Shown here: in pieces, positions 1-64,000 of the stretch
How positions within the stretch are numbered: the stretch's first letter is position 1
How the letters are laid out: each line of letters starts with the position of its first letter
Source of the DNA: Allocoleopsis franciscana PCC 7113
GTDB taxonomy: Bacteria; Cyanobacteriota; Cyanobacteriia; Cyanobacteriales; Coleofasciculaceae
Direction of reading: 5' to 3'
Assembly (NCBI RefSeq): GCF_000317515.1
Contig: NC_019738.1
Span: 2,878,001 to 2,942,000 of the forward strand
Length of the DNA: 64,000 bases
Notes under the pieces: model-generated
The model's database searches: none
The model's input: the letters and a program-made list of their open reading frames with translations, nothing else
What the model was told of the DNA's origin: nothing
Position numbers and translations under genes: made by a program

Positions 1-430
1 TTTTTTTAGATTCCTCCTCTGTTTCTTCCTGAATCTTCTTTACCATTCTTTGATTTATTTGATTTACTAAATCAACATTTATCCTTTCTCTAAATCTTAC
101 CAAAAGTGAGGCATCATAAGGGGCTTCGTTGCTGTAATGCTTTCTCCCTATAAAGTATTGTAAGTAAGGGTTTTCTTTTATTTGTTCTACTGTTTCCCGA
201 TCGCTTATTCCTAATCTTTCTTTGATTATTAATGAACCCAATGCCATCCGAAATGGCAGCGCAGGTGCCCCCATATCAATAGAAAAAATTTTGGCGTATT
301 CCTCTTCAAATTCATCCCAGGGTATCAGATTTGCCATGATTACCCAACGGTTATCTTGTGATAACTTTCCCTCAAAGGGCAGCTCAAAGTTTTCCGGTGG
401 GGTCGGGCTTGAGGAAGCTTTTCTGTACAT
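1..430 (-). CDS. IS5-type DDE transposase, N-terminal part (runs off left edge)
   Basis: Reading the minus strand from an ATG at 428-430 gives an open frame that continues past base 1. It starts MYRKASSSPTPPENF, continues with LSQDNRWVIMANLIPWDEF and then a run around FRMALGSLIIKERLGISDRE. This is the DUF772 N-terminal region of IS5/IS1182-like transposases. Only about 143 residues are in the window, so the DDE catalytic domain lies outside and activity cannot be judged. It abuts a truncated TnpB gene on the other strand, which suggests that this element inserted into an older IS200/IS605-type element. The exact IS terminus was not identified; it should lie between about 431 and 500. Confidence 0.85.
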   Translation of the reverse strand, partial: MYRKASSSPTPPENFELPFEGKLSQDNRWVIMANLIPWDEFEEEYAKIFSIDMGAPALPFRMALGSLIIKERLGISDRETVEQIKENPYLQYFIGRKHYSNEAPYDASLLVRFRERINVDLVNQINQRMVKKIQEETEEESKK

Positions 431-489
431 TTTCCCTGCTCTTGGTACAAGGATTTTGTGGGATTCTACCAGATTTCCTGGGAGCTGAA

Positions 490-900
490 CAACTTTCAAG
501 ACCGCTCAAACTATTTATAGCTAAGGGTTTCCGGTTTTTACAGCAAACCCTAAGTAAAAAACTGGTCGCACTGAATGACGTGAAAACTTACGTTCTAGAG
601 GACTTGTCAGGTATCCGCAATCAACGCAGAAACAAGAAGGTTAACAAGTGGATATCTTCTTGGAGCTTCTACCAACTTGAGCAATTTCTGACTTACAAGG
701 CTGAAGCCAAAGGTAGGCAAGTTGGTTACGTGGATGCTCGATACACTTCCCAGAAGTGCAGCCGATGCAAACAGCGTCACAGCACGAATCGGCACAAGTC
801 TCGATTCCACTGTAAAACCTGTGGATTCAAGGCTCACGCCGATATCAATGCCGCGACGAACATCAAAGATGATTACATTCTCTCTACTACTCAAGCGTGA
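490..900 (+). pseudogene. tnpB: TnpB (IS200/IS605-family RNA-guided nuclease) C-terminal remnant
   Basis: The frame from about 490 encodes the C-terminal third of a TnpB protein. It has the RuvC-II motif (YVLEDLSGIR near 591-615), the four-cysteine zinc finger (CSRCKQRH followed by FHCKTCGF, near 760-835) and the RuvC-III aspartate (HADINAATN near 835-860). It stops at 898-900. The N-terminal half, with the RuvC-I aspartate, is missing. The upstream part of the open frame (358-490) is the complement of the IS5-type transposase and is not TnpB. The gene is therefore broken and its product should not be a nuclease. Related intact proteins are guided by an RNA that overlaps the gene's 3' end and the element's right end. 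Confidence 0.85.
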
Positions 901-964
901 GTCGGTAGAGCAGGGTTCAGTCAATAACCCGTATGTTTCGACCAGTTCTTCTGGTTAGTTACAA

Positions 965-988
965 GCTGCGTGGGCTTGTCCCCGCAGC
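965..988 (+). repeat. Hairpin at probable IS200/IS605 right end (omega-RNA region)
   Basis: GCTGCG(T)GGG at 965-974 pairs with CCCCGCAGC at 980-988, giving a strong GC-rich hairpin about 65 bases after the tnpB stop. In IS200/IS605 elements a subterminal hairpin at this place belongs to the right end and to the scaffold of the guide RNA. The assignment rests on position and structure only. No left end of the element is visible. Confidence 0.5.
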
Positions 989-1070
989 AGTTGACTAGCT
1001 GACACACTCGCTGGGAAATGCGAAGCTTAAAGAGTAATCCAATGCCTTCCTCAAGCTTTGCTTAACTGTC

Positions 1071-1862
1071 ATGCGATTTTTCAACCGAGTCACACTCCAA
1101 ACTCCAGAAAGCGTTGAACTAGAATTTACCCTAGCAGGAATTGGAAATCGAGCTTATGCCCTGTTAATCGATTATTTGGTTTGGGGTTTATTTTTATTTG
1201 GATTTCTCGTTACTTGGGCAATATTCTCGACTCAACTCCTAGAGGTTCTCGAAAACTTAGTCGGCACGAACAGGCAACTAGAACTGTGGTTGGTAGCTAT
1301 TCAATTATTAATTACTTTCTTTATTTATGTTGGTTACTTTGTTGTTTTTGAGACCCTATGGCAGGGTCAAACTCCCGGTAAACGCTTGGCCAAAATTCGT
1401 GTCATTTGCGATGATGGGAAACCGATTAGGCTACAACAATCTACACTGCGTTCATTACTACGACCTGTTGATGATATCTTTTTTCTAGGTGTCTTTTTCA
1501 TTGTGTTAGGCAGGCGAGAAAAACGATTGGGAGATTGGGTGGCGGGAACTCTTGTGATTCAAGAAGAACAACCCATTACCTCTTCAAGCTTTCCCGTCTC
1601 TAAAGAGGCCGAAACTTTGGTAACCCAGCTCCTAATTGACGCTGATTTTTCGGGGATGTTACCCGAAGACTTTGCTGTAATTCGAGAATATTTACAGCGA
1701 CGAGCGGCGATGATTCCTGCGGCGAGAGCCGAATTGAGCCGACAATTGGCTCATCAAAGCAAAGAGGTAATTGCCTTAGAAAAGGTGCCAAAAGGAGTCA
1801 CGGCTAACCAATTTCTAGAGGCCGTATATCTGGCTTATCAGCGACAATCATCCAATTTATAA
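1071..1862 (+). CDS. RDD family membrane protein
   Basis: This 263-residue protein starts at ATG 1071. It opens with a soluble strand-rich stretch, then IGNRAYALLIDYLVWG, which contains the R-x-x-A-x-x-x-D pattern of the RDD family. Two or three membrane segments follow (about residues 30-55, 75-98 and 138-152). Between them lies GQTPGKRLAKIRV, a hallmark of the family. A charged cytoplasmic tail of about 95 residues follows. RDD proteins are membrane proteins of mostly unknown transport role; some act in Na+/H+ exchange. It stands alone, with the next gene convergent, so context gives no function. Confidence 0.85.
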   Translation: MRFFNRVTLQTPESVELEFTLAGIGNRAYALLIDYLVWGLFLFGFLVTWAIFSTQLLEVLENLVGTNRQLELWLVAIQLLITFFIYVGYFVVFETLWQGQTPGKRLAKIRVICDDGKPIRLQQSTLRSLLRPVDDIFFLGVFFIVLGRREKRLGDWVAGTLVIQEEQPITSSSFPVSKEAETLVTQLLIDADFSGMLPEDFAVIREYLQRRAAMIPAARAELSRQLAHQSKEVIALEKVPKGVTANQFLEAVYLAYQRQSSNL

Positions 1863-1922
1863 GCCGTTTTAACGATAAAAGTAGCCGTCTAACTTGGCAC
1901 ATCTATTCCGTCACCTTACTGC

Positions 1923-2222
1923 CTACCGTAGTAACTGATAAACGCGGATATCGGGTTCAGCCGTAATTAAACCCTGTAGTTGTGAAGCGGCTTTTGTTAG
2001 GTGTGGTGTAGCCAGATGAGTATTCAACAGTTCCTGACTTTCCCACTCCTCGACGAATGTAAAATCGCTTGGGTCTTTTTGATTTTGCAAAAGCTCATAA
2101 ACAATGCAACCGTCCTCCTGGCGTGTTGGCTCGATGAGTCCTAGCAAAATGGTTTTAACTTCTTCTACTTGGTCGGGAAGAGCGACAACACGAGCTACGA
2201 CTCTAACCCTAGTGTTAGACAT
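1923..2222 (-). CDS. Antibiotic biosynthesis monooxygenase (ABM) domain protein
   Basis: This 99-residue protein is a single ABM/YgiN-like dimeric alpha-beta barrel. RVRVVARVVALPDQVEEVK forms the first strand and helix. CIVYELLQNQKDPSDFTFVEEW is the characteristic central hairpin, and LNTHLATPHLTKAASQL is the following helix. Members include quinol monooxygenases and many uncharacterised proteins; substrate cannot be read from sequence. It lies 44 bases downstream of another small minus-strand gene (2267-2593) that has a similar size and possibly a similar fold, so the two probably form an operon. Confidence 0.85.
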   Translation of the reverse strand: MSNTRVRVVARVVALPDQVEEVKTILLGLIEPTRQEDGCIVYELLQNQKDPSDFTFVEEWESQELLNTHLATPHLTKAASQLQGLITAEPDIRVYQLLR

Positions 2223-2266
2223 AACCTCTCTACCTTATTTCATCAAAACTCTATCGGACGGATTGA

Positions 2267-2593
2267 TTAAGGACGTTCAAAATCTACCACTAGTTCAAGA
2301 CTTTGACCATCCTCCCACATTTCATCAATAAATTGTCGAGTTTCTTCACTGATGGAGATTTGCGATTTCATAAAGGCTTCGTAGGCATGTTCTAAACTAT
2401 TCGCTCGAACGTATTGATATAAATATACGTCTTGACCAGAACGTTCGAGAAACAACGACTCGACCCGAATTCCTTCGGCATCAAGTAATTCTGCAACTTC
2501 TTCTTGGCGCTCTTTCAGAGAGTGTACCCAACGCACGGCTTCCTCAGCTTTATCCCTACGAAATTTAATTTTTAAACACTGAATCTCGGTCAC
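2267..2593 (-). CDS. Conserved small protein, DUF6176-like
   Basis: This is a 108-residue acidic protein with pattern strand (TEIQCLKIKFR), helix (KAEEAVRWVHSLKERQEEVAELL), strands (RVESLFLERSGQDVYLYQYVRA) and helix (EHAYEAFMKS). This is a ferredoxin-like layout resembling the DUF6176 family, which sits near dimeric alpha-beta barrel proteins. There is no catalytic motif. It is immediately upstream of the ABM-domain gene on the same strand, so co-transcription is likely. The family name is a recollection from the pattern and is not certain; that it is a real gene is well supported by composition and spacing. Confidence 0.65.
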   Translation of the reverse strand: MTEIQCLKIKFRRDKAEEAVRWVHSLKERQEEVAELLDAEGIRVESLFLERSGQDVYLYQYVRANSLEHAYEAFMKSQISISEETRQFIDEMWEDGQSLELVVDFERP

Positions 2594-3245
2594 GTTACAT
2601 GGCTCCTATAACAGTCTTCAATGGAGGCTTGGAAGCAGGTTTTCAGGTGGAAGGGAAGCTCGTCCACCTCGATTGACCAGAATTAATGGGATACAAGCCC
2701 CGCCCTTCCAAGGCGGCTTTGCTCTTTAATGTAGCGCTTCAAATACCCAGACAAAGCCATCTTGTTCTTAACAATGAAAACTTTTGATTCGCAGATTCTC
2801 AGGAATTGCACAGTTTGCTGGCAAGGTAGGAATGTAATTCAGTCTCCATAAGCTCCATAGTGCTCGCCGTGAGCGGGATACTCTAGCTGAGCTTGACCCT
2901 TATTGCCTTTTGAAGGAGTTTATGGAGAGTGAGTATAGCGAGTGTCCAGTGTTGACACTTTACCCGATTTTGTGCGACATACAACAGATGGGTATTTCCG
3001 AACGGTTGATGCTGGCTGGATTTGTCCGCTTTGTCCCGCATTTTTGGGAACAGGCCCTGTACCCATCAGACAAATCTGAGATTTCTATGGGTTTATGAGT
3101 AAGATTCACGGACTTTCACCAAGATATTTAATGAAGATTTAAGATTTTTGACATCTTTGTCGGAAATGAGCGATCGCCCCTATCGTGGAAAGTGACCAAG
3201 CTAAATTCCGTACTTGAGATCCCTTCTCTGCAATTTGGTTGATTT
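2594..3245. other. Intergenic, no supported gene
   Basis: No convincing coding sequence is seen. A short GC-rich inverted sequence around 2695-2730 (AAGCCCCGCCC followed by AAGGCGGCTT) resembles right-end hairpins of IS200/IS605-type elements. On the minus strand a short frame ending nearby (MALSGYLKRYIKE, about 2680-2775) could be a fragment of a lost gene. A 62-residue plus-strand frame at 2910-3098 has no recognisable features. Confidence 0.4.
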
Positions 3246-3539
3246 ATGAGTATTCTCCCCAACTATCTCCGTTCCCTCTTCCTGACTGTCCTTCTGTGTT
3301 TTGTGGCTCCAATCCTAGTGGTGGCTCTGGTATTTACCTCACTGGGGGTTATTAGCTGTGTTCCCGGCTTAGAAACTATCGGTCAATCAGGCACCACCCA
3401 AACATTGCAGTTTCTCGCCACCTTTGGCAGTGGGTGTCCCGTCCAAGGTGTCATGACGATTAGTTCCGCCTGTAGTATTGTGGGAGCCTTATTTGATACT
3501 TATGCTTTCTATCGTTATCAAAGCCTAAACGACCATTAA
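3246..3539 (+). CDS. Small hypothetical membrane protein
   Basis: This 97-residue protein starts at ATG 3246. A hydrophobic segment covers residues 9-34 (SLFLTVLLCFVAPILVVALVFTS), followed by a cysteine-containing loop (VISCVPGL) and glycine/threonine-rich sequence. A second weaker hydrophobic stretch carries another cysteine (GSGCPVQGVMTISSACSIVGALF). It is probably a small inner-membrane protein with its loop in the periplasm or thylakoid lumen. It was not recognised as a named family. The gene is flanked by long non-coding stretches and followed by a hairpin at 3598-3649. Confidence 0.6.
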   Translation: MSILPNYLRSLFLTVLLCFVAPILVVALVFTSLGVISCVPGLETIGQSGTTQTLQFLATFGSGCPVQGVMTISSACSIVGALFDTYAFYRYQSLNDH

Positions 3540-3597
3540 GTAGATCGAACGGTTAAAGGTACGGAAATTAAAGATTCATTTATTAACACAGAAAAAT

Positions 3598-3649
3598 AGG
3601 ATTGGGAGTTGGAATCTCACATAATTTAAAATCCAACTTTCCCAATCCT
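3598..3649. repeat. Long imperfect hairpin
   Basis: AGGATTGGGAGTTGGA (3598-3613) pairs with its complement at 3632-3649, apart from a two-base AA bulge. The loop is 18 bases and AT-rich. It lies 58 bases after the small membrane protein and could end its transcript, although no clear T-run follows. It may instead be a short mobile repeat. Confidence 0.5.
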
Positions 3650-3933
3650 CAATCATGGCAATGGGATTGCGCTCAACGCACGTTTGGTAAACGCACACCC
3701 AGTTGATCTAACTCTAGAGTGCCAGTATTAAGGATTTTGGTGTTCTATAGTGTACTATGCATTACAATTTTGGGCTTTAATTACTTTTCCGGGTCAATTT
3801 TAGGGGTGACAGGATTTATTTTTATCTTACTTTCTGTTTAATAAACGCGATCGCGCAAATTTGGGTTAGGGCACGATTATATTATATAGTGCCCTAACTT
3901 TGTGGTCTAAGTTTGTTATTAATGGGTTAACGC
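3650..3933. other. Intergenic, no gene seen
   Basis: This AT-rich stretch has no open frame of note. It includes one partial HIP1-like site near 3847 and nothing recognisable as a structured RNA. Confidence 0.4.
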
Positions 3934-4176
3934 TCAAACAAGTGCTGCCTTAGCCTTGGCTGCGATTCCACTCTCATCTAAAACATTCAGTTCAATCAGC
4001 CTACGCTTGGAACTCTCTTTTAATTGTGGGGCAATCATGCTATTGGTGAAAATAGCCATGTGCTTGACTATTTCTTGTTGTCTTGCTTCCTCAATCTGCT
4101 GTTTTCTTGCCTTAGACATGGGTAACTCTCCGGTTTGAGTTTTGGATATCTCCTGTTGTATTTGTTCCATCCTCAT
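3934..4176 (-). CDS. Small hypothetical helical protein
   Basis: The frame is open from 4452, but its first 90 residues are read through a heptamer repeat and non-coding-looking sequence. The plausible start is the ATG at 4174-4176, giving 80 residues that begin MRMEQIQQEISKTQ. The protein is almost wholly helical and charged (KARKQQIEEARQQEIVKHMAIF, then LKESSKRRLIELNVLDESGIAAKAKAALV). This kind of small helical protein is common and uncharacterised in cyanobacteria. No motif or partner is visible. Confidence 0.55.
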   Translation of the reverse strand: MRMEQIQQEISKTQTGELPMSKARKQQIEEARQQEIVKHMAIFTNSMIAPQLKESSKRRLIELNVLDESGIAAKAKAALV

Positions 4177-4381
4177 TTGTAAGTTATCAGGACGTTTAAA
4201 CAGATTTCTGTACACAGAGATATATGTATGGGTTCTGTATCGGAGTGCGATCGCACATTTTGCCGCACTCTCGAATTCGCTACTCGCTGTAGGACTTAAG
4301 TCCTTGGTGGGTGAGCAAAGTAGATGCAAGACTCTCCATAAACTGTTGCTCACAGCAAACAATGAAAGTGATTCTTCTTCA

Positions 4382-4426
4382 CTTCTGCCTTCTGCCTTCT
4401 GCCTTCTGCCTTCTGCCTTCTGCCTT
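4382..4426. repeat. Heptanucleotide tandem repeat (CTTCTGC)6
   Basis: About six uninterrupted copies of CTTCTGC stand upstream of the small gene 3934-4176 and just before gcvT. On the other strand the unit reads GCAGAAG, the same GGCAG-containing heptamer class as the large array at 24873-25057. Confidence 0.9.
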
Positions 4427-4496
4427 TCAAGACAGATGTCAAGCGATCGCACCTGGTTAAGATATTAAAGATACCACCTGCGACTGAAGACAAACT

Positions 4497-5648
4497 GTGG
4501 CTCAATCCGAAGCATCCAAACCCGAAACATCGCCCACCCTACTCCGCACCCCCCTCTATCCACTCGCCGTAGAACAAAAAGCCCGACTCACTGCCTTTTC
4601 CGGTTGGGAAATGCCTGTGCAGTTTAGTGGAATTACCGCCGAACATGAGGCGGTTCGCACTTCGGCGGGGATGTTCGATATCTCCCACATGGGAAAATTT
4701 GCCTTTAAGGGTAGGCAAGTGCTGGAATCTTTGCAGCCTTTTGTCCCTTCCGACCTAAAACGCTTGCAACCGGGTGAAGCTCAGTATACGGTTTTGTTGA
4801 ATCCCCAAGCTGGCATCATTGATGACATCATTGTTTATTACCAGGGTGAAAATGAAGCGGGTGAGCAACGGGGCATGATCATTGTTAACGCCGCAACCCG
4901 AACCAGAGACAAAGCGTGGTTAGTCGCTAATCTGGAAGGGACTCCCGTTAGTTTAGAAGACCTCTCCAAAGAAAAAGTCTTGATTGCTGTGCAGGGGCCG
5001 CAATCTGTTTCACAACTTCAGCAATTTGTCAAAGAAAAATTAACCCCAATCAAAGCCTTTGGGCATTTAGAGGGAACAGTACTGGGTCAGCCTGCTTTTC
5101 TGGCTAGAACAGGCTACACCGGCGAGGATGGGTTTGAAGTCATGGTAGACCCAGAAGTTGGGGTAGAACTGTGGCGCAGCCTCCTGAGTGCGGGTGTCAC
5201 GCCTTGTGGTTTAGGAGCCAGAGATACTCTACGATTGGAAGCGGCGATGGCACTCTATGGACAAGATATTACCGAAACCACAACTCCTTTAGAAGCTGGC
5301 TTAGGTTGGGTCGTTCACCTGGATACAAAAGGTGATTTTATCGGACGTTCGGTACTAGAGCAACAAAAAACGAATGGAGTCGAAAAACGCTTAGTCGGGA
5401 TCGAGATGCAGGGGCGTCACATTGCGCGTCATGGTTACCCGGTCAAACATGAAGGGCAAGTGGTAGGAGAAGTGACGAGTGGGACACTATCACCCACAAT
5501 AGGAAAAGCGATCGCACTGGCTTATGTTCCCACTCCCTTGTCGAAGATGGGTCAACAACTCGAAGTCGAAATTCGGGGTAAAACCTATCCAGGCGTCGTC
5601 GTCAAAAAACCTTTTTATCGATCCCAAAATCGTCCCCCCAGCAAATAG
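4497..5648 (+). CDS. gcvT: Aminomethyltransferase, glycine cleavage system T protein
   Basis: This 383-residue protein takes the aminomethyl group from the lipoylated H protein and passes the one-carbon unit to tetrahydrofolate, releasing ammonia. In cyanobacteria it acts in photorespiratory glycine breakdown. Seen: RTPLYPLAVEQKARLTAFSGWEMPVQF at the N-terminus, RTSAGMFDISHMGKF, the folate-domain stretch ARTGYTGEDGFEV, GLGARDTLRLEAAMALYGQDI, and the C-terminal barrel motif GYPVKHEGQVVGEVTSGTLSPT. Length and order match full-length GcvT. The start is a GTG at 4497 (an ATG is lacking), with no other start fitting the conserved N-terminus. The genes for the H and P proteins are not in the window. 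Confidence 0.97.
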   Translation: MAQSEASKPETSPTLLRTPLYPLAVEQKARLTAFSGWEMPVQFSGITAEHEAVRTSAGMFDISHMGKFAFKGRQVLESLQPFVPSDLKRLQPGEAQYTVLLNPQAGIIDDIIVYYQGENEAGEQRGMIIVNAATRTRDKAWLVANLEGTPVSLEDLSKEKVLIAVQGPQSVSQLQQFVKEKLTPIKAFGHLEGTVLGQPAFLARTGYTGEDGFEVMVDPEVGVELWRSLLSAGVTPCGLGARDTLRLEAAMALYGQDITETTTPLEAGLGWVVHLDTKGDFIGRSVLEQQKTNGVEKRLVGIEMQGRHIARHGYPVKHEGQVVGEVTSGTLSPTIGKAIALAYVPTPLSKMGQQLEVEIRGKTYPGVVVKKPFYRSQNRPPSK

Positions 5649-5659
5649 AGTCAAACACA

Positions 5660-5836
5660 ATGCTTCGGGTGCGAGGCGGGCGCGTGCTGCTGGTGGAAAC
5701 ATCGGGGCTGGCGAGTTTTGAGCGCACGCGGGTGTTCTACCGCAAGTGCGGTTACGAAGAGGAAGCGCGAATCTGCGACTTCTACAAAGCGGACGATGAC
5801 AAGATCGTTTACCGCAAGGCGCTAGATAGGCTTTAG
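5660..5836 (+). pseudogene. GNAT acetyltransferase C-terminal remnant
   Basis: From 5660 to the stop at 5834-5836 the plus strand reads 58 codons. They include GGRVLLVETSGLASFERTRVFYRKCGY, then EEEARICDFYKADDDKIVYRKAL. This is the C-terminal half of a GNAT N-acetyltransferase: the FYRKCGY helix and the final strand are typical. The acetyl-CoA-binding loop (R/QxxGxG/A) is absent, so it is a remnant. The segment is much richer in GC than its neighbours, which suggests foreign origin. It lies between gcvT and the DJ-1 gene with no ribosome-binding site. Confidence 0.75.
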
Positions 5837-5877
5837 TTAATTTAAAGATGAAATTAATACAAATCAGGAGTTCCGAG

Positions 5878-6477
5878 ATGACTGGAAAGAAAATTTTAAT
5901 GATCGTCGGTGACTTTGTGGAAGACTATGAGGTGATGGTACCCTTCCAAGCCTTGCAGATGGTGGGTCACACGGTTCATGCGGTTTGTCCGGAGAAGAAA
6001 GCTGGGGAGACGGTAAAGACAGCGGTTCATGATTTTGAAGGTGACCAGACTTATAGTGAAAAACCGGGACACAACTTTCAACTCAACGCCACTTTTGATG
6101 AAGTGGTTGCCGACAATTATGATGCATTGGTGATTCCGGGTGGGAGGGCACCGGAATATATTCGCCTGAATGAGAAGGTGTTAGAAATTACCCGTCACTT
6201 TGCCTCGACGAATAAGCCGATCGCATCCATTTGTCACGGATTACAAGTTTTAGCGGCGGCGGGTGTCCTAGAAGGTAAAAGTTGCACCGCTTACCCTGCT
6301 TGTGGGCCAGATGTAACTCGTGCTGGGGGACTGTATACCCATATTCCACCGGATGAGGCAATGGTTGATGGTAATTTGGTAACTGCACCCGCATGGCCTG
6401 CACACCCTAAGTGGTTAGCCGCGTTTCTCAATGTTCTAGGGACTAAGATTGAACATCAAGAAATGGCTGCTGTTTAA
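5878..6477 (+). CDS. DJ-1/PfpI family protein
   Basis: The chosen start is ATG 5878 (199 residues), preceded by AGGAG at 5866-5870. An upstream in-frame ATG at 5848 lacks such a site. The protein has the DJ-1/PfpI class I amidotransferase-like fold: [22 protein letters not shown] with the conserved acidic residue, [12 protein letters not shown], and the nucleophile elbow [18 protein letters not shown] with the reactive cysteine. Relatives act as proteases, deglycases or stress chaperones, and the activity cannot be decided here. It is monocistronic by spacing. Confidence 0.9.
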
Positions 6478-6558
6478 GGAATGCTCCTGACGCGGAGACT
6501 TTGAGATGCGGGGTAATCCCTTCTGTTGACGGACATCTTGCACCTGTCGCCTTAACCC

Positions 6559-6671
6559 GCCAAGGGTTTAAACCCTTGGCTAATAGCGAAAGTCCATTAA
6601 AATGGACTGAAATTCCGACTCAGTCGTATGAAGACGACTTGATCTATTAGCCAGGGAATTAATTCCCTGGC
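6559..6671. repeat. Palindrome cluster forming a branched stem
   Basis: There are three perfect or near-perfect palindromes. One at 6559-6580 is GCCAAGGGTTT and its complement. One at 6591-6608 is AGTCCATTA/AAATGGACT. One at 6650-6671 is GCCAGGGAATT and its complement. In addition, GGCTAATAG at 6577-6585 pairs with CTATTAGCC at 6644-6652, so the whole can close as a multi-armed structure. It occupies the gap before nadC and looks like a dispersed cyanobacterial repeat, not a terminator. Confidence 0.75.
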
Positions 6672-6768
6672 TGGTTATTGCAACTGCTGCAAGATGTAAG
6701 TTGAGGCAGAAGGGTAAATTTCATAATTTAAGACTTGCACGAGGTTGCTCTCTAAGGGTGTGAATAAG

Positions 6769-7662
6769 ATGAAGACTTCAACGGCTGTACTGCCACCGTT
6801 TTTAGTACTCGATGGATTGTTGAACGGCTGGTTATTAGAAGATATTGGACGGGGCGATCGCACGACGGCAAGCCTTTTTGCCTCTGGTTCTCAAACTGCA
6901 AAGGCTCAATGGATTGCTAAAGAATCTGGGGTAATTGCAGGACTGCCGATCGCTGCACGGGTGTTTCAGTTGCTTAACCCACAGGTGCAATTCATACCCT
7001 TAATCGAAGAGGGTTCATGGTGTGAGAGCTTACCAGAAATGCCATCCGAACGCAGACCCGTTATTGCAACGATTGAAGGGCCTCTGGATGCGCTGTTAAC
7101 GGGAGAGCGAGTCGCGCTAAATTTAGCCATGGGACTGAGCGGAATTGCCACGCTGACTCACAAATACGTCGCTCAGATTGCCGATTTACCCACTCAATTG
7201 GTAGACACGCGCAAGACAACGCCAGGGTTGAGGTTACTGGAAAAATATGCCACTCAAGTAGGCGGTGCAGTGAATCACCGGATGGGGTTGGATGATGGGG
7301 TCATGATTAAAGACAACCACATTGCCGCTGCCGGAGGAATTGGGAACGCTATTACCCAAATTCGCGATCGCATTCCCTACCCACTCACCATCGAAGTAGA
7401 GACAGAAACTCTCGCTCAGGTTCGAGAAGCGTTGGAGCATCAGGCTGACATTATCATGCTGGATAATATGCCACTAGAAATGATGCGACAAGCTGTGCAA
7501 ATCATTCGAGAAAATAACAATCGCATCAAAATCGAAGCATCGGGTAATATTACCTTGGAAACCATCCGAGCCGTGGCAGAGACTGGAGTGGATTACATTT
7601 CCAGTAGTGCACCGATTACACGATCACCCTGGCTAGATTTGAGTATGAGAATCAGCCGTTAG
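6769..7662 (+). CDS. nadC: Nicotinate-nucleotide pyrophosphorylase (carboxylating)
   Basis: This enzyme of NAD synthesis converts quinolinate and PRPP to nicotinate mononucleotide with loss of CO2. The start is taken as ATG 6769, with AAGGG ten bases upstream; a TTG at 6745 is also in frame. Visible family features are LLEDIGRGDRTTASLF at the N-terminus, GERVALNLAMGLSGIATLT and DTRKTTPGLRLLEKYATQVGG. Further on come NHRMGLDDGVMIKDNHI, EVETETLAQVREAL with the phosphoribosyl-binding residues, and EASGNITLETIRAVAETGVDYIS near the end. About 297 residues is the usual length. No other NAD gene is adjacent. Confidence 0.97.
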   Translation: MKTSTAVLPPFLVLDGLLNGWLLEDIGRGDRTTASLFASGSQTAKAQWIAKESGVIAGLPIAARVFQLLNPQVQFIPLIEEGSWCESLPEMPSERRPVIATIEGPLDALLTGERVALNLAMGLSGIATLTHKYVAQIADLPTQLVDTRKTTPGLRLLEKYATQVGGAVNHRMGLDDGVMIKDNHIAAAGGIGNAITQIRDRIPYPLTIEVETETLAQVREALEHQADIIMLDNMPLEMMRQAVQIIRENNNRIKIEASGNITLETIRAVAETGVDYISSSAPITRSPWLDLSMRISR

Positions 7663-7728
7663 GCGTTTACTGCCGAAAGAAAAACTTTATAACTTAACTC
7701 TAACCCTTACCACTACATATGACGTGGG

Positions 7729-8013
7729 TTATAGACTCTTTCTTCTGTTAGCCAGCCATTGCTTCTGTTCCTTTTCATCCCGCTTAACCCGCGCTAAGGC
7801 AGCTTTTTTGGTCTGAGTCATTTCTAGTAAGATTTTCAGGTCATCTCTGTCTATCCCCAACCGAGTACTGATGTCCTCAATCGCCCCCCAGTCCTCTGGA
7901 GATTTGGGAGCGGGAAAATTTTTCAGCTTTGTATAAAAAATTCGGGAGGAACAACCTAAAATCCGAATCACTTTCTTTTCTGTCAACAAATCGACTATTT
8001 CTTGAAAAGTCAT
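7729..8013 (-). CDS. Small hypothetical protein with HTH-like helices
   Basis: The start is ATG 8011-8013, giving 94 residues: MTFQEIVDLLTEKKVIRILGCSS, KNFPAPKSPEDWGAIEDISTR and a charged end, KKAALARVKRDEKEQKQWL. The frame is open further upstream, but that part overlaps the next gene. Only four bases separate this start from the stop of the upstream gene (8018), so the two are probably translated from one message. The short helices could form a small DNA-binding domain, but no family was recognised. Confidence 0.6.
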   Translation of the reverse strand: MTFQEIVDLLTEKKVIRILGCSSRIFYTKLKNFPAPKSPEDWGAIEDISTRLGIDRDDLKILLEMTQTKKAALARVKRDEKEQKQWLANRRKSL

Positions 8014-8017
8014 TGAC

Positions 8018-8239
8018 TCAAAAGCCTTCTGAAGGTTTACCGTATTTGGCGTAAACCTGCTGAGGGGTGGCGGGCATGACGTTGCAGTATTCTTCGCTAC
8101 CGTTTCTCTTACCGATAGGAGCTTCGTACCCACAGACAAACTCGGCTGTGCCGTCCGAGAAGATATAAGCTCCACTGTAGTAGCCTGCTTGCTCAGGATT
8201 TCCAAAGGTTTCTTTGATGATTTTGGTTTGGCGCATCAT
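8018..8239 (-). CDS. Small hypothetical protein
   Basis: This 73-residue protein starts MMRQTKIIKETFGNPEQAGYYSGAY and continues IFSDGTAEFVCGYEAPIGKR and CNVMPATPQQVYAKYGKPSEGF. It is rich in glycine and aromatic residues and has no membrane segment. The sequence looks like real coding, and it is followed after four bases by the start of the next small gene, which supports a two-gene unit. The family is unknown to me. Confidence 0.6.
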   Translation of the reverse strand: MMRQTKIIKETFGNPEQAGYYSGAYIFSDGTAEFVCGYEAPIGKRNGSEEYCNVMPATPQQVYAKYGKPSEGF

Positions 8240-8682
8240 TAAAAATACACTTTTCCTATTAAATATAGGTATAAAGTTTAAGCATGATTGAATTATATCT
8301 CATAATCTGTTGCTTTCTTGAAAAATACCTAATGGAAAAATGATTATTGTCACAAATTGACCTATATTCCTTGTGTACATCTTGAAATTCCATTCTGACA
8401 GGTCATTTTATAGAAGGTGAATAACACTTAATCCAACATCTTAACCCTAAACCTCAATTTAATTAAGATTTCTTAACATTTTTTCCGCCCTAGTGCAGTT
8501 TAAAAAGTATTTTTCTGTCTAAAGGAAGAACGAATATAGGCAAGTTTACCTCATGATAGATATAGATATCTTTGTGTGAAAGTCACTCTATCTTTGGGAT
8601 AGAACATCTCTATCTAAACATCTAAACCCAATAAATCCATTGGGCTTTATTTACTTCTACTTCTATAAACTAGGATTTAACA
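8240..8682. other. AT-rich divergent intergenic region
   Basis: This separates two divergently transcribed units, so it should hold both promoters. It is very AT-rich. No structured RNA or palindromic operator was identified with confidence. Confidence 0.4.
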
Positions 8683-9468
8683 ATGCCTGACTCCATCAAA
8701 ACACCTGACTCCATCAAAACTAAAATCAATAACGACCTTCAAAAAGCCCAAGAAGAAGGGAAGTTGCGTGCTGAGCGCATTCGGGAAATTGTCCAATCCG
8801 CCGTATCGCAAACAACTTCTGAGTTTAAAGAAGGTTCTACCGAAATTCGCGCAACGGTTAGAGACGCTATCTCTACCGTTATTGAAAGTCTGAGAGAAAA
8901 GGGAGGAGAACTGAAAGACGAGATTACCGCTTCGATTGAAGGAGCGATTGAAGGCATGACTCAGGCTAAGCGCCAATCAATTGCTAAAACTCAATCCGAA
9001 ATCAAGCGGCTACAAGCTCACATCGATGCTGAAGAAAATGAACTCCAAACTCAAATCGATCACGCTCTAGCTGATATCGGAGAAACAGGTAAAGACACAC
9101 CTCCTGATATTAAGGCTTCCATTGAATCGGCAATCAATGTCCTTCAGGACAGTGAGGAAGTATCTTTAATGAAAAAGCGTTATGCCCAATTGCAAGCACA
9201 ACTAGCTGTTGTTCAAGCTAATTTATCTGCACGATATGGGGAGCGCTACGACGAGGTGAAAAAGCATCTAGATGATGCAAGAACATGGTACGAACGTTCT
9301 CAACCTAAAGCAGAAGCCGCCGCTGAACAAGTCAAGCACAAGCGAATAGAGTTTGAGGACAAACTGGGTGAAGCGGGTGCCGCTCTGGCTAGGAGAGAAC
9401 AACGTGTCAAACAACTCCTGAAGGAACTATGGCAATCTATCACTGAGTCGCCTGAGGCTAAAAAATAA
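8683..9468 (+). CDS. Long coiled-coil protein, possibly stress-related
   Basis: This 261-residue protein has no membrane segment and is almost entirely charged amphipathic helix: IREIVQSAVSQTTSEFKEGSTEIRATVRDAIS, GAIEGMTQAKRQSIAKTQSEIKRLQ, and KKRYAQLQAQLAVVQANL. The N-terminus contains a short tandem duplication (PDSIKTPDSIKT). The 11-residue-like periodicity resembles apolipoprotein or LEA-like helices that lie on membranes, but that is an inference. It has its own strong terminator at 9500-9550 and neighbours a Pmp3 and a holin-like gene. Such genes often respond to salt or desiccation. Confidence 0.7.
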   Translation: MPDSIKTPDSIKTKINNDLQKAQEEGKLRAERIREIVQSAVSQTTSEFKEGSTEIRATVRDAISTVIESLREKGGELKDEITASIEGAIEGMTQAKRQSIAKTQSEIKRLQAHIDAEENELQTQIDHALADIGETGKDTPPDIKASIESAINVLQDSEEVSLMKKRYAQLQAQLAVVQANLSARYGERYDEVKKHLDDARTWYERSQPKAEAAAEQVKHKRIEFEDKLGEAGAALARREQRVKQLLKELWQSITESPEAKK

Positions 9469-9499
9469 TATTATTCCCTTTGGAATGGAATCGAAATAA

Positions 9500-9550
9500 A
9501 AATAAACTCCCAGTCACACATTACTTACTTGGTGGACTGGGAGTTTATTT
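9500..9550 (+). terminator. Rho-independent-like terminator
   Basis: A 16-base arm at 9500-9515 (AAATAAACTCCCAGTC) is perfectly complementary to 9535-9550, with a 19-base loop. It lies 32 bases after the coiled-coil gene. The A/T ends give a U-run on the plus strand. Confidence 0.85.
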
Positions 9551-9724
9551 CAGTGAACGTAAATAAAACTACAGTTACAGTTACAGTTGGGTAAAGTGGA
9601 CTGACAGTGAGGCGGCAGCTATTATCGCTATCTCTACAAAACAAAACAGAAAGAATTAAGCTGAAGCTGCCGCTAAGGAAAGGAGACCGTCTTTACTCGA
9701 TGCTACCGCGTTACTTTAGTTACC

Positions 9725-9916
9725 TTACTGAAAACCTGTTTCTCTTGCGACTTGTTCTTCATGTTTGACAATCACCCAAATGGCATGAATGCTACCAGGC
9801 AGGACTCCTAGCAGAGTCAGCAAGATATTAATCAGCAACGTCGGTCCCACTCCAACTGTCGTGAAAACAGCTACCGGGGGAAGAAATAAAGCAATGATAA
9901 TTCTGAGTAAATTCAT
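9725..9916 (-). CDS. Pmp3/YqaE family small membrane protein
   Basis: This 63-residue protein consists of two transmembrane helices, MNLLRIIIALFLPPVAVFTTVGVG and LLINILLTLLGVLPGSIHAIWVIV. They carry the family signatures FLPPVAVF and LLGVLPGxIHA. Pmp3 (UPF0057) proteins help maintain membrane potential and ion balance and are commonly induced by salt or cold. The gene is convergent with the coiled-coil gene. Length is normal for the family, apart from a short charged tail (KHEEQVARETGFQ). Confidence 0.92.
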   Translation of the reverse strand: MNLLRIIIALFLPPVAVFTTVGVGPTLLINILLTLLGVLPGSIHAIWVIVKHEEQVARETGFQ

Positions 9917-10532
9917 ATTGTTTCTCTGGGGTTTTACTAAACTGACGAAAAAGTAGGAGGTGTGAAGGCTGAAAAAATTGCTCTCCAGATTTGGAATACA
10001 AATGCAATAAATCCGGAGTCATAGATTCAGATTTTATCCTTCATTTTTCAACCTGCTGTTTACTTTATCTCAATTATGCTAAATAAACTAGGTGATAACC
10101 TCCACCCTAAGGATTATTCGCGAATTAAGAAATTTGAGAACAACTAGATTATTTGTTGAAGAGCAATTTTGTAGGATGAGTATTGGGATTTACAGATAAA
10201 AATCAGCGAAACGTCTATGTGCATGATTGAATCATAGATCGGATAGCTCTAAGTAGCTTCCTTCTTTTCAAGGGTTATCACCTCTTCTCTTAGGTTTGAG
10301 TTCAATTGTTCGGTTTTCTTTACTAATACAGGTTCTGTTTTACACCTCAATCAACTGTTGCACTACGTTAGTTTAATGTTGAGTTAGGTGATTTTGTTAA
10401 ACAAAGTAACAATTCAATTATTTCCTAGGAAATCTATCTCTGTAGAGAGGACTGAGCCTATCTAATCATCGAGAATCGAAATAGTCCAACTTTAATTAGA
10501 AACTTACTGTCTGTAAATTTGAGGAAAAAACT
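9917..10532. other. Divergent intergenic region, no gene seen
   Basis: This carries the promoters of the divergent Pmp3 and holin-like genes. It is AT-rich with several short T-runs. No conserved RNA motif was recognised. Confidence 0.4.
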
Positions 10533-10991
10533 ATGCTTGGAACATTTTTTACATTATTAGCAACGGCGCTTAGCTTACTGGTTGTTGATTTAGTTGTTCC
10601 GGGAGTTGATCTGGCAACGTTTCCCGCTGCGTTGATTGCTGCTGCGGTGCTTGGAGGAGTTAACTCTTCTGTTAAGCCGATTCTGTCAGCGCTATCAATG
10701 CCATTAAACTTTGTCAGCCTGGGAGCATTTTCAATAGTTGTTAACGGACTCTGCTTTTGGCTAGCGTCACTCTTCGTACCTGGATTTAGGGTGAGTGGTT
10801 TATTAGCGTTTATCCTAGGCCCCATCATCTTGTCTTTTGTGAACACGTTCTTGAGCAATTACTTTGCTGAAAAGAACCCCGAACTCAAGATTGGTGGTGT
10901 TTCAAGCAACACTAATCAGTTGGACGCGGCACGGAATTCTGAAGTTAAGATGGAAGTGGCTCAGAAAAATCCTAACAAAGTTGAAGCATAA
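10533..10991 (+). CDS. Phage-holin family 4 (YvlD-like) membrane protein
   Basis: This 152-residue protein has four hydrophobic segments: TFFTLLATALSLLVVDLVVPG, ALIAAAVLGGVNSSVKPIL, NFVSLGAFSIVVNGLCFWLASLFVPGF, and LLAFILGPIILSFVNTFLS. The GxxNxxxKPIL and PGF patterns are typical of the Phage_holin_4_2/YvlD family. In non-phage settings these are small stress- or envelope-related membrane proteins, not lysis factors, and no phage gene is nearby. The last 40 residues are polar and variable. Confidence 0.85.
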   Translation: MLGTFFTLLATALSLLVVDLVVPGVDLATFPAALIAAAVLGGVNSSVKPILSALSMPLNFVSLGAFSIVVNGLCFWLASLFVPGFRVSGLLAFILGPIILSFVNTFLSNYFAEKNPELKIGGVSSNTNQLDAARNSEVKMEVAQKNPNKVEA

Positions 10992-11220
10992 TCTGAGCTA
11001 TCAAGAAATACTCAATCCATAGATTCAGTTGAGGAGCAAGTAGTAATACTTGCTCTGTTGTTATTTAGTTATTATTTAATTTATAGACGTTAATGATTCA
11101 ATTTGGGGCACCTTTCGGCTGGTGCATCCCCATCAGGGGCAAACCTGAGATTAAACTTATTTCTAAGGAATAATTGACAAAAAAACTAAAATGTGAATTA
11201 AATGTGCTTTGTTAGCTCTG

Positions 11221-11336
11221 ATATCAATTCTTTTTAATCTTGCAATGATTAAACCCCCCATGGCTGCTGTCCCCTCTTACCAAGGGAGGAACTACAGGGG
11301 GAGCAAATAGAGAGTAACATCCCGGAGAATTGGTAT
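11221..11336. repeat. MITE-like element, TIR ATAYCAATTC (copy 1 of 3)
   Basis: ATATCAATTC at 11221-11230 is inverted, with one mismatch, at 11327-11336 (GAATTGGTAT). The interior carries the C-run/G-run hairpin typical of the other two copies in this window (37870-37972 and 63361-63579). It lies in the 540-base gap between the holin-like gene and the first SDR. The rest of that gap shows no gene. Confidence 0.6.
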
Positions 11337-11535
11337 AAGGGTATCTTTTTCTTTCTATCGCCAGATATAGCAGGGGACGTTAATTAGTGGTTAAACTATA
11401 TAAAGATATATAGTACTTGAATAAAACCTACAAAAAGTTAAAAAAGCTTGAGTTAGGCGTATTTTTAGGCTACTTTTTCAAAGTTTGCCTTTTCTGCGTG
11501 GGTTTCTTGCTTTAATAAAATATCAACAGAAAGAG

Positions 11536-12399
11536 ATGACATTAGCAAAAACAACGAAGCCAACACCGAAACAGAAGCAAAGTTCTGGCAGTAAATCGGA
11601 CATGATGCAGCAAAAACACATTGATGAGTTGAAGGATACATTAACAGCTCAGGGGAGGGGCAAGTTATGTAACAAGGTAGCGTTGATTGTTGGTGGAGAT
11701 AGTGGGATAGGGCGTGCAGTGGCTATCGCATTTGCCAAAGAAGAAGCTGATATCGCGATCATCTACCGCAATGCTAGGGAAGATGCCAAAAAAACCCAAA
11801 CAATGGTAGAGGAACAGGGGCGCTCCTGCCTTTTGATTGGCGGTGATGTTGAAGATGAACAATTCTGCCAGCAGGCCGTACAAAAAGCTATTGATCAGTT
11901 TGGCAAAATTGATATTTTGGTGAATAATGCCGCTGAACAGCAGTCGCCAAAAAGTCCAGAAAACATCAGCATTGACGAGCTAGAGCGTACTTTACAAAGT
12001 AATCTCTGCCCGATGTTTTATATGACTAATGCCGCACTTCCTTACCTCCAAGAGGGAAGTACTATCATCAACACCACCTCTGTAACTGCATCCCAAGGTA
12101 ACCAACAATCCTTAAACTATACCTCTAACAAGGGAGCCATTCTGACCTTTACTCGTTCCTTATCTCAATCATTGCAAGATAAAGGAATTCGAGTTAACGG
12201 TGTTGCACCTGGCCCTGTCTGGACAATGCTGGTTCCTTCTAATTTATCCGCTGATAGAGTTAAATCAATCGGCGATAAGATGCCAATGGGAGTAGAGAGT
12301 CACCCCGAAGAAATTGCCCAAAGTGTGGTCTTTTTAGCCTCAGAGGAGGCTTCTTACATGGCAGGTCAAGTACTGTTTACCCAAAGTATGCCCTGTTAA
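11536..12399 (+). CDS. Short-chain dehydrogenase/reductase, possibly decaying copy
   Basis: The start is ATG 11536 (287 residues); an upstream TTG at 11485 is unlikely. It is an SDR with the Rossmann motif VGGDSGIGRAVAIAF, NNAAEQ, the SDR serine region INTTSVTASQG and YTSNKGA with Tyr and Lys. It then has GIRVNGVAPGPVWT. It belongs to the YghA/glucose-1-dehydrogenase-like group and shares most of its sequence with the next gene (12772-13641). The usual end, GGxxxxxNGG, is replaced by GQVLFTQSMPC, so it has lost the last conserved turn and may be less active. Its substrate is unknown. Confidence 0.85.
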   Translation: MTLAKTTKPTPKQKQSSGSKSDMMQQKHIDELKDTLTAQGRGKLCNKVALIVGGDSGIGRAVAIAFAKEEADIAIIYRNAREDAKKTQTMVEEQGRSCLLIGGDVEDEQFCQQAVQKAIDQFGKIDILVNNAAEQQSPKSPENISIDELERTLQSNLCPMFYMTNAALPYLQEGSTIINTTSVTASQGNQQSLNYTSNKGAILTFTRSLSQSLQDKGIRVNGVAPGPVWTMLVPSNLSADRVKSIGDKMPMGVESHPEEIAQSVVFLASEEASYMAGQVLFTQSMPC

Positions 12400-12473
12400 T
12401 CGGCTTTTCCTGGCAAATTCTTGTGTTCTAATTTAGAAACTATCCCTAAAAAATAACTGACACAGTAAAGCTA

Positions 12474-12504
12474 CACCCACTCAATCTGTGGGTGATTTTT
12501 TATT
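12474..12504 (+). terminator. Terminator after first SDR
   Basis: CACCCAC (12474-12480) and GTGGGTG (12488-12494) form a 7-bp stem with a 7-base loop, followed by ATTTTTTATTT. It is 75 bases downstream of the SDR stop. The remaining 12505-12771 shows no gene and should hold the promoter of the second SDR. Confidence 0.85.
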
Positions 12505-12771
12505 TCTTATCTCTTGTTAGATTTATATTGAGTCATCTGATACCCCATCTGTCTACTGAATACCCGACATCTTTTAGGATTTTGGAAATATTTCATGACA
12601 TTAAATTGTAAGGGTCATTACTGAGGTTGTTAATAAAAACCTAGCCTAAAGGCATAGCTCAAACTTCTTTCTAATGACGCAAGAACTAAGCGCCACTTCT
12701 TTCTAACGTGTTAGAGGTTTGAAAAAACCATACAGACCCTGAAAATTAATAGGCAAAAAAAGTAAAAAACT

Positions 12772-13641
12772 ATGACTCAAGCTAAACAAAAACAGGAATT
12801 ACAACCACCGCAACACCAAGATCAGCGACCGGGTAGCGAATCTAAAATGACACCCAAACCCCAGGCACAGGGTTCTAATTACCGGGCAGCGGGGAAATTA
12901 GAAGGCAAAGTGGCACTGATTACGGGTGGCGATAGCGGAATTGGTCGTTCAGTCGCAATCCTTTACGCTAAAGAAGGAGCCGATGTAGCAATCATGTACC
13001 TCAGCGAAGACAAGGATGCAGAGGAAACGAAGCGACTGGTGGAAGCTGAAGGCAAGCGCTGTGTGATGCTCAAGGGGGATGTAGGAGACGAGCAGTTCTG
13101 CCAACAAGCGGTGCAGCAAACGGTTCAGGAGTTGGGACAGCTAGATATCCTGATTAACAACGCAGCAGAACAGCATCCCCAAGAGAGCATTGAGAAGATT
13201 ACTGCCGAGCAACTAGAGCGCACCTTCCGAACCAATATTTTTGGTATGTTTTTTATGGCCAAAGCGGCTCTACCCCACCTGAAGGAAGGTAGTGCCATCA
13301 TCAATACCACGTCTGTCACTGCCTACAAAGGCAATCCTCAACTGTTGGACTACTCTTCTACTAAGGGTGCAATTGTTGCCTTTACTCGTTCTCTATCAAA
13401 ATCCTTAGTTGAGAAGAAAATTCGCGTGAATGGTGTGGCTCCCGGCCCCATCTGGACTCCCTTAATTCCCTCCACATTTCCTGAGGAAAAGGTGGAGAGC
13501 TTTGGCGCACAAGTACCCATGCACCGTGCTGGACAACCTGAAGAAGTTGCCCCTTGTTATGTATTCTTGGCTTCGGATGACTCTTCCTATATGTCAGGTC
13601 AAATTCTCCATCCCAATGGTGGTGAAGTCGTGAACGCCTAG
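12772..13641 (+). CDS. Short-chain dehydrogenase/reductase (YghA-like)
   Basis: This 289-residue SDR starts at ATG 12772. A polar N-terminal extension of about 40 residues, rich in Gln and Pro, precedes the Rossmann fold. Seen: ITGGDSGIGRSVAILYAKEGADV, INNAAEQHP, NTTSVTAYKGN, YSSTKGAIVAFTRSLS with the catalytic Tyr and Lys, VNGVAPGPIWTPLIPS, and a complete C-terminus, SGQILHPNGGEVVNA. It is probably an NAD(P)-dependent general-stress oxidoreductase. It is a tandem paralogue of the preceding gene, but each has its own terminator, so they appear to be separate units. Confidence 0.93.
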   Translation: MTQAKQKQELQPPQHQDQRPGSESKMTPKPQAQGSNYRAAGKLEGKVALITGGDSGIGRSVAILYAKEGADVAIMYLSEDKDAEETKRLVEAEGKRCVMLKGDVGDEQFCQQAVQQTVQELGQLDILINNAAEQHPQESIEKITAEQLERTFRTNIFGMFFMAKAALPHLKEGSAIINTTSVTAYKGNPQLLDYSSTKGAIVAFTRSLSKSLVEKKIRVNGVAPGPIWTPLIPSTFPEEKVESFGAQVPMHRAGQPEEVAPCYVFLASDDSSYMSGQILHPNGGEVVNA

Positions 13642-13658
13642 ATTATGAAGTACAGGAA

Positions 13659-13684
13659 CCTCTACGGTTAATAGAGGCTTCTTT
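13659..13684 (+). terminator. Probable terminator after second SDR
   Basis: CCTCTA (13659-13664) and TAGAGG (13672-13677) form a short hairpin followed by CTTCTTTAT. It is 18 bases after the SDR stop. It is weak but well placed. Confidence 0.55.
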
Positions 13685-13794
13685 ATATCCTTCTCTTAAT
13701 TGGATACAGTATCTTTCTAGGGGCGCACGGCTGTGAGCCTCTAGAGTTCTGTGTATCACACACAATTAAGCACCGTTGTACTATGAGACATAAA

Positions 13795-13886
13795 CAGGAC
13801 TTACGCAGAACCTCTATCTGTAGGGTGGGCATTGCCCACCATAACTCTACATGTAGTACTTAAATCATCAATTTGCGTAAGTCCTG
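13795..13886. mobile_element. 92-bp MITE with 13-bp perfect terminal inverted repeats
   Basis: CAGGACTTACGCA at 13795-13807 is perfectly inverted at 13874-13886. The same five bases, ATAAA, flank both sides (13790-13794 and 13887-13891), consistent with a target-site duplication. The interior contains a hairpin, GGTGGGCATTGCCCACC, at 13824-13840. There is no coding capacity, so it must have been moved by a transposase elsewhere. Confidence 0.8.
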
Positions 13887-13982
13887 ATAAAATAATCTAT
13901 TCAAGAACGTGGCTTACTGCGGAAATACCTGTGTTGTTGGTGTATTTAAGTGCAAAAAGCTCTGAGTTAAAATCAGTAAACG

Positions 13983-15071
13983 ATGGCTGAAAATTTTACA
14001 GGGGTAATTCTTTTTGCTAATGGTTTCCCAGCTCAAAACGTTCTTGTTCGCGTTTTCGATAAGGATGAACCAGGAACAGGAGATGACGATCTCACGATTG
14101 ACCCAGGTCGTTCTGATCGCGAAGGTAAGTTCACTGTTTATTTTGAACCCTCTCGTTACCTTGATTACCACATAGTAACGACAAAAGAACCCATTAACAT
14201 TCCTTGGGACTTGACACTGACTACGCGCCCACGACGCATCGCTGATATCACGGATATTTATCTGCCGTATTTAGAATTTCGCTACACCTTTAACGGTCGG
14301 CGTTGCGTTCATACTGCCTTTATGGGGCCATTTCAAACCGAGTTTCGTTTACCTGAAATCCCGGCATTTGACTTTAAACCCTCTCTGCATGGGTTCAAGT
14401 TTATCAACAACTTTTCCGGCTATCCAATCCCTTTTTCCATTCCTAATTTACCAGAGCTTTCGTCGGTTGGTAAAGCCTATGGACTTTGTGGAGGAATGTC
14501 TTCGGCGGTGTATGACTTTGTCCTGACGAATCGGCATATTCCTGCGGACATCAACACACCCGTTCAAGGCTCACCTTTACATCAATATCTCTATCGACGA
14601 CAGGTTGACACATTTGGAGCATTAGGTGAATATATTGCAAAGTTTGCTCAATGGATGGCGTTACCTGACGGTACAATTCTTGGCGTTTATAAGCGAACCT
14701 ATGATGAATTTGAGGAAATTCATGCCAAGCTGGATGACGGTAATGCGGTAGTATTGGGGCTGGTTTATATGACTGGTCTCGATAGTTTAAAAATTTGGAA
14801 CAATCATCAAGTTTTAGCCTATAGTTACTCAGAAGTTTCAGCGACCACCATCGATATCAATATCTACGATCCGAATTATCCCCAAAGGGATGATGTGATC
14901 ATTCGGATGGAAAGAATACCCGTTGGCACTACGTTTATTCCTGGTGTCCCCCCCCGTAAAAGAACTGTTTTAGGTTTTAAATGTTGCCAAAAAATAGGTA
15001 GTCTAAACAAGAATGTACGCGGTTTTTTTGCGATGCCTTATGTACCTGTAATGCCTCCATCGGGAATTTAA
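13983..15071 (+). CDS. Uncharacterised protein, beta-sandwich plus cysteine-peptidase-like domain
   Basis: This 362-residue protein has no signal peptide. Residues 1-90 (FTGVILFANGFPAQNVLVRVFDKDEPGTGDDDL, then DREGKFTVYF) look like a transthyretin/CNA-B-like beta-sandwich. From about residue 150, YGLCGGMSSAVYDF resembles the nucleophile helix of papain-fold enzymes. WNNHQVLAYSY (about residue 272) offers a histidine, and INIYDPNYPQRDD (about residue 290) an Asp/Asn. This Cys-His-Asp order fits a C39-like peptidase or transglutaminase fold, but this is inference. It stands alone between a MITE and an ArsR gene. It could be an effector or a remodelling enzyme. Confidence 0.6.
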   Translation: MAENFTGVILFANGFPAQNVLVRVFDKDEPGTGDDDLTIDPGRSDREGKFTVYFEPSRYLDYHIVTTKEPINIPWDLTLTTRPRRIADITDIYLPYLEFRYTFNGRRCVHTAFMGPFQTEFRLPEIPAFDFKPSLHGFKFINNFSGYPIPFSIPNLPELSSVGKAYGLCGGMSSAVYDFVLTNRHIPADINTPVQGSPLHQYLYRRQVDTFGALGEYIAKFAQWMALPDGTILGVYKRTYDEFEEIHAKLDDGNAVVLGLVYMTGLDSLKIWNNHQVLAYSYSEVSATTIDINIYDPNYPQRDDVIIRMERIPVGTTFIPGVPPRKRTVLGFKCCQKIGSLNKNVRGFFAMPYVPVMPPSGI

Positions 15072-15085
15072 AATCATCTACATAG

Positions 15086-15430
15086 CTAAAATTTTTTGAA
15101 GGTATCGAGTAGTTCTAACTGTTGAGATTTTTCCTCTAGTTTTACAGCCAATTGATCGCAGACGACCCTACACAACTCAAAAATGGTCAAGTCAGCAATC
15201 TGATAAAATACGCTGACTCCCTGAGGTTGACGAACCACAATCCCCGCTTGAGTCAAAATTTTCAAGTGTTTCGAGACATTCGCCTGTCCTAGTCCTGTGG
15301 CTTCGATAATATCGGTAACATTTTTGGTGCCATCTTTGAGGCAGCATAAAATCTGAAGCCGACTGACCTCAGACAAAACCTTAAAATAGTCAGCCATCTG
15401 GGTAAGGGCTGTTGGGGAAATCTGTGACAT
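15086..15430 (-). CDS. ArsR/SmtB-family transcriptional regulator
   Basis: The start is ATG 15428-15430 (114 residues). It is a single winged helix domain: ADYFKVLSEVSRLQILCCLKDG, VTDIIEATGLGQANVSKHLKILTQAGIV as recognition helix, and a wing at VRQPQGVSVFYQIAD. Cysteines lie in the second helix (ILCCL) and in the last helix (FELCRVVCDQL). Such a pair is the arrangement used by persulfide-sensing BigR/SqrR-like regulators; metal ligand motifs of SmtB (ELCVCDL) are not seen. The sensing role is an inference. It probably controls itself through the inverted repeat at 15466-15490. Confidence 0.88.
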   Translation of the reverse strand: MSQISPTALTQMADYFKVLSEVSRLQILCCLKDGTKNVTDIIEATGLGQANVSKHLKILTQAGIVVRQPQGVSVFYQIADLTIFELCRVVCDQLAVKLEEKSQQLELLDTFKKF

Positions 15431-15465
15431 CAATCCTGAATTTTTATCAACTCATGTATAGTTAA

Positions 15466-15490
15466 AATATTACCATATAGTGATAATGTT
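15466..15490. promoter_or_regulatory. Probable ArsR operator
   Basis: AATATTACCA and TGATAATGTT, separated by five bases, form an inverted repeat with 8 of 10 matching positions. It lies 36 bases upstream of the arsR-like start codon, where a self-repressing operator would be expected. Confidence 0.6.
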
Positions 15491-15578
15491 ATAATTAATC
15501 GGCGGAATATGTGTTGCTTCTGAAGTCGTTTACAAATGCAGAATGGGTGTTCATCAAAAGTTATAAAACGACAAAATA

Positions 15579-15602
15579 GGGACACGATGCTTAGCGTGCC
15601 CC
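15579..15602 (-). terminator. Probable terminator of the giant coiled-coil gene
   Basis: GGGACACG and CGTGCCCC form a hairpin. Read on the minus strand it is followed by TATTTTGTCGTTTTA. It lies about 50 bases past the stop of the minus-strand gene at 15652. A similar sequence may be a dispersed repeat. Confidence 0.5.
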
Positions 15603-15651
15603 TACCCGTAACTATGCTGTAACTCAATTGAAAACTACTATCGTCAATGGC

Positions 15652-18600
15652 TTACCATTGCAGGTTAGCAATCTCATCCTCGTCCCCCCAGAGATCGCCT
15701 TGGGGATCGGGTAAATTCTCAAGATAGGAGATCGAAGCCTTTAGTTCTTCCTGAAGCAGTACGATCGCTGTTGCTAATGGCTCAAGGTTTTGCCCTTTCG
15801 TGTCGTCCCAAGGGTCAACACTTGAGGCAGTCGCCCCATTTTTGAGAGAATTTAAGGCTTTTAGCTCACTATCAAGGTTTGCCATCGCTTGCTCTACCCC
15901 ATCCAGATCAAACGCTAGGGGAGCTGGTAGATTTTCTAGACACAAGCTCATAGCATCCACCTGAAAACTGAAGTCCTCGACTGCTTCTTCGTCCCCATTC
16001 AGGTCAATCTCTCCAAACTGAGCGATCGCAGCTTCCAACTGTTCAATTGCTTCGGTTTCTGGTCGAGCCTTGAAATGTTGAGATAGAACATCCATTTGAC
16101 CTTGAGTATCTGCGATCGCTTGCTTTAGACCACTGACATTAACATCTGAGCCAGTCTTTAACTGACCAAGATGCAAGGCAACAGCAACTAGCTGCTCTGT
16201 GAGCTGCTCAATCGTCGTTTCTATCTGCTTAATGGCTTGTGTTTCAGGTCGATCTTGAAACCGTTGAATCAGTTCGCCTAATGGCCCTGGAATATCTGTA
16301 CTCGCTACTTCTTGCCCAATGGGTTTAACCTTTTCAGGGACGGGTAGAGGTACCTCATCAAACACGGTTGAGAGAGGCAGCTCATCAAAAGGTGACGCGA
16401 TGATATCCTGTTGAGCCAGAGTATTTTGGCTAGCTACCTCTTCCTCATGAAGTTGAACCGCTTGTGGAATTACTTGTGGAATTGATAGATGATCCACACG
16501 CTGTTTCAGGGCGTCTAACTGTACACTCAGCTCTAAGATCGCCTCGTCAAATCCTGTATTATCAACAGATTGAGGTGCTGAGGTGCTATCAACAGGCTGT
16601 GCTAAAGTTTCGACGTACTCCGCCAGTTGTGCGATCGCCCCTTCCAACTGCTCAATCGCTTGAGCCTCAGGTCGCTCATTGAACTGTTGGTTCAAGCTAT
16701 CAAGTTGACCTTGGATCGTAGTGATCGCTTGAGCGGTCGGAATATTCTCCAGAAACAGTGTGACAGTTTCTAACTGTTCAGACAGTTGTGAGATCGCAGC
16801 TTGTGATTGTTCAATGGCTTGAGCCTCAGGTCGAGCATTAAACTGTTGGTTCAAGCTCTCTATTTGACCTTGGATTGTAGAGATGGCTTGTTCCACTCCA
16901 GTCAGGTCAACCGCTTGAGCAGTCGGAGTATTCTCTAGGCGCAGTGTGACAGTTTCTAACTGTTCAGCCAGTTGTGAGATCGCAGCTTGTGATTGTTCAA
17001 TGGCTTGAGCCTCAGGTCGAGCATTAAACTGTTGGTTCAAGCTCCCTATTTGACCTTGGATTGTAGAGATGGCTTGTTCCACTCCAGTCAGGTCAACCGC
17101 TTGAGCAGTCGGAGTATTCTCCAGACGCACGGTTACAGTTTCTAACTGTTCAGCCAGTTGTGAGATCGCAGCTTGTGATTGTTCAATGGCTTGAGCTTCA
17201 GGTCGAGCATTGAGCTGTTGGTTCAAGCTCTCTATTTGACCTTGGATTGTAGAGATGGCTTGTTCCACTCCAGTCAGGTCAACCGCTTGAGCAGTCGGAG
17301 TATTCTCTAGGCGCAGTGTGACAGTTTCTAACTGTTCAGCCAGTTGTGAGATCGCAGCTTGTGATTGTTCAATGGCTTGAGCTTCAGGTCGAGCATTGAG
17401 CTGTTGGTTCAAGCTCTCTATTTGACCTTGGATTGTAGAGATGGCTTGTTCCACTCCAGTCAGGTCAACCGCTTGAGCAGTCGGAGTATTCTCTAGGCGC
17501 AGTGTGACAGTTTCTAACTGTTCAGCCAGTTGTGAGATCGCAGCTTGTGATTGTTCAATGGCTTGAGCTTCAGGTCGAGCATTGAGCTGTTGGTTCAAGC
17601 TCTCTATTTGACCTTGGATTGTAGAGATGGCTTGTTCCACTCCAGTCAGGTCAACCGCTTGAGCAGTCGGAGTATTCTCCAGACGCACGGTTACAGTTTC
17701 TAACTGTTCAGCCAGTTGTGCGATCGCAGCTTGTGATTGTTCAATGGCTTGAGCTTCAGGTCGAGCATTAAACTGTTGGTTCAAGCTCTCTATTTGACCT
17801 TGGATTGTAGCGATCGCTTGTTCTACTTCAGTCAGGTCAAGCGTTTGATGTGCTGAGCTACTATCCAAACGCAGTCTTAACAACTGCTCTGTCAGCCTTG
17901 CAATTGCGATTTCTGATTGCTGAATCGCTTGGAGTTCAGGTCGAGTGTTGAACTGCTGCGTTAAGTCCTCTAACTGTTCTTGGATATTTGCGATCGCCTC
18001 TTCTACACCACTTAGGTCAACGGCTTGGGGTGCCGAGGAATGATCTAGCAAGAGTGTGAGCGCTCTTAGCTGACCCTGAATTGTATCGATTTCCTGTTCT
18101 ACTGCACTCAGGTCAGGTTCTGATGCCGTTGGGAGATGATCTAAACGTTGGGTTACGGCCTCTAGTTGCTCACTCAGCCGTGCGATCGCGGTTTGTGATT
18201 CCTCAATGGATTGCGTTTCAGGTCGAGTATTGAACTGTTGGTTGAGGCCATCTAGCTGACGATTAATATCTAAAATCGCCCATTCTAGACCACTGATGTC
18301 AGCCGGTTGGAGGGTTGGGGCTTGCTCTAAGCGCTGTGTAATCGCTTCTAGCTGTTCACTTAGTTGTGCGATCGCATTTTGGGATTGCTCCAACCCTTGA
18401 AGTTCGGGTCGGGAGTTAAACTGCCGGTTGAGGGTTTCCAATTGACCTTGGAATTCACCAATTACCTGCTCTATGCCACCCAAGTCAAACGCTTGGGGTG
18501 TCGCCACCTCATCCAGACGCAGTGTAACTGCATGAAGTTGACCTTGGATGTCTGCAATTGCCTGTTCAACTCCACTCAGGTCTACTTCTGATACAGTTGG

Positions 18601-19944
18601 GGCATTATTCAGATGGAATGTGATGGCTTCTAGCTGCTCACTCAGTTGTGCGATCGCAGCTTGTGATTGCTCTAACCCTTGAAGTTCGGGTCGCGAGTTG
18701 AACTGCTGGTTGAGGGTTTCCAATTGACCTTGGAATTCACCAATCATCTGCTCAATGCTACCCAAGTCAAACGCTTGGGGTGTCGCCACCTCATCCAGAC
18801 GCAGTGTAACTGCATGAAGTTGACCTTGGATGTCTGCAATTGCCTGTTCAACTCCACTCAGGTCTACTTCTGATACAGTTGGGGCATTATTCAGATGGAA
18901 TGTGATGGCTTCTAGCTGCTCACTCAGTTGTGCGATCGCAGCTTGTGATTGCTCTAACCCTTGAAGTTCGGGTCGCGAGTTGAACTGCTGGTTGAGGGTT
19001 TCCAGTTGTCCCTGCAAATCGCCAATCATCTGCTCAATGGTACCCAAGTCAAACGCTTGGGGTGTCGCCACCTCATCCAGACGTAGTGTGACTGCATTCA
19101 GTTGATTTTGGATGTCTGCAATTGCCTGTTCAACTCCACTCAGGTCAGCTTCTTGTGGCGTAGATAGCTGATCGAGACGGAAGGTCAAAGTCTCCAATTG
19201 ACTATTAATATAATTGATCGCTTGCTCGATCTCAGGTAGGTCAAATCCTGTTGCTGTCGGCAATTGATCGAAACGGAGTGTTAAATCCTCTAGTTGATTA
19301 TTAATGTAACCGATCGCTTGCTCTACCCCGCTTAAGTCAATTTCTGGCGAAGTTGATGACTGAGCAAGGCGCGAAGTCATATCGTTTAGCTGTTCTTTAA
19401 GCTGTGCGATCGTTCCTTCCAACGCCCCGACTGATTGAGCTTCCGGTCGAGTGTAGAACTGTTGATCCAAGTCGCTGAGCCGACGATTGATCGCCGGTAG
19501 TGCCTGGACTTCTTGCTGTAAAGATTGAACCACTTGATACGCTTGGGTCAGCGCCTCGGTGGTGTACTGCTGTATTTCTTGATCCACTCGACGCCGATTA
19601 GCCAAGTTCAGCGAGAGTGCCAAGGTCAACGGCGCGGCGGCAAAAATCGCCTGCCCAGATACCGCAGCTACGACGCTACCTAAAGCGGAGCCAGCAAGGG
19701 CGACATATTCGGAAATCTCTAGCGTTTGTTTGTCCATATCTGTTTGTCGATACCTGGGCCTGATTAGCCTCAAGAGTGGTTCACTTTTTAGCTCCTCCCA
19801 AGAGGGTTTGGAAACGTCTCCTGAGTTAGTCTCCGCCACTGCCCAATTTGACGAGCCGGAGCGGCGATGTGCAGTTGTGCTTTTACTGCCAGTTTGTTGG
19901 ACACTTGAATCGAAGCGGGGTGAACTGAGATGGATGCATCTCAC
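15652..19944 (-). CDS. Giant tandem-repeat coiled-coil protein
   Basis: The protein has 1430 residues from 19944. A better start may be the ATG for MDKQTLEISEYVALAGS at 19737, since that segment begins the recognisable part. Next comes a hydrophobic stretch (GSALGSVVAAVSGQAIFAAAPLTLALSLNLANRRR) that could anchor it to a membrane. The rest is about 1200 residues of coiled coil built from repeats of the type AISQLAEQLETVTLRLE, DLTGVEQAISTIQGQIESLNQQ and ARPEAQAIEQSQ. There are two repeat regimes: units of 62 residues and units of 95. No catalytic domain is present. Membrane-anchored coiled-coil proteins of this type are common in cyanobacteria and may be scaffold or morphology factors. The repeats invite recombination and copy-number change. 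Confidence 0.85.
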   Translation of the reverse strand: MRCIHLSSPRFDSSVQQTGSKSTTAHRRSGSSNWAVAETNSGDVSKPSWEELKSEPLLRLIRPRYRQTDMDKQTLEISEYVALAGSALGSVVAAVSGQAIFAAAPLTLALSLNLANRRRVDQEIQQYTTEALTQAYQVVQSLQQEVQALPAINRRLSDLDQQFYTRPEAQSVGALEGTIAQLKEQLNDMTSRLAQSSTSPEIDLSGVEQAIGYINNQLEDLTLRFDQLPTATGFDLPEIEQAINYINSQLETLTFRLDQLSTPQEADLSGVEQAIADIQNQLNAVTLRLDEVATPQAFDLGTIEQMIGDLQGQLETLNQQFNSRPELQGLEQSQAAIAQLSEQLEAITFHLNNAPTVSEVDLSGVEQAIADIQGQLHAVTLRLDEVATPQAFDLGSIEQMIGEFQGQLETLNQQFNSRPELQGLEQSQAAIAQLSEQLEAITFHLNNAPTVSEVDLSGVEQAIADIQGQLHAVTLRLDEVATPQAFDLGGIEQVIGEFQGQLETLNRQFNSRPELQGLEQSQNAIAQLSEQLEAITQRLEQAPTLQPADISGLEWAILDINRQLDGLNQQFNTRPETQSIEESQTAIARLSEQLEAVTQRLDHLPTASEPDLSAVEQEIDTIQGQLRALTLLLDHSSAPQAVDLSGVEEAIANIQEQLEDLTQQFNTRPELQAIQQSEIAIARLTEQLLRLRLDSSSAHQTLDLTEVEQAIATIQGQIESLNQQFNARPEAQAIEQSQAAIAQLAEQLETVTVRLENTPTAQAVDLTGVEQAISTIQGQIESLNQQLNARPEAQAIEQSQAAISQLAEQLETVTLRLENTPTAQAVDLTGVEQAISTIQGQIESLNQQLNARPEAQAIEQSQAAISQLAEQLETVTLRLENTPTAQAVDLTGVEQAISTIQGQIESLNQQLNARPEAQAIEQSQAAISQLAEQLETVTVRLENTPTAQAVDLTGVEQAISTIQGQIGSLNQQFNARPEAQAIEQSQAAISQLAEQLETVTLRLENTPTAQAVDLTGVEQAISTIQGQIESLNQQFNARPEAQAIEQSQAAISQLSEQLETVTLFLENIPTAQAITTIQGQLDSLNQQFNERPEAQAIEQLEGAIAQLAEYVETLAQPVDSTSAPQSVDNTGFDEAILELSVQLDALKQRVDHLSIPQVIPQAVQLHEEEVASQNTLAQQDIIASPFDELPLSTVFDEVPLPVPEKVKPIGQEVASTDIPGPLGELIQRFQDRPETQAIKQIETTIEQLTEQLVAVALHLGQLKTGSDVNVSGLKQAIADTQGQMDVLSQHFKARPETEAIEQLEAAIAQFGEIDLNGDEEAVEDFSFQVDAMSLCLENLPAPLAFDLDGVEQAMANLDSELKALNSLKNGATASSVDPWDDTKGQNLEPLATAIVLLQEELKASISYLENLPDPQGDLWGDEDEIANLQW
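16605..17800. repeat. Tandem 186-bp repeats within the giant coiled-coil gene
   Basis: The motif AGATCGCAGCTTGTGATTG recurs at 16791, 16977, 17163, 17349 and 17535, with a variant at 17721. The spacing is exactly 186 bases (62 codons). Several units differ at only a few positions, so the expansion is recent. Confidence 0.95.
18364..19160. repeat. Tandem 285-bp repeats within the giant coiled-coil gene
   Basis: A longer unit recurs at about 18368, 18653 and 18938, a 285-base (95-codon) period. The second and third units are nearly identical. It represents a second, independent expansion upstream in reading order from the 186-bp block. Confidence 0.9.
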
Positions 19945-20183
19945 AATTGCAGAGATACACTTCTAGTACTTACCGCTGAAGAATCCATCTGTCCGGATTT
20001 TTTTGGCAGATATATAGGCTGTAACTTAGATGCTCCTGAACCCCATTTTTCCAAATGGGAGTCTTGAGAAAAGGGCTATTCGCTCATTCTAAAAAGTCGT
20101 ATACAAGTTAATCCGACCTTGCCCATTCCTCATTGTCTGTGATCTTTCTGTACACTGACAACTGACCTTTGACAAAGAAACTG
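19945..20183. other. Intergenic, no gene seen
   Basis: This is the upstream region of the giant coiled-coil gene, extending to the terminator of the cytochrome-b paralogue. No structured motif was recognised. Confidence 0.35.
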
Positions 20184-20231
20184 TAAAGCAACCACCCTTC
20201 CATGAGGCTAGCAGGAAGAGAGGTTGCTTTA
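20184..20231 (-). terminator. Terminator after cytochrome-b paralogue
   Basis: TAAAGCAACC (20184-20193) is perfectly inverted at 20222-20231. It is placed 26 bases after the stop of the minus-strand gene, and on that strand it is followed by a T-rich stretch. Confidence 0.8.
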
Positions 20232-20256
20232 GGAGTATGGTGTATACTTGGAGCCG

Positions 20257-20886
20257 TTATTCCGATAACGAGAGATTAGCCTGTGTTTCTTGAAGTACCT
20301 GCTTTTCCTCTTTCTCCTGTATCAGTAAACCCCCCAAATGAATAATCGCCAGAATCAGCGCCCCAATGGATAGAACATAACTATGCAACGTGTACAGGTG
20401 CGCGACGGTTACGGTATTCACGGCTCCACCGCCGGTTAGGATGGTTCGCAGCAGGGAACCGATAATTGGGATGGCTTCTAATGTCCCTAACTCGATTTGA
20501 AAACGCCAATATCCCACCTGTGTCCAATCGAGCAGCATGGCTGTCCAGCTTAAGGCGATCGCGGTTAAAGTTAACAAAATTCCGCTGATCCAAGCCGTGA
20601 GCCAGCTAGGGCGAAATTTTTCACCCAGAAACATCACCACAATTTCTATCAAAGAAACTCCAATTAAGCCATTTCCAGCTATTTCATGAATACGCTGAAT
20701 CAGCCAACCATTGGGAATCTCAAATTTGATCATCTTCAGGGAATTATAAGCTCCGCCTGCTGTAGGTTCGTAATAGAAGGATAAAAGAATTCCTGTGATA
20801 GCTGCCAGTAGGCTCAAAGCCAGAATAGCGATAGCCAGAATAGTAGCCAATCGCCGAAGTACGAAGCTGTACGGTACATTTTTCAT
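20257..20886 (-). CDS. Cytochrome b/b6 N-terminal-type membrane protein (PetB paralogue)
   Basis: This 209-residue protein has four transmembrane helices in cytochrome b6 order: LATILAIAILALSLLAAITGILLSFYYEP; RIHEIAGNGLIGVSLIEIVVMFLGEKF; WISGILLTLTAIALSWTAMLLDW; and LYTLHSYVLSIGALILAIIHLGGLL. The fourth helix keeps the H-x14-H pair of haem ligands. The second keeps the first histidine (RIHE), but the partner 14 residues on is Glu, not His. One of the two b haems therefore lacks a normal axial ligand. No Rieske or subunit IV gene is nearby, so it is not part of a b6f operon. It may act in a side electron route; the role is unknown. Confidence 0.85.
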   Translation of the reverse strand: MKNVPYSFVLRRLATILAIAILALSLLAAITGILLSFYYEPTAGGAYNSLKMIKFEIPNGWLIQRIHEIAGNGLIGVSLIEIVVMFLGEKFRPSWLTAWISGILLTLTAIALSWTAMLLDWTQVGYWRFQIELGTLEAIPIIGSLLRTILTGGGAVNTVTVAHLYTLHSYVLSIGALILAIIHLGGLLIQEKEEKQVLQETQANLSLSE

Positions 20887-21038
20887 GGCTAATCTCCAAC
20901 CTAAAAGGGTTGAATATATATTTTTATTTAATTATATGTAGTTTTCTTGATTTAAGCTCTAATGTGCCATTCAAGTTCTAGTGCAATGCAGCAAAAGTTT
21001 TCCACCACTTCAATAAGATTAAAGTAAAAGCTTGCTCC

Positions 21039-21075
21039 TCAGCACCTCATCACCTCAGCACCTCAGCACCTCAGC
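21039..21075. repeat. Short tandem repeat CACCTCA(GC/TC)
   Basis: Four near-copies of a nine-base unit based on CACCTCAGC lie in the gap between the histidine kinase and the cytochrome-b paralogue. They start after the kinase gene's predicted stop when read on the minus strand. Confidence 0.75.
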
Positions 21076-21102
21076 TCCACTATCTTTGAACCCAACTTGC
21101 TC

Positions 21103-23943
21103 TTAGCCCCTAGTCTGCCGCAGCGGAATCTCAATCATAAACTCCGCTCCCTGCTTGGGTTCTGCAACACAGTACAATTTACCGCCATGCTTTTCTACAA
21201 TAATTTGATAACTAATTGATAACCCTAGACCTGTCCCTTTACCAATGGGTTTTGTAGTAAAAAAGGGGTCAAATAACTTACAAGATTGGTCTTTCTTGAT
21301 ACCCATTCCATTATCACTAATACGAATTGCCACCCAGTCTTCCTTAACTATTTCGGTATAAATCCGAATCCAGGGTAAGCTGTCTAAAGATGGTCTATTC
21401 TCCTCTGCATTGTAGGTGAATTTATCCTCTAAAGAATCAATTGAATTAACCAAAATATTCATAAATACTTGGTTCAGTTGACCTGGGTAACATTCGACCA
21501 AAGGCAACTGACCATATTCCTTGATGACTTCGATACCGGGATGTTTAAGCGTAGCTTTTAAGCGACTTTTCAAAATCATCAAGGTACTGTCAATCCCCTC
21601 ATGGATATCGACGGCTTTCACTTCAGCTTCATCCAGTCGAGAGAAACTTCGGAGTGATTGGACAATCTCATGAATGCGCTCTGCGCCTACCTGCATTGAA
21701 TCCATGAGCTTAGGCAAGTCATCCTTCAGAAAATCTAAATCGATGGCTTCTATTTCCTCTTGCATGATCGAGAGAAAATTAGGACAGTGCTGTTGGTAAA
21801 GTTCCACCAATCTCAATAAATCTTGAGTATAATCCTGAGCGTGAATTAGATTGCCATAAATAAAATTGATCGGGTTGTTGATTTCATGCGCTACACCCGC
21901 CACCAACTGACCCAGACTTGACATTTTTTCAGTCTGAATTAGTTGAGCTTGAGTGTGTTGTAGTTCGTACAACGCTGTCTCTAAATCTTTGGCCTGTGTT
22001 CTTAATAAAGCTTCTGATTCTTGTAATGCTTCCGCCACTCGTTGGCGCTTCGACACTTCCAGTTCTAATTCTTGATTAGCGGTTGATAGTTCTCGTGTGC
22101 GTTCTTGAACTCGTTGTTCGAGTTGTTCCTTAGCCGCGTTAATTTCGTGAAATTTTTGCTCCAGCAATTCAGCCATAAATTGAGAGTTGGAGACGAGCGT
22201 ATTCATCTCGGTTATCCAGCTATTAGGCCAATGAATAGCTTTTTGGTTTAACAATTTATCCGGTAGGTCAGTCGTCAATTCAGCGAGTTGTAAAAGCGGT
22301 TGAGCTAACCAGCGACTAATGACATTCGCCATGGCTAGAGCTAATGCTGTAATCAAAAGCAGGATGGATAGGCTTTTAATATAAAGATTTTCCAGGTAGA
22401 TGAAGTGGGGCTGAGTGGGAACAGCAACAATTACCTGAAAAGGAAGCTTCTCCCCAGCAGAAGTTTTTTGTACATAAAAAGATTTTTTCCAACGCATCAT
22501 AATTGGCATTTCCCCCAACGGTAGCCATTGATAAACTTTGTCATTGAGGGGACGAATTTCTCCACCTTGACGCTGCTTAAATTTGCTTAGGGTTGGCATG
22601 TCAAGACGGGTGCTCGTAATCACGCGATCTTGGCGATCTAAGAGGGTGATTTCCATTTCTCTGAGAGTCGTGAATGATTTAAGCAGTTGAGCAAGATGGC
22701 TCAAATCGATTTCACTAACAACACTACCGACCAAGCGATAGTTACGGATAATTGGTACAATTTGGACGAGCCTGGGAGGGGCGTGATGGTCATCGATGAG
22801 TAAAACTTGTGACGTTATAGACGGTTGGGTGAGGTCTGATGCCTTCATTCCAATACTTTCTGTGATCGTTTTTTCTAGCTCTGAGTAAGAAGCAATGGTG
22901 CTACCTATACCCGCAAAGCTGAGGGTTTGACCCTCTCGATTCATTACAAAAAGTTGATCAATGGTTGAAAATGTGCGTTGCAAGAGTTCCGTGCTTTCCT
23001 GCAACTTTATCGATGATTTTATGTCAGAATGTACAGCAACTTCCGCGAGTTGCTTCAGTGCGTTTAGATTTTGTTGATGCCAAAAGCGCACTTCAATCGC
23101 CAAGTCTGTGGATACGGTTTCCAGATTGGCTTGAATTGTTTTTTCCATATTACTTATGGCACTTCGGCTATTCAAAACCAAGAGTGTTAAAGCTGGAAAT
23201 AAGACAAAAGCTACTAAGAGGTTAAATAAGGTTTGTTGAAGGGAGAGAGTTTTGGCAATTTTGGGACGATCTGCCCAGGTTGGGATAGGTGAGTGGGTGA
23301 GTAACAAACTGGCAATCAGGGCATTGAAGATGCCATTGATACCCTGCTTGAACATCACTAGGAAGACGGTTTGAGATGGCACACCCAGTGGGATTGAGTA
23401 GAACAGCCATACCAATGGCATACCCACAAAAATCCAGTAAAATCCATCCAGCAGCAAGAGATTAGGACACTTGCGTCGCCACCAACCGACGAACAATGCT
23501 TCACCGATGAGGATGATTCCTGCATAAGGATGCCCCCATAACAAAAAGGTATGGGAACCGGCCAGCATGGCGGCAACAGCACCCCACCCTATCCCATAAA
23601 GCCATACCACCATTAAGACGGCAATACTGCCAAACAAAAAATCTACTCCAAAAAATAGGGATAGATTGAAATAATTACCTGCGTATCCAGCGAGAATCAA
23701 AACAGCCAACACGAAGGACGATCTGAGTCGCCAATGCGCTTGAGACACTGCCAGTTTTTTTGAGGAAGTGACAACATTTCTGAACTTCTTACCCCGAAGT
23801 TTTTTGATCAGCCTGTTTTGATGTAAAACCATACGCTCTTGAGGGGGTAAGAGTTTTGCCGAATTTTTTCGGGATGTGCTATAGCGTTTCTCTATTTGGT
23901 GAGGTACAACGTAGTTGGCTTTAAGGTAGAAGGCAGAGGGCAA
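21103..23943 (-). CDS. Membrane-bound sensor histidine kinase
   Basis: This 946-residue protein starts at 23943; an alternative ATG lies at 23832 (MVLHQNRLIKKL). About seven membrane segments (residues 75-215) include FVLAVLILAGYAGNYFNLSLFFGVDFLFGS, a MASE1-like sensing module. A further helix (238-258) leads into a periplasmic cache-like sensor domain up to a helix near residue 530. A coiled coil with ELEVSKRQRVAEALQESE follows. The kinase core has the phospho-accepting His in GVAHEINNPINF (about residue 686), N-box VFMNILVNSIDSL, G1 ISDNGMGI, F-box DPFFTTKP and G2 GKGTGLGLSIS. No response regulator is adjacent, so the output is unknown. Confidence 0.93.
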   Translation of the reverse strand: MPSAFYLKANYVVPHQIEKRYSTSRKNSAKLLPPQERMVLHQNRLIKKLRGKKFRNVVTSSKKLAVSQAHWRLRSSFVLAVLILAGYAGNYFNLSLFFGVDFLFGSIAVLMVVWLYGIGWGAVAAMLAGSHTFLLWGHPYAGIILIGEALFVGWWRRKCPNLLLLDGFYWIFVGMPLVWLFYSIPLGVPSQTVFLVMFKQGINGIFNALIASLLLTHSPIPTWADRPKIAKTLSLQQTLFNLLVAFVLFPALTLLVLNSRSAISNMEKTIQANLETVSTDLAIEVRFWHQQNLNALKQLAEVAVHSDIKSSIKLQESTELLQRTFSTIDQLFVMNREGQTLSFAGIGSTIASYSELEKTITESIGMKASDLTQPSITSQVLLIDDHHAPPRLVQIVPIIRNYRLVGSVVSEIDLSHLAQLLKSFTTLREMEITLLDRQDRVITSTRLDMPTLSKFKQRQGGEIRPLNDKVYQWLPLGEMPIMMRWKKSFYVQKTSAGEKLPFQVIVAVPTQPHFIYLENLYIKSLSILLLITALALAMANVISRWLAQPLLQLAELTTDLPDKLLNQKAIHWPNSWITEMNTLVSNSQFMAELLEQKFHEINAAKEQLEQRVQERTRELSTANQELELEVSKRQRVAEALQESEALLRTQAKDLETALYELQHTQAQLIQTEKMSSLGQLVAGVAHEINNPINFIYGNLIHAQDYTQDLLRLVELYQQHCPNFLSIMQEEIEAIDLDFLKDDLPKLMDSMQVGAERIHEIVQSLRSFSRLDEAEVKAVDIHEGIDSTLMILKSRLKATLKHPGIEVIKEYGQLPLVECYPGQLNQVFMNILVNSIDSLEDKFTYNAEENRPSLDSLPWIRIYTEIVKEDWVAIRISDNGMGIKKDQSCKLFDPFFTTKPIGKGTGLGLSISYQIIVEKHGGKLYCVAEPKQGAEFMIEIPLRQTRG

Positions 23944-24540
23944 AGGGCAGAAGTTGAGTGTACTCCACTTATTTGAGAATCGCTATAATAATTTTTTCTT
24001 CGTCCTATTTTATTTGCACCCGGATTGAAACAAAGAAGTTGATCAAAGATTTAAGGTCTTATATGTACTATGATATCCTGGCTTTTTAGCAATGAACCTA
24101 TTCCAATATCGGCTGACAGATGAAACTCCTTTGTCTGTGGTATCAGTGGGGCTTAAGCTTGACAGATTGGAATTCTCAAAACTAGCTATTAGCAAAGCTT
24201 GGGCGCGATCGCGTCCCGCTGCGCTTGCCAAATTCCTCGTATCCAAATTGGGATGACTCTTGCGAGATTTCCCGAACCACCATTAATTTACTGAAACTTT
24301 ACATTACTTAACCTGATTCTGGGTGTTTCAGCTTGTATTACTGAAGGGACTTTACTGATGAGCGTGGATAATCAGTACCGACTTGTGGTGCCTTACAGTC
24401 AAAAGCTTAGAGTCATATTCAATAGGTATACATGAGTCTCTTTTTTGGGTTAGGAAACATTAGCCGCGCTACATTTAGGCGGACAATTAACCTATACCCT
24501 ACACCCTAAAAGATAAGAAGTCGCGAGGATATTAACCTGT
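23944..24540. other. Intergenic, no supported gene
   Basis: 23924-23953 is a degenerate stretch of the GGCAG heptamer repeat (GTAGAAGGCAGAGGGCAAAGG). Part of it lies inside the start region of the kinase gene. A dispersed-repeat-like GCGATCGCGTCCCGCTGCGC occurs near 24205. No coding frame is convincing. Confidence 0.4.
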
Positions 24541-24780
24541 TTAAAAGTTCCAAGAATTAGGTTCAGAAGCAGCTTCTTCCTCTTCATAAACCATCAAATC
24601 TCCTGGTTGACAATTGAGAGCTTTGCAAAGCGAATTCAGTGTAGATTCGTCAATCCTAGTCAGGCGACGACGAACCTTGAGTCGAGACACAGACTTAGGA
24701 TTCATGCCAATTAAGAGAGCGAGTTCCTTATTGCTGATGTTGCGCTCAGCCATTACTACTGCCAATTTCCAGTGAATCAC
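24541..24780 (-). CDS. XRE-family (Cro/C1-type) regulator
   Basis: This 79-residue protein is a helix-turn-helix domain with a short acidic tail: KLAVVMAERNISNKELALLIGMNPKSVSRLKVRRRL, ESTLNSLCKALNCQPGDLMVYEEEE. The last part is the signature of the HTH_26 subgroup found in small bacterial and phage regulators. No toxin or integrase is next to it. Its upstream region is partly filled by the heptamer array at 24873-25057, which may affect its transcription. Confidence 0.88.
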   Translation of the reverse strand: MIHWKLAVVMAERNISNKELALLIGMNPKSVSRLKVRRRLTRIDESTLNSLCKALNCQPGDLMVYEEEEAASEPNSWNF

Positions 24781-24872
24781 TGTTTAACTGCTCACTTTTG
24801 AGTCATGCTGTTGCTAGGCAGATATTATCATTTTTCCTCATTGATTATTGATAAATATACATTTATAGCAAA

Positions 24873-25057
24873 AGGCAGGAGGCAGAAGGCAGGGGGCAGA
24901 AGGCAGGAGGCAGAAGGCAGAAGGCAGATGGCAGGAGACAGGAGGCAGGGGGCAGGGGGCAGGGGGCAGGGGGCAGGAGGCAGGAGGCAGGAGGCAGATG
25001 GCAGGAGGCAGGGGGCAGGAGGCAGATGGCAGATGGCAGATGGCAGATGGCAGGAGG
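24873..25057. repeat. Heptanucleotide array (GGCAGNN), about 26 units
   Basis: About 185 bases consist almost wholly of GGCAGNN heptamers (NN is GA, AA, GG or AT). The apparent long frames through it, in both directions, are simple-sequence artefacts. The same repeat class appears at 4382-4426 and in weak form at 23924-23953. It sits in the gap of about 400 bases between the XRE and MATE genes. The rest of that gap has no visible gene. Confidence 0.93.
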
Positions 25058-25194
25058 TTTTTTACTGGTACGTGGTCGTTTACAGCCGTTCAATCTGTCC
25101 TAAGCTTTATGGGGATAGCTATAAAGTAGATTTTTGTAGCTTAATAGTGAACAAGCTGAATCGATGCTATCGAACTCATGAAGTTGCAGCCAAG

Positions 25195-26556
25195 CTATCG
25201 CCATGCCCGCGCTATGCTAAATCGCCACGTCAAAATCCCAGCCGCAACCGCCAAACCAATGGCAAATCCCCACCACAACCCAACACCACCCAATCCCCAT
25301 ACCATCCCCAAGGTGTAGCCACAAGGTAAGCCAATTCCCCAATATGCCAGGGTACCAATTAGCAGAGGAACTTGCGTATCTTTCAATCCTCGCAATGCAC
25401 CCGCCGCCGCTACTTGAATACCATCCACGATTTGGAACATTGCCGCCACTGCCAACATAGTCTTCGCTAAATTCACAACCACTGCATTGGCTGGATTGGC
25501 AGTATCGAGGTAAAGGGATACAATTTTTCCGGGAATCGTCCAGAATAGGATACCCGTCAGCATCATACACAACGCTGCCATGCCAATCCCCACAAATCCC
25601 GCCAGTCGTGCGCCGTTAGGATTGCCTTGTCCCATGCACTGTCCCACTCGGACTGTAGTTGCAATGGAAATCCCGACAGGAATCATAAAGGTGACAACCG
25701 CTGTTTGCAAGGCAATTTGATGAGCGGCTAATGTGGTAGTTCCCAATTGTCCCATTAAAAAAGTGACACAGGTAAAGAATCCACCTTCGACTCCGGCTAA
25801 CACACCAATAGGCATACCCACTCGCAACAGTTCCCCAAAGACTTTGGCTTCAAACTGATGCAAATTAGAGAATGCGCCGTAGACTCGAAGCTGAGGTTGA
25901 TAGAGGATATAGATGGCTAAGCTGGCAAACATCGCCCAAAGTGATAGAGCACTTGCCCAACCGAGTCCGACTAATCCCAGTGCAGGGAACCCAAATTTAC
26001 CAAACGCCAGGATATAGTTAGCGACAACATTCAATAGGGTACCGCCAATCATGGTGACAATCACAGGACGGGGGCGTGAGAGTGATGAGACAAAACTTCT
26101 CAACACCGCAAAGCCTAATGCGGGAAGATAGCCCCATGCGATCGCTCTCAGGTAGGCTGCTGCTAAGATGACATTCTCCGGTTCTTGTCCCAGTAAGCGC
26201 AACAATGAGCCGCTATGCCAAATCAGTAGGGTGGCGGGAATTGCCAAGATAATGGATAACCACAAGCCTTGTCCCACGACTCGACCCACTTGTTCAATTC
26301 GTCCCGCTCCATAAGCTTCTGCGACGAGTGGACTGACGGCGGAGATAATGGCAGAACCGATTGTAATGAGCAAATGAAAGGTGATGGCTCCCAGTGCCCC
26401 CGCTGCAATAATTTGGCTGCCCAAAATCCCCATCATGATGGTATCGACAAAGGTTGTTGCCGCTTGAGATAGTTGTGCTCCAGCGAGGGGAATGGCAAGA
26501 ATCAGGTATTGTTTAATTTCAGCGATGACCCTGGATTTTAAGGGTTTTTCAGTCAT
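25195..26556 (-). CDS. MATE family multidrug/metabolite exporter
   Basis: This 453-residue protein has twelve predicted transmembrane helices in two homologous halves. Seen: AIPLAGAQLSQAATTFVDTIMMGILGS in TM1-2, LAIPATLLIWHSGSLLRLLGQEP, and YLRAIAWGYLPALGFAVLRSFVSSLSRPRPV, the family's characteristic stretch. In the second half are VGMPIGVLAGVEGGFFTCVTFLMGQLG, HQIALQTAVVTFMIPVGISIATTVRVGQ and AAAGALRGLKDTQVPL. MATE proteins export cationic drugs or secondary metabolites using Na+ or H+ gradients. It is followed on the same strand by no close gene, and preceded 50 bases upstream by a small membrane-protein gene. Confidence 0.95.
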   Translation of the reverse strand: MTEKPLKSRVIAEIKQYLILAIPLAGAQLSQAATTFVDTIMMGILGSQIIAAGALGAITFHLLITIGSAIISAVSPLVAEAYGAGRIEQVGRVVGQGLWLSIILAIPATLLIWHSGSLLRLLGQEPENVILAAAYLRAIAWGYLPALGFAVLRSFVSSLSRPRPVIVTMIGGTLLNVVANYILAFGKFGFPALGLVGLGWASALSLWAMFASLAIYILYQPQLRVYGAFSNLHQFEAKVFGELLRVGMPIGVLAGVEGGFFTCVTFLMGQLGTTTLAAHQIALQTAVVTFMIPVGISIATTVRVGQCMGQGNPNGARLAGFVGIGMAALCMMLTGILFWTIPGKIVSLYLDTANPANAVVVNLAKTMLAVAAMFQIVDGIQVAAAGALRGLKDTQVPLLIGTLAYWGIGLPCGYTLGMVWGLGGVGLWWGFAIGLAVAAGILTWRFSIARAWR

Positions 26557-26605
26557 AGGAATTCACGGGCGGGGAATAAATCTTACTCCCTCTCCGTTGT
26601 TTAAG

Positions 26606-27016
26606 CTACCGCCAGTAGGGGCGACCTTTCCAAAAAACTCCAACAATAATACCGAACAACTGAGGATAGGTTAAATTTACAAGTCCCGGTATGGGTAGAA
26701 GTGATTTGATCAACACAAAGAGCAGTAAACAAGGAATTAATGCCCACAAAATAGCGGTGTTAATTAAGACTTGGGGATAAAAGCGTTCGAGTAAGTAAAC
26801 CGCGAGAGTACCGACACCCACTGCCGCCGCCATGAAGATGACAATACCCAATGGGGGTGCAAATAGTAGAGATAGGGTGTTGCGGATGAGAGAAGAGTGT
26901 AGGGTTCCTAAGGATAGTAAGAATTCGGCAAGGGTAACAAGAATGACGGTAAGACCAGAAACCTGAAGTAGCGATCGCCAGGGTAAATATTGTAAGCGGC
27001 GCAGAGGGTCGATCAT
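26606..27016 (-). CDS. Hypothetical four-helix membrane protein
   Basis: This 136-residue protein has four hydrophobic helices: VSGLTVILVTLAEFLLSLG, LLFAPPLGIVIFMAAAVGVGTLAVYLLE, TAILWALIPCLLLFVLIKSLL, and LFGIIVGVFW. The ends are basic (MIDPLRRLQYLPWR, KGRPYWR). It was not recognised. It precedes the MATE exporter on the same strand with a 50-base gap, so co-transcription is possible. Confidence 0.65.
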   Translation of the reverse strand: MIDPLRRLQYLPWRSLLQVSGLTVILVTLAEFLLSLGTLHSSLIRNTLSLLFAPPLGIVIFMAAAVGVGTLAVYLLERFYPQVLINTAILWALIPCLLLFVLIKSLLPIPGLVNLTYPQLFGIIVGVFWKGRPYWR

Positions 27017-27079
27017 AGGGAAAGTAGTAGGTAGAGTGCCTTGATTTTAGCTTGACTGGCCATCCACTTTTCTGGCGAA

Positions 27080-27646
27080 TTATTCCTCTTCATCAAAGAC
27101 TGGAGGCCATACTTCAGCGATCGGCAGTTCCCAACCTGGAAATAGTTCGGGTATGGTTAATATTTCTCCATTACCCAGCACAGTTGATTCATCAGTAGGG
27201 CGATAAACAGTTACCGTTTCTTTATCAGGGTCAATGAGAATTCCTACTATAGCTCCCAGTGACAAAAACATCTGAATCTTTTCTTCTAGAGGTTTGATTC
27301 TGTCGCTTTGAGATTTAATTTCTACGACTAAATCGGGAACCATTTCGGCAAAGTAGCGCCGACGTTGTCGGAGACGAGAAGCGCGAACAAAAGAAACGTC
27401 TGGTGCTTTTAGGTCAGTGTTAGGTAGGATAAAACCACCGGCGGAGTCAAATACTCGCCCTAAACGACGAGGATAAACCCAGTTGGCAAGTAACCGACTA
27501 AATAAGACACCGATTTCGCTCGAATCAATATCTGATGGCCCCACTACGATAATCTTCCCATCTTCTAGTTCTAGCTGGTAATCATAACCTGCTTGGTTCA
27601 GGGTAGCTTGCAGTTGCTCCAAGTCTGTAACGGTCATCATTGGCAT
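27080..27646 (-). CDS. Uma2 family (DUF820) PD-(D/E)xK protein
   Basis: This 188-residue protein carries the Uma2 features. These are DLEQLQATLNQAGYDYQLELEDGKIIVVGPSD, PNTDLKAPDVSFVRASR with the catalytic Asp region, and VPDLVVEIKSQSDRIKPLEEKIQMFLSLGA with the E-x-K. The end reads YRPTDESTVLGNGEILTIPELFPGWEL. The family is hugely expanded in cyanobacteria; a nuclease fold is established, but the biological role is not. The 5' end and promoter region of this gene are duplicated at 29089-29296, which makes it the left boundary of an accessory island. Confidence 0.92.
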   Translation of the reverse strand: MPMMTVTDLEQLQATLNQAGYDYQLELEDGKIIVVGPSDIDSSEIGVLFSRLLANWVYPRRLGRVFDSAGGFILPNTDLKAPDVSFVRASRLRQRRRYFAEMVPDLVVEIKSQSDRIKPLEEKIQMFLSLGAIVGILIDPDKETVTVYRPTDESTVLGNGEILTIPELFPGWELPIAEVWPPVFDEEE

Positions 27647-27730
27647 GAGTACAATCTCCGATGTGATATGAGTGCTATCCGTATTCTATGAGAAGCGAAA
27701 TCGGGAGATGTATCTAATGTTGTAACGGCT

Positions 27731-27919
27731 TCATGAACAGGAAGCGTAGCTATCCCGTAGGGAATCGTACTGTTTGAGGTCTAGCTGTCTTAGCACCTCA
27801 TCAGGCAAGGTCAAGCGTCCCTCGTTCTCTAGCTCTAAAGTGTACTGCTTGGGTTGTTCAGGAGATGAGGTTTGAGCGATCAGTCTATTATTTCGTATAG
27901 CGGCGAGAAGACATCCCAC
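27731..27919 (-). pseudogene. AbrB/MazE-like antitoxin fragment ending in a dispersed repeat
   Basis: The 62-residue frame contains KQYTLELENEGRLTLPDEVLRQLDL, which looks like a swapped-hairpin AbrB DNA-binding domain. After that the frame runs into GATTCCCTACGGGATAGCTACGC (27743-27765 on the minus strand), a palindromic sequence of the kind dispersed through cyanobacterial genomes, and stops. The second half of the usual domain is missing, so it is probably a truncated antitoxin. It lies 28 bases downstream of the ParB-Mrr gene on the same strand. Confidence 0.5.
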
Positions 27920-27947
27920 TTAATCCACCAACAGCTTGAGGAACCTA

Positions 27948-28925
27948 TCATCGCATAGATTTAGGTATTAGTTTGAACCTAATAGCTAGTTCTTTTGTAG
28001 ATTTTTGAGATAAAATCCTTTCTTCGATATCTTTCCTTTCCCAAACAACAACTTCAATGCCTGGATGATTTTTTTTCCAGCTTGGTATATAAATATCTCG
28101 ACAATCAGGTGTCAAATGACTTGAAACAGCAATAACTAAAACTGTAGGTCTTTCCGCCTGCGACCAAGTAAATGCATCACTAATATGTCCAGAATTCACA
28201 CCTTGTTTTTTAAAGTGCTTGGCTTCAAGAAAGTAACGCTCTTCTCGAAATTCACCTAAACTTCCTGTAATTGTAAATCTAGCTTCAATATCTCTGCCTT
28301 TACCTCCAGGCCCACTTCTCCAGTCAATTTTAATTGGCTTCTTAGCATTTACTATTTCGTATACAAGTTCTTCAAATTGCTTGTCATCAATTGCAGTCCA
28401 ATTGAATCCTTTTGACTTTAATTTACTACTCTGACCAAGTCTAGATGTATCAACCAGGTGTAAACTGCCGTTTTTTGCCGCTCTTTTAATTATCTTGGGA
28501 GCCTTATACCCTACTTCCTTCGCTTTGTTACGCACAGTGCCCTCATCAACGCCGCATCTTTCGGCAATCTTACACCAAGGCCAATTCGTCTTCTCCTCTT
28601 CACCCATTGAATCAAGTAACGATAGCATCTTCTTTACTATTCGATCTTTCTGAATATTGTTGAGCTGGCCAGAAGGATCGGGATGCTTATCTACCAGAAT
28701 AGTATCTTGTCTAGCTTCTATAGCAGCTTTCAAAAGATTAAGTCCATAAACAAGCTTGTAGTCTTTGCCATCCCAAAAGCACATTATTGATGGATAGTTA
28801 TAGCCCTCTCGAATATCTTGGGCAAAGCGTTGAATGATACTTGGGTTCTCTTCTTCCCTAGACGCAAAACCATCATCAGTGCAAATCTTGTCTAGCGGAA
28901 TGTGTGTTTCTTCTGATTGGGTCAT
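27948..28925 (-). CDS. ParB-like / HTH / Mrr-type nuclease fusion protein
   Basis: This 325-residue protein has three parts. Residues 8-80 (IPLDKICTDDGFASREEEN, RFAQDIREGYNYPSIMCFWDGKDY, LVYGLNLLKAAIEA) follow the ParB/Srx N-terminal pattern. However, the G-x-H-R motif needed for CTP binding reads GLNLL. Residues 114-138 (WPWCKIAERCGVDEGTVRNKAKEVG) form a helix-turn-helix. Residues 178-305 match the Mrr restriction-endonuclease fold: FEELVYEIV, GGKGRDIEARF with Asp212, YFLEAKHFKK with E234-x-K236, TVLVIAVSSHLTPDCRD. The catalytic residues appear intact. No methylase accompanies it, so it could be a type IV-like or sequence-targeted defence nuclease. Function is inferred. Confidence 0.8.
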   Translation of the reverse strand: MTQSEETHIPLDKICTDDGFASREEENPSIIQRFAQDIREGYNYPSIMCFWDGKDYKLVYGLNLLKAAIEARQDTILVDKHPDPSGQLNNIQKDRIVKKMLSLLDSMGEEEKTNWPWCKIAERCGVDEGTVRNKAKEVGYKAPKIIKRAAKNGSLHLVDTSRLGQSSKLKSKGFNWTAIDDKQFEELVYEIVNAKKPIKIDWRSGPGGKGRDIEARFTITGSLGEFREERYFLEAKHFKKQGVNSGHISDAFTWSQAERPTVLVIAVSSHLTPDCRDIYIPSWKKNHPGIEVVVWERKDIEERILSQKSTKELAIRFKLIPKSMR

Positions 28926-29088
28926 AGTAGGACGCTGCTTATCTGTTTTATTAGTAGCGGCGAGTTTGATTCAACTAGGGTCAGATATTGGCATTTACGG
29001 TATTGGTAGCCAGGGGCTTTGGGGAGGGCGACATTGCTCAAAATCATTTAGCAGACGATTGATAACTTTTGTTGTAACAGCACAGATT

Positions 29089-29296
29089 TCTAGTTCTAGC
29101 GGGTAATCATAACCTGCTTGGTTGAGGGTAGCTTACAGCTTTTCCAAGTCTTTAACGGTCATCATTCCCATGAGACAATAGACCTCTTGCAAAAGTCGAA
29201 TTTTGACAGGCAAAACCAATACTTTCAGCCGTTATTTTCGTATTTATGCAAGAGGTCTAATCTCCGACGCTGTATGAGTGCCTATCCGTATTCTAA
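29089..29296 (-). pseudogene. Duplicated 5' fragment of the Uma2 gene, interrupted by a MITE
   Basis: Bases 29089-29179 and 29259-29296 match 27562-27694 closely. They cover the first 28 or so codons of the Uma2 gene at 27080-27646 and about 45 bases upstream of its start. The fragment lies in the same orientation. A 79-bp MITE is inserted at 29180-29258. The remainder of the Uma2 gene is absent. Confidence 0.8.
29180..29258. mobile_element. 79-bp MITE, TIR AGACCTCTTGCA
   Basis: AGACCTCTTGCA at 29180-29191 is perfectly inverted at 29247-29258. AAT flanks both sides. The intact homologous site near 27650 reads ACAATCTCC with a single AAT, so the empty-site structure is visible in the same window. 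The interior has no coding capacity. Confidence 0.88.
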
Positions 29297-29308
29297 ATTT
29301 GCTTCACC

Positions 29309-32300
29309 TCAAACCTTACAAACTACTGGTGGATGCTGCTGCAACACCCCCTGCAAATACTGTCCCGTATACGACCTCTGATTCTGAGCCACATCCTCCG
29401 GCGTTCCCACCACAATTACCTCTCCCCCTTTATCCCCTCCTTCTGGCCCTAAATCAATCACCCAATCCGCACAGCGAATCACATCTAAATTATGTTCAAT
29501 CACCAAAATTGAATTCCCCTTATCTACCAATCGCTGCAACACATTGAGTAAATGATGGACATCGTAAAACGATAAACCCGTCGTCGGTTCATCAATTAAA
29601 TAAAGCGTCTTCCCTGTAGCACGACGAGCAAGTTCCGAAGCTAATTTCACTCGCTGCGCCTCACCTCCTGATAACGTGGGTGCCGGTTGTCCTAAATGAA
29701 TGTAACCTAACCCAACATCTAATAAAGTTTGTAGTCGCGTGGACGCTCTGGGGATGTTTTTAAATACTTCCAGTGCTTCTTCTACCGTCATATTCAGAAC
29801 ATCGGCGATGGAATGTCCCTTATATTTCACCTGCAACGTTTCTCGGTTGTATCGCGCCCCCTTACAAACTTCACACTGCACATAAACATCGGGCAGGAAA
29901 TTCATCTCAATTACATTTACCCCCTGCCCACCACAAGCTTCGCAGCGCCCGCCTTTGACATTAAAGGAAAATTGCCCTGCTTTGTAACCTCTAGCTTTCG
30001 CTTCAATGGTTTGGGCAAAGATTTCCCGAATTGCATCAAAAATACCGGTATACGTTGCTGGGTTAGAACGGGGAGTACGACCGATAGGAGATTGGTCAAT
30101 GACAATCGCTTTATCAATTGCATTCAGCCCTTTAATCTTCTCTAATTCTTTGGGAAAGGGAACCTTCCGCGTCAAGTGATGCTGCAAAGCCGGATAAAGC
30201 AATTCATTCACCAACGTCGATTTCCCCGAACCCGAAACTCCCGTAATGCAAACCAGCTTACCCAAGGGAATTTCCACCGTTATGTGTTGCAGGTTGTTGC
30301 GGTGGGCATCTTTAATTACCAGCGATCGCCCATTTCCCTTTCTCCTCTCTGCTGGTGTTTCAATCACCCTGCGCCCGGATAAATAAGCACCCGTTAAGGA
30401 TTCCTCAGCCCCTAACAATGTCTCCAAATTCCCCTGCGCGACAATCTGCCCCCCATGAATCCCCGCACCAGGGCCAATATCAACCAAGTAGTCAGCCGCA
30501 CGAATCGTATCTTCATCGTGTTCCACCACAATTAAAGTATTTCCCAAATCCCGCAATTTAGTTAGGGTTTGGAGCAAGCGCCCATTATCTCGTTGATGCA
30601 ATCCAATGCTCGGTTCATCTAATACATAAAGCACGCCCGTTAGACCTGCACCAATTTGCGTGGCAAGACGAATCCGCTGCGCTTCTCCACCGGAAAGCGT
30701 CATGGCAGCACGGTCAAGGGTGAGGTAATCTAAACCGACATCCAGGAGAAATTGCAAACGCGCTTTAATTTCTCGCAGTGCTAAGTCACCGATTTGCGCT
30801 TGGCGATCGCTCAATTGCAACTGCTCGATTCGTTCCCGACTTTCTTGAATGGAAACGCTAGTTAAATCCCGAATGCGAAATTGTCCTAACCTCACAGCCA
30901 AGGCTTCTGGTTTTAAGCGTTTTCCCTGGCAAACTTCACAAGGTTGGTCAATTAAATATTGTTCCAGTTTCTGTTTTTGCAAGTCAGAACCCGTTTCATC
31001 GTACTGTTTTTGCAGAATCTTAATTACTCCGGCATAGTGTCGGTAATCGTTCCGTTCTTCGATCCAAATTGCTTTTTCAGCACCATACAGAAGCACCTGT
31101 TTCTGTTCATCCGTTAGGTGGTTCCAGCGGGTTTGGATTTCAAAACCATACGCTTGCCCCACACTATAAAGCAGGGAGAGGTAATAGGAATTATCTTTAT
31201 CCGACCAAGGTGCGATCGCAGCATAGACGGGTGCCTCTGGGTCAGGTACAACCAATTCAGGTGAGAAAGTACGCAAACTCCCTAATCCGTGACAGTGAGG
31301 GCAAGCCCCATAGGGAGAGTTGAAGGAAAACAGTCGAGGCGATAATTCCTCCATTACCGCCCCGTGTTCTGGGCAAGCAAAATTCTCGGAAAAGACTAAT
31401 TCTTTGGCTGATTTGTGATGGGAATCCTCGCTATTTGTAGGATTTTCTGTTATGGTACTCCCATGGTTTACTGCATCCTCTGACTCTACGGAAGTATCAT
31501 TTAATACCTCCACCACCGCAATTCCACCAGTACGCTTCAGGCAAGTGGAGAGAGAATCCGTCAGACGTTCCTGCAAATCAGGCTTCTTGATCAGTCGGTC
31601 AACCACGACTTCAATGTTGTGGGTATAATTTTTATCTAATTCAATCGAATCACTGAGCTCTCGAACCTCGCCATTGACCCTCACGCGCACAAATCCTTCC
31701 GAGGCAAGACTGGATAGTAGTTTCTTGTGGGTGCCTTTTTTACCCCGGACAACGGGAGCGAGGATTTGGAAACGAGTGCGGTCGGGAAGTTCCAGGATGC
31801 GATCGCACATCTGGTCGATGGTTTGGGGGGCAATATTGCGATCGCAAATTGGGCAATGGGGTTCTCCTGCCCGTCCGAACAACAAGCGCAAGTAGTCGTA
31901 AATCTCGGTAACCGTACCCACGGTAGAGCGGGGGTTATTGGAGGTAGATTTCTGGTCTATCGAGATAGCGGGACTTAAACCCTCAATCACATCCACATCC
32001 GGCTTATCCAACTGCCCCAAGAATTGCCGCGCATAGGCACTAAGGGACTCGACGTAGCGGCGCTGCCCTTCGGCAAAGATGGTGTCAAAGGCAAGGGAGG
32101 ACTTACCGGAACCGGAGACACCCGTGAAAACGATGAGGCGATCGCGCGGCAGTTCCAAGTCAACATTCTTCAGGTTGTGCTGCCTCGCGCCCCGAATCCG
32201 AATCTCGTTGAGGTTGTTGCTGGTGGAATGATGCCGCCCATTGGTGTGCATAGAGGTTGCAGGCAAGGTCTCACCGGGTAGGGCATCAGATAGATCGATA

Positions 32301-32311
32301 GGCTCAGGCAT
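29309..32311 (-). CDS. uvrA: UvrABC excinuclease subunit A
   Basis: This is the damage-recognition ATPase of nucleotide excision repair. The start is taken as ATG 32311 (1000 residues); a TTG nine bases upstream is in frame. It has two ABC modules. The first has Walker [16 protein letters not shown], signature [12 protein letters not shown] and [13 protein letters not shown]; the second has [32 protein letters not shown] and [11 protein letters not shown]. Zinc-binding cysteines occur in CPEHGAV with CPHCHG, in CEVCQGKR, and in CEACGGQG with [10 protein letters not shown]. An acidic linker near residue 300 ([20 protein letters not shown]) is a variable insert. Its stop lies beside the truncated Uma2 copy. 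Confidence 0.98.
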
Positions 32312-32461
32312 AGGAGGCAAGCGAAACAGTGCTTAATGATCTTAACGCTGTGCCCTCTAGACCGGAGTGAATCCAGCGATGGGTATTAGGAACGAAATTC
32401 AGCTAGTGTTAAGCTGTGATGCATCTAAATTGCATACCTTTGTGAGGAGATAAAAACTCTT

Positions 32462-34063
32462 CTATGGATTGGATAACAACTGCGAGACTTGTGATGCGTT
32501 CAGTGCAACATTATAGAGCCGAACTTCATCAATGCTTCCCTTAAAAGCGTTCCAAGACGGATGGTTGCCGATGGAGATGGGGCGATCGGAATCTTGAAGC
32601 CTACCACTAGCTGCCGTCGATGCCACCAGTTGACCGTTAATGTAAAGCAAGAGCATCTGACCGTCATAGACTCCAGCGATATGAGTCCACTGAGTCCACA
32701 CATCTGGGGTAACTTTGGCCGAAACCTTGATTGAAGTTCCCCACTGTCCACCAGGAATTGCTACTGTAAATACAAAATTGCCGTTTTCAATTAGAAGCAT
32801 ATACGAATCCATTGCGTACCATTTATTCACAATGGTTTGCAGGCCGGAGACTCGTAATGGTTTGACCCAAGCTGCGACGGTCATTTGGTTAGTGAAGTGA
32901 AAGCTGGGCTGGTCGGGAATTTCAATCAAGTCATCGACACCATCAAAGAATGCTGCATACCCGAAACGCCCCTGTTCGCAAGTGACACCTTGGAGCATTG
33001 TTCCCTGTATTTGACTACCTAACTCATTAGCCAGCATCGGTTTACCCGCACTACTGCATTGGTCAAAGTTCCAGTATCCTACTAGGGATGATTGGCTACT
33101 TCTTACTGGGCTGAGAAGCAGCGTCGAATTCTCAATTTTTACAGAATTTTCACGATTGAAATCTATCAAATTTATCATAAAAAGGGCAAAAATACCCAGA
33201 GTAGCTAGCCCTATTCCCGTAGTACTCATCCTGGATTTTACAGCAGTAACTAAACTTTCTAACCCAGTGGCACCGCCCAGCACCTGAATTGGTTTCAAGG
33301 CTTGCAAGGCATCCAATGCATTGGCATAGCGCTGTTTGACGTTGGGTTCCACCATCTTTTCTAAACAGGAGATAAAGCGGGGATTGAGTTTGGGAACTAA
33401 TTTCTTGAAATTAAAGCGATAGTAATCATCAATTAAGTTCCCCACATCCTGTGATCGCGTCCCCGTAAGCAAGCAAATCAGCGTTGCCCCTAAACTATAA
33501 AGATCGGATGCCTTCGTAAGAGAACGACCAAACTGTTCTTCCGGCGGCATAAATCCTGGAGTTCCAGCTGCAACGCTACTCACAGCCAGTTCCCCACTCC
33601 GAATCCGAGCAAAACCAAAATCAACCAGATAAGCATTCAATTGCTTGTCAACCACAATATTCTCTGGTTTGATATCCCGATGAATGACTGGAGGAGTAAG
33701 CTTCTGTAAATAAACTAAAATTTCTAATACTGATTCAGCTATTTTCTTAATATCTTCAGGCGTAAAACTGCATCTTACCGCCAGAGATAGCGCATTTTTA
33801 TATTCCTGCACCAAGCAAAAGCCTGATTTCGTTTCAAACGAATCCAAGTAGCGAGGGATGCGGGGATGTTCCAGCTGTTGCAGAATGGATATCTCCCGTT
33901 CATAAGCTTTAAAACCCGACCAATTGGCACCCAAAGCGGCAAAACGAAATTCTTTGATGACTACCTGTTGCGGTGGATTGAGACTGGTATCAGTAGCCAG
34001 GTAGGTAATGCGCCCCCCTTCTTGGTTGCGTCCCAATTCTCGTATAACTTTATATCTGCCCAT
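32462..34063 (-). CDS. Ser/Thr protein kinase with transmembrane helix and LamG-like C-terminal domain
   Basis: This 533-residue protein opens with a complete Hanks-type kinase (about 1-255): VVIKEF lysine (K37), HRDIKPENIV (128-137), DFGFAR (148-153), and TPGFMPPEEQ activation segment. A transmembrane helix follows (LATLGIFALFMINLIDF, about 285-303). The outer part (about 325-530) is a concanavalin/LamG-3 domain: VGYWNFDQ, AAFFDGVDDLIEIPDQPSFHF, MTVAAWVKPLR, WTHIAGVYDGQMLLLYINGQLV, ISIGNHPSWNAFKGSIDEVRLYN. The layout suggests a receptor kinase that senses an extracellular glycan. That ligand is an inference. A second kinase gene is divergent at 34445. Confidence 0.93.
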   Translation of the reverse strand: MGRYKVIRELGRNQEGGRITYLATDTSLNPPQQVVIKEFRFAALGANWSGFKAYEREISILQQLEHPRIPRYLDSFETKSGFCLVQEYKNALSLAVRCSFTPEDIKKIAESVLEILVYLQKLTPPVIHRDIKPENIVVDKQLNAYLVDFGFARIRSGELAVSSVAAGTPGFMPPEEQFGRSLTKASDLYSLGATLICLLTGTRSQDVGNLIDDYYRFNFKKLVPKLNPRFISCLEKMVEPNVKQRYANALDALQALKPIQVLGGATGLESLVTAVKSRMSTTGIGLATLGIFALFMINLIDFNRENSVKIENSTLLLSPVRSSQSSLVGYWNFDQCSSAGKPMLANELGSQIQGTMLQGVTCEQGRFGYAAFFDGVDDLIEIPDQPSFHFTNQMTVAAWVKPLRVSGLQTIVNKWYAMDSYMLLIENGNFVFTVAIPGGQWGTSIKVSAKVTPDVWTQWTHIAGVYDGQMLLLYINGQLVASTAASGRLQDSDRPISIGNHPSWNAFKGSIDEVRLYNVALNASQVSQLLSNP

Positions 34064-34151
34064 TTTCCGTCAATCCCTGTGTTTCGCTGTAGGCAAGAGC
34101 TTGCTTTGTGTCGATTTTGGCGACGCGACCTTTATACTCTGAGTAAATTAA

Positions 34152-34277
34152 TTATCCCTGTCTGGTGACTTTGCCGGATGGGGCTTTTTGAGTCTTGTAA
34201 AGTCTTTGTACAACTTTGTCTCCCTCGATAGTGGCAATATTGGCATCAACCAACTTCCTGCACACAACCTTGAACAT
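34152..34277 (-). CDS. Possible 41-residue small protein
   Basis: An ATG at 34275-34277 is preceded by GGAGGGAG, a strong ribosome-binding site. The product, MFKVVCRKLVDANIATIEGDK and onward to VTRQG, is basic and protein-like but matches nothing I recognise. It lies in the divergent gap between the two kinase genes. The frame is open further upstream without a good start. Low confidence. Confidence 0.35.
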   Translation of the reverse strand: MFKVVCRKLVDANIATIEGDKVVQRLYKTQKAPSGKVTRQG

Positions 34278-34444
34278 CTCCCTCCATTCTGAGCTAGAGT
34301 GAAAAGTTAATTGCCACAGGCTGAGTATATGTGCACAAAACCGAGAGTTTAATGGCAACTTAGGTACGAGTGCGTCGTCTATATCTTAGTTGTTAGACTC
34401 TCTCGCTAAACTAACAACCAATAACAAAAAACGGTGTGAGAGGT

Positions 34445-36109
34445 ATGAACTTGTTAGTCGGTAAAACCTTACAGGGTGGCAAATATACTCTAGAGCAAGA
34501 ACTGGGACGCGGCGGCTTCGGCGTCACGTATAAAGCTACCCATCACTACCTCGAGCAGGTGGTGGTGATTAAAACCCTCAACGAGTCCCTTCAGCTACAC
34601 CCAGAGTTTCCTCGGTTCCAGCACCGATTCCAGGATGAAGCAAAAGCTTTAGCGTTGTGTGTCCATCCCAATATTGTCCGCGTCAGCGACTTCTTCGTGG
34701 AAGCGGAATGGCCCTACATGGTGATGGACTATGTGGCAGGCTTAACGTTGCAAGCCCTTGTGTTTCCAGGACGCCCATTGGATGAAGCCACAGCGATTTA
34801 TTACATCCGACAAGTGGGCGAAGCGTTAAAAGTTGTGCATCAAAAGGGCTTGCTGCATCGAGACATCAAACCGGCAAACATTATCCTCCGTCAAGGCACT
34901 CAGGAAGTAGTGTTGATTGACTTCGGGATTGCACGGGGGTTTAATACCGACTCCACTCAGACTCACACCAATCTGGTGTCGGATGGCTATGCCCCGTTGG
35001 AACAGTATTTAGTAAAAGAAAAACGTACCCCAGCATCGGATGTTTACGGTTTAGCCGCAACTCTCTATGCCCTGTTAACCGCACAAGTCCCAACTCCCTC
35101 CGTGATTCGCGATCGCCAACCCATGCCTGCACCCCGCGAACTCCAACCCCAGATGAGTGCGGCGGTGAATCAAGCCATTATGCGCGGCATGGCTGTAGAA
35201 GCGCGTTTTCGACCAGCCAATGTCGAGGAATGGCTGTCGCTGTTACCCAACCCGCAGCTAGCTCAGGTTAATGGTACCCCAATTGCCAGCTCCACTCACA
35301 CTGGCACAACAGCTCCTATTAATGCCCAGCAACTGGCTCAATTAAAGAAAACAGCCCTGTCTTCTCCTCCTCTCCCCCTATTTAAGCGGTTGGGGGTTCG
35401 GGGTATGGCGATTGGAGGAGTAGCTGCGATCGCAACAGGTTTAGTCGCCGTGGGCGCTGTTCGACATCAGTCTCAGCCTAAACCCCCCACCGCCACACCG
35501 ACGCCCACTGTAGAACCTTCCGCCTCACCCATTCCTCTCCCCAGTACGGAGGCGAATAAGGAGGAGACTTCTACTCGTAATAGTGAAGAGACTTCGGAGA
35601 AATCTACTCAATCCCCCTCTCCAATTCAATCTCAATCCTCTGTGAAGCAGAACCGCTCATCATCATCTTCCTCTGCTTCTTCCGAAGAAAAACCCATTCG
35701 CAGAACTTACCCCAGAAAAACTTACCGCCAAAAATCAGACCCACCAAAGGAATCGCAGTCTACACCTGATTCGTCGTCATCCTCCCCTTCTCAGAGTTCT
35801 CGTCGCAAGCGGATACAATCACCGTCCAATCCTACGAATAATTCGTCTCCCCCGGTATCCAAGCCGACTCCGGTGTCCTCACCCCCAGCACCGCAGCCAC
35901 AAGTCCAAAGGCCATCGGGGAAAACACAAGCCCCAGCCTCTGAGGCACCTTTATTACCACCGGAACCCATCAGTAAACCTAAACCCGTGGAAAACTCAGT
36001 GCCGTTACCTCCACCCGAAGCCGTACAGCCCAAGAAATCCGCACCGGATAATCCTAGTGGTGACAACCAGAGTCGGAGTGGAGAAGATGCTTCGGGAGGG
36101 ATTAACTAA
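34445..36109 (+). CDS. Ser/Thr protein kinase with Ser/Pro-rich C-terminal tail
   Basis: The start is taken as ATG 34445 (554 residues); a GTG at 34436 is also in frame. The kinase domain (about 1-275) has [54 protein letters not shown] and [20 protein letters not shown] single transmembrane helix follows ([20 protein letters not shown], about 318-337). The last 210 residues are a low-complexity Ser/Pro/Lys/Glu-rich tail, likely extracytoplasmic and cell-wall-associated. It is divergent from the LamG kinase gene. This is a typical cyanobacterial SpkC/D-like layout; substrates are unknown. Confidence 0.93.
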
Positions 36110-36236
36110 ACACACAGCTTCTTGTTCAAGCCGGTTCGGTTGTACTCCCACAGAAGTAGGGTGATTACGACTTCTGGCAGCTAAACTTTAGTGACGCTGA
36201 CTACAATCAGTGACTATAATGAAAAATATAAGACAT

Positions 36237-36619
36237 GGGGCCTTAAAGGTTTCGACGTGTTGGCGAAAGCTGCCCCGTGATACAGGTCGAGAGTGAGTCT
36301 CCTCTCGTTAATATCGGCTCAAACAAAAAAGTAACTGCGAATAACATCGTTAAGTTTGAGCGTGCAGCTGTCGCTGCTTAAAACCCTCTCACAAAGGTAC
36401 GCTCGTCTATAGTTTGACTCCGTTAAGGACTATGGACAAACCCCAACGGATGCGCTAATAAATTGCCTTTGGTCGGTTTATTGGCAAAGACTTCACCAAA
36501 GCATCCTGTCATCCGGGATAATGGATGGTTCCCGCCCAGAGGGTCAGATGGGCTAAGCCTGTGAATGAGCGGTAGGTTAATACCCAGGGCGGACACGGGT
36601 TCAATTCCCGTAGGCTCCA
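36237..36619 (+). ncRNA. ssrA: tmRNA (transfer-messenger RNA)
   Basis: The 5' end GGGGCCT pairs with AGGCTCC near 36612-36618 to form the tRNA-like acceptor stem. The T-arm reads CGGGTTCAATTCCCG. The tag frame at 36337-36381 encodes ANNIVKFERAAVAA and stop, a typical cyanobacterial degradation tag ending in AA. The terminal CCA is not encoded. tmRNA frees stalled ribosomes and marks their products for proteolysis. It is followed by a terminator. One-piece tmRNA is normal for this phylum. Confidence 0.96.
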
Positions 36620-36636
36620 CTTGGAATTCCGTCAAT

Positions 36637-36677
36637 ACCACCTCACACTTCAATGTATGAGGTGGTTTTTGATTTTT
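36637..36677 (+). terminator. Terminator after ssrA
   Basis: ACCACCTCA (36637-36645) and TGAGGTGGT (36658-36666) form a 9-bp stem followed by TTTTGATTTTT. It is 17 bases after the tmRNA. The remaining 36678-36968 has no gene and is the likely promoter region of the next gene. Confidence 0.9.
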
Positions 36678-36968
36678 AGGCAATGACAGGCTACCAATAG
36701 CTTACCAATCCGGACACCGCCCATTTTTGCATTCACGAGCACGAGCAATATTAGATTCATAGAAAGCTTTTACTCAATCATAAGTTTTTACATCTATTCC
36801 CTACATCTTATATAGAGGGTACAAATGCACCTTGAACGAAACCACAAAGGAGATGAGCCTCTAACTTTCATCTGAGTCAATCACTGTCAGTGGATAGAGG
36901 ATATAAAATTTTTGCTCTTTTACAGTAAAGGTTAAGTGAATCACCCCTGTAGAAGTCAAGAAAGACCG

Positions 36969-37757
36969 ATGGCAGTACAAAGTAAAGAACGTTCAGGCAC
37001 AGACTCCATGCGTGAAGCAATGGCGACAGCCAATCAAATTGCTGTTTCTGCACATCAATGGGCTACGGCGGTAGCACAGGTTGCGGCTGATAACGTTGCC
37101 AATACAACGGCTGCTGTAGGTAAGACAGTGGTACCTGCGGCTCAGCAATTTGTAGAACAGGGAACGGAAACCGTAGGAAAAATTGTTACTCCCATTGCCG
37201 AAAATCCCCTGGTTAAATATGCTTCTAAAGTTCCAGGCATCAACGTACTCATGGCTGCACTCGGTCAGGTTGATGTGGACAAGGCTCAGGCTGAGGTAGA
37301 CAAGCTGCGGCAGGACTATCCTCTAGAATCACCCGCTCAGATTGCTCACCGGATCATTGTTGATACGGCGATGAAGGGTGGAGGTATTGGATTACTCACT
37401 AACTTTGTCCCTCCTTTAGCACTCGCTCTGTTTGGGGTTGAGCTTGCGGCGGTTACAGCACTCCAAGCTGAGATGGTCTATCGTATTGCCGCCGCCTACG
37501 GATTTTCGCTGAAAGATCCAGCACGACGGGGCGAAGTTCTCGCGATTTTTGGGTTATCGGTGGGAGGCTCAGGAGTACTCAAAGGTGGACTGAGTTTTGT
37601 GGAACTCCTACCTATCATTGGTGCTGGGGTTGGTGCGTCGAGCAACGCTGCTTTGCTGTACTCCCTAGGACAGGTTGCCTGCCAATTTTATGAAGGGAAG
37701 AAAAATTCAACGAAAGCAGTAGAAGTGAGTGTCGTTGGGAATGGGGCTAATTTATAA
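36969..37757 (+). CDS. EcsC/DUF697-like protein
   Basis: The start is taken as ATG 36969 (262 residues); a GTG at 36936 is in frame. The N-terminal 70 residues are Ala/Thr-rich helix (MREAMATANQIAVSAHQWATAVAQ, VANTTAAVGKTVVPAAQQFVEQGTETVGK). From about 95 on there are hydrophobic helices: LLTNFVPPLALALFGVELAAVTALQAEMVYRIAAAYGF, LAIFGLSVGGSGVLK, and LLPIIGAGVGASSNAALLYSLGQVACQFYEG. That pattern resembles EcsC/YcjF-DUF697 domains, which associate with membranes. The role is unknown. The family call is moderate. Confidence 0.65.
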   Translation: MAVQSKERSGTDSMREAMATANQIAVSAHQWATAVAQVAADNVANTTAAVGKTVVPAAQQFVEQGTETVGKIVTPIAENPLVKYASKVPGINVLMAALGQVDVDKAQAEVDKLRQDYPLESPAQIAHRIIVDTAMKGGGIGLLTNFVPPLALALFGVELAAVTALQAEMVYRIAAAYGFSLKDPARRGEVLAIFGLSVGGSGVLKGGLSFVELLPIIGAGVGASSNAALLYSLGQVACQFYEGKKNSTKAVEVSVVGNGANL

Positions 37758-37869
37758 GCCGTGGTGCTATGCCAAGTTGCGATCGCGCCTGGGTTAAGAT
37801 TATCAAACCTAAGCAGGATAGTATCCGCTTTTACTCCCATTGTGCTTGCTGCCAGGGTAAGGTGGAGTA

Positions 37870-37972
37870 ATACCATTTCACTTTTAATCCGTTACACATC
37901 GACCCCCCTAGCCCCCCTTATCAAGGGGGGAACAAGAAAACTATCTGTAGCAAGCATTTAGTGAATTGGTAT
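37870..37972. repeat. MITE-like element, TIR ATACCATTTCAC (copy 2 of 3)
   Basis: ATACCATTTCAC at 37870-37881 is inverted, with one mismatch, at 37961-37972 (GTGAATTGGTAT). Inside, CCCCCCTTATCAAGGGGGG forms a hairpin. The same ends and internal hairpin are seen at 11221-11336 and 63361-63579. Confidence 0.7.
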
Positions 37973-38269
37973 AAATCGCTGGTGAGCAATTGCGAGATAA
38001 TTCGATTTTTTTGGCTTGATGGTGACAGTCGGTAGGTGTTTTCGGAGGTTGATCTGTTTTCGGGGCTGCATTCCTTACTCCACAAGGGTTTGCAGCTTTT
38101 GCTCTTTTCAGGAGGGTGTCACCGCTTCTGAAAAGCTTGCTGTGGTTAGATTTCAGCCGATTTTTTATTTTCCTCTTGTCCGTCTTTGGCTCTGGAATGA
38201 TATGATTAGGGGAGACTGTCACCAACGTACCTTGAAAACTAAATACAGTAAGGGTTCTGGATGCCTGCG
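37973..38269 (+). promoter_or_regulatory. Probable CRISPR leader
   Basis: About 300 bases directly upstream of the first repeat contain no gene. The segment becomes AT-rich and ends ACCTTGAAAACTAAATACAG before the array. Its place on the side where repeats begin with GTTTAAATT, given the GAAAC-ending repeat orientation, makes it the likely leader with promoter and integration site. No transcript start can be read. Confidence 0.55.
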
Positions 38270-39173
38270 GTTTAAATTCCACTTAATCCCTATCAGGGAT
38301 TGAAACGTGCAGGTGTTCAAGGGTGGAAATACCTTTGAGATTGTTTAAATTCCACTTAATCCCTATCAGGGATTGAAACGCTTCAGTAGAAACCGACTGG
38401 ACAAAATACATGGGTTTAAATTCCACTTAATCCCTATCAGGGATTGAAACTTCAAACCATTGAAGACTTGGTAAAAAAGGTTATCGTTTAAATTCCACTT
38501 AATCCCTATCAGGGATTGAAACTGCCAGTTGATGCCGGTGGCTCGTGCCACCTCATGTTTAAATTCCACTTAATCCCTATCAGGGATTGAAACTAAACAC
38601 TTTAAATCAGTTGGGGGGAGAACCAGCCGGGGGTTTAAATTCCACTTAATCCCTATCAGGGATTGAAACGGCTGCTCGGACCAGATATCGGCGACATACT
38701 ACAAGTTTAAATTCCACTTAATCCCTATCAGGGATTGAAACAAAAAACAAGCAAAACACAAAGGAATTGCAAAAGTTTAAATTCCACTTAATCCCTATCA
38801 GGGATTGAAACGAAAAAAGCCGGTGAGCGGCAGTAGACCCCGAGACATGGGTTTAAATTCCACTTAATCCCTATCAGGGATTGAAACATACTTTTCCGAC
38901 ACCTCCATCACTTCTGTAGGTGGTTTAAATTCCACTTAATCCCTATCAGGGATTGAAACGCAAGGACAATGTCGATTACTTCGTCGGGCTTTAAGTTTAA
39001 ATTCCACTTAATCCCTATCAGGGATTGAAACTGCTGCACCCATTGGACAAGGGTTGTCAGGCTCCAAGGTTTAAATTCCACTTAATCCCTATCAGGGATT
39101 GAAACATTGCCTAGGGCAACCAAGTTATTCGGCTAAGTTTAAATTCCACTTAATCCCTATCAGGGATTGAAAC
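38270..39173 (+). CRISPR. CRISPR array, 13 repeats and 12 spacers
   Basis: Thirteen copies of a 37-bp repeat start at 38270, 38343, 38414, 38486, 38557, 38633, 38705, 38775, 38851, 38923, 38995, 39069 and 39137. The repeat begins GTTTAAATTCC, ends AGGGATTGAAAC, and has an internal ATCCCTATCAGGGAT palindrome. Spacers are 31 to 39 bases and all different. The repeats appear identical, including the last. The ATTGAAAC end is the usual 5' handle of crRNAs in cyanobacterial type I/III systems. No cas gene is in the window, so effectors must be elsewhere or absent. The last repeat overlaps the 3' end of trhO. Confidence 0.98.
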
Positions 39174-40064
39174 GCTTTTATTGTCCACCTTCCGAGACTG
39201 CATCTGTTGTTGCCTCGCCTCTTGTCGTGCCCGTTTCTCCTCCGTGAGGTGATCAAAGCAGTAGGGACAGGAAATGCCTTCCTGATAATGGGGTGAGGTT
39301 TTATCAGCTTCAGCGATCGGATGCCCACAACTGCGGCACATCTCATGAGTTCCTGCCTCTAACCCATGCTCTACAGCGACTCGTTGATCGAAGACAAAAC
39401 ATTCTCCTTGCCACAGGCTTTCTTCGGGTGGAACTTCTTCTAAATATTTGAGAATGCCGCCTTGGAGGTGATAAACCTCTTGGAATCCTTGAGCCATCAT
39501 TAATGATGTCGCTTTTTCACAGCGAATACCACCTGTGCAGAACATCGCCACCTTTTTATGCTTGCTGGGGTCAAGGTGGGTGCGAACATAGTCGGGAAAT
39601 TGGCGGAAGGAGGTCGTTTGGGGATTTTGCGCTCCTTTAAAGGTGCCAATACTCACCTCATAATTGTTGCGGGTGTCGATGAGGGTGACTTCGGGATCGG
39701 AAATTAGTGCATTCCACTCCTGAGGACTAACGTAGGTGCCAACGCGATCGCTCGGATCGATTTCGGGCAATCCTAGAGTGACGATTTCTTTCTTCAACCG
39801 CACTTTTAGGCGATCAAACGGGGGAGAGTCGGCTTGGGATTCTTTATGTTCTAGGTCAATTAGACGTGGATCGGAGCGCAAAAAGGATAATACGGAGTCA
39901 ATCGCCTGACGGGAACCTGCGATCGTGCCATTAATGCCCTCTGCGGCAAGCAAAATTGTGCCTCGAATACCCTGCGCTTGGCAATAGGCCAACAGGGGGG
40001 CTTGCTTCTGTGCGAAATCCGGGAACTTGACGAATTTATAGAATGTTGCAACAACTTGGGTCAT
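39150..40064 (-). CDS. trhO: tRNA uridine(34) hydroxylase, rhodanese family
   Basis: The start is taken as ATG 40062-40064 (304 residues), where homologues begin [11 protein letters not shown]. TrhO hydroxylates U34 of tRNAs on the way to cmo5U/mo5U. Seen: the N-terminal acylphosphatase-like half ([17 protein letters not shown]), the rhodanese domain [21 protein letters not shown], the active-site loop [12 protein letters not shown] with its cysteine, and a C-terminal zinc ribbon (CRSCGHPI with CPYCFDHL). The final residues, VSIPDRD, and the stop codon come from the complement of the last CRISPR repeat (39137-39173). This marks an altered C-terminus that should not affect the catalytic core. 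Confidence 0.95.
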
Positions 40065-40230
40065 TTCCCCACTCAACTCGATGTGTAGCAAGGTTTTACT
40101 CTGGTTTCCAACTTAACCTGACAAACGCCAACTTTTCGAGGGATTTAGAAATTTTTGGGTTGACCCCTTTTTTATTTGAACTGTAGAGGCTATAATAACA
40201 AAAGTGACTAAACAGTTCACTCCTCGTTAT

Positions 40231-40303
40231 GGGGGTTTAGCTCAGTTGGTAGAGCGCCTGCTTTGCAAGCAGGATGTCAGCGGTTCGAGTCCGCTAACCT
40301 CCA
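40231..40303 (+). tRNA. tRNA-Ala (UGC)
   Basis: The acceptor GGGGGTT pairs with AACCTCC. The D-arm AGCTCAGTTGGTAGAGC, anticodon loop CTTTGCAAG with TGC at 40264-40266, and T-arm CGGTTCGAGTCCG are all standard. CCA is not fully encoded beyond the discriminator A. It is transcribed away from trhO. Confidence 0.98.
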
Positions 40304-40492
40304 TTGTACATTCGCAAATTAGTGTCGCCGTTAATAAATTGTCGTCATTTCCTACTTTTGACGCTGGCAACCCTTCGCTTTGGCTAGGACGTGAACTACA
40401 CAGGACTGACGTTACAGTTTTGACAACCAACGATCTGAACCTTAGGCATGGCGAGTACAACTTTTGATTCGGAACCGGGTCTGAGACAAGAC

Positions 40493-41314
40493 TTAGTCTT
40501 TTGCCTTATCCGTCTTTAAGTGCGCTGTCCACTCACAGAGTTCGGCGGTTGTCATACTCCCTTTGGGAAAAAGTCGCGCATCCTCATATCCCCATTGCTC
40601 CACATCAATCTCATACTGCAACGGTGATAGTAGCGTGCCTTGACACAGTTTTTCTTCCTTCGTGGGAGTGCTTACCTCCTGCTGTAAGCGCTGGGACAGT
40701 TCATTCATCACCCAATTCGGAATCCGCGATCGCTCTCCAGGATAGATGAAGCCAAACAAAATCAGATGGCTGAACAACACTCGCCACTGGGAACCGAAGC
40801 GCTGAAGTAAACGCGACCAATCCAAGTTTTCACTACAGGCGCGGATCAGGTGTGCGATATCGGCACCATCAAAGCGATCGCGTGCCATAATGAACGCTTT
40901 TGACCAGATCATTTCCTCTGGGGGACATAGCCGAACCGACTGACCTAGAACTTCTTCCTCAATGGCATATTCAAACCAAATATCATCAACCTCACCATTG
41001 CCATTAGCACAGTTGAAAATAATATCGACAAAGTCCTCACCACAGAAAACTTTTGCCAACCAGTGAGACGCGGGGAATTCAGTATGATAACCCTGTTGAG
41101 AAAATACCTCTAAGATGCGTGAACAATCCCTGGGATGAACAAACAAGTCTAAATCCTTCGTTTGACGTGCAATTTTCGTGTAACGCTTGAACGCATACCC
41201 ACCACCAACAAGAAACGGGATTTGAGCTTGGCTTAAAACATCAAATGAGCGACAGTAAAAGGCACGGGTTTGAGGATCGAGATCATCTTGGCTGATTTTG
41301 TAAGATTGCATCAT
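40493..41314 (-). CDS. Nucleotidyltransferase-fold protein
   Basis: The start is taken as ATG 41314 (273 residues, MMQSYKISQDDLD); the frame is open further up but overlaps the divergent promoter zone. The motif FLVGGGYAFKRYTKIARQTKDLDLFV is the GG-x(n)-R-x-T-x-D-x-D pattern of the nucleotidyltransferase superfamily, as in DUF6036/AbiEii-like proteins. Then come FCGEDFVDIIFN and LCPPEEMIWSKAFIMARDRFDGADIAHLIR, typical of the helical part. The substrate is unknown. It is divergent from a metallophosphoesterase gene with 241 bases between, and no antitoxin is adjacent. Confidence 0.8.
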   Translation of the reverse strand: MMQSYKISQDDLDPQTRAFYCRSFDVLSQAQIPFLVGGGYAFKRYTKIARQTKDLDLFVHPRDCSRILEVFSQQGYHTEFPASHWLAKVFCGEDFVDIIFNCANGNGEVDDIWFEYAIEEEVLGQSVRLCPPEEMIWSKAFIMARDRFDGADIAHLIRACSENLDWSRLLQRFGSQWRVLFSHLILFGFIYPGERSRIPNWVMNELSQRLQQEVSTPTKEEKLCQGTLLSPLQYEIDVEQWGYEDARLFPKGSMTTAELCEWTAHLKTDKAKD

Positions 41315-41555
41315 ATAATTTGTTTGTCCCAGAGGCTTTTCTGGCTTTTGGGTACCCTTACATCCTGAAAACCGTTGGGCAACCGAAAGCTTGGTTTCAT
41401 AATGGTTAATAGTGACCCAGAAGCCAGAGCCTAGCCTCAATCTAGAGACCGAAACCCAATAAAACTCAGCCCTGAAAAATACTCCCAATGAGGCATGAAA
41501 GCCATCCATCCCCCTACACCATATAAAGATAAAAGGACTTTAGAGGGAGAAACGG

Positions 41556-42299
41556 ATGGCAGACACACCAGAGGTAGTGCGTTTGGCGGCAGTTGGAGAT
41601 ATCCATTGCACTAAGACCTCTCAGGGTAATTTACAACCCCTGTTCTCAAAAATCACAGAGAGTGCCGATGTACTCCTGCTATGTGGCGATTTAACAGACT
41701 ATGGACTGCCTGAAGAAGCCCATGTGCTAGTCAAAGAATTAGCCGCCGTCAAAATTCCCACCATTGCCGTGTTTGGCAACCATGATTATGAATCTGGAAA
41801 CCCAGAGGCAATCGAGCAAATCCTGTGTGATTCAGGTGTAACAATCCTTAATGGCGATACCTGTGAAGTTCAGGGTATCGGCTTTGCCGGTGTTAAGGGA
41901 TTTGCTGGAGGCTTTGGCTCCAAGGCTTTAGGTGCTTGGGGTGAGGACATCATCAAGAATTTCGTGCATGAAGCCGTGAATGAAGCCTTGAAGCTCGAAG
42001 CCGCTTTAGCCAAGTTAGAAACACCCCAGCGTATCGCTGTACTTCACTATTCCCCCATCCAGGCAACTGTGGAGGGAGAACCACCAGAAATTTTTCCCTT
42101 CCTGGGTTCTAGTCGTTTGGAGGAACCCTTAACTCGCTATGGAGTGACGGCGGCTTTTCATGGTCATGCTCACCACGGTCATCTAGAGGGGCGAACGAGG
42201 AGTAATATTCCAGTGTACAACGTGTCTATGCCGCTTTTGAAGAAAGCTTTTCCAGATCAACCCGCGTTTCGTCTGTTGGAAATTCCCACAACACCTTAG
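41556..42299 (+). CDS. Metallophosphoesterase
   Basis: This 247-residue calcineurin-like phosphoesterase starts at ATG 41556. The two-metal motifs are complete: AAVGDIHCTK (D-x-H), LLLCGDLTDYG (GDxx), AVFGNHDYES (GNH[DE]), VLHYSPIQ (H), and AAFHGHAHHGHLEG (GHxH). It has no signal peptide. Relatives hydrolyse phosphodiesters or phosphomonoesters, and the substrate is not deducible. A terminator lies at 42460-42500. Confidence 0.93.
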   Translation: MADTPEVVRLAAVGDIHCTKTSQGNLQPLFSKITESADVLLLCGDLTDYGLPEEAHVLVKELAAVKIPTIAVFGNHDYESGNPEAIEQILCDSGVTILNGDTCEVQGIGFAGVKGFAGGFGSKALGAWGEDIIKNFVHEAVNEALKLEAALAKLETPQRIAVLHYSPIQATVEGEPPEIFPFLGSSRLEEPLTRYGVTAAFHGHAHHGHLEGRTRSNIPVYNVSMPLLKKAFPDQPAFRLLEIPTTP

Positions 42300-42459
42300 T
42301 AGTGTACGGCGAAAGTTTCCCTTCCATTTCTCATGCACGAGTTAGGATTGTTTACATTTCTCAGCTTTGTGTCTCTGGCATTCATCTGAGAGTGTGTTGG
42401 AAAAATAGGCTCACAGCATCAACAACATTTCGTACAAAACTGAAAAGATGTATAGTGCT

Positions 42460-42500
42460 GTGCCTCTACTAGGTTAGGGTAGAGGCACTTGGAACTTTTT
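42460..42500 (+). terminator. Terminator after metallophosphoesterase
   Basis: GTGCCTCTAC (42460-42469) and GTAGAGGCAC (42479-42488) form a perfect 10-bp stem with a 9-base loop, followed by TTGGAACTTTTT. Confidence 0.85.
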
Positions 42501-42866
42501 AAACATCCTGTTAGTAATTGACTTCATCACAGAGGGTTATCGTCTCACGATTTCAAGATTACCCGAATCTCAATGATGTCCTTTGATTTAAGAATTCTAG
42601 GGTCTGGTTAATGTAATGAAATTTTTAAAACTCTTAAATAAGATTTCATAAAGAGGTATTTTTATATACAAAAATTAGCTATTTTCTGGTGGATTATATC
42701 TGTAGGTGCATGAATTAGAGGTAATAGTAAATCCCAAGAGAGAGTTATTGAAGTGTCTGGTTTGCTATAACAAGAGTAAGCAATTCCTGTAATTCTTGAG
42801 CGTTGAATTCAAGGAAGCCTAAAGGGATTTCTATAACTGAATATATGCAATTGTAAGGAGATTGAA
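42501..42866. other. Intergenic, no gene seen
   Basis: This AT-rich region holds the promoter of the following small gene. TAAGGAG at 42854-42860 is a strong ribosome-binding site just before it. No structured RNA was recognised. Confidence 0.4.
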
Positions 42867-43133
42867 ATGCTCGGAGAAATGTGCTGGCTACCTTTGTTGG
42901 GTACTGATGGAGACAAAATCCTGCACTTGAGAACGAATCCTGGTCAACCTTGGCAACCCTACACCGCCTATCCCCAGTTTTCGGTTCCAGACTACGAAAT
43001 CCCGAAAGGAACTAAAGGATGGGCAACTTACCAAAAATTGATGCAGCAAAAGTGGACTTTAATACCCAGTGAGCGGGCTTTACAAGCGCTCTCATTATCC
43101 AATCAGAACATAGATCAACGTAGGGCTAGTTAA
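42867..43133 (+). CDS. Small hypothetical protein
   Basis: This 88-residue protein starts at ATG 42867, preceded by TAAGGAGATTGAA, a near-perfect ribosome-binding site. The sequence has CWLPLLGTDGDKILHLRTNPGQPWQPYTAYPQFSV, then KGWATYQKLMQQKWTLIPSERAL. It is soluble and rich in Trp, Pro and Tyr. The end of the frame suggests a single compact domain. I do not recognise the family, but the strong translation signal supports a real gene. Confidence 0.65.
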   Translation: MLGEMCWLPLLGTDGDKILHLRTNPGQPWQPYTAYPQFSVPDYEIPKGTKGWATYQKLMQQKWTLIPSERALQALSLSNQNIDQRRAS

Positions 43134-43309
43134 GTGATCTGTTGATTATTGCTCAAGCTTAAACGCAAGCTTTAACGCTAAACAATAGCGAACATTGCTG
43201 CGTTTGCAAACCAGGGTGCTAAGCTACAAAGTGCAGAATGCTCATCACTTTATTGTTCTATCTCCGGAGTTTTGTTGTCCATTTAAATCCAGGATTTGTT
43301 TTAAGCTTG

Positions 43310-43334
43310 TATCCTCCTCTTTATGAGGAGGATA
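43310..43334. terminator. Bidirectional hairpin between convergent genes
   Basis: TATCCTCCTC (43310-43319) and GAGGAGGATA (43325-43334) form a perfect 10-bp stem. It is located between the small gene ending at 43133 and chlD ending at 43407, which are convergent. A T-run (CCTTTTTTTT) follows about 15 bases later on the plus strand. Confidence 0.65.
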
Positions 43335-43406
43335 TTGTTATCGATGCCTTTTTTTTAATAAATCGCACCCTTTAGAAGCCACTTAAAATAATGGGTGAAG
43401 ACATTT

Positions 43407-45455
43407 TTACCGAGACTTCATATCTGCGATCGCACCTTTTGCCATTGCGGCAATTGCTCGATCCGTCGCCTTCGGTAAGTGGTAGTACTTCCCTCCCGCG
43501 TTTTTCGCCAATTCCTTGGCAAAACCCGTCGAAACAAACTTATTTTCCGTATCAATCACCAACAGTTGAATCCCTAGCGCCCGAATTCGCGCCGCAATAT
43601 CCAACAATTCTGCCTTAATATCCGGCTTTTCCCCTTCTGCCATTGGTTCACCCAAGGAACGCGCCAAGGGAATATTCCCCCGTCCATCAGTAATGGCTAC
43701 AATTACCACTTGCCCGATATCCCCTGACATCTTGGCATTCATCCCCACTCTTACCGCCTGAGTCAATCCATGTGCCAGAGGTGAACCGCCACCACAAGGC
43801 AAGCGTTCTAAACGTCCTCGTGCCAAGGCGATGGAACGGGTTGGGGGTAACAAGACTTCTGCCTGTTCCCCCCGGAAAGGAATCAGCGATACCTGATCGC
43901 GGTTTTGATACGCCTCCGTCAATAGCTGCATCACCGCACCCTTCGCTGACTGCATTCGGTTTAGCGCCATCGAACCCGAAGCATCCACGACAAAAACCAC
44001 CAGTGCTCCTGCTTTTCTCGCTAACCGCTTGGAGCGAATATCCCCTGATTCCACAATCACCTTACGTCCCGGTTGACGCTTGCGCCGACTCACCTGGTAG
44101 GGTGCTGCTGCTCTCAGTGTGGCATCCACTGCAATTCGTCGCACCTTTCCTTTGGGCAACATGGGCTTGACATAACGCCCCCGATCATCCGAGAAGATGA
44201 TGCTACGACTCCCCGATTTACCCTGACGCTGTGCCATTTGAGCAAAATACAGCACGCTAGGGTCGAGCAGCACGCCTTCTGGGTCAAAAACAAACTCTTC
44301 CGGGATGCTAGGTGGTTCTTGCTCCTGTTCTTGGTCTTCCTCTTCTTCTTTCTCCTCCTGTTCCTCCTGTTCTTGTTGAGAATCATCTTGAGGGGGTGGG
44401 GGAGGAGGGGGGGGTTGTTGTTCTTCGGGTGGCGTCTGGATTTGGGTGGCGCGAGGCACAATCACCAATTCCACGGCACGGCGCAAATCGTCTGCAATCA
44501 CATTCTGCCGCCCATCCAAAGCGGCACAGGCTTTGGCTACTCTTAGCGCAAACAGTTCCGCCCGATGCCCTTGGACAACCCCTCGAATCGCTTCGTTAAC
44601 CAGATAGGCAATTTGGTCGTGGGTGACGTTGACCTCTTTGAGCCACTCTCGCGCTAGGATGATTTGGGTTTTCAGGTCATCCGTGTCTGCGTTGTACTGT
44701 TCAAGAAAGGCTTGGGCAGATTTGGCGTATGCGATCGCCTGATCCACTGCCTCGACTCGTTGATCTAATGACAACACCCCATCAGCCGAAAGTGTAATCG
44801 CAATTCTATCTAATAAATGTTCCCGCAGTGGCCCTTCTTCGGGGTTATAAGTCGCAATCAACAGCGGTTTGCAGGGATGTTGAAAACTAATCCCCTCCCG
44901 CTCAATAATGTTGCGCCCTTCGGTTAGGACACTCAGCAACTGATTGGCAATTTGGTCATCGAGCAGGTTAATCTCATCCACATACAGGACGCCTCGATGC
45001 GCCTGCGCCAGCAATCCCGGCTGAAACACCGTTTCTCCCTGCTTCACCGACTGCTCCACATCCACCGAACCCAACAGCCGATCTTCGGTTACCCCAAGCG
45101 GAATTTGCACGAAGGGGGCAGGGATGATTTCGGTGGGCAGTTCAGCGATAGTAGAAATAGGGGTTGTCCCATCTTTACCAGACAGATACTGAGCCAAGAG
45201 ATAGTCATCCCACTCATTGGGGTAACTGGGATTGCAGTTACAGATGGAATCTTTGACGACTTCAATGGGGGGGAGTAAGGCATGGAGGGCGCGTGCCATC
45301 ACAGATTTAGCGGTTCCCCGACGCCCTGCGATCGCCACTCCTCCCAGCCCAGGATCAACCGCCGCCAATAGCAGCGCGAGTTTAATGGCTTCTTGTCCAA
45401 CAACAGCCGTTAGGGGGAAGGTAGAGACAGTAGAGGAGATAGTAGGCGCAGGCAT
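43407..45455 (-). CDS. chlD: Magnesium chelatase subunit D
   Basis: This is the AAA+/VWA subunit of magnesium chelatase, which inserts Mg2+ into protoporphyrin IX together with ChlI and ChlH. The start is taken as ATG 45453-45455 (682 residues); an ATG at 45485 is in frame. The N-terminal AAA+ part has [39 protein letters not shown] and [14 protein letters not shown] Pro-rich stretch and then a long acidic Glu/Gln linker (residues 355-390) join it to a VWA domain with the MIDAS motif [12 protein letters not shown]. The linker and order are typical. ChlI and ChlH are not in the window. Confidence 0.97.
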
Positions 45456-45656
45456 TAGTTCAATCTTGGCGAGTCCATGTTTCAAGGCATCTCAATCTCT
45501 ACAAGAAATTGTCATGCCAAAACGTTGTCAGTGATGCGGAACTCATTGTACTCAAGTTGAAGCTTACAATGAGACTTATTTAAATCAAGCTTATTGTATC
45601 AGTTAGGGTGCTGTTCCGTGAGTCAAAAATTCTACTAACTCCAAAATAGACCCAAC

Positions 45657-46844
45657 ATGTTCACCGATACCTTTTATTCGGAATTACCCACCTTAGAACA
45701 TTTTGTTGAGATTACGAATTCTCAAAATTTCCTCCCTGTTCATCCTGACTGGTACATTGTGATTACGGATATCATGGGTTCGACCCAAGCCATAGAAGCA
45801 GGTCGATATAAAGATGTCAATATTTTAGGTGTTTCCTCGATAATTGCTATCTTAAATCGAGCCAAACACCTGGAGATTCCTTTTGTTTTTGGTGGGGATG
45901 GTGCTTCCCTATTAATTCCACCTTCGCTATTTTTGGATACCAAGCAGGCATTATTGGCAACTCAAGACATGGCTAAGCGGGAATTTAATTTAGGATTGCG
46001 GGTTGGTATTGTTCCGGTTGCCACGGTTCGAGACGCTAATTATGATGTAAGAGTTGCCAAAGTTAGAGTATCAGCCAAGTATACTCAAGCCGTTTTTACG
46101 GGTGGTGGATTAACCTACGCCACTGAGTTAGTCAAAAATCCTGAAACAAGCGAGCTGTATAGTTTAAGTTCATCAGGAATTATTCCTCAAGCTGATTTTT
46201 CAGGATTAGTTTGTCCGTGGCAAGATATTCCGAGTCAACATGGAGAAATTTTGAGCTTGATTGTCATGGCAACCGCTCATCAAGGCCAGGAGGAGACATC
46301 TATTTATAAAGAGGCTATCAAAAAAATATATAAAATTTATGGCGGAGCTAATAATTTTCATCCTGTCGATTTTGAACGTATCCGGCTCTCCTTGAACCGT
46401 CAAATCTTATATAAAGAAACACAGGTTGTTCATCAATCCCAAAACTGGTGGTATAAACAATTAAGTTTGTGGCAAAAATTACTGGGAATCATAGCTATCA
46501 AGGTTAGCATTAAATTGGGCTTAATAGATTGGCAAACTAATAAAAAAACTCTTATATCCGATAGTGATTATCAAAAATTTGATGACATTCTTCGCATGGT
46601 AATTTCGGGAAATTCGGGGCAACGAGAAAAATTAATTCGCTATTTGGAAACTCAATATAAGGCTGGGAAATTAGTATATGGGTTTCATGTTTCAGATCGG
46701 GCATTAATGACGTGTTTGGTCTATAAGGCACAGGGTCGCCACACGGCCTTTATCGACGGCGCAGATGGCGGTTATGCTCTAGCGGCAAAAATGTTGAAGG
46801 AAAAACTCAAGCCAGCGAAGGGATGGGGGACTGGGACAGGGTGA
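45657..46844 (+). CDS. DUF3095 protein, nucleotidyl-cyclase-like
   Basis: This 395-residue protein starts at ATG 45657. The first 200 residues resemble a class III cyclase fold: WYIVITDIMGSTQAIEAGRYKDVN has the D-I-x-G-S-T pattern, and PFVFGGDGASLLIPP supplies the second metal-binding turn. The rest, with LSLWQKLLGIIAIKVSIKLGLIDW and a C-terminal FHVSDRALMTCLVYK, is characteristic of DUF3095. Whether it makes a cyclic nucleotide is not established. It is divergent from chlD and upstream of a YihY gene by 118 bases. Confidence 0.85.
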   Translation: MFTDTFYSELPTLEHFVEITNSQNFLPVHPDWYIVITDIMGSTQAIEAGRYKDVNILGVSSIIAILNRAKHLEIPFVFGGDGASLLIPPSLFLDTKQALLATQDMAKREFNLGLRVGIVPVATVRDANYDVRVAKVRVSAKYTQAVFTGGGLTYATELVKNPETSELYSLSSSGIIPQADFSGLVCPWQDIPSQHGEILSLIVMATAHQGQEETSIYKEAIKKIYKIYGGANNFHPVDFERIRLSLNRQILYKETQVVHQSQNWWYKQLSLWQKLLGIIAIKVSIKLGLIDWQTNKKTLISDSDYQKFDDILRMVISGNSGQREKLIRYLETQYKAGKLVYGFHVSDRALMTCLVYKAQGRHTAFIDGADGGYALAAKMLKEKLKPAKGWGTGTG

Positions 46845-46962
46845 AGGATGAGAATCGCTCTCATAGAAATACAGTTCTAACTTAAGGGTCTTGAAACCTA
46901 AAGCTCAACGCTCAAAACTGAAAGAAATATGCATACACACTTTCCAGCGAAGTTTTGAGTCC

Positions 46963-48066
46963 ATGAAACCCAAAGTTATTGTAGAACTACTCAAAGAAAC
47001 CTTTAAGGAATGGCAGGAAGATAAGGCATCGAGGTTGGCAGCGGCGTTAGCTTATTACACCGCCTTCTCGATCGCACCTCTGCTTATTATTGCAATTGCG
47101 ATCGCCGCCCTGGTGTTTGGGGAAGAAGCGGCTAGGGGGGGAATTGAAGATCAACTTCGGGGCTTGATTGGTCAACAGGGTGCAGAAGCCATCGAAGAGA
47201 TGATTAAAAATTCCAGCAAACCAGCGGAGGGCACAATCGCTACCATTATTAGCGTTGGCTTTCTCCTGTTTGGTGCCTCTGGTGTTTTTGCTCAGCTCCA
47301 AGATTCCCTTAATACTATCTGGGAAGTAGCACCCAAGCCAGGACGAGGCGTAATGGGCTTTATTAAAGACCGCTTTTTGTCCTTCTCGATGGTGTTAGGT
47401 ATTGGTTTTTTGCTGTTGGTATCTCTCGTCTTGAGTGCCGTTTTGGCGGGACTGAACAACATCTTGGGCGGCATGATGCCCGGTTTGAGTTTTCTCTGGG
47501 AAATCCTCAACTTTCTCATCTCCTTCGGCGTTATTACCCTGTTGTTCGCCTTAATTTATAGAGTCCTGCCCGATGCTAAAATTGCCTGGGGTGATGTATG
47601 GTTTGGAGCGATTATTACCGCCTTACTGTTTACGATTGGTAAGACTCTGATTGGGCTGTATCTCGGTAATAGCAGTGTCGGGTCAACCTATGGTGCAGCC
47701 GGTTCCTTTGTCGTGCTGCTTCTGTGGGTGAATTATTCGGCTCAAATCCTGTTTTTCGGTGCTGAATTGACCCAAGTTTACGCTAATAAATATGGCTCCC
47801 ACATCGTACCCACTGAAAATGCGGTACGACTGACCGAAGAAGATAGAGTACAACAAGGAATCCCTCACAGCAGCCACGTTGAATCCATGGCAGATCAGGA
47901 GAGGAACCCAAATAGATCCGCGCAACAGACACTGCCATCACCACAGAGGAATCGGCGTGAAAAGAGAAACCCAGCCGCTACTGCACTAGGTGGACTCATG
48001 GGTATGTACCAAAGCCTTGCCCGCCTCACTGGCCGGAAAAAGAACCGGAACAACCGACACCGGTGA
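46963..48066 (+). CDS. YihY/BrkB family membrane protein
   Basis: The start is taken as ATG 46963 (367 residues), giving MKPKVIVELLKETFKEW; an upstream in-frame start at 46891 is unlikely. Six transmembrane helices match the UPF0761/YihY family: RLAAALAYYTAFSIAPLLIIAIAIAALVFG, TIISVGFLLFGASGVFAQLQDSLNTIWE, and VMGFIKDRFLSFSMVLGIGFLLLVSLVLSAVL. They continue with LLFALIYRVLPDAKIAWGDVWFGA, GLYLGNSSVGSTYGAAGS and ILFFGAELTQVYANKYG. It is wrongly named an RNase BN relative in older literature. The C-terminal 80 residues are basic and polar. The role is unknown. Confidence 0.92.
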   Translation: MKPKVIVELLKETFKEWQEDKASRLAAALAYYTAFSIAPLLIIAIAIAALVFGEEAARGGIEDQLRGLIGQQGAEAIEEMIKNSSKPAEGTIATIISVGFLLFGASGVFAQLQDSLNTIWEVAPKPGRGVMGFIKDRFLSFSMVLGIGFLLLVSLVLSAVLAGLNNILGGMMPGLSFLWEILNFLISFGVITLLFALIYRVLPDAKIAWGDVWFGAIITALLFTIGKTLIGLYLGNSSVGSTYGAAGSFVVLLLWVNYSAQILFFGAELTQVYANKYGSHIVPTENAVRLTEEDRVQQGIPHSSHVESMADQERNPNRSAQQTLPSPQRNRREKRNPAATALGGLMGMYQSLARLTGRKKNRNNRHR

Positions 48067-48087
48067 TTTGTCTAGCTATTTCTTCAG

Positions 48088-48129
48088 AAAGAGAAACGAT
48101 CTTGAAAATTTATGCTATTCTTTCTCTTT
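48088..48129 (+). terminator. Hairpin after YihY gene
   Basis: AAAGAGAAA (48088-48096) pairs with TTTCTCTTT (48121-48129) about 20 bases after the YihY stop. It is AT-rich and moderate. It separates that gene from the riboswitch downstream. Confidence 0.45.
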
Positions 48130-48139
48130 AACTAGAGTA

Positions 48140-48315
48140 AGTCAGCCTAATCCAGCGGCTCACCAGGGTAGTAACCCAAACAACAGGTAAAGCTGGAGCG
48201 GAGGAACCAACATTTGGGGCGTATCTCTCAACTCTGTTTCATTGTGTAAGCAACAGAGCAGAGAAGGACATCTCTCAGTCCTAGCCCGTCAGCTAACTTC
48301 GTAGGCATTGAGGGG
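48140..48315 (+). promoter_or_regulatory. c-di-AMP riboswitch (ydaO/yuaA class), copy 1
   Basis: The conserved ydaO elements appear in order. They are GCGGAGGAACCAACATTTGGGGCG near 48198-48221, in two parts, then a variable stem (CTCTGTTTC/CAGAGCAGAG), and then AGCCCGTCAGCTAAC followed by TTCGTAGGC near 48283-48306. GCCT at 48145-48148 can close the P1 stem with AGGC near 48303-48306. This class binds c-di-AMP and turns expression off when the signal is high. It lies 102 bases upstream of the ABC permease gene, so the importer is probably repressed by c-di-AMP. The exact ends are approximate. Confidence 0.88.
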
Positions 48316-48417
48316 AGACTGAAGAGTCAGCATTCTTGGTAATGTCTCGATCTCGTCAGTATCCTGGCTGGTACTGCTCAGGTTGTTTGTACCTGATATT
48401 GACAGGAGGCATTGCCA

Positions 48418-49272
48418 ATGGTATGTCAACTTAATTTGGCTGCGATGTTCGCAGTCGCAACTCAAGCTACCTGGAAACGGGCAAAGCCCCTGATTGTGCG
48501 AGATGTGGTCTTGCTACCGCTTGCAGGTTTTGCAGGGGTAATCATTTTGTGGTGGGTTATTGCCCTCTTCCGACACGAACTAATGCCCACCCCACCCGAA
48601 GCACTCGCCAAAAATTGGGACTACATCTTGAACCCGTTTTATCGACGCGGTCCTGGCGACTTGGGGATTGGTTGGTTACTGTTGGCAAGTCTGCGCCGAG
48701 TCGGCTTGGGATTTGGGCTAGGAGCTGTCGTGGCAATTCCCTTGGGATTTCTGATTGGGATGTCCAGAGCTGCCCTGCTCGCTCTGAATCCACTGATTCA
48801 AATCTTTCGACCGGTATCGCCGCTGGTTTGGTTGCCCATTGCCTTAGCCATCTTCAACTCGGCGGAACCCTCGGCGGTTTTTGTCATCTTTATTACCTCC
48901 TTGTGGTCAACCATTACGAACACCGCTCTGGGCGTTTCCAGCGTTTCCAAAGATTACCTAGAAGTCGCTCAAGTTCTGGAAATGCCACGGTCGAGGCAAA
49001 TTCTCAAGATTATCTTGCCCGCCAGTTTGCCCTACATTTTCACAGGCTTGCGGATCAGTTTGGGAATTGCTTGGCTGGTAATCGTTGCCGTAGAAATGCT
49101 TACCGGCGGAATTGGTATCGGCTTTTTCGTTTGGGATGAGTGGAACCGCTTAAACTTAAGTTCGGTATTCCTAGCCGTCGTCGTGATTGGTTTAACCGGT
49201 TTAGTGCTTGATAGTGCCCTTGCCAGACTGCAAGCTTGGGTTACTCACCGTCCAGCTGCCAAACAAGGATAG
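48418..49272 (+). CDS. ABC importer permease (NrtB/SsuC/CmpB type)
   Basis: The start is taken as ATG 48418 (284 residues), eight bases after AGGAGG at 48404-48409. It has six transmembrane helices of the BPD_transp_1 family: RDVVLLPLAGFAGVIILWWVIALFRHE, LLLASLRRVGLGFGLGAVVAIPLGFLIGMS, and the EAA-type loop DYLEVAQVLEMPRSRQILKIILPASLPYIFTGLRISLG. Then come AWLVIVAVEMLTGG and GIGFFVWDEWNRLN. It forms an operon with the substrate-binding and ATPase genes that follow. The substrate class is nitrate, sulfonate or bicarbonate-like. Confidence 0.94.
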   Translation: MVCQLNLAAMFAVATQATWKRAKPLIVRDVVLLPLAGFAGVIILWWVIALFRHELMPTPPEALAKNWDYILNPFYRRGPGDLGIGWLLLASLRRVGLGFGLGAVVAIPLGFLIGMSRAALLALNPLIQIFRPVSPLVWLPIALAIFNSAEPSAVFVIFITSLWSTITNTALGVSSVSKDYLEVAQVLEMPRSRQILKIILPASLPYIFTGLRISLGIAWLVIVAVEMLTGGIGIGFFVWDEWNRLNLSSVFLAVVVIGLTGLVLDSALARLQAWVTHRPAAKQG

Positions 49273-49287
49273 GAGGAGTAGCTGACC

Positions 49288-50691
49288 ATGATGTATAACA
49301 AGAAGAATCGGCGCACGTTCCTGATCGGAATGGGCGCAACGGCGGCAGGGATAGCATTTTCGTCTTGTGGAATTAGTGGCGATCGCTCTCCCAAAGGCAT
49401 GACAAAAACTGCCCTAGCTGTAGAGCCAGTCGTTGACCCCAAAACCTTAGAAAAACCTAATTTAACTATTGGTTTCGTTCCGGTAAATGATTGCGCTCCG
49501 TTTGCCGTAGCGTGGGAAAAAGGATTTTTCCGCAAGTACGGGCTAAACGTCAACCTCTCACGAGAGGCGAGTTGGGGAAATGCTCGCGATGGCATTATCT
49601 TTGGACGCCTCGATGCTGCTCCTGTCGTGTCTGGAGCGGTAACCAATGCCAGGACTGGAGCAGAAGGTGCACGTCACGTCCCCTTATGTGCTGCGATGAC
49701 GATTCACCGCCACGGCAACGCCATCACCATGAATCGGAAGATGTGGGAAGCGGGAGTGCGTCCCTGGCAAGAATACCAGGGAAACTTGGAAGCTTTTGGT
49801 AAAGATTTTCGCTCCTATTTTGACAAGCTACCCCTAGACGAGCGAGTGTTGGCAGTCGTGCTGAGTTCGGCGATCTACGAATACTTCATCCGTTACTTAG
49901 CCGCAGCGTCGGGCGTAAATCCCCTAGATGAATTTCGCATCATTATCACGCCACCGCCTCAAATGGTGAGCAACGTGCGGATTGGAGCGATGCAAGCCTA
50001 CATGGTTGCCGAACCTTGGAACACGAGGGCGATTTCTGGCAACGAGGGAGTTGGTTTTACCTTTGCTCAGGGTAGAGAAATTTGGCAGGGACACCCAGAT
50101 AGGCTCTTGGGAGTGATGGAATCCTTCATCAAGGAAAATCCCAAAACGTATCGCTCTCTGGTCAAAGCCATGATCGAAGCGTGCCAGTATTGCGGCAAAC
50201 CCGAAAACCGAGAAGAAGTTGCCCAAATTATCTCGCAACGCTCTTTTACAGGAGCTGCCCCCAAATTTACAAAACCGGGCATTGTCGGGGACTATAACTA
50301 CGGAGGATTTGACGGTCAAGACCGTATTACCAACGCCCCAGAAACCACAATCTTCTTTGACCTCCCCCCCCATCTTGCCAAAGTGCCGGGAGATCATTCG
50401 ACATTTCTCTGGCAGTCCGAAAGCCTCTGGTTAATGACTCAGGCAGCACGTTGGCAACAGATTCCCGAAATTCCCAAAAATGCTTTAGAAATTGCTCGTC
50501 AGGGCTGGAAGACTGATCTATATCGGGAGATTGCCGCCGAAATGGGAATTGCCTGTCCTAAGGAGGATTACAAAGTGGAGCCTGCGGAAGCATTTATTGA
50601 CAACAAAGCCTTTGACCCTAGCGATCCGGTGGGTTATCTCAAAGGCTTTGAAATTCGAGCCGATCGCCCCCAATCCTTCTTCTTGTCATAA
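49288..50691 (+). CDS. ABC substrate-binding protein (NrtA/CmpA type)
   Basis: This 467-residue protein starts at ATG 49288, preceded by AGGAGGAG. Its N-terminus NRRTFLIGMGATAAGIAFSSCG combines a twin-arginine motif (R8-R9) with a lipobox cysteine (C27), so it is probably a Tat-exported lipoprotein. The mature part reads LTIGFVPVNDCAPFAVAWEKGFFRKYGLNVNLS, GRLDAAPVVSGAVTNARTG and MQAYMVAEPWNTRA. These are NMT1/NrtA-like. The usual nitrate- or bicarbonate-contact residues cannot be checked by eye. It lies 15 bases after the permease gene, with the ATPase 49 bases after it. Confidence 0.93.
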   Translation: MMYNKKNRRTFLIGMGATAAGIAFSSCGISGDRSPKGMTKTALAVEPVVDPKTLEKPNLTIGFVPVNDCAPFAVAWEKGFFRKYGLNVNLSREASWGNARDGIIFGRLDAAPVVSGAVTNARTGAEGARHVPLCAAMTIHRHGNAITMNRKMWEAGVRPWQEYQGNLEAFGKDFRSYFDKLPLDERVLAVVLSSAIYEYFIRYLAAASGVNPLDEFRIIITPPPQMVSNVRIGAMQAYMVAEPWNTRAISGNEGVGFTFAQGREIWQGHPDRLLGVMESFIKENPKTYRSLVKAMIEACQYCGKPENREEVAQIISQRSFTGAAPKFTKPGIVGDYNYGGFDGQDRITNAPETTIFFDLPPHLAKVPGDHSTFLWQSESLWLMTQAARWQQIPEIPKNALEIARQGWKTDLYREIAAEMGIACPKEDYKVEPAEAFIDNKAFDPSDPVGYLKGFEIRADRPQSFFLS

Positions 50692-50740
50692 AAGCGATTC
50701 GTCTTCTACTAGACCAGTCTACAGAATTCGGGAGTCTACC

Positions 50741-51562
50741 ATGTCTCAATCCACTTCATTTACAGCGAATGCCAATCGGGAATCCAATGCTGGCACGGGA
50801 TTTCTAGAGATTGAAGATGTTTTCAAGTCTTACCCAAAACCGGATGGCAGTCGGTTTGTCGTTCTCGATGGAGTCAACCTCACCGTTGGAGAGGAAGAAT
50901 TTATCTCGGTAATTGGTCACTCGGGATGTGGCAAAACAACCTTGATTAAAATTGTGGCGGGTTTGGAAAAACCAACGTCTGGCTCAGTGCGACTCGACGG
51001 CAAGGAAATTCGCAAACCCGGTGCCGATCGCATGATGGTATTTCAGAATTATTCTCTGCTTCCTTGGCTGACGGTGCGAGAAAACGTGCGGCTAGCCGTA
51101 GATGAAGTCCTCAAAAAGGCCACTCGTGTTGAAAAGAACGACATTGTTAACGAACACCTGGCAATGGTGAAGTTAACGGAAGCCGCAGACAAGTACCCCG
51201 ATGAGCTTTCTGGAGGGATGAAACAGCGCGTGGGAGTTGCCCGTGCCTTGGCGACTCGCCCAAAAATGTTACTGCTAGACGAGCCGTTTGGGGCACTGGA
51301 TGCCTTGACTAAGCCGAGATTGCAGCAGCAAGTACTCGACATCTGGGAAAGCCACCGCCAAGCAGTAATGATGATTACCCATGATGTGGACGAAGCGATT
51401 TTTATGTCCGATCGCGTTGTTATGATGACAAACGGACCGGCAGCCACGATTGGGGGAACGTTGAACATTCCGTTCTCCCGTCCGCGCGATCGCCATGCCA
51501 TGCGGGAATCACAAGAATATTACGATCTCCGCAATCATATTCTGAACTTCTTAGATAGCTAA
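50741..51562 (+). CDS. ABC importer ATPase (NrtD/SsuB type)
   Basis: The start is taken as ATG 50741 (273 residues) with GGGAG ten bases upstream; the frame is open further upstream inside the binding-protein gene. Motifs: Walker A IGHSGCGKTTLIK, Q-loop MMVFQNYSLLPWLTV, signature LSGGMKQRVGVARAL, Walker B MLLLDEPFGALDALTK, and switch HDVDEAIFMSDRVVMMT. The tail FSRPRDRHAMRESQEYYDLRNHIL is repeated in mutated form at 53205-53345, evidence of a past duplication. It completes the three-gene importer. Confidence 0.96.
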   Translation: MSQSTSFTANANRESNAGTGFLEIEDVFKSYPKPDGSRFVVLDGVNLTVGEEEFISVIGHSGCGKTTLIKIVAGLEKPTSGSVRLDGKEIRKPGADRMMVFQNYSLLPWLTVRENVRLAVDEVLKKATRVEKNDIVNEHLAMVKLTEAADKYPDELSGGMKQRVGVARALATRPKMLLLDEPFGALDALTKPRLQQQVLDIWESHRQAVMMITHDVDEAIFMSDRVVMMTNGPAATIGGTLNIPFSRPRDRHAMRESQEYYDLRNHILNFLDS

Positions 51563-51605
51563 TTCGCCCGATCAAAGTAGCGAGAAAATCGTTACTTCAT
51601 TTATT

Positions 51606-51745
51606 GAGTGGGTAGCTTAATCTAATCCCGGCTGGCAATTACAGTCAGTCTGGGTGAGAGCGGAGGAACCAATTTTTGGGGCTAATCTCCAATGCGAGAG
51701 AGACACCTTCCCGTCTTAGCCCGTCAGCTAACTTCGTCGGCAATG
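51606..51745 (+). promoter_or_regulatory. c-di-AMP riboswitch (ydaO/yuaA class), copy 2
   Basis: GAGCGGAGGAACCAA and TTTTTGGGGCTAATCTCC (51658-51690), a variable stem (GCGAGAGAGA), and AGCCCGTCAGCTAAC with TTCGTCGGC (51718-51741) match copy 1 and the family core. It lies between the ATPase gene and the stress-protein gene. A long terminator-like structure follows at 51799-51893, which fits a transcriptional off-switch. Confidence 0.88.
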
Positions 51746-51798
51746 GGAGGAACACCAAGACTTGGCTTTCATAGCAGTTGTCTTTGGAGCCTCCTGAT

Positions 51799-51893
51799 AG
51801 ATATCACTAAATAGGATGAGTTATGAAACTGAAGGATAAAAAAATCCTAGTTCATTCTTCATCCTTCAGCTTTTAATCGTGATATCTGTTTTT
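51799..51893 (+). terminator. Terminator / expression platform after riboswitch 2
   Basis: AGATATCAC (51799-51807) is inverted at 51879-51887, followed by GTTTTTG. Inside it, CTGAAGGAT (51829-51837) is inverted at 51861-51869. The nested stem stands between riboswitch 2 and the start of the stress-protein gene. Confidence 0.75.
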
Positions 51894-51941
51894 GACCCAC
51901 CTCTCTAGCCGTTACTTATTTTTTTGAGAGAGGTTAAAGCA

Positions 51942-52658
51942 ATGAATATCAAGTCAATGATAGCGCGACTTGAAAGTACACTGAATCGTAATGATTTGAT
52001 GGAACAATTGGTGTTGCTGCCTGAACCAGCTTCAGCCGATTCCAAGTGGACTAACTCTACACAATCAGTCAACTTAGTCGTTGGTTATAACGCCTCACTC
52101 AGCAGTCAAACGGCCCTGGATTTAACGATGTGGATTGCCCATCAAACGCGTTTGGCGACACAAAATCATGTTACAGTTCAAGTTGTTTACGTCGTCGATG
52201 AGATTCAAAGCCGTAAGTGTCCAGATTTGTTTAACTTAGCTGATGTTAAGCGCTCATCTATTCATCCGTTTCCATCAGGACTGCCAAAAACATCGACTGC
52301 AACAATGTCTGCCACATCCGTCTTAACTAAACCCAAACAGCAAGAATTAGCCTTAGAAAACCAGCGAAAATTGGCAAGAAAATGCTGCCCCAAGGCAACA
52401 GCTAATCAATCCGATTGGTTTGAGCAAGCCGACCATATTTTATGGCAAGCACGATGTTTGGCAGAAGAGTGGCGGGGTTCATTTAAAGCTCATCTCCGGT
52501 TGGGTGACGTGGCTACTGAATTGAGAGAAGTTGTTGACTCAGAAGCGGCGACTCTACTGTTCTTAGGCTGTAATTCCGTCAATCACCCCATTGTCCAACA
52601 ATTGAATTTTAATTTCCCTTGTTCAGTACTGGGTGTTCCTAGAGGTTTGAATTTGTAA
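51942..52658 (+). CDS. Universal-stress-like protein, copy 1
   Basis: The start is taken as ATG 51942 (238 residues), homologous to the start of the second copy. After 30 residues, the Usp fold begins: VNLVVGYNASLSSQTALDLTMWIAHQT and VTVQVVYVVDE. A variable insert of about 70 residues follows. The second half then reads DWFEQADHILWQARCLAEEWRGSFKAHLRLGDVATELREVVDSEAATLLFLGCNSVNHPIVQQL. The G-x2-G-x9-G ATP motif is replaced by GCNSVNHPIVQQL, so it may not bind ATP. It stands under a c-di-AMP riboswitch, implying a role in osmotic or ion stress. Confidence 0.8.
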   Translation: MNIKSMIARLESTLNRNDLMEQLVLLPEPASADSKWTNSTQSVNLVVGYNASLSSQTALDLTMWIAHQTRLATQNHVTVQVVYVVDEIQSRKCPDLFNLADVKRSSIHPFPSGLPKTSTATMSATSVLTKPKQQELALENQRKLARKCCPKATANQSDWFEQADHILWQARCLAEEWRGSFKAHLRLGDVATELREVVDSEAATLLFLGCNSVNHPIVQQLNFNFPCSVLGVPRGLNL

Positions 52659-53204
52659 CAGGTGTTCCTGGTGAATTCACCTAGTTTTTGGATGGGTGAA
52701 TCGGTTCAAAAGGTATGTAAATTTAATTGTCTTGGGTTGTAGTGGTCGCAAGAGTTTGGTAAAGATTTGACAAAAAGTATCAGAGATTACACTGTTCACC
52801 CTGCGCCCTACTCCATTTTGATTTTTCAAAACCTAAAGTTTGGGCTTTTCTAGCTCATAACCAATGTCTCCGTCGCTACAATTTGGAAAATTCTACAGGT
52901 TTCTTTTTCTTATCTCGGCGAACACTATAAATAACAAAAAATTACAGCGTTAGTTAAGGATTGTGAACTTTGCAATGAACCCTGAGACTAGCTTTGAGCG
53001 TTACGGTGGCGTTCAGAGTTAAGAAGATTTAAGCGCGATTTTCCGGTTTGATGCGTTGGAGTCTATGGACAAAACAACTGATTAGGTCTACCCTCTTACA
53101 GGAGGGTTAGCCATCAGATGAGGATTACCTCTGATGAGAGATGAATAATCGATGAATAATCGATGAATTCTCAATGAAGCTTTCTACCTATTAGACGCAG
53201 TAAG
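52659..53204. other. Gap between duplicated units
   Basis: No intact gene is visible. The last part, from about 53190, begins the homology to the ABC ATPase tail. Since the upstream duplicate boundary is unclear, this stretch may be the decayed front part of a second importer gene, but no frame supports it. Confidence 0.4.
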
Positions 53205-53345
53205 ATGATGACCACTAACCCCAGTGCTAAAATTGGGGAAGTATTAGAGGTACCTTTTCCGCATCCGTGCGATCGCCAGGAACTACGAGAATCACAATAT
53301 TCTGTTGATTTTCGTAACTACACTCGGAATTTCCCGGATCGCATT
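53205..53345 (+). pseudogene. ABC ATPase C-terminal remnant (duplicate of 51420-51560)
   Basis: The frame reads MMTTNPSAKIGEVLEVPFPHPCDRQELRESQYSVDFRNYTRNFPD. It aligns position by position with the end of the importer ATPase ([32 protein letters not shown] and onward). Everything upstream (Walker A, signature, Walker B) is absent. The frame runs on to 53408 in unrelated sequence. Confidence 0.85.
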
Positions 53346-53394
53346 CCAACCAGGACGAATAAATTACAAATTGTTACTTTAAGTTATGAAGTGG

Positions 53395-53535
53395 GCAGCC
53401 TAATCTAATTCAGGGGAGCAGTCAAAGCCTGTAATCCCTTGATTTTGAATGGAAAAACCAATTTTCGGCGTAAGTTCTAACGTGAGAGAGACATCTTCGA
53501 GTCCCAGCCTGTCAGATCAGTTTGTCAGCGCTGTC
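53395..53535 (+). promoter_or_regulatory. Decayed c-di-AMP riboswitch, copy 3
   Basis: It aligns in order with copies 1 and 2: GGGCAGCCTAATCTAATTC at 53393-53411, GGAAAAACCAATTTTCGGCG (for GGAGGAACCAATTTTTGGGG), and AGCCTGTCAGATCAGTTTGTC (for AGCCCGTCAGCTAACTTCGTC). Several invariant bases, including the CAGCTAAC core, are changed. It is probably no longer a c-di-AMP switch, or it has altered specificity. Confidence 0.7.
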
Positions 53536-53699
53536 AGTAAAGCTAAAATCTTGGCTTTTGGTCACTGGTTGTTGAAGTCTCCTTACGGGTATCACTCATT
53601 CTTTGGCTTTGACCAAATTTGGACACATAACACATATTGGTATCCGTTGCTGACCCACATTTCTTCTGTTACTTGTTGTCTTTGAGAGAGATTCAAGCT

Positions 53700-54413
53700 G
53701 TGAACATCAAGCCAATAATAGTACGTCTTGAAGGCGCAATGGATCGCAATGACTTAATGGAGCAAATGGTGTTGCGGCCTGAACCAGCCGCCATTGCTTC
53801 CCCAGAGGGTAATGCCAGCCAACCGATCAACTTTGTTGTTGGCTATAACGCCTCACCCAGAAGTCAAACAGCTTTAGATTTGACCATGTGGATCGCTCAT
53901 CAAACGCGTGTGGCAACTCAACAGCAAGTGACTGTTCAGGTTGTCTACGTTGTTGATGAAAAGCAAAGTAGCCCTTGTCCAGATGCCTTTAACTTTGCTG
54001 ATGTTAGTAGCTCATCGATCTATCGACTGCCATTAAAATCGTTCAATTCATCAGAGCCACGAAATTGTATCACATCTGTCTTGACGAAACCAAGCCCTCA
54101 GGAGATAAAAGTTAGTTCTAAGGTAACCTCGAAAAAGTCACGCCGCGCTAAAGCTACATTTTCCCAAGCGGACTGGTTTGAGCAAGCTGATCGGATTTTA
54201 TGGCAGGCTCGTTGTATGGCGGAAGAATGGCGGGGTTCCTTCAAGGCTCATCTGCGGTTTGGTGACATTGCAACCGAGTTGAGAGCTGTTGTTGAAGCCG
54301 AAGCGGCGACGCTCCTTTTCTTGGGTTGTCATTCCGTTGAGCATCCTCTAGTCGAGAAATTAGGCTCTGATTTCCCCTGTGCGGTGCTGGGGATTCCCAG
54401 GAGTTGTGTTTAG
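53700..54413 (+). CDS. Universal-stress-like protein, copy 2
   Basis: The start is taken as GTG 53700 (237 residues), which aligns with ATG 51942 of copy 1 (VNIKPIIVRLEGAMDRNDLMEQMVL). The frame continues INFVVGYNASPRSQTALDLTMWIAHQTRVATQ and VTVQVVYVVDE. It ends RILWQARCMAEEWRGSFKAHLRFGDIATELRAVVEAEAATLLFLGCHSVEHPLVEKL. The central linker is the most diverged. It is the downstream member of a tandem duplication, and its leader is the decayed riboswitch. The frame is intact, so it has been kept under selection. Confidence 0.8.
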   Translation: MNIKPIIVRLEGAMDRNDLMEQMVLRPEPAAIASPEGNASQPINFVVGYNASPRSQTALDLTMWIAHQTRVATQQQVTVQVVYVVDEKQSSPCPDAFNFADVSSSSIYRLPLKSFNSSEPRNCITSVLTKPSPQEIKVSSKVTSKKSRRAKATFSQADWFEQADRILWQARCMAEEWRGSFKAHLRFGDIATELRAVVEAEAATLLFLGCHSVEHPLVEKLGSDFPCAVLGIPRSCV

Positions 54414-54619
54414 TACAGGTGTGAACTCCTGATACGCAGTCCAGTCTATTGAAAGACTCACAACCTATCTCTACTAGAGACGCGATTACGATTAATCGCG
54501 TCTCTCCTGTTGAAGGGGGGGCGGCGTTTGGCTACAGACACGAGATGCGATCGCTCCTTATCCAGCGTTGATGCTCAGAGGAAGCGATCGCGTTTTATTC
54601 ACCTTGCGCTACAGTATAC

Positions 54620-54635
54620 ATGTCAAATTTGACAT
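54620..54635. promoter_or_regulatory. Perfect 16-bp palindrome, probable XRE operator
   Basis: ATGTCAAATTTGACAT is perfectly self-complementary and lies 24 bases before the start of the XRE gene. It overlaps TACAGTATACAT, a plausible -10 region. This is where an autoregulating antitoxin-type repressor would bind. Confidence 0.75.
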
Positions 54636-54659
54636 ATTAGAAGCCATGGAGGGCTGACG

Positions 54660-54980
54660 ATGAACACAATTAAGCGTCAACGTCTAGAAGCGGCGGGTTG
54701 GCGTGTTGGAAATGCAGCAGATTTTCTAGAACTTTCACCGGAGGAGGCGGCTTTTATCGAGATGAAGCTGTCTCTCAGTAAGCGCTTGAGGGAGCTTCGC
54801 CTAAATCAGAAGCTCTCTCAGCAGGGTTTGGCGAAGAAAATCAACTCAAGTCAGTCGCGGGTGGCAAAGATGGAGGCGGGCGATCCATCGGTTTCTCTTG
54901 ATTTGATGGTGCGAACGTTTTTGGCTATGGGGGCAACTCGTGAGGATTTGGCACTTGCGCTCGCTTCTTCCCAAATGTGA
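54660..54980 (+). CDS. XRE-family HigA/antitoxin-like regulator
   Basis: This 106-residue protein has a preceding region (MNTIKRQRLEAAGWRVGNAADFLELSPEEAAFIEMKLSLS) and a helix-turn-helix: KRLRELRLNQKLSQQGLAKKINSSQSRVAKMEAGDPSVSLDLMVRTFLAMGATREDL. The layout is that of HigA2-like antitoxins, whose toxin gene is usually immediately upstream. No toxin frame is present on either side, so it is orphaned. The start ATG 54660 follows GGAGGG by eight bases. Confidence 0.88.
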   Translation: MNTIKRQRLEAAGWRVGNAADFLELSPEEAAFIEMKLSLSKRLRELRLNQKLSQQGLAKKINSSQSRVAKMEAGDPSVSLDLMVRTFLAMGATREDLALALASSQM

Positions 54981-55123
54981 CAGTTTGTAGGGTGCGTTAG
55001 AAATTACGCAATCAGCGTATATCTTAAATAATTTTTCAATATTGGATACTTTGTCTGAAACCTGCACTCTGAATCTAGAGCTCTCGCCTATACTCCTCAT
55101 CTGTCCCATCCTGTAGCAACGGT

Positions 55124-55705
55124 TCAGCTTTTTAACTTAGGAAAAAACTTATCTAAAGTACAACTAAAACCAGGTAGGAGGGGGGAGGTTACAGTGTCGT
55201 TACTCAAGAGAGTTACTACCAACTTGAGCTGACTGTTTTCCCGCCGATAAACTTCAAGCTTGCGCGATCGCCAATCTGCAATCCAATACTCTCTTACCCC
55301 GCGTGAAGAGTAGAGTTTGAGTTTAGCTTCCCGATCGCGTCTTTGGTCTTCCTTACCAGGAGATAAAACTTCAACCGCTAACTCCGGCGCACCCGTTAAA
55401 TGTCCGGCTTCGTCCAATGTTGATGCATAGGTTTCGTTGCTCACCCAAACGACATCAGGGATCACATTATCTGATTCTGAAAACAGGACACCAGGGGCAG
55501 GAATTGCCTCCCCCAAACCACTTTCTTCAGACCAAACATCGAGTTGCCGGAAAATTTTGCCACAGGTTTGCTGATGCTTGGAATGAGGCGCTCTGGTCAC
55601 AACTAACTCTCCATCAATGATTTCGTACTGCGTTCCTTCATTTTCTGGTAGAAGTTCTAGGTCATGAATAGTCCAGCGTACTCCCTCATTGACCGTCTGA
55701 CTCAT
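55124..55705 (-). CDS. Uma2 family (DUF820) PD-(D/E)xK protein
   Basis: This 193-residue protein carries RWTIHDLELLPENEGTQYEIIDGELVVTRAPHSKHQQ at the start, then ESDNVIPDVVWVSNE, the catalytic Asp region, and APELAVEVLSPGKEDQRRDREAKLKLYSSRGVREYWIAD with E-x(n) and K. It ends LLPGFSCTLDKFF. It is a second, distinct member of the family found at 27080-27646. No partner gene is evident. It is convergent with the orphan XRE gene. Confidence 0.93.
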   Translation of the reverse strand: MSQTVNEGVRWTIHDLELLPENEGTQYEIIDGELVVTRAPHSKHQQTCGKIFRQLDVWSEESGLGEAIPAPGVLFSESDNVIPDVVWVSNETYASTLDEAGHLTGAPELAVEVLSPGKEDQRRDREAKLKLYSSRGVREYWIADWRSRKLEVYRRENSQLKLVVTLLSNDTVTSPLLPGFSCTLDKFFPKLKS

Positions 55706-55864
55706 GATGGAACTCCATAGATGTAGATCTTGTATTCTAACTAACAGCAGTTAGTAGACCATGTTGAAAGAAAAAAAAGAGCGATCATCTACGACGCGCT
55801 ACGCTATCGCACATCCGATCGCCCCTATAAAGTTGCCTATTACCTTTGGGAAGAGACTTTTTTC

Positions 55865-55950
55865 TTACCCCCCTCTCAACTCAAAAATTTCCTCCTATTC
55901 CCTCTCCTTGCAGGAGAGGGTTAGGGAGAGGTCGAGAGGGGTAGGGGGAG
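55865..55950. repeat. Palindromic repeat (CCCTCTCC family)
   Basis: CCCTCTCCTTGCAGGAGAGGG (55900-55920, given here as arms CCCTCTCCT/AGGAGAGGG) is a hairpin within a run of C- and G-rich blocks. It matches the repeat inserted in the GH3-like gene at 62160-62250. It lies directly downstream of chlN. Confidence 0.8.
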
Positions 55951-55953
55951 AGG

Positions 55954-57360
<1,407 letters not shown>

Positions 57361-57443
57361 TTATCCTCTCCTCGTTTTTAAGGGAAGTTGCTAAGAATCG
57401 GGCAGTAATTTTAAAACTTGAAGGTTTATTCGGGTGAAGATAA

Positions 57444-57492
57444 AAGGTTGAAGGTTAGCAGGTTGTTCAAAAAACTTGCAACTTTCAACCTT
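57444..57492. repeat. Hairpin between chlL and chlN
   Basis: AAGGTTGAA (57444-57452) pairs with TTCAACCTT (57484-57492), with internal GGTTG/CAAC pairing. It is in the chlL-chlN spacer and could affect transcript processing or read-through. Confidence 0.5.
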
Positions 57493-57510
57493 CCAACTTT
57501 CTACTCTTCG

Positions 57511-58377
57511 TTAAACCATCATCAGATCGAGTTTTTCTTCCTCAGTTGTTGCTGGTGGCTGCTGCGGATTGAGGTAGAAATCAGACAATAAGGAGAACAA
57601 TTCGCGATCGGGAGCATCATTGGGGACAACACCCTCTGGACGACCCAAAATTTGGTCAGCAATGTTCAGATAGTAGTCACAGACATAGTTGAGTGAGGAG
57701 TCTGTCTCTGCCATCTCAAATAAGGTTTTGCCCTTAACGCGGGAGACGCGAATATCCTCAATCAGAGGTAAAATCTCCAGCACTGGCATCGGCACTGAGC
57801 TAATATACTTGTCGATCAAGTCGCGCTTCGAGGTGCGATTGCCAATGAGTCCCGCCAGACGCAGAGGGTGGGTGCGAGCTTTTTCACGCACGGAGGCAGC
57901 AATTCTATTGGCGGCAAACAAGGCGTCAAACCCGTTATCTGTGACAATCATGCAGTAGTCGGAGTAGTTGAGGGGTGCGGCAAAACCGCCACAGACTACG
58001 TCACCGAGAACGTCAAACAAAATCACATCATACTCATCAAAAGCGTTGAGTTCTTTGAGCAGCTTCACTGTCTCACCAACCACATAGCCACCGCAACCTG
58101 CACCAGCAGGGGGACCACCCGCTTCTACGCAATCAACGCCACCATAGCCTTTGTAGATGACATCTTCAGGCCAAACATCTTCGTAGTGGTAATCCTTTTC
58201 CTGAAGCGTATCGATAATTGTAGGAATTAAAAAGCCTGTGAGGGTGAAGGTGCTGTCGTGCTTCGGATCACAACCAATTTGCAGTACCTTCTTACCACGC
58301 TTTGCTAGGGCAACAGAGATATTACAGCTCGTCGTGGATTTCCCAATGCCGCCTTTTCCATAAACTGAGAGTTTCAC
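57511..58377 (-). CDS. chlL: Light-independent protochlorophyllide reductase, iron-sulfur ATP-binding protein L
   Basis: ChlL is the NifH-like ATPase dimer that feeds electrons to the ChlN-ChlB complex. It has 288 residues. Seen: P-loop [14 protein letters not shown] (7-15), [14 protein letters not shown], and the two [4Fe-4S] ligand cysteines in GAGCGG (C95) and [14 protein letters not shown] (C129). The Switch II-type aspartate is in [11 protein letters not shown]. The C-terminal [17 protein letters not shown] is the family's variable tail. It is transcribed first, then chlN. Confidence 0.98.
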
Positions 58378-59247
58378 GCTTCGTCTTCTCCTATCTTTCG
58401 GATTAAAACTTGAGTATTGTCTTTGCCCGTTGGTCGGGTCGGCACCTAAGGCTTGCCCCTACAGCCAGCCGTTGATTACTTGTTTTGGGGCGTTGATTGA
58501 ATTATTGACTAACTCCACAGGAAAGGAAAGGGCTGTTTTTAATGAAGAGGGTAGTAAACGATTGTAAATAAGCTTATAAATTAATATTTTTCTTAATTAT
58601 CAATCGAAAAAGCTTTTATCCCTAAATAAACTGTTTTTATTATATTTGTGTATTACTTAAAAGTAAATAGAAACAAAAAACAAAAAACATCTTAAATCTT
58701 CCTGAATCCCGACTCATCAGCCAAGTGGAACAAATCTAATTCAGGGTCATCTCAGAGGGTAGACGGCTCTTGCCTCAAGGGTTTGCAGTCATTTTCCTTA
58801 GCAGCTTGGCTATGGCACTTCCCAGTAACGAAGTGAAGCAGATTAGGGGGAGGATCGAAGCTAGAGGTATGACGGAGAGAGGGATCGGGGGTTCGACTGG
58901 CGAAGTAAGGTTGTTTGTAAAAAAACAATAAGTTTTAGAGGAGCAATTACAATCTTCAAATCTATTAACTACCTGTATGGAAGGGGGATATGCAAAGCCT
59001 CTCTCCTCTGAGGAGAGAGGTCTACGTATCCTCTATTCATTTGAAAATCTCTATATGAAGCAACCAAGGCGATCGCACTGACAAATTTTTAAGTATAAAT
59101 TTCTATCACCCAGCAACCGATCAGCCACTGGGCTGTTGGAAATTTCCCCTACCCTCTGAACCTAGAAGCTGAAAGCCGATCAATTAAGTCTTGTATTAGG
59201 CTGACGCTTGATGTGTGGAACGGCAAGCCATGGTCACCAAGATTGGC
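58378..59247. other. 870-base region upstream of chlL, no gene seen
   Basis: This long region should contain the chlL promoter and possible regulation by redox or light. It is AT-rich around 58550-58690. CCTCTCTCCTC at 58998 and its complement form an 11-bp hairpin ending at 59020. No structured RNA family was recognised. Confidence 0.4.
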
Positions 59248-59616
59248 TCAAGCACCCCCTCTGTATGACTTCATACTCAGCACATGACACTGTAGTCCAT
59301 CTTTCTCAATGCAAAAGGCGTAGTAATCCAAGTCTCTCCAAAGCCAATTGAGCGTATTGCGAACTTTTTCTCGCTTGACGTAGAGACGTTTTTGCACAGC
59401 TTCGTTGGGGCAAAGAATTTGGAACGTGAGGATACCCCCTTCATCACTAATACGGAATAAGCAATCCTGCAAAATGGCACGGATGCTACTGTCAAACGAT
59501 TCGTGAAAGCGACGTAATTTACCCGTCAAGGTAAAGTCTTCCAATGTACGACCAAAGGGGTCATTTGCTTCATCAAAAGGTAATTCGTCTTTATCCGGGT
59601 CAAAAGGATACACCAT
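59248..59616 (-). CDS. Conserved cyanobacterial hypothetical protein
   Basis: This 122-residue protein starts at ATG 59614-59616. It is acidic at the start (YPFDPDKDELPFDEANDPFGRTLEDF), then FHESFDSSIRAILQDCLFRISDEGGILTFQILCPNEAVQKRLYVKREKVRNTLNWLWRD. It is a single soluble alpha-beta domain with no motif known to me. Its position upstream of chlL on the same strand, but separated by 870 bases, does not suggest an operon. Confidence 0.6.
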   Translation of the reverse strand: MVYPFDPDKDELPFDEANDPFGRTLEDFTLTGKLRRFHESFDSSIRAILQDCLFRISDEGGILTFQILCPNEAVQKRLYVKREKVRNTLNWLWRDLDYYAFCIEKDGLQCHVLSMKSYRGGA

Positions 59617-59928
59617 AATTTACGATTGTTTGAGTCCTAATCTCTAAGATAAAAGTTTTGGAGCCTCTGGTATTGATTTCTTGATGGGAAAAAATAGAAA
59701 ATTTCAATAACAGTTAAGTATCTATTTTTATGAGACCTTCTCCTAGGGAGTTGCATCAATGCCTGATTTATGCAGCATGAAGCGGATCACTTAAAAGGCT
59801 TTGTCCATTAGTTTCCTAGGTCGAACACAGGTTAGTGTAAAGCGTTAACCTGAAATGATCGTCAGCTATCTTTTCGGTTGTTAGAAAGAATATTGTCCCA
59901 GAGATGGCGATCGCTCTGAACCGATATT
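59617..59928. other. Intergenic, no gene seen
   Basis: This separates the small conserved gene from the pentapeptide gene, both on the minus strand. GCGATCGC-like sequence near 59906 is the only notable word. Confidence 0.4.
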
Positions 59929-60819
59929 CTAACTGCACTTAGAGGAAGAATTTGTCGCGGCTCGCCCGATTCTTTGAACGTTGTGTAATTCACCATTGGG
60001 CATGGTTGTACCGCTCAGGTTAGCACCATCAAGGTTGGCTCCACTCAAGTTGGCTCCACTCAAGTTGGCTCCACTCAAGTTGGCTCCACTCAAGTTGGCT
60101 CCACTCAAGTCCGCCTCACTCAAGTCAGCCCAAATTAAGTTGGCCTCACTTAGGTCTGTTCGACTCAGATTGGCTCGATGAAGGTTAACGCCAGAAAGCA
60201 ACACCCCTCTCAAATTTACCCCTGACAGCGATACCTGAGGCGCAATTAAGTAGCCTCCCGCCTCAACTGGGTCAAACGACGGGGGAAACTGGGTTCTTGG
60301 GTTATAGAGAGCTCGTTGCAAGTTGACCTGATCGAGGTTGGCTTCACTCAAGTCTGTTTCATATAGATAGCTGGCACAGAGATTGGTTCGAGACAGATTG
60401 GCTCCGATCAGCGTCGCGCCCTGGAGGTGAGCACCAATTAATTTCGCTTCATACAAATTGGCTCCATTAAGATCTGTGCCTACCAATCCAGCAATCATCA
60501 AATTGGCTCCCCTTAAATCTGCACCTGTTAAATCCGCAAAACTTAGGTTAGCGGCATTCAGGTTAGCACCCATCAAATCAGCCCCACTCAGGTCTGAGTT
60601 TTGCAGGTTCGCACCCTCTAGGTCTGAGCCTTGTAAATCCGCTGTCCCCAAAGTAGCGCGGATTAAATTTACCTGTGATAGGTTGGCTTGGCTCAGGTTG
60701 GCGTGAGAGAAATCGATTCCCCTGAGGTTCGTTTGTTTGAGATTGATTCCACCCAGGTTGGCTAGAGAAAAGTCTCTTTCTCCCGCTGCATATTTGCTCA
60801 AGAGTTCATCAGGATTCAT
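59929..60819 (-). CDS. Pentapeptide-repeat protein
   Basis: This 296-residue protein is made of A(D/N)LxX pentapeptides: ANLSQANLSQVNL, ADLQGSDLEGANLQNSDLSGADLMGANL. A longer non-repeat break comes at YNPRTQFPPSFDPVEAGGYLIAPQ (about residues 170-195), and then a run of identical ANLSG repeats. It should fold as a right-handed quadrilateral beta-helix. There is no signal peptide or kinase domain. In the DNA, the ANLSG run is a 15-base tandem repeat at about 60036-60110. The function of such proteins is mostly unknown; some mimic DNA. Confidence 0.93.
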   Translation of the reverse strand: MNPDELLSKYAAGERDFSLANLGGINLKQTNLRGIDFSHANLSQANLSQVNLIRATLGTADLQGSDLEGANLQNSDLSGADLMGANLNAANLSFADLTGADLRGANLMIAGLVGTDLNGANLYEAKLIGAHLQGATLIGANLSRTNLCASYLYETDLSEANLDQVNLQRALYNPRTQFPPSFDPVEAGGYLIAPQVSLSGVNLRGVLLSGVNLHRANLSRTDLSEANLIWADLSEADLSGANLSGANLSGANLSGANLSGANLDGANLSGTTMPNGELHNVQRIGRAATNSSSKCS

Positions 60820-61017
60820 GGCTTTATACCTGTTGTGTTCTGATTGACAACAGTCGAATGAGTATATTTACTGTCAAGATCCGAAGCCTGATGCACCCTT
60901 GTGCTCCGCCTTACCCAGAGGGTCATGGAGGAGTCTGCTTTGCATATCTTAAGTTTATTTGCATTCACTTGCTCCATTCAGTTTTAACAGCTACCCGATC
61001 ATCAGGTTTGTCCGTTT

Positions 61018-62748
61018 TCACCTCACAGAACTGATGTCAAGTGTTCGCAAACAGTCGGCTTGCTGCAACCTAGCCAGTAATTCTTCTTCAATCGGTCGAT
61101 TGCACAGGAGCGAGTGTTTAATATCTCCCCACTTTTTCCCAGATGCTATGCGTTGGCTGGTCAAGATTTCAGGAATTTGCTGAGAGACTAAAACCTGAAC
61201 TGGAGAAAGTTGACCGAGGAGTCGGGCATGGCGATAGTGGGGAGACTGATTTAGGAATTGTTCTAACTGCTGAGCAATTGCCTTTGGCACTGCCCTTCGG
61301 GCAATCGCACTAGTCGGTGCATTCACCTTATCCAGTAACAGAATATAGTGCGCTTCCGGAGTTGTCGCAGGCACTAAGCACTGAAACGATGTTCCTTCTA
61401 ACGCTAATTGTTTCAACGCCAAGCTGACAAATTCTTCGTGTAGCTTTTCACCGACTAAATCACTGATAGAGCGATCGCGTCCTAAAAATTCCAGACAAGG
61501 GGTATTGAGGTAGTAATGAGTAACGCGCACGCGATCGCCAATTCGATAGCGGTAAAGCCCTCCCTTTTGTGAAAGAATGATATTGTATTCCTGTCCAATT
61601 TGCAGGTCTTGCAGCAGATAAATTTTTCCCGATTCATCCTCAAACTCAAAGAACACTTCATCCAGTACAGGAACGCATCCCTGTGCCGCAATTAGAGGAA
61701 TGGTGATCGGCGCTTCTGTGGCTAAAAGTCCTTTACCCTGCACCATAACCCCAGGAAATAAATCGCGTAGAACTTGAGCTGGATCGGCGGCGCAGGCACT
61801 GTCCCAGCAGGAAATTAGCTTTAACTCAGGCCAAAGTTTCGTCCAGGGAATTTCAGGTTCGCACAGGAAGCGATCGCGTTCTGCGGGTAGTTTCAACGAC
61901 TGCCGCAACTCTGTCCGGTGCGTTTGGATGTAATCGAGATGAATCTTGAGAAAAGTAGGACTCCAAATGGAAATAGTTTCTAGCTGTTCGGCTTGTAGTA
62001 AGGCAAGACATAACTGCCGCTTAAACTCTTCTGGCGTTCTCAAGTGATGCAGGTTAGCAGGAGAAATGAGAAAGGGATGAAGCAGCCATCTTAACCAGCG
62101 ATCGAGGTATTCGGAGTCATCTTGTAAGGATGAATGATCGGGATTAGGGGCATCCTCGGTTAACCTCTCCCCTAACCCCTCTCCTACAAGGAGAGGGGCG
62201 TCTAACTCCCCCCTTCCCTGGTAGGGAAGGAAGGCTAAGGGGGTTAGGTCAGTCTTATCCGAACAGTACTGGAACTGGGGAGAAATGCAGAAGTAAATTT
62301 TACCCGTTGAAAAAGCAGGGCCATTGCGGATTAGGTCGTGCGCCCAAACGCAAAACATCTGATTAAAGGAACGCCGCAGAGATTTGGTGTAGGGTATGCA
62401 TTTGGCGGCACTGCGACTTCCAGAGGTTTTTTCGTAGAAAAGGATGGGTTCGGTTGTGAGTTGCGCTTGTAATGGATGAGTGATGGGTTTCCCCTCTATC
62501 CCCCTACTGCTATGTCCCCCGACTCCATCAATCCAGGGTTTGAGGTCTTCGTAGTCAACAATCGGAACTTGTTGCCAATCTTGGAGAGAGCGAATGCCCA
62601 GGAACTTGCCGTATTCGCTCTTGATGAGGCGATCGCAAATTTCCTGCTGTACTCGCTTCTGCGCTTTTTGAGGATGTTTCAAAGCGTCTCGGAAGTGTGC
62701 AGCGCTTGGGGTGAGAAGTTGCTCAAAGAGTTTGATGAACCAACGCAT
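61018..62748 (-). CDS. GH3-like acyl-adenylating/amidating enzyme
   Basis: This 576-residue protein starts at ATG 62748. It belongs to the GH3 family of ANL adenylating enzymes, known in plants for joining jasmonate or auxin to amino acids and also found in bacteria. Seen: RLIKSEYGKFLGIRSLQDWQQVPIVDYEDLKPWI, ATP motif FYEKTSGSRSAAKCIPYT, GLLATEAPITIPL, and FEFEDESGKIYLLQDLQIGQEYNIILSQKGGLYRYRIGDRV. A palindromic repeat is inserted in frame around residues 166-196 (AFLPYQGRGELDAPLLVGEGLGERLTED). It overlaps the acyltransferase gene upstream by 70 bases, so the two are coupled. The substrate is unknown. Confidence 0.9.
   Translation of the reverse strand: MRWFIKLFEQLLTPSAAHFRDALKHPQKAQKRVQQEICDRLIKSEYGKFLGIRSLQDWQQVPIVDYEDLKPWIDGVGGHSSRGIEGKPITHPLQAQLTTEPILFYEKTSGSRSAAKCIPYTKSLRRSFNQMFCVWAHDLIRNGPAFSTGKIYFCISPQFQYCSDKTDLTPLAFLPYQGRGELDAPLLVGEGLGERLTEDAPNPDHSSLQDDSEYLDRWLRWLLHPFLISPANLHHLRTPEEFKRQLCLALLQAEQLETISIWSPTFLKIHLDYIQTHRTELRQSLKLPAERDRFLCEPEIPWTKLWPELKLISCWDSACAADPAQVLRDLFPGVMVQGKGLLATEAPITIPLIAAQGCVPVLDEVFFEFEDESGKIYLLQDLQIGQEYNIILSQKGGLYRYRIGDRVRVTHYYLNTPCLEFLGRDRSISDLVGEKLHEEFVSLALKQLALEGTSFQCLVPATTPEAHYILLLDKVNAPTSAIARRAVPKAIAQQLEQFLNQSPHYRHARLLGQLSPVQVLVSQQIPEILTSQRIASGKKWGDIKHSLLCNRPIEEELLARLQQADCLRTLDISSVR
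62160..62250. repeat. Palindromic repeat inserted in frame in the GH3-like gene
   Basis: CCCCTCTCCT/AGGAGAGGGG and CCTTCCCT/AGGGAAGG hairpins lie side by side in the coding sequence. They belong to the same repeat family as 55865-55950. The reading frame passes through without a stop, adding about 30 residues. Confidence 0.8.
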
Positions 62749-63356
62749 GATTTCGCTTCTTGATTAGGATAAAGGTTAGTGGCGACAGGTAGATAAGTGC
62801 CATCTGGGACGACGACGCCGGGGCCAAAATGAGAACCTGCCCCCAGGAAAACATCACTGCCAATCTTGACTTTTTTGACGTACAACATTAAGTCTTGTTT
62901 GCGGGGTTTGATGGCGTGGGGGTAGATGCCAATGTGATGACCGAAGACAGTGCGATCGCCAATTTCCAACAATCCCCGATCCGCAATTTCCAGTCCAGGC
63001 GTCCAGTATACGTTTTTACCGACTTTTGCTCCCCAAAGGCGCAACCACAGGGAGAAAGCACCAGGAATGAGTCTCAGTAAGGCTTCCAATGTCGGAACGG
63101 CGATATAAATTGCCTGAATTTGATGGCTACCCCACCAAGGGCTATACTCGTTACCGCACAGATAGCTAATGCCTTCCTTGATAGGATAGAACCGCTGATG
63201 GAGGCGATAAATTAACACGGGAAATCCGTATAAGGAAAACAGCAATAGTCCAACGCCGACGAACCCCGGATGAGTGCACAAATAGATGAAAGAAGCTATG
63301 GCTAGCAAGATGATTAGGGTAGGAAAGTAGGCAAGGATTTTACTCAAGAGCGTCAT
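62679..63356 (-). CDS. Hexapeptide-repeat acyltransferase-like membrane protein
   Basis: This 225-residue protein starts at ATG 63356. It has two transmembrane helices (FPTLIILLAIASFIYLCTHPG and VGVGLLLFSLYGFPVLIYRL). A left-handed beta-helix-like region follows: WGAKVGKNVYWTPGLEIADRGLLEIGDRTVFGHHIGIYPH, VKIGSDVFLGAGSHFGPGVVVPDGTYLPVATN. A catalytic His (GHHIG) is present. It is the upstream partner of the GH3-like gene, with 70 bases of overlap. The enzyme probably adds an acyl group to a lipid or sugar; the target is not known. Confidence 0.88.
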   Translation of the reverse strand: MTLLSKILAYFPTLIILLAIASFIYLCTHPGFVGVGLLLFSLYGFPVLIYRLHQRFYPIKEGISYLCGNEYSPWWGSHQIQAIYIAVPTLEALLRLIPGAFSLWLRLWGAKVGKNVYWTPGLEIADRGLLEIGDRTVFGHHIGIYPHAIKPRKQDLMLYVKKVKIGSDVFLGAGSHFGPGVVVPDGTYLPVATNLYPNQEAKSCVGSSNSLSNFSPQALHTSETL

Positions 63357-63360
63357 ATAG

Positions 63361-63579
63361 TACCAATTTCAAAGAATAATCCAACACTTGGAAGATCCCC
63401 CTAAATCCCCCTTAAAAAGGGGGACTTTGAAGGCTCAAGATTTTACCCGCAGTCCATGACTTTGGTTTCTGTTTGTATGGCGTATTGAAAATGGGGACTT
63501 TGAATACTCAAGATTTTCCCCCCTTAAAAAGGGGGGCTAGGGGGGATCTAATCTGTAACATCATTAAAGGAAATTGGTA
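63361..63579. repeat. MITE-like element, TIR TACCAATTTC (copy 3 of 3), 219 bp
   Basis: TACCAATTTC at 63361-63370 is inverted at 63570-63579. Inside are two inverted blocks (CCCCCTTAAAAAGGGGG types) and a direct repeat of GGGGACTTTGAA with TCAAGATTTT (63420-63445 and 63494-63518). The right end overlaps the 3' end of the hydroxylase gene, giving its last residues and stop. Confidence 0.7.
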
Positions 63580-64000
63580 TTACGGGATAAAGTAGTTTTT
63601 GAGTTAGGGTCAGCGTAGTCGGAATACCCAGAGAAGCAGGGGGGGCATCACAGTTATAGTAAGTTCCATGTAATTTGTCCCAGATTTTCAAATTTGCCCC
63701 GTAATTCCTGGAACCTGAATCACTGGCATGATGCCAAGCATGATCTTGAGGCAAAATTAGCCAGGGTGACAGGAAGCGAAAAAGCCAGCTTTGAGGTGCG
63801 ATCGCTAATTGACTGTGCCGCCATAGATCTAGCGCTGCGGTGAGACTGACTCCTATCAGGTATCCAGTGGAGTCGTTTAATAAGTAGAGAAAAAACGCAT
63901 GTATCCACAGGTAAATAATCAGAAAGCTTGTCCAAAGACAATTGCGGGAGGTTCCCAGGACATCCATATCCGTGACAGTATGATGAACCTGATGCAAAGA
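63548..64000 (-). CDS. Fatty-acid hydroxylase/sterol-desaturase family protein, C-terminal part (runs off right edge)
   Basis: The frame continues past base 64000; about 150 residues are inside. Two histidine clusters of the di-iron site are visible: HQVHHTVTDMDVLG at the edge and HAWHHASDSGSRNYGANLKIWDKLHGTYY. Hydrophobic helices lie between them (FLIIYLWIHAFFLYLL, TGYLIGVSLTAALDLW). These enzymes hydroxylate or desaturate fatty-acid or sterol-like chains. The last 11 residues (VIPISFNDVTD) are read from the end of the MITE-like element. The gene is upstream of the acyltransferase and GH3 genes on the same strand, suggesting a lipid-modifying operon. Confidence 0.85.
   Translation of the reverse strand, partial: SLHQVHHTVTDMDVLGTSRNCLWTSFLIIYLWIHAFFLYLLNDSTGYLIGVSLTAALDLWRHSQLAIAPQSWLFRFLSPWLILPQDHAWHHASDSGSRNYGANLKIWDKLHGTYYNCDAPPASLGIPTTLTLTQKLLYPVIPISFNDVTD

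Follow-up and report, generated by a model that had tools for sequence, protein, structure and literature searches.

Proteins of the ParB-CTPase fold (PF02195) have already been described as fusions to DNA enzymes, namely HNH nucleases and methyltransferases (PMC12704722), and the word 'Mrr' is missing from the main text of that survey. GmrSD consists of DUF262 and DUF1524, that is, of a ParB/Srx-fold N-terminal domain and an HNH-type nuclease in one chain (PMC4619093). An N-terminal DNA-recognition domain followed by a C-terminal Mrr-like nuclease is the order of parts in the Type IV enzymes AspBHI, MspJI and E. coli Mrr, for the last of which modelling gives an N-terminal winged helix (PMC3874153). 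No ParB-Mrr fusion was found in the open-access literature.

We analysed a stretch of 64,000 nucleotides from Allocoleopsis franciscana PCC 7113 (the window), in which an open reading frame of 325 residues, with an ATG start and zero internal stops, is predicted to encode such a protein. It shares the order of parts with the Type IV enzymes but its recognition domain is a ParB/Srx domain with a helix-turn-helix (HTH). Like GmrSD, it carries a ParB/Srx-fold N-terminal domain and a nuclease in a single chain; in contrast to GmrSD, with its HNH-type nuclease and nucleotide-using DUF262, the nuclease is of the Mrr type and the nucleotide motif is lost. Neither DUF262 nor DUF1524 gave a Pfam match to the fusion protein at E<=1, and the nuclease half matches Mrr_cat. 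An earlier note on this DNA had read the chain as a ParB-type domain, an HTH and an Mrr-type nuclease, and this three-part organization is borne out by the reading frame, by a profile of relatives and by the predicted model. The features of the gene are as follows.

27948-28925, minus strand: fusion gene for a ParB/Srx domain, an HTH and an Mrr-like nuclease (open reading frame and predicted model)
28425-28925, minus strand: N-half, residues 1-167, diverged phage/plasmid-type ParB_N+HTH module (profile match, alignments, predicted fold of residues 1-87)
28734-28748, minus strand: degenerate P-motif, residues 60-64, family D-G-F-H-R changed to Y-G-L-N-L (alignment)
28530-28583, minus strand: HTH stretch, residues 115-132, with W115, A121, C124, V126 and V131 retained (column comparison, model helices)
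27951-28424, minus strand: C-half, residues 168-325, Mrr-like PD-(D/E)xK nuclease with E186, D212 and E234-x-K236 (alignment, Pfam, model)

ParB_N (PF02195) has no Pfam match in the fusion protein at E<=1 and is matched only by intermediate sequences. Despite this, a profile (A3) to which only relatives of the module contributed matches the N-half with E=1.1e-11, covering positions 3-172 of its 173, and the N-half is the best match to this relatives-only profile in the genome. The Pfam match to HTH_23 is below threshold (E 0.03-0.09) but lies inside the same homologous module, whose pattern reads GGTQPR...WLADGFHR...GANAxHGLRR...DKRRAV...WSDREIARxCGV...TxHGTxxxMxTxNIG. The N-half ends in the terminal motif of the module, of the form xxHGxxxxMxTxNIGK (KNGSLHLVDTSRLGQ). 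Scanning of viral contigs revealed at least 404 encoded relatives of the module, 80 of which were retained, and further relatives are present on many cyanobacterial plasmids and contigs. All three of the viral examples scanned match PHROG 1033, a ParB-like partition protein. The ParB/Srx fold, the HTH and the terminal motif are homologous between the PHROG 1033/ParB-CTPase-fold proteins and the N-half, which in its sequence is a diverged member of this phage/plasmid ParB+HTH module; the window protein differs in the absence of the P-motif arginine and of box III and in the attached nuclease. Some module members carry DNA enzymes, such as a DNA methyltransferase (methylase-type, phrog_359) in L123 and RuvC (Pfam) in L016.

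Two sets of other ParB fusions came to light among these proteins. A phage-type ParB/HTH module joined to a RuvC-like domain occurs in cyanobacteria (L016, confirmed by Pfam, and L019, by sequence similarity), and the ParB modules L163, L164, L165 and L167 end in tails similar to a degenerate DNA methylase (RLGKSHYLFCGD...), with several copies in genome G587.

The fusion protein keeps 20 of the 47 columns that reach 90% conservation across the phage modules used. Those kept in the first domain include G41, P45, D52, G53, Y56, L58 and G61, and all five conserved HTH columns at 115-131 are kept. The G-x-H-R motif of ParB had been read as GLNLL in the earlier note, and the alignment agrees on a change to GLNL, the glycine (G61) being present while the histidine and arginine are gone. 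Box III is lost too: hardly anything of the HGLRR stretch is left, about 13 residues are deleted between it and the P-motif, and almost every pocket column is lost. All 80 viral members, a set selected for G-x-H, have the arginine of the P-motif GxxR, as do 15 of 19 cyanobacterial members; the other four have T or Q. Purified ParB-fold fusions no longer bind nucleotide once the P-motif arginine is replaced by alanine (PMC12704722), and since it is missing here, nucleotide binding has likely been lost in the fusion protein.

The C-half scores below the Pfam cut-off of 21 bits for Mrr_cat (PF04471), with 17.6 bits (E 0.0044) for the whole protein and 19.5 bits (E 0.0011) for the C-half alone. 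The cut-off is exceeded by nuclease relatives from Brasilonema (56-57% identity) and genome G291 (about 52%), the relative of 56% identity (P0002) reaching 30.8 bits. Identity to the relatives over the nuclease domain ranges from 48 to 57%, and E186, D212, E234 and K236 are invariant across five aligned proteins; Asp212 and E234-x-K236 are thus intact at the positions given in the earlier note, to which E186 can be added. The window protein resembles the uvrA-adjacent nucleases of L001 and G291, which belong with Mrr_cat and the candidate-defence model PDC-M58A, in its nuclease (52-57% identity), its active site and its position after uvrA. Unlike them it has the ParB/HTH part and lacks their C-terminal extension of about 120 residues, which is modelled in Brasilonema as helical with low confidence (pLDDT about 35-50 across much of it). 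Close relatives of the nuclease are present in 3 of 217 genomes of the family of G291, one of which (G729) is presumably the Brasilonema genome of L001, and a nuclease profile found zero relatives in the viral contigs. Judged from these searches, the nuclease appears as a rare cyanobacterial protein. Its relatives match the PADLOC model PDC-M58A with E values of 4e-11 to 6e-8; none of the nine neighbouring proteins scanned beside the fusion gene is a second PDC-M58 component, and nothing on PDC-M58 was found in the open-access literature.

Sequence comparison of the fusion protein with PDB chains gave zero matches at E<=1. An AlphaFold2 model was obtained from 26 aligned sequences (mean pLDDT 79, pTM 0.48) and aligned with solved structures using VIA-align. 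Since the pTM is moderate and the linker at residues 164-171 has low confidence, the relative placing of the two halves is unreliable. The model comprises a ParB/sulfiredoxin fold (residues 1-87), an HTH region (about 90-137, with helices at 117-124 and 128-137) and an Mrr-like nuclease (about 166-318). Residues 5-87 align with ParB (7bnr; Z 11.8, rmsd 1.8 A over 82 residues), and the N-terminal domain also aligns with Srx of A. thaliana (6ky4; Z 12.2, rmsd 2.3 A over 82 residues). The nuclease half (from 166/167 to 318) aligns with AspBHI (Z 12.2, rmsd 3.4 A over 142 residues) and MspJI (Z 11.8, rmsd 3.3 A over 144 residues), followed by the N-terminal nuclease domain of Avs4 (Z 10.9). The predicted structure is therefore one of a ParB fold and an undisrupted nuclease core, and the idea of a DNA-recognition module joined to a nuclease is supported by the homology and the predicted fold of its parts.

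The surroundings of the gene contain three further features.

29309-32320, minus strand: uvrA, immediately upstream of the fusion gene (gene map; same placement in Brasilonema and G291)
27686-29320, no strand: variable slot between uvrA and the Uma2 gene, without an alignable counterpart in the same-genus genome G133, where a TPR-type gene for 600 aa takes its place (genome alignment)
29088-29174, minus strand: decayed copy of the Uma2 5' end, with an in-frame stop (90% identity over 87 nt to 27563-27649)

The backbone alignable with G133, the only same-genus genome sampled, ends at 27685 and restarts at 29321. The slot in the window holds the fusion gene, the decayed Uma2 duplicate and short remnants. 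A possible AbrB/MazE-like antitoxin remnant (YTLELENEGRLTLPDEVLRQLDLKQ) was recognized by eye only on the minus strand at 27740-27905. Upstream of the Uma2 duplicate, at 29174-29264, is an inverted repeat with 21-nt arms (86% complementary) which contains GACCTCTTGCA and resembles a small insertion-type element.

The gap upstream of the fusion gene has no convincing sigma-70-type promoter. A defence scan of the neighbours gave a candidate-model match for Uma2 and otherwise matches of a generic ATPase/kinase kind, the PADLOC matches of uvrA (mad3) and of kinases (PD-T4-6) being judged as such and set aside. The fusion gene has housekeeping genes around it, and the neighbours scanned form no defence island. 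Recurrence beside defence genes, which would have been expected for a defence protein, is hardly seen among the relatives either: two of the three close relatives follow uvrA, and only the one in G751 lies near a protein matching LmuA/DUF4297. This G751 homologue is away from uvrA; a tyrosine integrase is its neighbour, and about 3.5 kb away is the LmuA/DUF4297-matching protein of 1430 aa. The latter (L080:12897-17189), with the similarity in its N-terminus and with the integrase and the nuclease relative nearby, marks a possible defence island.

The nuclease gene is located directly downstream of uvrA and on the same strand in three of the four close homologues, including the one in the window, with gaps of about 90 bp and 92 bp in Brasilonema and G291 and of 383 bp in the window. 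The relatives in this position have no ParB part and end in another C-terminal extension, which suggests that the gene arose by fusion next to uvrA. In the alignment the junction comes after the NIGK-like motif of the module and at the start codon of the nuclease. GC3 is 38% in the N-half, 21% in the C-half (overall GC 35%) and 48% in uvrA, and the contrast between the halves is consistent with two origins; the nuclease gene is AT-rich in Brasilonema and G291 as well, so that the low GC reflects the nuclease family as much as a recent arrival. From the anatomy of the locus we infer that a uvrA-adjacent Mrr-like nuclease may have lost its own C-terminal extension and gained a phage/plasmid-type ParB/Srx+HTH module at its start codon.

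The reading that we tentatively put forward, at somewhat less than even confidence, is that of a restriction-like DNA endonuclease in one chain, which arose by gene fusion and is aimed by the captured phage-type HTH. The HTH would bind DNA without nucleotide control, the ParB/Srx domain possibly serving for dimerization or as a rigid scaffold, and would place the nuclease on the target, most likely phage or plasmid DNA with sites like those bound by the ParB-like ancestors; metal-dependent cleavage would then destroy the invader. The phage or plasmid target is suggested by the origin of the module, by the PDC-M58A candidate match and by the neighbourhood of the G751 homologue. The narrower proposal, in which a phage ParB-type HTH turned to the use of the host would direct nucleotide-independent restriction to matching centromere-like sites of phages or plasmids, or to their vicinity, is doubtful. 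The restriction reading draws on the predicted folding of both halves, the retention of the catalytic and HTH residues, the loss of the pocket and the DNA enzymes carried by other module members; counted against it are the single genome, the decayed flanking fragments, the lack of a defence island and the lack of a convincing promoter.

Several of these points could also be explained by a recent, species-specific chance fusion in the variable slot after uvrA, maybe unexpressed or decaying and with no settled function, and we regard this as unlikely but deserving serious weight. Only one copy is known from the searches. No close relatives of the fusion were found in viral contigs and phages, plasmids gave half-matches only, and genome contigs gave the Brasilonema nuclease half only. 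Among the overlapping order and class samples (389 and 388 genomes), no protein beyond the window's own matched across both halves. The two longest plasmid half-matches (H1 and H2) proved to be a methyltransferase and a plain ParB protein, a protein of G587 matched at 9-205 reads as a ParB with a methylase-like tail, and an NCBIfam identity as teicoplanin TcaA was rejected at 10.8 bits against a cut-off of 550. The search for the same domain order thus yielded no second ParB-Mrr fusion in the genomes, plasmids, phages and viral contigs sampled, and a fusion confined to one genome among those searched gives no evidence of selection keeping it. The differing slot content in G133, the remnants flanking the gene, the degenerate ParB motifs and the unclear promoter suit a relic as well. 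However, the frame is intact over its whole length of 325 codons, none of the four catalytic residues has changed at an identity of 48-57% to the relatives, and the HTH core is kept while the nucleotide pocket is lost, which is unlike random decay.

Improbable, to a greater degree, is a Type IV enzyme, modification-dependent like Mrr and MspJI, which cuts modified DNA only and to which the ParB/HTH part merely adds DNA affinity. The closest solved nuclease folds, AspBHI and MspJI, are both modification-dependent and have the same order of recognition domain and nuclease, but this fold also serves enzymes without modification dependence. The N-terminal domain here models as ParB/Srx and not as SRA-like; SRA is not among the listed structural matches, a listing that is no proof of absence. 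The earlier note had stated that no methylase is near, which holds for the neighbours examined and not for the genome, where 10 matches to the C5-methylase family PF00145 are present elsewhere. A general 5mC-dependent cutter would attack its own host in such a genome, which makes this mode less likely.

The position after uvrA raises the thought of a DNA-repair accessory acting with UvrA and mirrored in the uvrA-nuclease gene pair, for which we see a slim chance. A clear uvrA is present in 15 other genomes of the window's family, and the DNA read downstream of it contains neither the nuclease nor Uma2 (two of the contigs are short), 214 of the 217 genomes of the G291 family are without close relatives, the G751 homologue is not near uvrA, and the adjacency may stem from one acquisition event. 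Slimmer still is the chance of a ParB-like partition protein or transcription regulator whose nuclease domain would serve for DNA binding or dimerization alone, as the homology of the N-half to PHROG 1033 might suggest, given the intact catalytic residues, the loss of the P-motif and box III, and the absence of an adjacent parA (the neighbours are uvrA, Uma2, a 136-aa protein and MATE).

At the level of sequence, the ParB-Mrr pairing adds a new partner, with a putative function and in one genome, to the known habit of ParB-fold proteins to fuse with DNA enzymes. The gene pair of uvrA followed by an Mrr-like nuclease with an uncharacterised C-terminal extension, found in two Nostocaceae (L001:7991-8842 and L029:9000-9854), is a second and separate lead. 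If the restriction-like fusion protein is active, Mrr-type nucleases would join the list of ParB-fold partners in an apparently nucleotide-independent version, and the locus would show a new restriction specificity arising in one step from a mobile-element DNA-binding module and a spare nuclease.
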